Positions 1 to 24,289 of a DNA stretch of 24,289 nucleotides are shown piece by piece (within the stretch, counting starts at the first letter, position 1; each line of letters starts with the position of its first letter). Source of the stretch: a virus; the IMG/VR virus record IMGVR_UViG_3300009285_004945, positions 1 to 24,289 of that record; one strand, 5' to 3'. Made by a program: the position numbers and the translations under genes. Below the pieces are notes generated by a model. That model saw only the letters and a program-made list of their open reading frames with translations, made no database searches and had not been told where the DNA came from.

Positions 1-464
1 ACGTTCACCCTGCCTGATTTCAGGTTGCGCACCACGGCCTTGCTACTCCGTTTGTACCCCACCACGCGCCCGCTGTCTCCCTCGCGGATCGGCCCGCGCT
101 TCGCCGCCAGGCCAAACGTCTGCCAGCCCCTCGATACACTCAGCACGCGCGTATGCGCGCGCACCTGCTGCAACCCGTGAAACCCCTCCTCATGGAATCG
201 GCCATACCGCACATTCGTCCCGACGTGACCGTACACACCCGTTGCGTCCTCCTTGACTCTGGACGCCAGCGAATTCCGCAACCGCGTCGTCACCACCCCG
301 AGCCGTAGCGGCCGCGGTCCGCTGAGGTACTGCCGCTGACTCCGCCCCAGGATCAGGAGCAGCCCCTGCCCGAGCCCCTGCGCGATGGCGCTTGAGGTGC
401 GCTTCGGCAGCCGGAGGAGTGCCCGATGGATCAGCGGGTAATTACTCGTCACGCGCGCGCTCAC
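1..464 (-). CDS. Tail-completion / virion morphogenesis protein (HK97 gp10 / Mu gpG-like), cut at window edge
   Basis: The gene is open to the left edge, so only its first 154 codons are visible. The GTG start at 464 overlaps the connector stop by four bases (GTGA). Residues 81-94, VGTNVRYGRFHEEG, match the core 'VGT-x-V-x-YA-x2-HE-x-G' signature of small tail-completion proteins (HK97 gp10 and Mu gpG-like virion morphogenesis families). These proteins join the head-tail connector to the tail tube. The stretch before the motif is basic and helical, as usual in the family. Its position directly after a gp6-like connector fits this job. The family is inferred from the motif and the context, and the C-terminus cannot be seen. 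Confidence 0.72.
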   Translation of the reverse strand, partial: MSARVTSNYPLIHRALLRLPKRTSSAIAQGLGQGLLLILGRSQRQYLSGPRPLRLGVVTTRLRNSLASRVKEDATGVYGHVGTNVRYGRFHEEGFHGLQQVRAHTRVLSVSRGWQTFGLAAKRGPIREGDSGRVVGYKRSSKAVVRNLKSGRVN

Positions 465-1048
465 AATCTGTACCTCCGATACGGTTCCAGCACAGCCTGC
501 ACCGTGGGCAGCAGACCCACCACAATGTCCGCTGGTACCTGTGCAGCCTCGCCGCCCTGGGCACGATTGCGCAGATGATGCCGCGTGTTCCACTGCCCCG
601 CCACCTGCTCGATCACCGCGTGCTGGATATCCTCCGGCATCGCATACTGCCACTCCTCAGCGGAATTCTCCGGCAGCACATAGCCGCCGGCGTAGAGGAC
701 GCGCGCCACCTGGCCATGCGACCCGAGCGGGCCGCTCGTGATCCGGACCACACCAGATCGCCCATCCATCGGCAGATCGTAATCCGGTCGAGCGACGCTC
801 CATGCCCCACTGGCACGATCCCGCACCTGAAACACCAGCGCACCATCCACCGGGTACCGCTCCATGACGAACTCTGCATCACCGGCAGAAAACTCGAACG
901 TCGCATCCTCCGAGTAACCGAGCACGCGATTCAGGTGCCGATCCACCATTGCGCTCGCCGCCTCGATATGCCGGTTCAGTTCCGTGTCCGCATCGGTATT
1001 GTCGATGCCCAACCGGCTCTTCAATTCGCTGAGCAGGCAGTATTTCAT
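461..1048 (-). CDS. Head-tail connector protein (gp6-like)
   Basis: This 195-residue protein opens with MKYCLLSELKSRLGIDNTDA, followed by a helical segment containing HIEAASAMVDRHLNRVLGYS. That is the usual N-terminus of gp6-like head-tail connectors: a short strand, a 'LKsrLgI-x-D' helix, then an alpha-helical bundle. Members form a ring under the portal that closes the head after packaging. The C-terminal part has a helix around PEDIQHAVIEQVAGQWNTRHH, also typical of the family. The ATG at 1048 overlaps the stop of the 49-residue gene upstream (ATGA), and its own stop overlaps the tail-completion start, so the three are translationally linked. Length is somewhat above the smallest family members. 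Confidence 0.75.
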   Translation of the reverse strand: MKYCLLSELKSRLGIDNTDADTELNRHIEAASAMVDRHLNRVLGYSEDATFEFSAGDAEFVMERYPVDGALVFQVRDRASGAWSVARPDYDLPMDGRSGVVRITSGPLGSHGQVARVLYAGGYVLPENSAEEWQYAMPEDIQHAVIEQVAGQWNTRHHLRNRAQGGEAAQVPADIVVGLLPTVQAVLEPYRRYRL

Positions 1049-1194
1049 CGCACGAGTGCCCTTGCTCTGGCAACGACCTCAGCCGTCACAGCCTTGAAAT
1101 CCGCAGTCGCATCACCCTCGCCACCCTCAGCCGCCACCCGCACCACGGTCGGGTTGCTCAGGTTGTTTCGCGCGAGTTGGTCTATAGTTTTCAT
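1045..1194 (-). CDS. 49-residue hypothetical protein in the connector operon
   Basis: This small gene lies between the tailspike and the connector. It has a clear ribosome-binding site (AAAGGA, seven bases before the ATG at 1194), and its TGA overlaps the connector ATG (ATGA). The product begins MKTIDQLARNN, has an acidic, glycine-containing middle (AAEGGEGDATADF) and a C-terminal helix ending VVARARALVR. I recognise no domain. The strong start signal and the tight coupling support a real gene despite its length. It could be a small connector cofactor or an assembly chaperone, but that is inference from position only. Confidence 0.7.
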   Translation of the reverse strand: MKTIDQLARNNLSNPTVVRVAAEGGEGDATADFKAVTAEVVARARALVR

Positions 1195-1203
1195 ATTGTT
1201 CCT

Positions 1204-4200
1204 TTAGTTGCTCAGTGCCATCGCAACGTCCACATCAGTCTCCGCAGTGCCTAAACACTCGAAGGTCACCCACACACTTTCACCAGCAGGGATCGTCACC
1301 GGGCTCAACTCACCGTAACTGCCCCACGACGCGTTCAGAGTCAACGTATGGCTGAATGCATCCGTGTTCCTCACCTTGAGCGCAAGTTCGCGGCCGGACT
1401 GCTTGCCAGTCGCTGCGGCGAACGCACTGTCCTGGTCAATGTCACACGTTGAAACGGTTCGGTTGCGCGTGAACGCTACCGGGATGCTGCCGGCGGTCTC
1501 TGTGACTGTGCTCACGGTCGGCACCATCTGGACCGCTCCACTCGTCCCGGCCTCGTCCTTTATGTAGATGGTCGTGGTAGAATCGACATCGTTTGCAGCA
1601 AACACCGCAGCGACACCGTCCTCCGTCAGCGGCCAACTCGGCCCGAGGTTTCCGGTGATCGTGCGGTATTGATCGCCCACTCGGCCGTATGCCTCGTTGC
1701 TGTAGAGACCACGCATTGCATCGTCGATCCGCAACACGTCGTCCTGAATGGTGATCGTGAGCTTGTCTATGAGCCATTGCTCGTCGCCCTCGGCGCTCGT
1801 GGACGTCAGGCTGCTGTTGGAGAACCAGAGCCGAAGATCTGAAGACAATCCAGTAACGTAGCAGATTGTGGCTACGTAGAACCACCCATCCTCTTGGAAC
1901 CTGGATACCGCCTGGCTCTGGTTCCAGATGTAGTTTGCGTTGCCGTAGCTGGCCACAGTCAGCGCTCCAGAGCCAGCGCCACCCCGATAGAGCGCGCAGG
2001 CGAAAGCTCCAGCAAGTGTCCCCTCCGTCGAGAGTGAGACATCACCTAACACGGGCGGCGTGATGAAACCGCTGCTCCCACCGCTCTGTGTCACCTCCAA
2101 CGACGCGGCTCCGATGTCTGTCGCGAATGTGTTCCACGACCACACTGCGTTCATGATTCCGCCGGCTGCTGTGGTCAGCGTCACATTGACCGTTCGCCCA
2201 CCACTCGTCACGGTCGCCGTGCCGTCGCTGTAGCCTGTGCCGGCAGCATCAATGGTCCAGCTAGCGGTCTTATTCGTCGGGGCGTAAGCATCAATGTCGA
2301 GCGCCTTGACCCAATACGACAGCAGGACCCTGTGACCATTTAAGTCCGTAGCCGGAATCGTCGGCATGAAGTCCTGACGCCATTGGAGGTAGGACGATGT
2401 GATCTTGTCCGGCACATGGAACAGCATCGCCTTGTCGCCGGGAACGAAACCAGAGTTCGTCTCGATGACTGAGCAGTTGTAGACGGTTCTAGCCGAACTC
2501 ATCCAGTTCGTGCCGTGGTTGAACTCTGGGTCCGGGAACACGTTTTGTAAACGGTAGTCGCCTTTCCAGTCCACCCACGTACCCGAGGTTTCCGGCACGA
2601 ACTCGATCTTGGGATCGATGGTGTTCGTGGTGTATTGGACCGCAGCTCCCGGAGTCCGCGAGTGTGTGAAAATGCGAGCCTTGTTGACGTGGTCCAGCAA
2701 GATAGGTCCAGCATCACTGCCAAGTGTGCCACCATTGATAGACAGCAATTCTATGTCAATGCCACTGCTCGGCCCAAGCAACTCAAATACGTGACCGCTC
2801 AGGTCCGTCGTGATCGCGTTACCTGCCGTGAACGTCAGCGTCGGATGCGCGACGACGTTCGTGTTCTCCGGTGCCGTGTTCCAAGTGCGAGCACCCATAA
2901 TACCGCTGGTAACATCAGCCCCACCACCACCAGCGAGCAGTGAGTTGACGGTGAACGTCGTGAAATACGGAAAGTGGTGCGCGTTCGTGAACGTCACCGT
3001 GACCTGATCGCCCACGGCAGACATCGTGACTTTGTTCGTCGTCTGAACACCTGCCATGATCGGGAAGGCGTCGTTGATCATACCTTCCCCGTATCCGTTT
3101 CGGAAGTTGATCATGCCTCCACTCGGGAACACGAAGTTTGCCGGCAAGTCAGCCACGACACCACACCCCTCTGTGTGAGCAATGAAGTCAATCGCCGTGC
3201 CACCTCCAAAAAAACTGTTCCCGTTGTAGGCCATGTGCGCTTCCACGGTCATGGCTTGACCAGAAATAGAGTGGATACCGACGACGTTCTCGTTGAAATC
3301 CGTGCCGTAAATCGTCCCCCAGTTCAGCTTGTCATTGTTTAGAATCAGCCCCTTCGACAACTTGTAAAATCCGACGTTCTCAATCGTGTAGTAGTCGCAT
3401 TCGTACATTGCGATGCCGTAGCAGCGATAGTCGTATGGCGCCACGTCAGGGTCGATATTGCCGTAGATCGCGAAATCACGAGCGGTCCACTTCATCCAGT
3501 CCATGAGGAACACGGCAGTTCCATCCGATCGAGTCGTTGTGATGAAGGACGAGTGCTTTCCGTCGCCAAGCAGCGTGAGCCCTCTACCCTCCTTCCTGTT
3601 TCCGTAGGCGTAGATCGACGTACCGTTACAGACATACTCGCCGGCTGGAAAATAGACAGCCGTGTTGTCCTGGTAGTCCAAGGTCAACGTGTTCTGTGTC
3701 GCCACCGTCACGGCTGCTTGAATCGCCGCGGTATCGTCTGTCACGCCGTCGGCCGTCGCCCCGAACCAGCGCACGTTCAGTGGCTCAGTCACGATGGCTG
3801 CTCGATACCACACGCCGTCCGTGGTGGTAGACTCGTCGTAATAGATGCCGTCCAGCGTGCCGTCCGGGTCGGTGATGATTGCAGGGGCGCTCGCGTCTGC
3901 GACCCAGCTGAACAGGCCCTCCTGGCCGGCGTCAGTGCAGTAAACGGTGGTCGGGCCGAGTGTGCCGTCCAGCGTCGGCAGGTCTGCCAAGGTGACGTAC
4001 TGAGGCACGGCCAACGCTCGTGATGCTGTTGCGGCATTTGTCGATCCCGTACCTCCACTGGCAACCGCGAGCGTGCCCCCGACGGTTAACGTGCCGCTGC
4101 CGGTGATCGGACCGCCGCTGATGCTCAATCCTGTTGAGCCCCCGCTCGCATCAACGCTCGTCACCGAACCGGTGGCCGCCGCGACCCACTCGACGTCATC

Positions 4201-5064
4201 CTCCGGGCCGGCCACAGCCAGCACCTTGCTGGCCTGCCCAGCCATGGCTGGCAGGAGGTTGACGCGTGCGGCCGCGGCCGTGCTGGCTCCGGTCCCCCCG
4301 TCCCCCACAGCCAGGTCTGTGATATTCGTCACAGTGCCTCCCGTGATGCTGACAGCATCCGCGTCCTGGCTGGCGATGGTGCCGATGTCGGCCGCATTCG
4401 CTTTGAGCGAGAGCAGCGTATCCACGCTCGTCTTGAGGTACACCACTGGCGTGTCCTCATCCGAGTCAGTCTGCACCTTGCCCGCGACCGTGCTCGATGC
4501 GTACGGCAGCGACACCGATGATGGGACGACAGTGTAGACGTAGGTCAGGTCGGATGTGATCAGGTCCTCGATATTGTACGAGGACGCTGAGTTCGGGACG
4601 GAGATGAGAAACGCGTCCCGGCCTGCCCGCACCTGGTAATCCCCCTGCTCGAGCGTCACCACCAGCACACCGTTCGTCGCCGACGTGCTCACGGGCGAAG
4701 AGCCGATGATCACGCCGCCATCCGCCTGCGGATTCGACAACGGCTGGAACCGCACCGTCGTCGTCGTGGGAGTCCCCTGGGCATTGGAAAATGTGCCAGT
4801 GACCGTGGCCGCCGGACATTGCACGGCTGACCAGAGCAATACCAATGCACCGATGATGCATCCCAGCGGTCTGTATCTGTGGATGCGGCGGAGCCTCGCA
4901 ATCTCGGCCGCCGCCTCCTCGACAGCCGCAGGGTCCAGCCTGGCCCTGCGTGCGGCGTGCGATTCCTCCGGTTGATTCCCAGCGCGGCGCCGCGGCTTAG
5001 GCCGCAGCACACTCTGATTGAGCAGCGCCGTAAACATCCCGCGGTGATGGTATCCGTCTTGCAT
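1204..5064 (-). CDS. Tailspike / tail fibre with pectate-lyase-like beta-helix domain
   Basis: This is a 1286-residue virion protein. Residues 1-65 are basic and helical. Residues 66-85 (PLGCIIGALVLLWSAVQCPA) are a hydrophobic segment that looks like a membrane anchor or internal signal. Two tail-fibre linker repeats of the 'GGTG-x-ST-A-A-A-R' type follow at about 251-272 and 332-353. Residues 430-455 (VRWFGATADGVTDDTAAIQA) are the standard N-terminal signature of the Pectate_lyase_3 / glycosyl-hydrolase-28-like right-handed beta-helix found in tailspikes, so the protein probably binds or cleaves a surface polysaccharide. The remaining 800 residues are beta-rich with many G, T, S and N. AGGAG lies only two bases before the chosen ATG, so the ATG at codon 10 is an alternative. 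The location between capsid and connector genes is unusual. Confidence 0.85.
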   Translation of the reverse strand: MQDGYHHRGMFTALLNQSVLRPKPRRRAGNQPEESHAARRARLDPAAVEEAAAEIARLRRIHRYRPLGCIIGALVLLWSAVQCPAATVTGTFSNAQGTPTTTTVRFQPLSNPQADGGVIIGSSPVSTSATNGVLVVTLEQGDYQVRAGRDAFLISVPNSASSYNIEDLITSDLTYVYTVVPSSVSLPYASSTVAGKVQTDSDEDTPVVYLKTSVDTLLSLKANAADIGTIASQDADAVSITGGTVTNITDLAVGDGGTGASTAAAARVNLLPAMAGQASKVLAVAGPEDDVEWVAAATGSVTSVDASGGSTGLSISGGPITGSGTLTVGGTLAVASGGTGSTNAATASRALAVPQYVTLADLPTLDGTLGPTTVYCTDAGQEGLFSWVADASAPAIITDPDGTLDGIYYDESTTTDGVWYRAAIVTEPLNVRWFGATADGVTDDTAAIQAAVTVATQNTLTLDYQDNTAVYFPAGEYVCNGTSIYAYGNRKEGRGLTLLGDGKHSSFITTTRSDGTAVFLMDWMKWTARDFAIYGNIDPDVAPYDYRCYGIAMYECDYYTIENVGFYKLSKGLILNNDKLNWGTIYGTDFNENVVGIHSISGQAMTVEAHMAYNGNSFFGGGTAIDFIAHTEGCGVVADLPANFVFPSGGMINFRNGYGEGMINDAFPIMAGVQTTNKVTMSAVGDQVTVTFTNAHHFPYFTTFTVNSLLAGGGGADVTSGIMGARTWNTAPENTNVVAHPTLTFTAGNAITTDLSGHVFELLGPSSGIDIELLSINGGTLGSDAGPILLDHVNKARIFTHSRTPGAAVQYTTNTIDPKIEFVPETSGTWVDWKGDYRLQNVFPDPEFNHGTNWMSSARTVYNCSVIETNSGFVPGDKAMLFHVPDKITSSYLQWRQDFMPTIPATDLNGHRVLLSYWVKALDIDAYAPTNKTASWTIDAAGTGYSDGTATVTSGGRTVNVTLTTAAGGIMNAVWSWNTFATDIGAASLEVTQSGGSSGFITPPVLGDVSLSTEGTLAGAFACALYRGGAGSGALTVASYGNANYIWNQSQAVSRFQEDGWFYVATICYVTGLSSDLRLWFSNSSLTSTSAEGDEQWLIDKLTITIQDDVLRIDDAMRGLYSNEAYGRVGDQYRTITGNLGPSWPLTEDGVAAVFAANDVDSTTTIYIKDEAGTSGAVQMVPTVSTVTETAGSIPVAFTRNRTVSTCDIDQDSAFAAATGKQSGRELALKVRNTDAFSHTLTLNASWGSYGELSPVTIPAGESVWVTFECLGTAETDVDVAMALSN

Positions 5065-5070
5065 GACTCC

Positions 5071-5095
5071 TGATCCGGTCTGATCTGGTCTGATC
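5071..5095. repeat. 10-bp-phased GATC repeat upstream of the tailspike
   Basis: The decamer TGATCYGGTC occurs twice in tandem and is followed by a third TGATC. GATC tetramers therefore sit at 5072, 5082 and 5092, exactly one helical turn apart. The array ends a few bases before the tailspike start codon and ribosome-binding site. A fourth GATC lies at 5138. The repeat may be a protein-binding or methylation-sensitive site; its function is not shown by sequence alone. Confidence 0.6.
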
Positions 5096-5104
5096 GTTGA
5101 GTAG

Positions 5105-5134
5105 AGCCTGCGGGAGCCGGAGCCCCCGCAGGCT
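5105..5134. terminator. GC-rich stem-loop between the 101-residue gene and the tailspike
   Basis: A perfect 10-bp inverted repeat (AGCCTGCGGG / CCCGCAGGCT) encloses a 10-base loop. No T-run follows on the minus strand, so it is not a classical intrinsic terminator. It could be a weak terminator, an mRNA-stabilising hairpin or a processing site separating expression of the head genes from the tailspike. Confidence 0.45.
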
Positions 5135-5139
5135 TGTGA

Positions 5140-5205
5140 TCACTGACGGCGGGGACCAATCACCACCAGCGACCGACATCTGTTGCTGACACGCTGACCG
5201 GTCAT
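5140..5205 (-). CDS. Possible 21-residue micro-ORF after the 101-residue gene
   Basis: The ATG at 5205 overlaps the TGA of the 101-residue gene (ATGA) and the frame stays open for 21 codons (MTGQRVSNRC...GPRRQ), passing through otherwise empty intergenic DNA. There is no independent ribosome-binding site and no recognisable motif. It could simply reflect a chance A before the stop codon. I list it because the same arrangement recurs at many junctions in this phage. Confidence 0.25.
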   Translation of the reverse strand: MTGQRVSNRCRSLVVIGPRRQ

Positions 5206-5507
5206 CGCCACCACGTGTTCCCGCGGCGTTTAGCCAGTGCCTCTACCTTCGGGAGGTAGGGCACCCCGTTCAGCTCGTGGCCACCATCCAGCACCCGCAC
5301 GCTCACTGTCGTGGGGGCGTCAGGGTGGATGCTCGTTACCTCGGCCGCGTAGGCGGCCAGGTGATTCAGGCCGGGCACCCCCTCGGGAGCCAGGACGATA
5401 ACCCTGTCACCCACCTGCGGTGGCGCCACCGGCGCGGTGGCCTTCACGGCCTCCACCGGCGGTTGTATCGCTCCGGCCTGCGCTTCACTCGATTGCTTCT
5501 TCGCCAT
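5202..5507 (-). CDS. 101-residue hypothetical virion-block protein
   Basis: I choose the ATG at 5507 (MAKKQSSEAQAG) because it has AAAGG at good spacing. An in-frame GTG at 5531 would add eight residues. Residues 1-33 are Ala/Pro-rich and probably disordered. The rest, beginning VGDRVIVLAPEG and continuing through VTSIHPDAPTTVSVRVLDGG, looks like a small beta-barrel and ends in the basic, tryptophan-rich KRRGNTWWR. I do not recognise the family. Lying after the capsid gene and a secreted-type protein, it may be a small head or neck component, which is inference from position. Confidence 0.7.
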   Translation of the reverse strand: MAKKQSSEAQAGAIQPPVEAVKATAPVAPPQVGDRVIVLAPEGVPGLNHLAAYAAEVTSIHPDAPTTVSVRVLDGGHELNGVPYLPKVEALAKRRGNTWWR

Positions 5508-5554
5508 CGTTGTGCCTTTCGATTGAGTCACGCGCTCACCCGACAGACTGCCGA

Positions 5555-6184
5555 TCAATCTGCCGGGTAGACATCGTATTTGACCGTGGCGCGCTTGATA
5601 ATCTCCGTTGTGCCGCCGCTCGTGTACAGTCGCAAGAGCATCGGCATTCGCACCTGCGCAGCCCACAACGCCTCCGCGTCCGCACTGACCGTCGCACTGC
5701 CGATTGTCACCGGCGCGTAATGGCTCATCCGGTAGACCCTCGCTCCGGAATCCTCCGTGGCAGCGGCAGTCAACTGGATCGTGCTCGCCGCGAGGCCGTA
5801 GACCCAATACTGACTGCAACTATCATCGTCCGGATCCTGGATGACGATCATGTCATCCGCAGCGAACCCGTTCGTCGAGACCACCGTGAGATTGGTGGTC
5901 GTCGCCGCCGCGCTCAGTGCCGTGTTCGCCGTGCCCGCGTACGTCACCAGGACCGCGTCAGCGTTATCGCCGACCACCTGATATGAGACCAGCCGGATGG
6001 CTCGTCCGGACGCAGCCGGGAAGATCACGACAGAGTTTGTGCCGGTCGTGTCCTTGGCGCTCACATACCCACGGAGCAGCGCTGTGGCCGACGTCTCCGC
6101 AGACGCCGGCATGATTGTCAGAGTCGCCAGCACCGCTGCAAACAGCGCCACCAACAACCCGCATGTGAATCGATTTCGTTTCAT
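5555..6184 (-). CDS. Signal-peptide-bearing protein of the structural block, unknown function
   Basis: This 209-residue protein begins with a textbook Sec signal peptide: a basic n-region (MKRNRF), a hydrophobic core (about residues 8-24) and an A-S-A cleavage site near residue 29. The mature part is beta-rich. It includes TTTNLTVVSTNGFAADDMIV, which resembles a short 'value plus uncertainty' beta module, and ends IKRATVKYDVYPAD. It sits directly downstream of the major capsid gene, where HK97-type phages usually encode a decoration or connector protein. A signal peptide on a virion-block protein is odd. It has an AAAGGA ribosome-binding site and a 39-base gap from the capsid gene. A secreted or surface-modifying role and a virion role both remain possible. 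Confidence 0.75.
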   Translation of the reverse strand: MKRNRFTCGLLVALFAAVLATLTIMPASAETSATALLRGYVSAKDTTGTNSVVIFPAASGRAIRLVSYQVVGDNADAVLVTYAGTANTALSAAATTTNLTVVSTNGFAADDMIVIQDPDDDSCSQYWVYGLAASTIQLTAAATEDSGARVYRMSHYAPVTIGSATVSADAEALWAAQVRMPMLLRLYTSGGTTEIIKRATVKYDVYPAD

Positions 6185-6223
6185 CGTTCGTTCCTTTTTC
6201 TGTTGATTGTGACTTCAGCCTGC

Positions 6224-7546
6224 TCAGGCCCCAGCCAGCTTCAGCGCCGCGATGGCATCCACCGCCTGGTAATCAAAGTCGATCTCCTCGATGAAGCGGA
6301 ACCCAAGCTGGTCGTTCCACCAGCCGACCCCATCGCTCATGTCGATCCGCGGCACGCCGTGTTCGCCGAACCACCACCAGCTCGCATCGCCGAAGAATGC
6401 AGGGTACGTGCTGGCCGCAGCATCGGTGCCGAACACTGGCATCACGTGAGACCACCGGATCGGGAACCCGTCCAGCCGCGGCGTATTCACGGCCATGCCG
6501 GTGAACACATCCTGATCGGCCTGGGTCTTGAACGTGCGGAGTTGCGTCTCCCACGTGATGTGCATCACGTAGTAGCCCATGCCCAACACGGCCGCGTTGA
6601 CCTTCCGGCGGAGCGCGCGGAAGTTTTCCAGCACGACGTCGCTCGGAGCAGTGGCTCCGCCGGCGGTGGTCTCGAGGTAGGCGTTGTCCGACGCGATGTC
6701 GCAGATACCCTCGATGCTGTCATCGGTCGCATCCGCCGTCCCGTCAGCGAGGAATGCAACCGAGTCCTCCTTCTTCGCGAATCGGATCGAGCCGTACCTC
6801 ATCAGGTACGCACCGATGTCCGCGAGCCCCTGCTCCATGAGCTCCCTCGGGACCAAGACGCCGCCGAACACTTTGTGACTCTCCAGTGAGGCCGTCCCCA
6901 CAGTGAACGACAGCGAGGCCGCCTCAGCGGACATCGCTTTGAAGCTGAAGTCACTGAGCCCCGTGGTGATCCTGGGCGGCTTCGATGTCCCGCGGCCGAT
7001 GGGCCAGTGCGTGAGCAGTTGGCGAGCGAGTCCGTAATCCGCGATCAGCTCGCGCAGCTCGCGACCGTATTCCGTCGGCAGTGCGACCTCGCTGGTCGTG
7101 AGAGCGGTGAGCGCCCGTTGCTGCAGCACGTCCTGTTCGACGCGTCGCGCGGCGGTGAGCGCCCGCTCCTGGAAGCTGGACGGCAGCTCGTACTTCTGGA
7201 TGACCGAATCCAGCTTGCCGAACCTGTGCAGCTGCAAGATGAAGTCCGCCCCGCTCGCCTGCGCGGCAGCCTCACTGCATTGTCCCGGCCGCCGGATGCC
7301 ACCGCTCCGCTCCGCGCGGAACAGCGCCGCCCGGCGCAGGTTGTCCGTGGCGGTGCGCAATTCGGCCACCACCTCCGGGAGAGCCTTGAGCTCCCCCAGA
7401 TCGGCGAGCGCTTTGCCCACCTGTTCCTCGAGCGCCACGATTTTTGAGGGCGCTTGACCGAGTTCCTCCATCCGATCTCCAGTGGAGCGGAGGAGACGTT
7501 CGAGTTCGTCCAGCTGTTGCTGGACCGATTTGTTTTCGCTACTCAT
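6224..7546 (-). CDS. Major capsid protein, HK97 fold with N-terminal coiled coil
   Basis: This 440-residue protein has a charged coiled coil at residues 1-75 (heptads such as VQQQLDELERLLRS and ALEEQVGKALADLG). That matches the delta/scaffolding domain that the prohead protease removes in HK97-type capsids. The mature region holds typical HK97-fold features: 'LPTEYGRELRELI', 'KVFGGVLVPRELMEQG' near the E-loop/spine region, 'DSVAFLADG' and the C-terminal P-domain 'RLDGFPIRWSHVMPVFG' with 'AFFGDASWWWFGE'. The ATG at 7546 has AAGGGA at good spacing. The gene follows the protease by 30 bases. Order and domain pattern make the assignment firm even though the exact cleavage site is not visible. Confidence 0.88.
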   Translation of the reverse strand: MSSENKSVQQQLDELERLLRSTGDRMEELGQAPSKIVALEEQVGKALADLGELKALPEVVAELRTATDNLRRAALFRAERSGGIRRPGQCSEAAAQASGADFILQLHRFGKLDSVIQKYELPSSFQERALTAARRVEQDVLQQRALTALTTSEVALPTEYGRELRELIADYGLARQLLTHWPIGRGTSKPPRITTGLSDFSFKAMSAEAASLSFTVGTASLESHKVFGGVLVPRELMEQGLADIGAYLMRYGSIRFAKKEDSVAFLADGTADATDDSIEGICDIASDNAYLETTAGGATAPSDVVLENFRALRRKVNAAVLGMGYYVMHITWETQLRTFKTQADQDVFTGMAVNTPRLDGFPIRWSHVMPVFGTDAAASTYPAFFGDASWWWFGEHGVPRIDMSDGVGWWNDQLGFRFIEEIDFDYQAVDAIAALKLAGA

Positions 7547-7576
7547 GTTTTTTCCCTTCGTCGTGTTGTGTCTGTG

Positions 7577-8278
7577 TCAGTGCCGCAGGAGCGCTCGCTC
7601 CAGCCGGCGTGCAGACTCCAGCAACGGTGCGACGTTGACTCCCGAGGCGGTCGCACCAGCCTGGCCGTCGGGGTCCGTGGGTGTTGGAGAGTATCCAGAT
7701 CTGTCGTGTGCGTGCGCATGCGCGTGGCTGGGGGCGATCCGCCGGAGCAGCTCGATCAGCTCCTCCAGGTCTGCGGCCCGGACGTGCCCGCTGCCGAGCC
7801 CATCCACCAGCGCGGCGGGATTCGCCGGCACCGGTACGGCCGACACCTCGACCAGCTCCTGCTCGATGTACTTCCGCCGATAGCCGAGCTCGGGGCTGCC
7901 GTCCTCCCAGCGGAGCGGCCTGAACCCGACGCTCACCGCACGCATGTAGCCGCCGCGATAAAGTCCCCAGGCGATGCGCGCCATCGGGTTTTCCTCGACC
8001 GCGAATCGGATCCGCTGGCGCAGCCGGCCCTTGACCACGGCCGTCTCCTCCGCACGACCGATCACGGACAGCACATCGTACGAATCGTGCGCGTTCAGGA
8101 ACACCGGATTGCGCTGATACTGCTCGAGTTTCCACCCGTCCGCGCTCAGCACCTCGCGATAACGGTCCACGGTCTCATCACTCGCGGTGACCTGGAGCAG
8201 CGGCTCATCGTTACCGGCCGGCATCCCGATCTCGACCGGTAGTCCCCGGCACAACATCTCCCGATTGTCTCTAGTCAT
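7577..8278 (-). CDS. HK97-family prohead protease
   Basis: This 233-residue serine protease matures the procapsid by cutting the capsid N-terminal domain. The family pattern is clear: TASDETVDRYREVLSADGW (residues 31-49), the histidine motif NPVFLNAHD with H64, the serine motif RAVSVGF with S116, and ELVEVSAVPVPANP (141-153), which contains the acidic position and the conserved 'vPvpan' strand. The C-terminal 70 residues hold an acidic helix and a His/Ala repeat (SHAHAHAHD), probably flexible. The start lies inside the portal stop region: GGAGG is five bases before the ATG at 8278, while the ATG at 8281 is too close. It overlaps the portal gene by eight bases. Confidence 0.9.
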   Translation of the reverse strand: MTRDNREMLCRGLPVEIGMPAGNDEPLLQVTASDETVDRYREVLSADGWKLEQYQRNPVFLNAHDSYDVLSVIGRAEETAVVKGRLRQRIRFAVEENPMARIAWGLYRGGYMRAVSVGFRPLRWEDGSPELGYRRKYIEQELVEVSAVPVPANPAALVDGLGSGHVRAADLEELIELLRRIAPSHAHAHAHDRSGYSPTPTDPDGQAGATASGVNVAPLLESARRLERALLRH

Positions 8279-10700
8279 CATCGCCTCCGTTCTCAGACCC
8301 CTGTGCATTTTTCCGGAAACCGTCCTCTGGCGCGTCAGGAGACTCTCCCCCTACGACACCATGCCCAGCCCCATGCGCGGTCGCCTGGAGCCCTGTTTCC
8401 GCCCACGCCTCAAACGTGAGCCCGAACAGCCCTGCGCCCGACCCTGGATCAGCCAACCCCTTGCCCCCCTTCGACACCGCGACCACTGTGCATTTGCAGT
8501 TGATCGTGTTCCCAGGTGACCCGCTCGGGTCTCCGGGGTGCATCAGTGACTCGCCGCCCACGAGGAACGCCTCGTCCGTCGGGATGCCATCCGCGTAATC
8601 CAGGCCGGCGCGTTGGTGCGTCGCGCGGGAATTCTCCAGGTTGCTGGCCAGCCAAGCTTTCAGTTCGAGCCCGCTCTCCTTGATGCCCTCCATCCGCCCG
8701 CTATTGACCGCTGAGTTCGTCTCCGTCAACGCGATGGTCTCAGACCGTAGCTGTGAGCCGCCGAACGCCTCGCGCACCCGATCCGCCAGTTGCTCCATGG
8801 TCTCACCCTCGGCCAGGCCGGCGTCGAGACCGGCCTTGATCGCGTCGTAAGTCGTGTCGGTGACGCCCTTCAGCGCATTCTGCCGCAACTGCAGGTGACG
8901 CATCGCAGCCTCGGGAGGCAGCGTGAAGTCCGTGCCGATGCCAACGTCCGCGAACAACTGCGCCCCGCCGAACTGGAGGTCCGCGATCAACAGTGGAGTC
9001 ATCAGCTTCAGTAGCCGTCGGCTTTCCTTCTCGACGTCGAACACATCATCCGCGAGCGCGCGCGTCGCGGCCCCGGGTGCAGCCGACGTCCCGGTGTTCT
9101 TGGCCAGCGCAGCGAGCACGCTTTTGCGTTGCTCGAACAGCAGCCGCTGTAGCTTCCCCCGCTTGACCCGCACACTGCCGCGGATGCTCGCGAGGTATGC
9201 CGGGCTCGCCGGCCCGCATATATGTACCTGCTCCGTGTCCAACACCGCACCGCGCAACCGACCCACCAGATCAGCCGCTGCCCGGAACGGGTTGGCGGCG
9301 GGCGGTAAACCACGCCGCCCGCCGCGTCTCCGCACCTCTCGACCGTGACCATGCGCTCCAGCAGACGGTGCGTCGGCACCATCCGCTGGAGGAACATCTG
9401 CCTCACCCTCCGGGGCCCCGGGGAAATCATTGCCGCCTTCAACCGCGCTCCCAGGCCCTGTCGCCGGCTGCACCGAGAACGGCAGGTACCCCACGTCACC
9501 CCCGGCAATCGCCGGCAGCCCCAGGTCCAGCGCCTGGTTGATCTCATTGGCCGGGTAACCCATGCCCCACAGTTTTACCGCCGCATCGATTCTCGACCGT
9601 CGCGCCGCCGCCCGGATCGGCAAAGAGTCAACGTCGAACCACCCCACCAGCGACTCATCGAACGCATCGCACACCACCTGCATCACCGCCTCGATCCGGT
9701 AGCACAACGGCTCGATCCGATAATCAATGAACGACAGCCGCACCGCCTCACTCACGCTGCGGTTCGCATCCTCGCTGATTCCCAGCAGCTCCTGCGGCAC
9801 GCCGAACACCGCACAAATCTCCTGACGCGACATCCGCCGGTTCTCGAGAAACTGCATGTCCACCATGCTGAGCAATGGTTTCTCGACCGACACCCCGCCC
9901 ATCACCAGCGGTCTGTCTGCGGTACCCGCCTGCCGCTTCCGCTCCCGCAACGCAGCCAGCACCTGCTCCCGTTGCTCCTCAGTCAGCGGTTGCTGCGCGG
10001 TCACGACCAGCCCCGTGTCCGCGTTGTTCACCATCAGGCCCTTCATCACCTGCGCCGCGGCGTAATCCGTCTGTGCCGCCAACTGGGCAACCTTCAACGG
10101 AGCCATCCCATCGATGGGCGCCGACGGTGCCGGGAAACGCAACAGCAACAGCTCCTCCGGCAGCAGCACCTGCGCCGCGATGGGGATGTCCATGTCCGCC
10201 GCATAGCGCCACACCATCTGTCCGCCCACGGCCGGCATCCGCTGCACCCGGTCTGCATCCAGTATCCACAGCCGCGCCAACGCCGGGTCCTTCCTCATCC
10301 GTCCGCGCAACCGCACGATGTTATTCTGCCGGTCCGTTGCCACCACGTACGCCCGGCCACGCAGCGCCATCCACGCCAGCAACAGCTCCCAAAAATCGTA
10401 GTGGGACATGAAGGGGTTCGGCCGCTCGAACAGCTCCACCACCGGCCCGGCCTCGATCAGGTCATCACCACCCCGCACATCCAGCGAGATACGCCATGGG
10501 ATGTTCGCGATGTTTTCGCCCAGCATCCGCACGCAACTGTGTACCCACACGCTTTGCGCATACGCATCCGACAGCGCAGCCCCGGACTCCGATCCGCCCG
10601 TCACGGTCCGCCATCCCATCGTGCCCGTCCCACCAATGGTAAACGCCCGCCGAACCCAGCCGGCCACCCGCTCTCGCAGCTCTGGGTGAATGATCCTCAT
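8271..10700 (-). CDS. Portal protein fused to MuF/SPP1 gp7-type minor head domain
   Basis: This is an 809-residue protein. The N-terminal half is an HK97-type portal, with the conserved early helix 'YAQSVWVHSCVRMLGENIANIPW', 'FERPNPFMSHYDFWE' and 'ICAVFGVPQELLGISEDANRS', the last being the characteristic portal signature. A Pro/Gly/acid-rich linker follows. Residues about 654-737 match the head-morphogenesis (Phage_Mu_F / SPP1 gp7) domain: 'ETIALTETNSAVNSGR', a Trp-containing strand and the terminal 'NTINCKC'. In most phages these are two genes, and here they are one reading frame. The ATG at 10700 overlaps the terminase stop (ATGA), so I reject the extra 108 residues of upstream open frame. 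The portal is the packaging channel; MuF proteins aid head assembly and may be ejected with the DNA. Confidence 0.88.
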   Translation of the reverse strand: MRIIHPELRERVAGWVRRAFTIGGTGTMGWRTVTGGSESGAALSDAYAQSVWVHSCVRMLGENIANIPWRISLDVRGGDDLIEAGPVVELFERPNPFMSHYDFWELLLAWMALRGRAYVVATDRQNNIVRLRGRMRKDPALARLWILDADRVQRMPAVGGQMVWRYAADMDIPIAAQVLLPEELLLLRFPAPSAPIDGMAPLKVAQLAAQTDYAAAQVMKGLMVNNADTGLVVTAQQPLTEEQREQVLAALRERKRQAGTADRPLVMGGVSVEKPLLSMVDMQFLENRRMSRQEICAVFGVPQELLGISEDANRSVSEAVRLSFIDYRIEPLCYRIEAVMQVVCDAFDESLVGWFDVDSLPIRAAARRSRIDAAVKLWGMGYPANEINQALDLGLPAIAGGDVGYLPFSVQPATGPGSAVEGGNDFPGAPEGEADVPPADGADAPSAGAHGHGREVRRRGGRRGLPPAANPFRAAADLVGRLRGAVLDTEQVHICGPASPAYLASIRGSVRVKRGKLQRLLFEQRKSVLAALAKNTGTSAAPGAATRALADDVFDVEKESRRLLKLMTPLLIADLQFGGAQLFADVGIGTDFTLPPEAAMRHLQLRQNALKGVTDTTYDAIKAGLDAGLAEGETMEQLADRVREAFGGSQLRSETIALTETNSAVNSGRMEGIKESGLELKAWLASNLENSRATHQRAGLDYADGIPTDEAFLVGGESLMHPGDPSGSPGNTINCKCTVVAVSKGGKGLADPGSGAGLFGLTFEAWAETGLQATAHGAGHGVVGGESPDAPEDGFRKNAQGSENGGDDD

Positions 10701-12046
10701 GCCACCACCGCCCATACCTCCTGTTTCACCGCGCCGGCATGCAGCGCCAACGCCAGCGCCCAGAACCTGTCCGAGTGCCCGTTCTTCCCGCGGTCCGCGG
10801 TGAACCGGATGTTGCCGCTCGCGGTCGTCTCTTTCTTGATCGACCGTAGATCGCTGCGGATGCGGTCGTGATTCGGGATGCGCACGGTGCGATCCTCGAA
10901 TGCTGCGCGCAGCGGGTAAGCCAGCTCCTCTTTCGCGCCAGCCGTGAACGTCACCCCTTCGACCTTGTACTTCCCGAACCGCTGTTGCGCGCGCTCGGTG
11001 AATTGCCGACCAATCCCGGTGCAATCAATCCCGCACCGCTGCACCTGGGGCAGGGACAACACGGAGTAGAGCGCGTGCTCCTGCGCGTCAAACGTCTCCG
11101 CGCTCAACTCGATCACCCGGCGCGTATGCATCACATCGCCCACGCGTTCGAGCACCCAGATCACCGTGAGATCGTGGTCCCGGCCCACGTCCACCCCGAC
11201 GTAGAGCCGCCCCTTCGCGTCCGCCAGATCGGTCTCCCAATCCTCGCCCGGCCTGTATTCACAGGAGGCAATGAGGTCGTACGACAGAAACGCGCTCGCG
11301 TCATCCGACGGCGTGCACATGAACTCCTGGAGAAACGTCTCCTCATCCGGACACCCCGCGCGGATGAAATCGTAATACGCCGCCTCATCCATCCCCTGCC
11401 GCTCGTCCTCGGGCGGTAGCTTGGACTGGAGCTTGTACAGGAACCCATCGTCGAGCGCATCCTGCAGCGTCACGCGGTGCAGGCTGAACCCCTTGGGATT
11501 TCCCTTATGCCGGGCTTCCTCGATCAGCTCGTTGAAGTAGTTCGCCGTGCCGCGATGAGTGGAAAATATTTCAAGCGACCCGCCCCAGGTGATGCCGGGA
11601 TACGCGATGGAGTAGAGCTGCCTCGGGTCCGCGTGCAACGCAAACTCGTCCAGCACACGGTCGCCGCGCTTGCCGGCCTGCGCGTTCGGGTTGCTCGACA
11701 GCGAGTGGATCGAAACGCCGGACGCCATCCGCATCACGAACGCTTTGTTGCCCTTGTCATCCACCACGCGCTCGCCCAAGTCTTCCGCACCGATCTGCAG
11801 AAGGTCTGCAAACACCCTGCAGTCGTCCAGGAACAGCCGCGCCTGTTCCTCGTCACGAGAGCTGATCCACGAATCCAGACGCGACCGCTTCCTCGCCTTC
11901 TCCCGCACCTGGCGATACGCAGTCGCCCATGTCCACCCGATCTGCCGGCTCTTCTCCGCGAGCTTCAACCGCGCACCATCCCGCACCCACCGCTCTTGAT
12001 ACGGGAGCAGTAGCGTGTCTTTCGGGATGATCTTGGCAGCGCCCAT
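10697..12046 (-). CDS. Terminase large subunit (Mu gp28-like)
   Basis: This 449-residue packaging motor has an N-terminal ATPase and a C-terminal nuclease. ATPase motifs are the adenine/Walker A region LAEKSRQIGWTWA (29-41), Walker B DRVLDEFALH (129-138) and the coupling motif FSTHRG (161-166). The RNase-H-like nuclease shows three acidic clusters: YVGVDVGRD (D286), CGIDCTGIG (D341) and HSDRFWALALALHA (D426). The 'EKSRQIG' form of Walker A is typical of Mu gp28 and related terminases. I choose the ATG at 12046, which shares its A with the gp27-like stop (TGATG); a GTG one codon earlier is possible. The next gene, the portal, overlaps by ATGA. Confidence 0.92.
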   Translation of the reverse strand: MGAAKIIPKDTLLLPYQERWVRDGARLKLAEKSRQIGWTWATAYRQVREKARKRSRLDSWISSRDEEQARLFLDDCRVFADLLQIGAEDLGERVVDDKGNKAFVMRMASGVSIHSLSSNPNAQAGKRGDRVLDEFALHADPRQLYSIAYPGITWGGSLEIFSTHRGTANYFNELIEEARHKGNPKGFSLHRVTLQDALDDGFLYKLQSKLPPEDERQGMDEAAYYDFIRAGCPDEETFLQEFMCTPSDDASAFLSYDLIASCEYRPGEDWETDLADAKGRLYVGVDVGRDHDLTVIWVLERVGDVMHTRRVIELSAETFDAQEHALYSVLSLPQVQRCGIDCTGIGRQFTERAQQRFGKYKVEGVTFTAGAKEELAYPLRAAFEDRTVRIPNHDRIRSDLRSIKKETTASGNIRFTADRGKNGHSDRFWALALALHAGAVKQEVWAVVA

Positions 12047-12657
12047 CACAGCAATTTCGCCGCCTCCTCGATGCGGCGCAGAGTCTCATCAGTCAGGCCA
12101 CCCGCGCGCTTGGCATCAGACGTCGCTGCGTCCAAAGCCTTCCGCGCCCGAGCGACCTGGTCCTTGAACTTGCGAAACTCCAACTCCGGCTTGGCCAGCC
12201 TGGCGATGGCTTTCGTCAGCTCCAAATAGAGAGCCGGGTCATCGTCGAGCCGGCTCTTCAACCGCCCGATATCGAACTCGCTGGACACCTCGAACAGCGA
12301 GGATGCCGCCTCCAGAATCGCGGCCTCAGAGAACTGTCCGACGTCACCGGACTTGACCACCTCCAATGCCCACTCGCTGCGTCGCCGCATCGCATCGAGC
12401 CGCTCCTCCCGCTGCATCCACTCCAAGTATCCGCTCGGTCCCCCGTGACCGTTGTGCCAGTTCCTGACGTTGTCCTCAGTGATCCCCGCGGTGCCGGATA
12501 CCTCGAGCCATTTCGAGACCGCCGCATATGTCGCACCGTCGCGGAGCATCTCGTTCACCCGGGTCCGAATCCCAGCAGGCAGCCGGGCGACTTTGCCTTT
12601 GTGCCGGGTGGATTCCGGCTGTGGGCGCTCGCTGTGGGATTGCGCGGACTCGCTCAT
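12046..12657 (-). CDS. Terminase small-subunit-like protein (Mu gp27 / DUF3486 type)
   Basis: This 203-residue protein lies directly before the large terminase, as gp27 does in Mu. Residues 20-75 (HKGKVARLPAGIRTRVNEMLRD, then YAAVSKWLEV and ITEDNVRNWHNGH) form the expected DNA-binding helix-turn-helix of DUF3486 proteins, which begin 'lP-x2-iR-x2-v-x2-ml-x-dG'. The rest is long helices with many charged residues ending RIEEAAKLL, suited to oligomerisation. It probably recognises phage DNA and hands it to the large subunit. Its ATG overlaps the upstream stop (ATGA) and its stop overlaps the large-terminase ATG (TGATG). Confidence 0.8.
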   Translation of the reverse strand: MSESAQSHSERPQPESTRHKGKVARLPAGIRTRVNEMLRDGATYAAVSKWLEVSGTAGITEDNVRNWHNGHGGPSGYLEWMQREERLDAMRRRSEWALEVVKSGDVGQFSEAAILEAASSLFEVSSEFDIGRLKSRLDDDPALYLELTKAIARLAKPELEFRKFKDQVARARKALDAATSDAKRAGGLTDETLRRIEEAAKLL

Positions 12658-12914
12658 GCGTGCATCCGCTGCTCGTGGGATTGGATGCCGGCGGCGGTAA
12701 TCCGGTACCGCGCAGCACCCGTGATCGAGTCTGTCTCACGCTCGAGCACACCAGCCTGCGTGAGGTATTCAGCCTCGCGAACAATGTCCAGCTCCGTGAA
12801 CTCCAACCCGAAATGTCGGCACTGTCGCGCGATGGAATAGGTGGATGTCCAGAGCGGCCTGGCACCGTAACACTGGAGCTCGATCTCCGCTCTGATCTGT
12901 TGGTCCCTGCTCAT
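12654..12914 (-). CDS. Winged-helix protein in the Mu gp26 position
   Basis: This 86-residue protein reads as a compact winged helix: helix 'QQIRAEIELQCYG', 'YSIARQCRHFGLEFTELDIVREAEYLTQAGVLERE', then a wing and the strand 'AARYRITAAGIQSHEQ'. Small phage proteins of this type sit between the gp25-like and gp27-like genes in many Mu-like phages. The function is unknown and could be DNA binding during packaging or late regulation. It overlaps the gp27-like gene by ATGA and follows the gp25-like stop by 13 bases, with no clear ribosome-binding site of its own. The family call rests on order, length and predicted fold. Confidence 0.7.
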   Translation of the reverse strand: MSRDQQIRAEIELQCYGARPLWTSTYSIARQCRHFGLEFTELDIVREAEYLTQAGVLERETDSITGAARYRITAAGIQSHEQRMHA

Positions 12915-12927
12915 GGTACAGTGGTCG

Positions 12928-13314
12928 CTACGAGTGATTGGTCAACGCTGTAGCCTTGAGGTTGTCGATCTCCGCCTCGTGCCGCGCCGAGGTGCGCTCC
13001 AGCGGGTTGATCCGCTCATGCAACGCGATTGCGCGTCGTTCCCCGGCGAGGTTCGCAGTCCCCAACTGCTGCTCGATCTGCGTGCTGATGCGATTGAATC
13101 CCGCGTCCATTTTCCCCTCGAGTTTCCCCAGCGTGCGAGTGACCTCCTCTCGAAACTGGTTGAACTCGCGGCGGCTCACGAATTGCTCCTCAAGCGGGGG
13201 ATGAGGTCTGGAGGCGATGACGGCCCGCCACACACCGGCCAATGTCATCGCGACGAATGCCCCGATCAGGATCCATGTCCCCAACGCCGTCGGATCGATT
13301 TCCCCCAGTACCAT
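12928..13314 (-). CDS. Membrane-anchored coiled-coil protein (Mu gp25 / DUF2730-like)
   Basis: This 128-residue protein has one N-terminal membrane segment at about residues 10-33 (LGTWILIGAFVAMTLAGVWR), then the spacer ASRPHPPLEEQFVSRREF, then a long heptad coiled coil (REEVTRTLGKLEGKMDAGFN through TSARHEAEIDNLKA). This architecture and the position just before the gp26-, gp27- and gp28-like genes match the DUF2730 family of Mu gp25. The protein should be inserted in the inner membrane with the coiled coil exposed on one side. An i-spanin-like lysis role is an alternative for a TM-plus-coiled-coil protein next to a holin candidate. Confidence 0.72.
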   Translation of the reverse strand: MVLGEIDPTALGTWILIGAFVAMTLAGVWRAVIASRPHPPLEEQFVSRREFNQFREEVTRTLGKLEGKMDAGFNRISTQIEQQLGTANLAGERRAIALHERINPLERTSARHEAEIDNLKATALTNHS

Positions 13315-13322
13315 GATGACGA

Positions 13323-13406
13323 TCAGTGATCACTGCGCGGCTGCCAGTGGGGTGCGGTGCGAAAGGTATGCTCGAGGAGTGCGTCGGAGTCGAACTGCGT
13401 GATCAT
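13323..13406 (-). CDS. 27-residue micro-ORF between holin candidate and gp25-like gene
   Basis: The ATG at 13406 overlaps the stop of the membrane protein (ATGA) and the frame runs 27 codons: MITQFDSDALLEHTFRTAPH..., ending nine bases before the gp25-like ATG. It has a short amphipathic stretch but no recognisable domain and no independent ribosome-binding site. The frame fills an intergenic gap exactly, which is the main support. Part of its 3' end coincides with the palindrome CAGTGATCACTG (13324-13335), which may be a regulatory site instead. Confidence 0.45.
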   Translation of the reverse strand: MITQFDSDALLEHTFRTAPHWQPRSDH

Positions 13407-13663
13407 GATCCAGAGGGAGAAAACGACGTTGGTTGAGGGTGACGCGTTGAGTGACTTGAGATACCGCGACGCAGCGTCGCGAGACCACCGAACCCGAGGA
13501 TGCCGAGCAGGGACTCGTTCACCACCCACCATCCCTGATCACCCCCGAACAGGTAGACCCCGGCGACGATTGCGATCAGGTACGTTTTTCGACCCTCGAG
13601 GAATCGGGCGAGCCCGGCCCAGAAACCGGGTGGCGCTGCTGAGGATTGGGTCCCGTCGTTCAT
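13403..13663 (-). CDS. Small two-segment membrane protein, holin candidate
   Basis: This 86-residue protein has a short N-terminus with an aromatic helix (FWAGLARFLEGRK), a first hydrophobic segment (about 27-40, TYLIAIVAGVYLFG), a polar turn rich in Trp (DQGWW), a second hydrophobic segment (about 50-65, ESLLGILGFGGLATLRRG) and a Ser/Pro-rich basic tail. Size and layout fit a class II-like phage holin or a similar small membrane protein. No endolysin is recognisable next to it, so the lysis role is an inference. Its start overlaps a nine-codon micro-ORF, and its stop overlaps the ATG of the following 27-residue ORF. Confidence 0.6.
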   Translation of the reverse strand: MNDGTQSSAAPPGFWAGLARFLEGRKTYLIAIVAGVYLFGGDQGWWVVNESLLGILGFGGLATLRRGISSHSTRHPQPTSFSPSGS

Positions 13664-13689
13664 GCTGCGCGCATCCTGCGCGCAGTCAC
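13660..13689 (-). CDS. Possible nine-residue coupling micro-ORF
   Basis: A GTG at 13689 overlaps the stop of the 98-residue gene (GTGA), and the frame MTARRMRAA ends in a TGA overlapping the next gene's ATG (ATGA). It spans the gap exactly, so ribosomes could pass from one gene to the next without leaving. The inverted TGCGCGCA repeats in this DNA are an alternative reason for its conservation. It is too short to judge by composition. Confidence 0.25.
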   Translation of the reverse strand: MTARRMRAA

Positions 13690-13982
13690 GATCGACAGTC
13701 TAACGAGGGAGAAGAGGGAGAAGAGGCAGATGGAGAAACCAGCACCTGCCGCAGTTTCGCGGCCGCGGCCCGGCGAGAATCGTGCGCGTAAATCACGGTC
13801 TCGCGCACGATCCGCTCATCATCGATCACCACGATCCGCCGACGGATTCTGTCCGGGGTGCGCTCCGGCGCGAGTGCGGCCAGTGCATCCCGTCGCTGCC
13901 GATCTCTCCCCCAACGAGCCCGCGCCATCCGCCTGCCCCGCTCAGATGCCGCTCTCGCTCTAGCTCGTTGGTACGACGTCAT
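13686..13982 (-). CDS. 98-residue basic hypothetical protein
   Basis: The gene is coupled to the Dam-family methyltransferase by ATGA. Residues 1-45 are extremely rich in Arg and Ala (YQRARARAASERGRRMARAR), so nucleic-acid binding is likely. Residues 45-80 contain a possible strand-helix (RIVVIDDERIVRETVIYA) followed by a basic helix and a Ser/Pro tail. I recognise no family. A similar 'ARW/KR' helix appears in the 65-residue protein two genes upstream, which may hint at a related role. Co-translation with the methyltransferase suggests a partner or DNA-targeting role, but that is speculation. Confidence 0.65.
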   Translation of the reverse strand: MTSYQRARARAASERGRRMARARWGRDRQRRDALAALAPERTPDRIRRRIVVIDDERIVRETVIYAHDSRRAAAAKLRQVLVSPSASSPSSPSLDCRS

Positions 13983-14554
13983 GTGCGACGGACAGGCATC
14001 CGGTCAGTTTCGGATATCTGCCTGTTCGCGCAATCGTCCACGGGCGTAAGCAGTCCGGGGAGTTTCGAGTTGCGCAGAGATTCTGCGTTGTGTTTGCCGA
14101 TAGCCACCAGCACCGAGCCGACCGTTGTATGGCCAGTTGTGCCATCAGGCTTCTCGAATTGGACACGACCCTTGAGCCAGAGCAGCACGTCTGCCTTGGC
14201 CGCGAGCCGCTGAAACCACTGCGTTTCAGGTCTGGCGTTCACCAGCGCGATTCCGTCGCCGTGGGCGGTGAATCGGTCCAGCCATTCATGCACATTGGAA
14301 TATGGCGGATTGAGCCACACTCGGCCCTGCCACGGCATGGAGAGTCCGCATGTCGGGCGGCGCACGTTCCGTTTCGCGTGGCTCTTTGGGCCTGCGCACG
14401 GATCAAGATCGAAATCGCCCAAAGCGCGGGTGATACGTTCCGGCGTGTACCACTCGTCAGAGTAGCCGCCGACACGTTTGCTGACGCCAGGGAACAACAC
14501 GGCGTTTCTCAACACCATTTGCCGGGCGCGGATTTCGTTCAGTGGTTTGCCCAT
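13979..14554 (-). CDS. Phage DNA N6-adenine methyltransferase (Dam family)
   Basis: This 191-residue protein shows the phage Dam-type pattern (Pfam Dam, PF05869): DEWYTPERITRALGDFDLDP (33-52), then the catalytic NPPY motif in VWLNPPYSN (80-87) and 'RFTAHGDGIALVNARPETQWFQ'. In the family the EWYTP...DLDP segment binds S-adenosylmethionine and NPPY places the target adenine. Such enzymes protect phage DNA from host restriction or alter regulation. The target is not readable from sequence, although some relatives modify GATC. The ATG at 14554 lacks a good ribosome-binding site but overlaps the end of a 26-residue ORF, so coupling may drive it. The next gene overlaps by ATGA. Confidence 0.87.
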   Translation of the reverse strand: MGKPLNEIRARQMVLRNAVLFPGVSKRVGGYSDEWYTPERITRALGDFDLDPCAGPKSHAKRNVRRPTCGLSMPWQGRVWLNPPYSNVHEWLDRFTAHGDGIALVNARPETQWFQRLAAKADVLLWLKGRVQFEKPDGTTGHTTVGSVLVAIGKHNAESLRNSKLPGLLTPVDDCANRQISETDRMPVRRT

Positions 14555-14619
14555 AATGCGCGAACAAGACGCTGGACCGAATGGCGGCCAAGCACGTCAG
14601 TTGTAAATTCGAGAGTCAT
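14539..14619 (-). CDS. 26-residue micro-ORF bridging to the Dam-family gene
   Basis: The ATG at 14619 overlaps the stop of the 65-residue gene (ATGA). The frame MTLEFTTDVLGRHSVQRLVR... runs 26 codons and ends 16 bases inside the methyltransferase gene. The methyltransferase start has no clear ribosome-binding site, so this ORF could deliver ribosomes to it. The sequence itself has ordinary composition but no known motif. Its DNA lies in the loop and one arm of a 10-bp inverted repeat (14581-14632). Confidence 0.45.
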   Translation of the reverse strand: MTLEFTTDVLGRHSVQRLVRALWANH

Positions 14620-14813
14620 TGGTGGCCGCCATCGGTCAGCTCTGCGTTCGAGCGCCGGGCGACGCGCTTGGGTTTCTTCGGACGTTTTGCCCATCGCGCT
14701 TTTGCAAGCGCGGACATTTTCGCGGCCCGCTGTTCAGCGGACAGGCCGCTCCACCGGGATTCGGCGGAGCGGCGCTGCATCTCGCGCATGAAGTTCGAGA
14801 TTTCAGGCTTCAT
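14616..14813 (-). CDS. 65-residue basic hypothetical protein
   Basis: I choose the ATG at 14813 because GGAG lies seven bases before it and the coding overlap with the 95-residue gene is then only 11 bases; the longer frame upstream is a shadow. The product, MKPEISNFMREMQRRSAESRW..., is a single basic helical protein with a repeated 'ARW' element (ESRWSGLSAEQRAAKMSALAKARWAKRPKKPKR), suggesting DNA or RNA binding. I do not recognise the family. Confidence 0.65.
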   Translation of the reverse strand: MKPEISNFMREMQRRSAESRWSGLSAEQRAAKMSALAKARWAKRPKKPKRVARRSNAELTDGGHQ

Positions 14814-15090
14814 ACGGGAACTCCATGACGAGGTCATACACACCGTTCTGGATTTCCTGAGCAGTCGCTTCGTGTTTCCCATCACTGAACACCTTCGCGA
14901 AGTAGCTCGCGTCATCGAGAGCGAATTGAGCGCGCTTTTCGTCCGTGAGGATTTCCCCCACGTTGTCCCACTTTTCCGGGTTGCTCAGGCTTAGCAACCA
15001 AGATGGGAAAGAGAAGTCACCGTAGCCGGGGACTTCGTTGCACAGTTCGTAGAGTTTCGCCGCCGCCGCTTTTGCTTCATTCAGTTTCAT
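14803..15090 (-). CDS. 95-residue hypothetical protein
   Basis: The product begins MKLNEAKAAAAKLYELCNEV, continues with aromatic-rich YGDFSFPSWLLSLSNPEKWDN, and ends in the acidic, helical ATAQEIQNGVYDLVMEFPYEA. It is acidic, unlike its basic neighbours, and appears soluble. GAGAG precedes the ATG at 15090. It is the first gene after a gap holding a 17-bp palindrome, so it may begin a separately regulated group (95-residue gene, 65-residue gene, Dam-family gene). The function is unknown. Confidence 0.7.
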   Translation of the reverse strand: MKLNEAKAAAAKLYELCNEVPGYGDFSFPSWLLSLSNPEKWDNVGEILTDEKRAQFALDDASYFAKVFSDGKHEATAQEIQNGVYDLVMEFPYEA

Positions 15091-15148
15091 ATTTGTCTCT
15101 CAGTTGCCCGATCCGGTTCATCCGTATCGTTACCAAGACCCTACTTCA

Positions 15149-15165
15149 TGCGTAGCCGCTACGCA
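15149..15165. promoter_or_regulatory. Perfect 17-base palindrome, candidate operator
   Basis: TGCGTAGC and its exact reverse complement GCTACGCA flank a single central base. With only one unpaired base it suits a dimeric DNA-binding protein better than an RNA hairpin. It lies just after the stop of a 32-residue ORF and 59 bases before the 95-residue gene. I see no strong promoter hexamers beside it. Confidence 0.45.
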
Positions 15166-15169
15166 AGGA

Positions 15170-15268
15170 TTATTTCGCATTTCCGACCGATTGTTTGTAA
15201 GTCGTTGACCGGACGCTCGAACCACGGGATGCAGCGAACCCGGCGATTGCGTCTCTCGTGAATTTCAT
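15170..15268 (-). CDS. 32-residue small ORF downstream of the methyltransferase
   Basis: The ATG at 15268 overlaps the stop of a 15-codon ORF (ATGA). The product MKFTRDAIAGFAASRGSSVR... is basic, Ser/Thr-rich and of normal composition. The region would otherwise be an unexplained 200-base gap. I recognise no motif and no strong ribosome-binding site; coupling from upstream would be needed. Confidence 0.4.
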   Translation of the reverse strand: MKFTRDAIAGFAASRGSSVRSTTYKQSVGNAK

Positions 15269-15312
15269 GCGTCTTGGTCGCCGGGCCGCTGATCCCGGCC
15301 GTTGGGCGTCAT
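15265..15312 (-). CDS. 15-residue coupling micro-ORF after the methyltransferase
   Basis: The ATG at 15312 overlaps the methyltransferase stop (ATGA) and the TGA overlaps the ATG of the 32-residue ORF (ATGA). The peptide MTPNGRDQRPGDQDA is polar and probably has no function of its own. The arrangement would let ribosomes finishing the methyltransferase reach the next ORF. Confidence 0.3.
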   Translation of the reverse strand: MTPNGRDQRPGDQDA

Positions 15313-16127
15313 AGCAGCGTCTCCTCTACTTCGGAGCGCAGCCGCTCGAACGCGGTTTGAAAATGCTTCGGGTCTTTCTCGATGCCGATGAAGTGACGAC
15401 CACTCCGCAGGCATTCGATTCCGGTCGTTCCGCTGCCCATGAAGCAGTCGAGCACGGTTTGCCCCGGCCTCGAGCTGAGGCGCACCAGCGGCATGATTGT
15501 CGGCAGCGGCTTTTGCGTTGGGTGGTCCACCTTGCCAGGTTGCCCGAATCGGTAGGCGTCGGCAGTTATCACATTGGAGCGAGGCACATCTTTGAGTGAT
15601 TCAGCCGTCCACGTTCTGCCGCTCCGATAGGCATACACGCACAGTTCCGCAGCGGACGGCCAGCCAGAACCGGGAGCGGGCGGCACGGGACATTCCTTTG
15701 ACCAGACGAGGAAGCGCGTCTTCCAGCCTTTCGACTCGAGTTGGTTCACGACCGTCCCGAATTGCCGATGCCCGACCCACGCATAGATTGAGCCGTGAGG
15801 CGCGAGCTTGTCAGCGCACAGTTCGATTGCGCGCCGCACAGTTTCGGTTGTGGCTTCCCAGTCGCGGTCGCCCTCGAAGAAGTCCAAGTCAGTAGTTCTG
15901 CCGTAGCGCGTTTCCCATCGTCCGACGCCGGCCACGCTCACGGAGTATGGAGGGTCAGTCACCACCAAGTCCACGAGCGGCAGGGTAGGCAGCACGTCCA
16001 GACAGTCCGCATTGTAGAGAGTCGCAGTGGAATGACGCCCAACCAGACGCTGCACGCAAAGACGCCCCGCTTCTCCGTTTCGGGAGTCGGCTGGCGTCAC
16101 TACGTCTTGCGTGTTGGCGGTAGTCAT
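15309..16127 (-). CDS. DNA methyltransferase, beta class (N6-adenine or N4-cytosine)
   Basis: This is a 272-residue enzyme. The catalytic motif IV, VVTDPPYSVS (DPPY at 58-61), comes before the S-adenosylmethionine-binding motif I, DCFMGSGTTG (about 227-236), with 'FIGIEKD' (motif II) after it. That order defines the beta class of amino-methyltransferases, and DPPY favours N6-adenine. VDHPTQKPLPTI, conserved before motif I in this class, is also present. No restriction partner lies nearby, so it is probably an orphan methylase for self-protection or regulation. I use the ATG at 16127, overlapped by a 12-codon ORF (ATGA); the longer frame from 16181 overlaps the upstream gene more and its extra residues look unrelated. 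Confidence 0.9.
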   Translation of the reverse strand: MTTANTQDVVTPADSRNGEAGRLCVQRLVGRHSTATLYNADCLDVLPTLPLVDLVVTDPPYSVSVAGVGRWETRYGRTTDLDFFEGDRDWEATTETVRRAIELCADKLAPHGSIYAWVGHRQFGTVVNQLESKGWKTRFLVWSKECPVPPAPGSGWPSAAELCVYAYRSGRTWTAESLKDVPRSNVITADAYRFGQPGKVDHPTQKPLPTIMPLVRLSSRPGQTVLDCFMGSGTTGIECLRSGRHFIGIEKDPKHFQTAFERLRSEVEETLL

Positions 16128-16162
16128 GGTCGGGCGTCTTGCGTGAGCTTTTCGTTCTCCAT
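16124..16162 (-). CDS. 12-residue coupling micro-ORF before the methyltransferase
   Basis: The ATG shares its A with the stop of the ribbon-helix-helix gene (TGATG), and the TGA overlaps the methyltransferase ATG (ATGA). The peptide is MENEKLTQDARP. It exactly spans the gap, and the methyltransferase start has no clear ribosome-binding site, so reinitiation through this frame is plausible. Confidence 0.35.
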   Translation of the reverse strand: MENEKLTQDARP

Positions 16163-16551
16163 CACTCGCCACTCGCCTCATCGCACGTCTCGGTTAGCCA
16201 TTCCGAGAGCGTTTGTCCGTTGTGTTTTGCGGCGCGGACGTAGCGGTTTTTGCGCTCTATCGTTACCCGGAGATGGATGTGTCCGCCGGCTGGCTGATCG
16301 CCAGTCGGCAGGCGTCCACGGGGATTGTCCAGGTCGGCGAGTGTTTCGATCAGGAGGTTTAGATCATCCTCGCTCAGTTTAGCAATTCCGCCGTGAGCCA
16401 TCGCGTTGCTGAGCGCTCGCGCGACGCGCTGCTCGACAATTGGAGAGCGTTTGGCGATCGCCTCCATCGCGATATTTATTTCGGCGGCGTTGGAGTTGCT
16501 GCATTTGAGCGCCACGCGCAGAGCGTGACGCCAGATTTCGGATTTGGTCAT
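16162..16551 (-). CDS. Protein with C-terminal ribbon-helix-helix domain
   Basis: This is a 129-residue protein. Residues 91-125 (HIHLRVTIERKNRYVRAAKH through TLSEWLTETCDEA) fit the ribbon-helix-helix pattern: a short strand, a basic helix, a G-Q-T-L turn and a second helix beginning S-E-W. Such domains bind operator DNA as dimers. The N-terminal 85 residues are helical and may form an oligomerisation or regulatory domain. The ATG overlaps the upstream stop (ATGA). It lies 0.5 kb downstream of promoter-like repeat copy 1 and is a candidate to bind the inverted repeats there, which is inference. An antitoxin is less likely because no toxin-like partner is adjacent. Confidence 0.75.
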   Translation of the reverse strand: MTKSEIWRHALRVALKCSNSNAAEINIAMEAIAKRSPIVEQRVARALSNAMAHGGIAKLSEDDLNLLIETLADLDNPRGRLPTGDQPAGGHIHLRVTIERKNRYVRAAKHNGQTLSEWLTETCDEASGE

Positions 16552-16988
16552 ACGATCTCGAATGTTTCAGTTGTGGCCCACTCTCCGACCAGCTCGCGAG
16601 CGAGCCTATCGCAGTATTGAGCCGGGGTTTCGGTATTCGGCCAGTAGGAGCAGAGCATCCGGAACGTTTGTGTCACGGGCCTGCCCGTCATTCCCCAAAT
16701 CGCGGCGAGTTTGGCGTGTTCTGGTGTTCCGGGCCGATGCCCGTTTATCCTCTGATCCAGTTCTGTTTTGGTAATGCAGCGCAGCCGAATTGTCCCACCG
16801 ATCACCGGGAGTGTGGCGAGTAGCCGTCCGAGCTGAGTCTGTATCTGGCTCGCGTCGGGGTTGATGTCTGCCCAGTGAGCGTATCCGGGGTATGGTCCGA
16901 ACGGAGTCGCAAAATACTGTTCTTCGGACGACTGGACACAGGGGAGGTTTGCTGCTGCTGCGTATCGAGGATGGACTGTGGTTTTCAT
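16548..16988 (-). CDS. 146-residue hypothetical protein heading cassette 2
   Basis: This is the first gene after promoter-like repeat copy 1. It begins MKTTVHPRYAAAANLP; the first five codons resemble those of the gene behind repeat copy 2 (MKTTV), but the rest of the two proteins does not. The middle has IQTQLGRLLATLPVIGGTIR and an 'HRPGTPEHAKLAAIWGMTGR' segment, and the C-terminus is acidic and aromatic. It appears globular and soluble. I recognise no family. The RHH gene follows by ATGA overlap, so the two are probably co-expressed. Confidence 0.7.
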   Translation of the reverse strand: MKTTVHPRYAAAANLPCVQSSEEQYFATPFGPYPGYAHWADINPDASQIQTQLGRLLATLPVIGGTIRLRCITKTELDQRINGHRPGTPEHAKLAAIWGMTGRPVTQTFRMLCSYWPNTETPAQYCDRLARELVGEWATTETFEIV

Positions 16989-17023
16989 TTTGTCTCAGTT
17001 TTGTTCTGTTCCCGGATTCGCCG

Positions 17024-17092
17024 GGGCGATTGTCAGTTTCATCTGACGTGATGAATTTAGCAGATTGCGGCATTGTGTCAACACATAATTCG
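17024..17092 (-). promoter_or_regulatory. Promoter/operator-like 69-bp repeat, copy 1
   Basis: The 69 bases are identical to 18296-18364. On the minus strand they hold a perfect -35 TTGACA (17081-17076), a 16-base spacer and a -10-like TAAATT (17059-17054). The -35 lies within the inverted repeat TGTGT-N2-ACACA (17074-17085). A second inverted repeat, GTCAG-N6-CTGAC (17032-17047), falls at the expected transcription start. The layout suggests a repressible promoter driving the 146-residue gene, whose start is 66 bases downstream of the -10. Confidence 0.75.
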
Positions 17093-17170
17093 CCCAGCCG
17101 AACCAGCCGCTGGACACGAACCGGCGCTGGTCGGTGCGGGATTGGTTGGTCTGGAGGATTCTGTCGTCAT
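17078..17170 (-). CDS. Possible 30-residue ORF after the MazG-like gene
   Basis: The ATG at 17170 overlaps the MazG-like stop (ATGA). The frame runs 30 codons (MTTESSRPTNPAPTSAGSCP...) and its TGA falls inside the -35 element of repeat copy 1. The composition is low-complexity Ser/Pro/Ala, so it may be a chance frame. It fills the intergenic gap like the other micro-ORFs here. Confidence 0.25.
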   Translation of the reverse strand: MTTESSRPTNPAPTSAGSCPAAGSAGRIMC

Positions 17171-17751
17171 GGGTTGTTCGGCGCCGGCGTGTCCTCCCCG
17201 ACGCCTGCGCCGGCCGGGTCCTTCTTCCAGTCCCGCTTCCGCACCTCCTCCCATGTGTTAATCACCACACCATCGAAATCCATGTCGGAGTTCCTGCCGA
17301 ACAGCCGCAGCCAGACGATCAGCCGTCCGACCTGGGTGCGGCGGGCCATCTCGTGGTCCTCGGTGGTCCGGATGCCCTGGGCGCACTTGAGATGGGCGTG
17401 GGCCAGCTTTCCGACCTCAATCGCGCTGTTAATGACTGGGTCGGCGGTGACATGGGAGCGGGCGCCGATGATCTCGCACTGGGCCATGTTGAGGCCGGCC
17501 CGGCCGCAGTAGTCAGCCAGGTAGATCATCATGTCGCCGACGGCGTCCTCAGTATTTGCGTGGTGCGTGTCCTTATCCCCGAGAAGGTCGCCTGTGTCCC
17601 TCGCATTCTTCCACCTGGTGTAGTGTTCATCCAGTTCGCCCAGTTCCTCGACGGCGCCGAGCAGGGGGTTGACGGTGGGTTGATCGCCGAAGTTGTGGCG
17701 GGACCACAGGGAGACTTCGTCCTGGAGGATATTCAGATCGAGTTCAAACAT
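17167..17751 (-). CDS. MazG-like nucleotide pyrophosphohydrolase
   Basis: This 194-residue protein belongs to the all-alpha NTP-pyrophosphohydrolase superfamily. Residues 30-40 (LLGAVEELGEL, with E35, E36 and E39) form the first metal-binding helix. Residues 68-82 (EDAVGDMMIYLADYC, with D73) form the second, in the 'DAxGD-x2-IYL' variant seen in stand-alone MazG-like proteins. Such enzymes hydrolyse NTPs, dNTPs or (in phages) possibly alarmone-type nucleotides, altering the nucleotide pool or the starvation response. The C-terminal 110 residues are helical and unassigned. The ATG at 17751 is preceded by a C-rich leader without a Shine-Dalgarno site. The 78 extra upstream residues in frame look like a shadow of the preceding gene. 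Confidence 0.82.
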   Translation of the reverse strand: MFELDLNILQDEVSLWSRHNFGDQPTVNPLLGAVEELGELDEHYTRWKNARDTGDLLGDKDTHHANTEDAVGDMMIYLADYCGRAGLNMAQCEIIGARSHVTADPVINSAIEVGKLAHAHLKCAQGIRTTEDHEMARRTQVGRLIVWLRLFGRNSDMDFDGVVINTWEEVRKRDWKKDPAGAGVGEDTPAPNNP

Positions 17752-17754
17752 GGT

Positions 17755-17792
17755 GGGATGGGGTGGTTGGTTGGGTGGTTGGGTGGGGTGGG
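17755..17792 (+). promoter_or_regulatory. G-quadruplex-capable G-run array upstream of the MazG-like gene
   Basis: Six runs of three or four G occur on the plus strand. The last four (17773-17792) have loops of 5, 1 and 1 bases and meet the usual G-quadruplex rule. The array fills the 46-base gap before the MazG-like ATG, on the template strand, and the mRNA leader is correspondingly C-rich with no Shine-Dalgarno site. It could slow transcription or affect supercoiling; a simple repeat with no function is the alternative. Confidence 0.5.
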
Positions 17793-17797
17793 TGATT

Positions 17798-18241
17798 TCA
17801 GGAACGGGACCAGCATCCGCATACGTGCTGCTTGTAGCCCCATTGAATCCACAAGGTGTAGCCAGTGATCTCCTGCCCCTCGGCAATCCAGCGGCATTCG
17901 TGTTTGGTCTCGCCGATAGACACCAATTCAGGCGCCCCGACCATCCGGCGCTGGCAGCCTGATTCCCCGACGTGGTGGCCCCCACGGTGGGAACTGGTGC
18001 CGCAATGGCAGTAGTGGTGGGCGTTGCAGTGCCATCGGAACCCGATCATGAGGCGCCAGACCTGGAGGGTGGTGCCGGTGCAGCCGGGGTGGAGGCGTCC
18101 GTTGACGGTGACGTGGCTGCGGGGATTGGGGCCGCGGTACCAGCCGGCGCACAATTCCAGCCGTCCGATCCGGAAGGACCAGGCGGCGGCGTCTGGGATT
18201 CGGTGGTGCGGGGAGTTCACGTAGTAGACGGTGGTTTTCAT
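17798..18241 (-). CDS. 147-residue Cys/His-rich orphan protein heading cassette 1
   Basis: This is the first gene after promoter-like repeat copy 2. It has AAAGGA eight bases before the ATG at 18241 and begins MKTTVYYVNSPHHRIPDAAA. The N-terminal half is beta-rich (FRIGRLELCAGWYRGPNPRS, then LQVWRLMIGFRWHCNAHHYC). The middle holds clustered Cys and His (CHCGTSSHRGGHHVGESGC), which could bind zinc or iron. The C-terminus, ETKHECRWIAEGQEITGYTL, then WIQWGYKQHVCGCW, repeats the Cys/Trp pattern. I recognise no family. Competing frames across this stretch are Pro/Arg-rich and lack a start signal. Confidence 0.65.
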   Translation of the reverse strand: MKTTVYYVNSPHHRIPDAAAWSFRIGRLELCAGWYRGPNPRSHVTVNGRLHPGCTGTTLQVWRLMIGFRWHCNAHHYCHCGTSSHRGGHHVGESGCQRRMVGAPELVSIGETKHECRWIAEGQEITGYTLWIQWGYKQHVCGCWSRS

Positions 18242-18295
18242 CGGGTGTTTCCTTTGGGTTAAGGGTTGGGATGGGTCCAGCGGCCGGCTCGCGTC

Positions 18296-18364
18296 GGGCG
18301 ATTGTCAGTTTCATCTGACGTGATGAATTTAGCAGATTGCGGCATTGTGTCAACACATAATTCG
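18296..18364 (-). promoter_or_regulatory. Promoter/operator-like 69-bp repeat, copy 2
   Basis: This copy is identical to copy 1. The -35 TTGACA is at 18353-18348 and the -10-like TAAATT at 18331-18326. The inverted repeats are at 18346-18357 and 18304-18319. It starts 18 bases after the stop of the excisionase/MerR-type HTH gene and its -10 is 85 bases from the ATG of the Cys/His-rich gene. It is the likely promoter for that gene and the MazG-like gene. Confidence 0.75.
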
Positions 18365-18382
18365 TGCTCCTCTTTCACAATG

Positions 18383-18670
18383 TTACCGCCAGTACTCGGG
18401 ATCCTCGGCCTGCGCGGCGAACTGCGTGACGCTCCCGAGATCGTACTCCCGTTTCCCGGGCCGCGTCCGGCGATGCCGGATGCGCCCCTCATCCGCCAGC
18501 CGGTAAATGCTCGCGATGCTCACCCCGAGGATCGCCGCGGCCTGGCGCGTCGTGAGCCAAGTCTCGCCGGCTGCTGGCAGCCGCGGGCGGAGCACATAGC
18601 TCCCGTCACCGCGCGGCATCAAGTCGGCCAGGATCGGCAGCGTCAACTGTCTCTCCGTGGAGCTGGTCAT
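18383..18670 (-). CDS. Excisionase/MerR-type helix-turn-helix protein
   Basis: This is a 95-residue protein. Residues 38-78 contain WLTTRQAAAILGVSIASIYRLADEGRI followed by the wing 'HRRTRPGKREYDLGSV'. This is the HTH_17 (excisionase / MerR-like) fold, with a recognition helix SIASIYRLADEG. The N-terminal 37 residues are a short strand-rich extension. It should bind DNA and may act as a transcription regulator or an architectural factor. It is the last gene before promoter-like copy 2, so control of that element is an attractive but untested idea. The ATG overlaps the zinc-ribbon stop (ATGA). Confidence 0.8.
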   Translation of the reverse strand: MTSSTERQLTLPILADLMPRGDGSYVLRPRLPAAGETWLTTRQAAAILGVSIASIYRLADEGRIRHRRTRPGKREYDLGSVTQFAAQAEDPEYWR

Positions 18671-18837
18671 TTCGTTCTGCGCTCGCGTTTCTCACCGGGG
18701 GTCCTACCAGGGATTGAGGCTGCTCCGAGCGTGCTCCGGCAACCGTCGTAGCAGTGCCACGGCCCACCGTTGACGCGCTGCCATCGCTCGGTCAACTGGC
18801 CGCACACCACGCATCGCCGGCGCCGCGGCTCACTCAC
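18667..18837 (-). CDS. 56-residue zinc-ribbon protein
   Basis: I use the GTG at 18837: GGAGG lies eight bases before it and it overlaps the winged-helix gene by eight bases. Cysteines 9 and 12 (CVVC) and the later HC-x3-C (His28, Cys29, Cys33) form a compact zinc-binding knuckle. The tail is basic (PGEKRERRTK), suggesting nucleic-acid binding. The longer frame from 18960 reads through the neighbouring gene and is rejected. It is cotranslated with the HTH gene downstream. Confidence 0.7.
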   Translation of the reverse strand: MSEPRRRRCVVCGQLTERWQRVNGGPWHCYDGCRSTLGAASIPGRTPGEKRERRTK

Positions 18838-19114
18838 ACGTCCCTCCTCCAGATGCAGGTGTGTACCGGTATTGGGAGATTCGTTTCCCGCCAGGGCCGC
18901 GGCTCTGTCTGTTCTGGATCGCGCCCAGGCCGAGCTCACGGAACCGGCGCCGCACGCCACTGATCCGCGTCGGTACGGCGTAGGCTCCTATCGCCTGTCC
19001 CAGCGCCGGCATGTCCAGCCACATCCCGGGATGCTCCCGGAAAATCTCGGCGAGCTGCCCCTCCTGGGTGGTCGGGCCATCCGTCGCCTCGTATTCGCGT
19101 TGGGAATCATTCAT
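18830..19114 (-). CDS. Winged-helix DNA-binding-like protein
   Basis: This 94-residue protein has the best ribosome-binding site in the window (GGAGGTG, six bases from the ATG). Residues 18-80 read as a winged helix: 'QEGQLAEIFREHPGMWLDMP', 'ALGQAIGAY-x-VPTRISGVRR' as the recognition region, 'RFRELGLGAIQNR' and a wing strand 'GGKRISQYRY'. It probably acts as an early or middle regulator. The strong start may mean that it is produced at high level or begins a translational unit. No closer family is recognised. Confidence 0.72.
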   Translation of the reverse strand: MNDSQREYEATDGPTTQEGQLAEIFREHPGMWLDMPALGQAIGAYAVPTRISGVRRRFRELGLGAIQNRQSRGPGGKRISQYRYTPASGGGTCE

Positions 19115-19128
19115 CAGCCACCTCCATG

Positions 19129-19341
19129 TTATGCCTCACCTCGCGAGGCTCTGTTGATCCGATAGGCACAGCACACGATCGCGCCGCGCGTGTATTCGCG
19201 TTTTGCCCCAACATCGGCGGCCACGGTATCTGGAGTGTCCCTGTCGGCGAGCGTGCCCGTCTGCGAATGGAACGTCTGCATGAGGTGGTCCAACTCCACC
19301 AGCAGCTTCCTGACTTCGGATGTTACTTTGATTTTCGGCAT
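19129..19341 (-). CDS. 70-residue hypothetical protein
   Basis: The product MPKIKVTSEVRKLLVELDHL... starts as an N-terminal strand plus helix and continues with acidic and polar stretches (LADRDTPDTVAADVGAKREY) before 'RGAIVCCAYRINRASRGEA'. Another frame starting at 19354 overlaps the GemA-like stop by ATGA, but its product is His/Arg-rich and looks like a shadow, so I prefer this one. There is no known domain. Confidence 0.6.
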   Translation of the reverse strand: MPKIKVTSEVRKLLVELDHLMQTFHSQTGTLADRDTPDTVAADVGAKREYTRGAIVCCAYRINRASRGEA

Positions 19342-19350
19342 ACAATCGGA

Positions 19351-19836
19351 TCATTGAACTGCGCGTTTTTCGCTCTGTTTGCGATGCATTGCCCGCAAAG
19401 TTCTTTCCAGGGCTCCGACATATTTCCAGCCGCCGCCTGTCCGCTGCCGGATCACGGTCAGGTACTCATCACGTTTCCCCGCCGCACGCATCAGCGACTC
19501 CAGCTGCGTGCAGCGCCGCTGGAACTGGTCTGCAGCCCAGCGGTCGCGGCTGTTCCCGCCCATTCGGTTTTTCGCGGCCCAATAGTTGCGGTCCCGGAAC
19601 GGATTGCTCCGCGCGCCCACGTGCTCGAACTCCCCCGAATCCACTGCCTGCCAATATCCCCACTCCCACCAACGCATCAGTCTGTCCACATGCTCATCCG
19701 TGAGCCGTGGATCAGTGCTGCTCCGGCAATCCTGCCACCCCGTCACCGTAGCAAGGGAGTCCCGGTAATCCTCATCCTCCATCCGCGCCCACCGCTGGGC
19801 GCGCTTGAGCAGTTGTTTCTGCGCGTTGGTGAGCAT
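19351..19836 (-). CDS. GemA / Mu gp16-like regulatory protein (DUF1018-like)
   Basis: This is a 161-residue protein. Its N-terminus, MLTNAQKQLLKRAQRWARME, then 'DEDYRDSLATVTGWQDC' and 'LTDEHVDRLMRWWEWGYW', follows the DUF1018 pattern 'a-x2-L-x-a-k-x2-l-g-l-d-d-x-t-Y-R-x2-l-x2-v-t-G' plus 'L-T-d'. In Mu this is gp16/GemA, an early protein that affects host gene expression. The C-terminal half is rich in Arg and aromatic residues. The ATG at 19836 lies two bases after the upstream stop; the 38-residue upstream extension reads through that gene and is rejected. Position in the early operon after MuA and MuB fits. The C-terminal part diverges, so the family match is moderate. Confidence 0.7.
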   Translation of the reverse strand: MLTNAQKQLLKRAQRWARMEDEDYRDSLATVTGWQDCRSSTDPRLTDEHVDRLMRWWEWGYWQAVDSGEFEHVGARSNPFRDRNYWAAKNRMGGNSRDRWAADQFQRRCTQLESLMRAAGKRDEYLTVIRQRTGGGWKYVGALERTLRAMHRKQSEKRAVQ

Positions 19837-19838
19837 GC

Positions 19839-20327
19839 TCAAAAAAGGGATCGCTGTGCGTTGGCTGCTGCGCGGCGGGTCGCCTCGCGCTGCCGTCGAG
19901 CCCGTCGAGCCTGGCTCAGGTCGCGGTACAGCGCGGCCAGCGTCTCGCACGTGCGCGGCAGTCGCTCGCCGCGTTCCGCCGCCAGCTCGCGCATCGCGCG
20001 GCCGGCGTGCGTCTCGATCCGGATCGCAGCCTCCCGCAGCTCCTCAGCACGCAGCCTGATGTGCCGATCTACCGCACCAGCCAGGTACACAGGTAAATGT
20101 CGGATCGTAGCACGCGCGCGCAGGCACGAGTCCAGGACGTCCATCAGGTCCACATAGACCGCCGCCTCATCATACTCCCAGCCGCGGCTGTGACACTCGT
20201 GCCCGTATCGCGCGATTGCCCGCGTGATCTCGTGCTCATCCCGCATCCAGTCCCGCACCGGCCGGGACGCGTAGTGATCCCTGTGGATTCGAAGGAGCAA
20301 CGACGTGATGAGCTGGTCAACGGTCAT
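19839..20327 (-). CDS. 162-residue helical hypothetical protein with C-terminal clamp-like motif
   Basis: This is a mostly alpha-helical, Arg/Glu-rich protein: MTVDQLITSLLLRIHRDHYA at the start, then long amphipathic helices (IRLRAEELREAAIRIETHAG, ALYRDLSQARRARRQREATR). The last five residues, QRSLF, resemble the bacterial sliding-clamp-binding motif Q-L-(S/D)-L-F at the position where it usually occurs. It lies where some Mu-like phages carry the Gam nuclease inhibitor, but I do not see a convincing Gam pattern. The ATG overlaps the upstream stop (ATGA). Confidence 0.68.
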   Translation of the reverse strand: MTVDQLITSLLLRIHRDHYASRPVRDWMRDEHEITRAIARYGHECHSRGWEYDEAAVYVDLMDVLDSCLRARATIRHLPVYLAGAVDRHIRLRAEELREAAIRIETHAGRAMRELAAERGERLPRTCETLAALYRDLSQARRARRQREATRRAAANAQRSLF

Positions 20328-20665
20328 GCACCCCCCTCACTGTTCTGACGATACGGTTCGGTCGCCCGATCTACAGCCTCAGCCCACCACGGCGGCGGGG
20401 CAAATTCAAGGCGCGCAGCTTCTTGACGCTCCCGGTATTCCTTGCCGGTCGTTTCGTCCTGGAATCGCTCCCACCAGAGCAGCCACTCCGGTAACGTCAG
20501 CAGGTCGTGGTCGCTGTGGTAGCAGACCGTTCCGCTGTCGCCGAGGCAGCAGTATTGTTGCTCGCCCCACTTGTTTTTGTTGCCGCACACTTCGAGGATC
20601 AGGTAGCGCGCGCACGTCCTCGTCACATAGCGCGCCACGTCACCGACTTTCCATTTCGTTTTCAT
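20324..20665 (-). CDS. 113-residue Trp/Cys-rich hypothetical protein
   Basis: The product begins MKTKWKVGDVARYVTRTCAR and has CCLGDSGTVCYHSDHD, a small beta-barrel-like first half, then a Trp-rich second half (LTLPEWLLWWERFQDETTGK and APPPWWAEAVDRA). The pattern 'WKVGDVARYV' is typical of small SH3/KOW-like proteins, although I cannot assign a family. It is coupled at both ends by ATGA: from a 16-codon leader ORF upstream and to the 162-residue gene downstream. Confidence 0.7.
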   Translation of the reverse strand: MKTKWKVGDVARYVTRTCARYLILEVCGNKNKWGEQQYCCLGDSGTVCYHSDHDLLTLPEWLLWWERFQDETTGKEYRERQEAARLEFAPPPWWAEAVDRATEPYRQNSEGGA

Positions 20666-20712
20666 CTCGGGGCGGGGTCTCCGACCTCTGCGATGTGGGG
20701 TTTGGTAGCCAT
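20662..20712 (-). CDS. 16-residue leader ORF with strong ribosome-binding site
   Basis: MATKPHIAEVGDPAPR is preceded by AAAGGA seven bases before its ATG, and its TGA overlaps the ATG of the 113-residue gene (ATGA). The larger gene lacks its own good site, so this short frame may load ribosomes for it. A start-site control by leader translation is possible; no regulatory amino-acid run is visible. Confidence 0.5.
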   Translation of the reverse strand: MATKPHIAEVGDPAPR

Positions 20713-20738
20713 GTTGGTCCTTTCGTTGATGTTGAGGG

Positions 20739-21008
20739 TTAGTTCCTCCCGAATGAATCTGGTGTCACGTTGTCCGCCGTGATGTCCGGAGCGAACATCA
20801 TCAGTCCTGTACCTGGGTGGTAGCGCAAGCTGGCCATCCCGGACTGCAGAAGCAGCAAGTCGTCCGCTTTCAGTGGGTCGCAGAACAGGCTCACGACGTC
20901 CCCGAAGAAGACCGCCTCTCGAGAGTCCACGTTGCTCAGATGGATGCTGATTCCCCCACCAATCGTAGGGGTGGTAAAAACGTACTGCTTGGGTTTGTGC
21001 GCGCTCAT
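20739..21008 (-). CDS. 89-residue hypothetical protein
   Basis: I choose the ATG at 21008 (MSAHKPKQYVFTTPTIGGGI), four bases after the MuB-like stop, with AGGA upstream. The longer frame from 21056 overlaps MuB. The product is beta-rich (FTTPTIGGGISIHLSNVD, VVSLFCDPLKADDLLLLQSG, LRYHPGTGLMMFAPD) and neutral. It is probably cotranscribed with the MuA- and MuB-like genes. There is no known family. Confidence 0.65.
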   Translation of the reverse strand: MSAHKPKQYVFTTPTIGGGISIHLSNVDSREAVFFGDVVSLFCDPLKADDLLLLQSGMASLRYHPGTGLMMFAPDITADNVTPDSFGRN

Positions 21009-21012
21009 GTGA

Positions 21013-22095
21013 TCAGTCCTCAGTGCGTCCTTGAAGCATCTGCCGGCGGACCGCAAGCGCCTTTAAAAAATGCTCACTGACCATCCGCACCTTGCCCCTG
21101 GCTGCGATCCGTGACCCGACCCGCAACGCACTCACGAGCGTGCCCAGCCGCCCCGGCTCATTCGCCACCTGGACGGCGGCAGCCATTGCCTCCTGCGATG
21201 GTGACGGGACGAACTGTTGCATGATCGGCAGCACATCCTGCTTCTGTACCCGCCGCGGCAATCGCACCGGCATCTCGATCCGCCCCAGCAGCTGCTCGAA
21301 CATGTAGTCCAGCCGCCGCAGCTCGGACGCGAACCGCGACGTCGCCAGCAGCGCAAACGCGCAGCCCGTCCGGTCGTGGATGTCCCGGATGATCTCCAGA
21401 TTGACCGGGTTGCTGCGGCGATCCCCTGGGAGCAGCCGATGCGCCTCGTCGATGATCAGGATGCGATTGCGATTGAACGCCCTCAAAATGCCCGCGTGGA
21501 TCTGCGCCGCGCTCTGGCTCTTGTTCACCCCAACCGCAGACGCCATGTCCCGGAGCAACGCCTTCGTCCCGCCGTACGCCGGCGCGATCACATAGATGCT
21601 GCGCCCGTGATTGTGTGCGTTGCGCCATGCCACAGCCGCCACAGTCTTGCCCATTCGGCTCTCCGCCTCGATTGAGGCACCGCAGTTGTTCGCCAGCGCG
21701 TAGTCGAGCCCTGCCCAGACCATTCGGCTGAGGGTCGTCTCCACGAACTCCCCCCGCTTCGTCTGCGCCCGCTCCTCTGCGATCCGTTGGAAGCTCGTGA
21801 TCCGTTCGACCACGTTCTCCCAGTTCCCCTCATACGTGCCCTTCAGCACCCGGAAGATCGTCGTGCGCTCATACCCCAGCGCCTCGCAGGCCTCCGTGTA
21901 GGTGTACCCCTGATCGAGAATGAACTGGTGAAACCACACCAGCGCATCCTGTTGATCCTGGGGAAGGTGATGCCAGTTGTGGAGGTTCAGCGGGATGTTG
22001 ATCCGGCTGTGCGCGGAACTGGCCTCCGCGGCTGTGCTGCGTGACACCGGCAGATCAATCGCCGGCGCCTGAATAATCGTAGGTGCGTCTTTCAT
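21013..22095 (-). CDS. MuB-like AAA+ ATPase, transposition target selector
   Basis: This 360-residue protein activates the transposase and selects target DNA in Mu-type systems. Residues 60-100 contain an HTH (FILDQGYTYTEACEALGYER, then TTIFRVLKGTYEGNWENV), as in MuB. The AAA+ core has a Walker A ESRMGKT (145-151), which lacks the usual first Gly, a Walker B ILIIDEAHRLL (212-222), the sensor-1 strand LLATS (249-253) and a downstream 'LPRRVQKQDVLPIM' region. This matches the AAA_22 / TniB-MuB class. It lies directly downstream of MuA and the 58-residue gene. Start 22095 is supported by a weak AGGGA. Confidence 0.88.
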   Translation of the reverse strand: MKDAPTIIQAPAIDLPVSRSTAAEASSAHSRINIPLNLHNWHHLPQDQQDALVWFHQFILDQGYTYTEACEALGYERTTIFRVLKGTYEGNWENVVERITSFQRIAEERAQTKRGEFVETTLSRMVWAGLDYALANNCGASIEAESRMGKTVAAVAWRNAHNHGRSIYVIAPAYGGTKALLRDMASAVGVNKSQSAAQIHAGILRAFNRNRILIIDEAHRLLPGDRRSNPVNLEIIRDIHDRTGCAFALLATSRFASELRRLDYMFEQLLGRIEMPVRLPRRVQKQDVLPIMQQFVPSPSQEAMAAAVQVANEPGRLGTLVSALRVGSRIAARGKVRMVSEHFLKALAVRRQMLQGRTED

Positions 22096-22122
22096 GGGTC
22101 CCTGTGGTGGATGGGTGGGCTG

Positions 22123-22299
22123 TTACTTCCGGTCCCGCTGCACCCGTCGCCGGGCGCGTCGATCCTGCTCATGTCGGCGGTTCATGTGCCGCTCGGACTG
22201 CCGCACACCGGCCTCCTGCAGGTCAGTGTCCAGATCGTCAATCGTGAGTGTGATGTTGCGTCGCATGGTCCATTGTGGTTTTGGGGTGATGTCACTCAT
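22123..22299 (-). CDS. 58-residue basic protein between MuA and MuB
   Basis: The ATG at 22299 (MSDITPKPQWTMRRNITLTI) overlaps the transposase stop by eight bases, so it is probably cotranslated. A later ATG at residue 12 is possible. The product has a short beta/helix segment with DDLDTDLQE and then an extremely basic tail (RRHEQDRRARRRVQRDRK). It may bind DNA or be a small accessory to the transpososome. I know of no named homologue, so this is context-based. Confidence 0.6.
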   Translation of the reverse strand: MSDITPKPQWTMRRNITLTIDDLDTDLQEAGVRQSERHMNRRHEQDRRARRRVQRDRK

Positions 22300-24289
22300 T
22301 CTCGCCGCCAAACGCGGCGGCGAAATCCTCAGGGCTGATGTCGCCGGCTGGCGTAGTGGCCCGGTCAAACTCCTCACGCGAGCAATGCAGCGCGGCGTCC
22401 AGGTCGTCCGCCCCTACCCGCTGCCGGCTGACGGCCGTGCGCACCACATACTCGTGCTGCTGCCGCTCCTCCGCCTGGGCCTCCGCACGGCTGAACGCAC
22501 GGCTCACCTCTGCCATCCGTGATCCGTCCTTCGTTCTCTTCCCTCCGGCCGATCGCGCAATTTGCGGCCGCTGAAAATGCGGACGCAACCGAACGATCTC
22601 CGTGCGCGCCGCGGCGATGGCAGCCTTGTTCCGTGCTGCGACGTCGTGCATCTCATCCTCCGATGCATCGAGCCTGTCCACCAACGGCACAGCCCGCGCG
22701 GTGCCGAGGAAATGCGGATTGGCCCCCGCCGTGAGAATGCATGCGTCCGCGTCCGGATTGCGGTCGTTCCAGTACACCAGCACCGCCAGCCCAGCGATCG
22801 GTTGGAGCAGGTCTGGATTCGCGTACAGGTAGCTCTCGCGGTACTTGCCGGAGCGCAAGTCCACGCGGACGCGGCCATCGCGACGCACATCTACCCGAGA
22901 CACGTTCGATCGGAACAACCACTTGGAGCGTGCCGGTAGCGCGGCCATCTGCGGCTGAGCCGCCTCCCAAGCCTCGTCGGGGCTCTGGCCGCGGAGTATC
23001 TTGCCGTCGTTCCGCTCCGCATTCAGCGCGGCCATGCTGTCCTCGACGTGTGACGCGTACTGAGCCACGTGCGGGAAGCACCCGCGTGGATGCATCTGAC
23101 CGCGCTTGCACGCCGCGATCGCCTGCTGCAATCCCTCTGGGCTCTGCTCGCGCTCGTCGCGCCCGGCGTAACCTGGGCAGCGATCCGACTCATACTGCAG
23201 CTCGTTGAAGGCCTGCTCAATCGGTTTGGAGCGCGGGACCCGAGAGTGCCGCAGCCTGCATCCGAGCGACCGCAGCCCGCCAAATCGATCCTCCTCACGC
23301 AGACCGGTCCGCTCCCCCAACACTCGATTACTGCGCCATAGATTGCCCCCCTCAAACAACCACTCCGGGTACACCCCGAACGTATCCATCAGATCGCCCA
23401 CGGTACCCCACACGTCATCGCGCGTGTAGGCCCCAGACCGGCGCAGGATCACCCTCGCGACCTGCCACCGCAGTGAGCCGACGTCCAGGAACGCGAGTAT
23501 CTGCGGACGGCCGAGCACAAATCCGGTCTGCGTCGGTGCCTCCATCCAGCAGTAGACATTCGCCGTCATGTCGTCGGCCGTGACGATTCGGCCAGGGGGA
23601 ACACGCTCGTATGTGCAGGGTTGATAGGGTGTCGCCAGGCGAACTGCCTTCGGCCCCCGCGTCATCTCCCTGGCGATGGGCGAAACCCGCAGCGCATCCC
23701 GCACCGACGGCGGAACGTAGCTCTTGCTGGCATGGTCCCCGTGGATCCTCGCCCGCGCCTCCGCCGGCAAATCCGGGTGACTCATGATCGTGTTGCGGAA
23801 CGCCCGCGCCATGTTCTGCCTCCCGTCCCGCCCAAGCGTCCCGTGCTCCACCGCCGCGGCCGCAGCCGCGTCCAGCACGTGCGCCGGCACATCAGCCGCG
23901 ATCGGACGGCGCCCCACGCGCCCGCACTTCTGGTCCACCAGCCCGTCCAGCCCGTGCTCCTGGTAATGCCGCAGCCAGGTCCGCGCGCGGGTCGGTGATG
24001 CCTGGCAATACTCCGGCCGCGACACCGTCTGGGTGATCGCCTGCCGTTGCGACAGCCCAGCCTCCAGCAGTTCCTGCACCGCCTGCACTACCGTCTCCCG
24101 CCACAAAACCCGCTGCCGCGCGTGATCGTTGCGCAGATCGGCGAATCGGACGGAGGGAGCCGAGGCCCCCTCCGCCGACCCATGCAACCCACACAACCTG
24201 TCGCTACTAGCCCCGGGAGACAACCCGGGGAAATCATCGGGTGCCGTCTCTCCGGCTGTCACGCCTCCCAGGGTCATCACCCCGGAGTC
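22292..24289 (-). CDS. MuA-like DDE transposase, open at right window edge
   Basis: No stop is visible upstream; the in-window starts are GTG 24280 and ATG 24277. Residue numbers count from 24280 (662 residues). An N-terminal HTH region contains RETVVQAVQELLEAGLSQRQ and 'HGLDGLVDQKCGRVGRRP'. The RNase-H-like core has D236 (VTADDMTANVYCW), E310 (YPEWLFEGGN) and E355 (RSKPIEQAFNELQ), which aligns with MuA D269, D336 and E392. The last motif, 'sKPiEqAF', is characteristic. The C-terminal half contains a Mu-transpos_C-like beta-barrel, and its end is Glu-rich and possibly MuB-binding. The second catalytic residue appears to be Glu instead of Asp. It would cut and join phage ends during replicative transposition. 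Confidence 0.88.
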   Translation of the reverse strand, partial: DSGVMTLGGVTAGETAPDDFPGLSPGASSDRLCGLHGSAEGASAPSVRFADLRNDHARQRVLWRETVVQAVQELLEAGLSQRQAITQTVSRPEYCQASPTRARTWLRHYQEHGLDGLVDQKCGRVGRRPIAADVPAHVLDAAAAAAVEHGTLGRDGRQNMARAFRNTIMSHPDLPAEARARIHGDHASKSYVPPSVRDALRVSPIAREMTRGPKAVRLATPYQPCTYERVPPGRIVTADDMTANVYCWMEAPTQTGFVLGRPQILAFLDVGSLRWQVARVILRRSGAYTRDDVWGTVGDLMDTFGVYPEWLFEGGNLWRSNRVLGERTGLREEDRFGGLRSLGCRLRHSRVPRSKPIEQAFNELQYESDRCPGYAGRDEREQSPEGLQQAIAACKRGQMHPRGCFPHVAQYASHVEDSMAALNAERNDGKILRGQSPDEAWEAAQPQMAALPARSKWLFRSNVSRVDVRRDGRVRVDLRSGKYRESYLYANPDLLQPIAGLAVLVYWNDRNPDADACILTAGANPHFLGTARAVPLVDRLDASEDEMHDVAARNKAAIAAARTEIVRLRPHFQRPQIARSAGGKRTKDGSRMAEVSRAFSRAEAQAEERQQHEYVVRTAVSRQRVGADDLDAALHCSREEFDRATTPAGDISPEDFAAAFGGENE

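Follow-up and report, generated by a model that had tools for sequence, protein, structure and literature searches.

An identical predicted promoter-leader module heads two units of a putative integron-type cassette array in a B3-like phage and is conserved in an unrelated phage

Integron cassettes are mostly promoterless and fall silent when moved away from Pc, the promoter that reads the first cassettes from the head of an attC array. Cassettes bearing their own promoter have been described, including cmlA1, toxin-antitoxin cassettes, and cassettes of Vibrio rotiferianus (PMC8876359). Clusters of attC sites lacking an integron-integrase (CALINs) are known from phages, where N6_N4 methyltransferase cassettes have already been reported and where the carriers include a prophage of Shewanella M16-3, a strain noted for its Mu-like prophages (Qi et al. 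2023, PMC9892861). Repeats combining a promoter with a stem-loop, the PeSLs, are likewise known from T4-type phages (Arbiol 2010 and Comeau 2014, as cited in PMC4503421 and PMC3950731).

The locus described here resembles phage CALINs in having two or more attC-like sites that share an orientation, a record free of intI, and DNA methyltransferase cargo that includes N6_N4_Mtase, but differs in belonging to a B3-like Mu-type phage, in the likeness of its attC sites to that of a Verrucomicrobiota integron, and in carrying an identical promoter module on two units. As in promoter-bearing cassettes, a promoter close to the cassette 5′ end would make expression independent of array position, and the cmlA cassette, too, has leader hairpins; unlike in those cassettes, two different units carry one identical module, and a second phage has it again beside a conserved gene for an RHH-type protein. 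The layout in that second phage, where a single promoter would read the first cassettes of an attC array from its head, recalls integron Pc, except that no intI was found, no attI was recognized, and the promoter is tied to the RHH gene. With the T4-type PeSLs, as the citing papers describe them, the locus shares a repeated promoter and stem-loop between accessory genes, an arrangement proposed to mediate modular shuffling; however, PeSLs are there composites of an early promoter and a terminator stem-loop, present in many copies over hyperplastic regions, whereas here the stem-loop lies at +1 and lacks a T-tract, the copies number two, and attC sites are present.

The window, that is, the whole stretch of DNA analyzed, is the complete 24,289-b IMG/VR contig IMGVR_UViG_3300009285_004945, a linear fragment of a B3-like, Mu-type phage. 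It encodes a MuA-like protein, matched in related Mu-type loci, which precedes a MuB-like ATPase (TniB/AAA_22 matches). A Mu gp27-like protein is also encoded, as is a terminase that shares 57-60% identity with its counterparts in Pseudomonas phage B3 and Leptolyngbya phage Lsp-JY19. The record lacks the repressor end of this Mu-like genome. In the accessory region, the sequence-only reading had described a 69-bp stretch as perfectly duplicated, and 17024..17092 (copy A) and 18296..18364 (copy B) are indeed identical at 69/69 bases, both reading CGAATTATGTGTTGACACAATGCCGCAATCTGCTAAATTCATCACGTCAGATGAAACTGACAATCGCCC on the minus strand. The two copies, 1272 bp apart, form the longest direct repeat within the window, and identity of their flanks drops to background simultaneously on both sides. 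A search of the rest of the phage, as had been proposed, confirmed that the record holds these two copies only, the second-best ungapped match to the 69-mer in the window being 31/69. For an exact 69-bp repeat in 24 kb, there is no realistic chance explanation. By eye, the 69-mer is not itself an attC site, its ends not being inverted repeats and AAC/GTT core boxes being absent. Other B3-like phages contain exact direct repeats of 47-57 bp, 0.7-1 kb apart and not obviously promoter-like (L053:1329-1385 and 2054-2110; L054:9973 and 10978).

The promoter-like layout, TTGACA-16-TAAATT on the minus strand, was read correctly for both copies (-35 at 17081-17076 and -10 at 17059-17054 in copy A; 18353-18348 and 18331-18326 in copy B). 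With hexamers at the sigma-70 spacing of 16-18 nt, a score of 10/12, and a TG before the -10 (extended -10), the two copies rank first in a simple sigma-70 scan of 15-24.3 kb, in which only 4 matches reach at least 9/12, against 1.7 in shuffles. Both inverted repeats reported earlier, TGTGT-N2-ACACA and GTCAG-N6-CTGAC, are also present, and exact GTCAG-N6-CTGAC is confined in the window to the two repeat copies (17047-17032 and 18319-18304). As GTCAG-ATGAAA-CTGAC, it begins six bases past the -10, at the predicted +1, so that a transcript starting there would open with a GUCAG-AUGAAA-CUGAC hairpin of 5 bp (-6.2 kcal/mol), which, having no T-tract, is no terminator. Beyond copy A, a leader continues to the start codon of the first gene (16983..17023, minus strand; alignment to the second phage and fold) and contains a second hairpin, CCCGG-N5-CCGGG. 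We refer to the repeat as a predicted promoter module.

All cargo genes are encoded on the minus strand. Upstream of copy B lies the last gene before the array, which encodes an HTH_17 (MerR/excisionase-like) protein (18383..18670; domain search). The first gene under copy B is orfB (17798..18241), a Cys/His-rich orphan, followed by a MazG-like pyrophosphatase (17167..17751; phrog_715, E 3.4e-8); under copy A, the orphan orfA (16548..16988) is followed by the RHH-type protein (16162..16551). The two first genes both open with MKTTV, as had been noticed, and are otherwise unlike. Neither orfA nor orfB has a Pfam or PHROG family or a phage match, and searches with orfB and MazG returned no close relative with context. 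The RHH assignment is itself weak, since all database names are (TacA1, LmbU, AcrIF25), and the AlphaFold model (pLDDT 51) is too poor to use. Further along follow an N6/N4 DNA methyltransferase (15309..16181; PF01555, 2.5e-29), two small ORFs (14803-15090 and 14616-14915, together 14616..15090), and a Dam-type N6-adenine methyltransferase (13979..14554; PF05869, 3.8e-12; TIGR01712). The small-ORF cassette seems to have its own promoter with the dyad TTGCGTAGCGGCTACGCATGAAGTAGGGT (15130-15215). That the module heads two cargo units, as first proposed, holds; the proposed partition into a MazG unit and an RHH-methyltransferase unit does not, because attC-like sites divide the cargo into orfB-MazG, orfA-RHH, the methyltransferase, the two small ORFs, and Dam.

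These sites, all on the minus strand, comprise an attC1-like site after MazG (17097..17193), with R′ GTTCGGC at 17103-17097, a canonical 3′ half, and a decayed or unassigned 5′ half; attC1b after the RHH stop codon (16037..16160; R″ GGAGAAC, R′ GTTGGGC), with a mismatch-free stem and two extrahelical bases; attC2 after the N6/N4 methyltransferase (15216..15307; R″ GCCCAAC, R′ GTTCGAG); and attC3 after ORF 14616-14915 (14559..14652; R″ CTCGAAC, R′ GTTCGCG), with a long stem and two extrahelical bases. The Dam start adjoins attC3, and the reading frame of the N6/N4 methyltransferase extends back through attC1b into the RHH end (16037-16181), with a likely ATG (about 16127) within the attC1b loop, so that this attC site would supply the gene start.

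One alternative is that the 69-bp repeat arose by simple local duplication and that the hairpins, rather than being attC sites, are unrelated repeats or terminators. It can point to the plain 23-mer consensus of the HS286/287 primers (sequence confirmed in papers), which as an attC detector did not rise above shuffles in this GC-rich window. A strict GTTRRRY/RYYYAAC scan, which found the reference site linked to intI, returned none in the window: GTTGGGC fits GTTRRRY, and GTTCGGC, GTTCGAG, and GTTCGCG deviate at position 4, most R′ boxes here being GTTCGNN. A 3′-half motif drawn from the second phage and the intI-linked site matches the window 3 times (17120, 15238, and 14581, minus strand), each time in a gene end or immediately after one, where 1.6 Mb of background gave 1 match and shuffled windows 0.02 each. 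The bottom strands of attC1b, attC2, and attC3 fold as S1 - extrahelical G - S2 - extrahelical A - S3 with 0 mismatches (attC2 in a variant with two unpaired A), as do 4/5 sites of the second phage and an attC beside an integron-integrase in the Verrucomicrobiota genome G169 (L123:17749-17871), which has the same arms, AAGCTGAGCGACC...GGTTCGCTCCAGCGCGTGGTTAGAC. A two-bulge architecture also seen at an intI-linked site, the position behind successive stop codons without T-tracts, and the junctions considered below make the terminator-or-repeat alternative very improbable. Integron-integrases score above the cut-off in 109/388 Verrucomicrobiota genomes, some of which hold 4-6 copies.

IntI cuts at G↓TTRRRY (PMC8876359), so that the last six R′ bases at a junction come with the following cassette, whose R″ they should complement. 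In the second phage all junctions agree at 7/7 positions (GTTCTGC/GCAGAAC, GTTAGGA/TCCTAAC, GTTCGGC/GCCGAAC, and GTTCTAC/GTAGAAC), and so do GTTGGGC/GCCCAAC, GTTCGAG/CTCGAAC, and GTTCGCG/CGCGAAC in the window. The last of these is post hoc, CGCGAAC (14024..14030, minus strand) having been found by its complementarity to attC3 R′ as a candidate R″ of a truncated attC4. The attC1 junction reaches 5/7, with GTTCGGC instead of the GTTCTCC expected from the R″ of the orfA-RHH unit. Overall, the rule is obeyed at 7/8 junctions of the two phages, with 54/56 positions complementary, a total that permuted R″ boxes reach in 24/200,000 trials, which indicates that most units arrived as circular cassettes. 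The integron-integrase profile TIGR02249 has no match in the window or in the record of the second phage, both fragments. With attC1b, attC2, and attC3 providing at least two attC sites in array next to the degenerate attC1, the cargo region is, judging from sequence, an integron-type cassette array without integrase, and both records are CALIN-like. The 69-bp repeat may recombine, as had been suggested, yet as structures for exchange the attC sites are more evident.

Conservation of the module in other phages, which the sequence-only reading had made a test of its claim, was found in one phage. None of the B3-like relatives (loci from terminase, MuB, and host scans) contains a copy of the module or a homologue of orfA, orfB, RHH, or MazG. 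A scan with the RHH protein yielded one relative, in an unrelated phage (L104, IMGVR_UViG_3300028819_000052), with 74% amino acid identity over all 129 residues, and the same module lies upstream of this homologous gene. Upstream of the L104 RHH operon, AATTATGTGTTGACA agrees 15/15 with the window module; the -35-to-hairpin distance is again exactly 28 nt, with 16/28 bases kept; and the 65 nt of leader between the +1 hairpin and a point slightly beyond the start codon show 97% identity, copy A and 16983..17023 together reaching 87% over 108 nt. The -10 there, GAAACT, is poor. Since the -35, the spacing, and the leader are kept while the first gene under the module (L104:4655-5008) differs from orfA, the module goes with RHH. 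In phage records, plasmid records, and 388 Verrucomicrobiota genomes, no module carrier besides L104 was found, and the RHH profile and leader DNA had no match in the 388 genomes.

The L104 module follows a phage gene with no core site between, and similar imperfect hairpins stand behind successive genes; 15220-15303 of the window, after the methyltransferase, resembles an L104 stretch after an unrelated gene. Five attC sites lie within 2 kb of L104 (5600-7700), where a PAPS-reductase-like cassette is followed by a DNA methyltransferase gene, and a strict RYYYAAC...GTTRRRY hairpin occurs in the same phage far from the array (L106:7523-7641). The attC type and the MuB kinship suggest Verrucomicrobiota-type hosts for such phages.

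Taken together, we consider it reasonably probable that the repeat is a promoter-plus-leader that stands at the head of two successive units in an integron-derived array, was recently duplicated, and places the units under common expression and RHH control. The module would belong with a unit of promoter, variable gene, and RHH, which also heads the attC array in L104, and would act like integron Pc or a cassette-borne promoter, allowing captured cassettes to be expressed in the phage. The orfB-MazG and orfA-RHH units would fire together, along with genes read through behind them, including the methyltransferase if attC hairpins stop transcription weakly. The RHH protein, encoded by the second gene of its own unit, would most probably bind the +1 dyad and set or damp the level of both units. 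As candidate operators, the two dyads fared unevenly: the +1 hairpin is conserved in L104, and TGTGT..ACACA is broken there (TGTGTTGACAATA), which makes the -35 dyad a poor operator candidate. RHH is possibly an autoregulator at the +1 dyad, and we favor it over the HTH protein because it is co-conserved with the module.

The choice of regulator bears on another reading, in which the module is a phage operator or promoter under the phage repressor or the HTH protein and the cassettes happened to be inserted downstream of it. Repeated early promoters have precedents in other phages, 18 bp separate copy B from the HTH gene upstream, and the repressor end is missing from the record. Nevertheless, the module travels into L104 with RHH rather than with HTH or Mu-type genes, and no B3-like relative fetched has a copy; we regard control by the phage as unlikely.

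Better conservation of the leader than of the promoter core raises the question of whether the conserved part acts mainly in RNA, the 5′ hairpin protecting the message or a leader ORF giving translational attenuation, for which the cmlA cassette is a precedent (PMC8876359). The short leader ORF reads MKLTIAPANPG...; the ORFs of copy A and L104, of 15 and 18 codons, stop at the next start codon or shortly before it, and in two unrelated phages (L089:2798-2848 and L094:594-644) GTCAGATGGAACTGACAA, 17/18 like the window, lies at the predicted +1 of strong TTGACA/TATAAT promoters. Against this, no Shine-Dalgarno was found before the leader ATG, and the frame is not kept at its end, owing to a 1-nt indel, and runs into orfB in copy B, so that the peptide was rejected as a conserved coding feature. 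Rfam gave no match, and GTCAG-N6-CTGAC at +1 occurs at 8 distinct places versus 3 for a control pattern, too weak for a family and unconvincing as a general phage element. The hairpin may still be a recurrent 5′-end element of phage messages, but a role mainly in RNA seems doubtful to us.

We return to the favored promoter-plus-leader reading to ask how two copies could have arisen. Copy A begins 5 bp after attC1 R′, within the orfA-RHH unit and about 10 bp from the cut, the left flank of that unit being TTCGGCTGGG. Copy B begins 18 bp after the HTH stop, with no core site at its left edge, and it is copy A, rather than copy B, that runs on into the L104-like leader. That copy A lies inside a clean cassette is suggested by attC1 R′ and the 3′ half, the 5′ half being decayed. 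Because the copies are identical even in the spacer where L104 differs, they must have been duplicated or converted recently, probably through recombination or cassette insertion, and the order of events can be reconstructed in two ways. One route that fits is that the module is native to cassettes of promoter, gene, and RHH, one of which would have been inserted behind orfB-MazG. Alternatively, a circular orfB-MazG cassette with its promoter would have recombined with an identical promoter at the array head, leaving two flanking copies. Homologous integration of this kind accounts for the perfect identity, for the lack of a core site to the left of copy B, for the continuation of copy A, not B, into the L104-like leader, and for the sole poor junction at attC1 (5/7), where GTTCGGC has a perfect complement, GCCGAAC, in the MazG end. 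However, GCCGAAC is perhaps not a true R″, since with it the attC1 arms pair poorly (4 mismatches), and neither a circular intermediate nor an unrecombined relative was found. Given that poor pairing, we treat homologous integration as possible, while leaning against it. The broader scenario, in which a mobile promoter-RHH unit of phages places its own promoter and autoregulator ahead of captured cassettes and promoter duplication by homologous recombination builds a co-regulated regulon without integrase, is more speculative still and would surprise us if it held in full.

A literature search returned no report of one promoter-leader module common to two array units and to two unrelated phages with an RHH gene, and one promoter module shared in this way appears to be new. 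A phage in which attC cassettes are accompanied by a conserved promoter-leader and a candidate regulator illustrates how captured cassettes could come to expression and how recombination at the promoter could enlarge arrays. On this evidence, phages of presumed Verrucomicrobiota-type hosts are likely to carry integron cassettes, among them methyltransferases useful against restriction.
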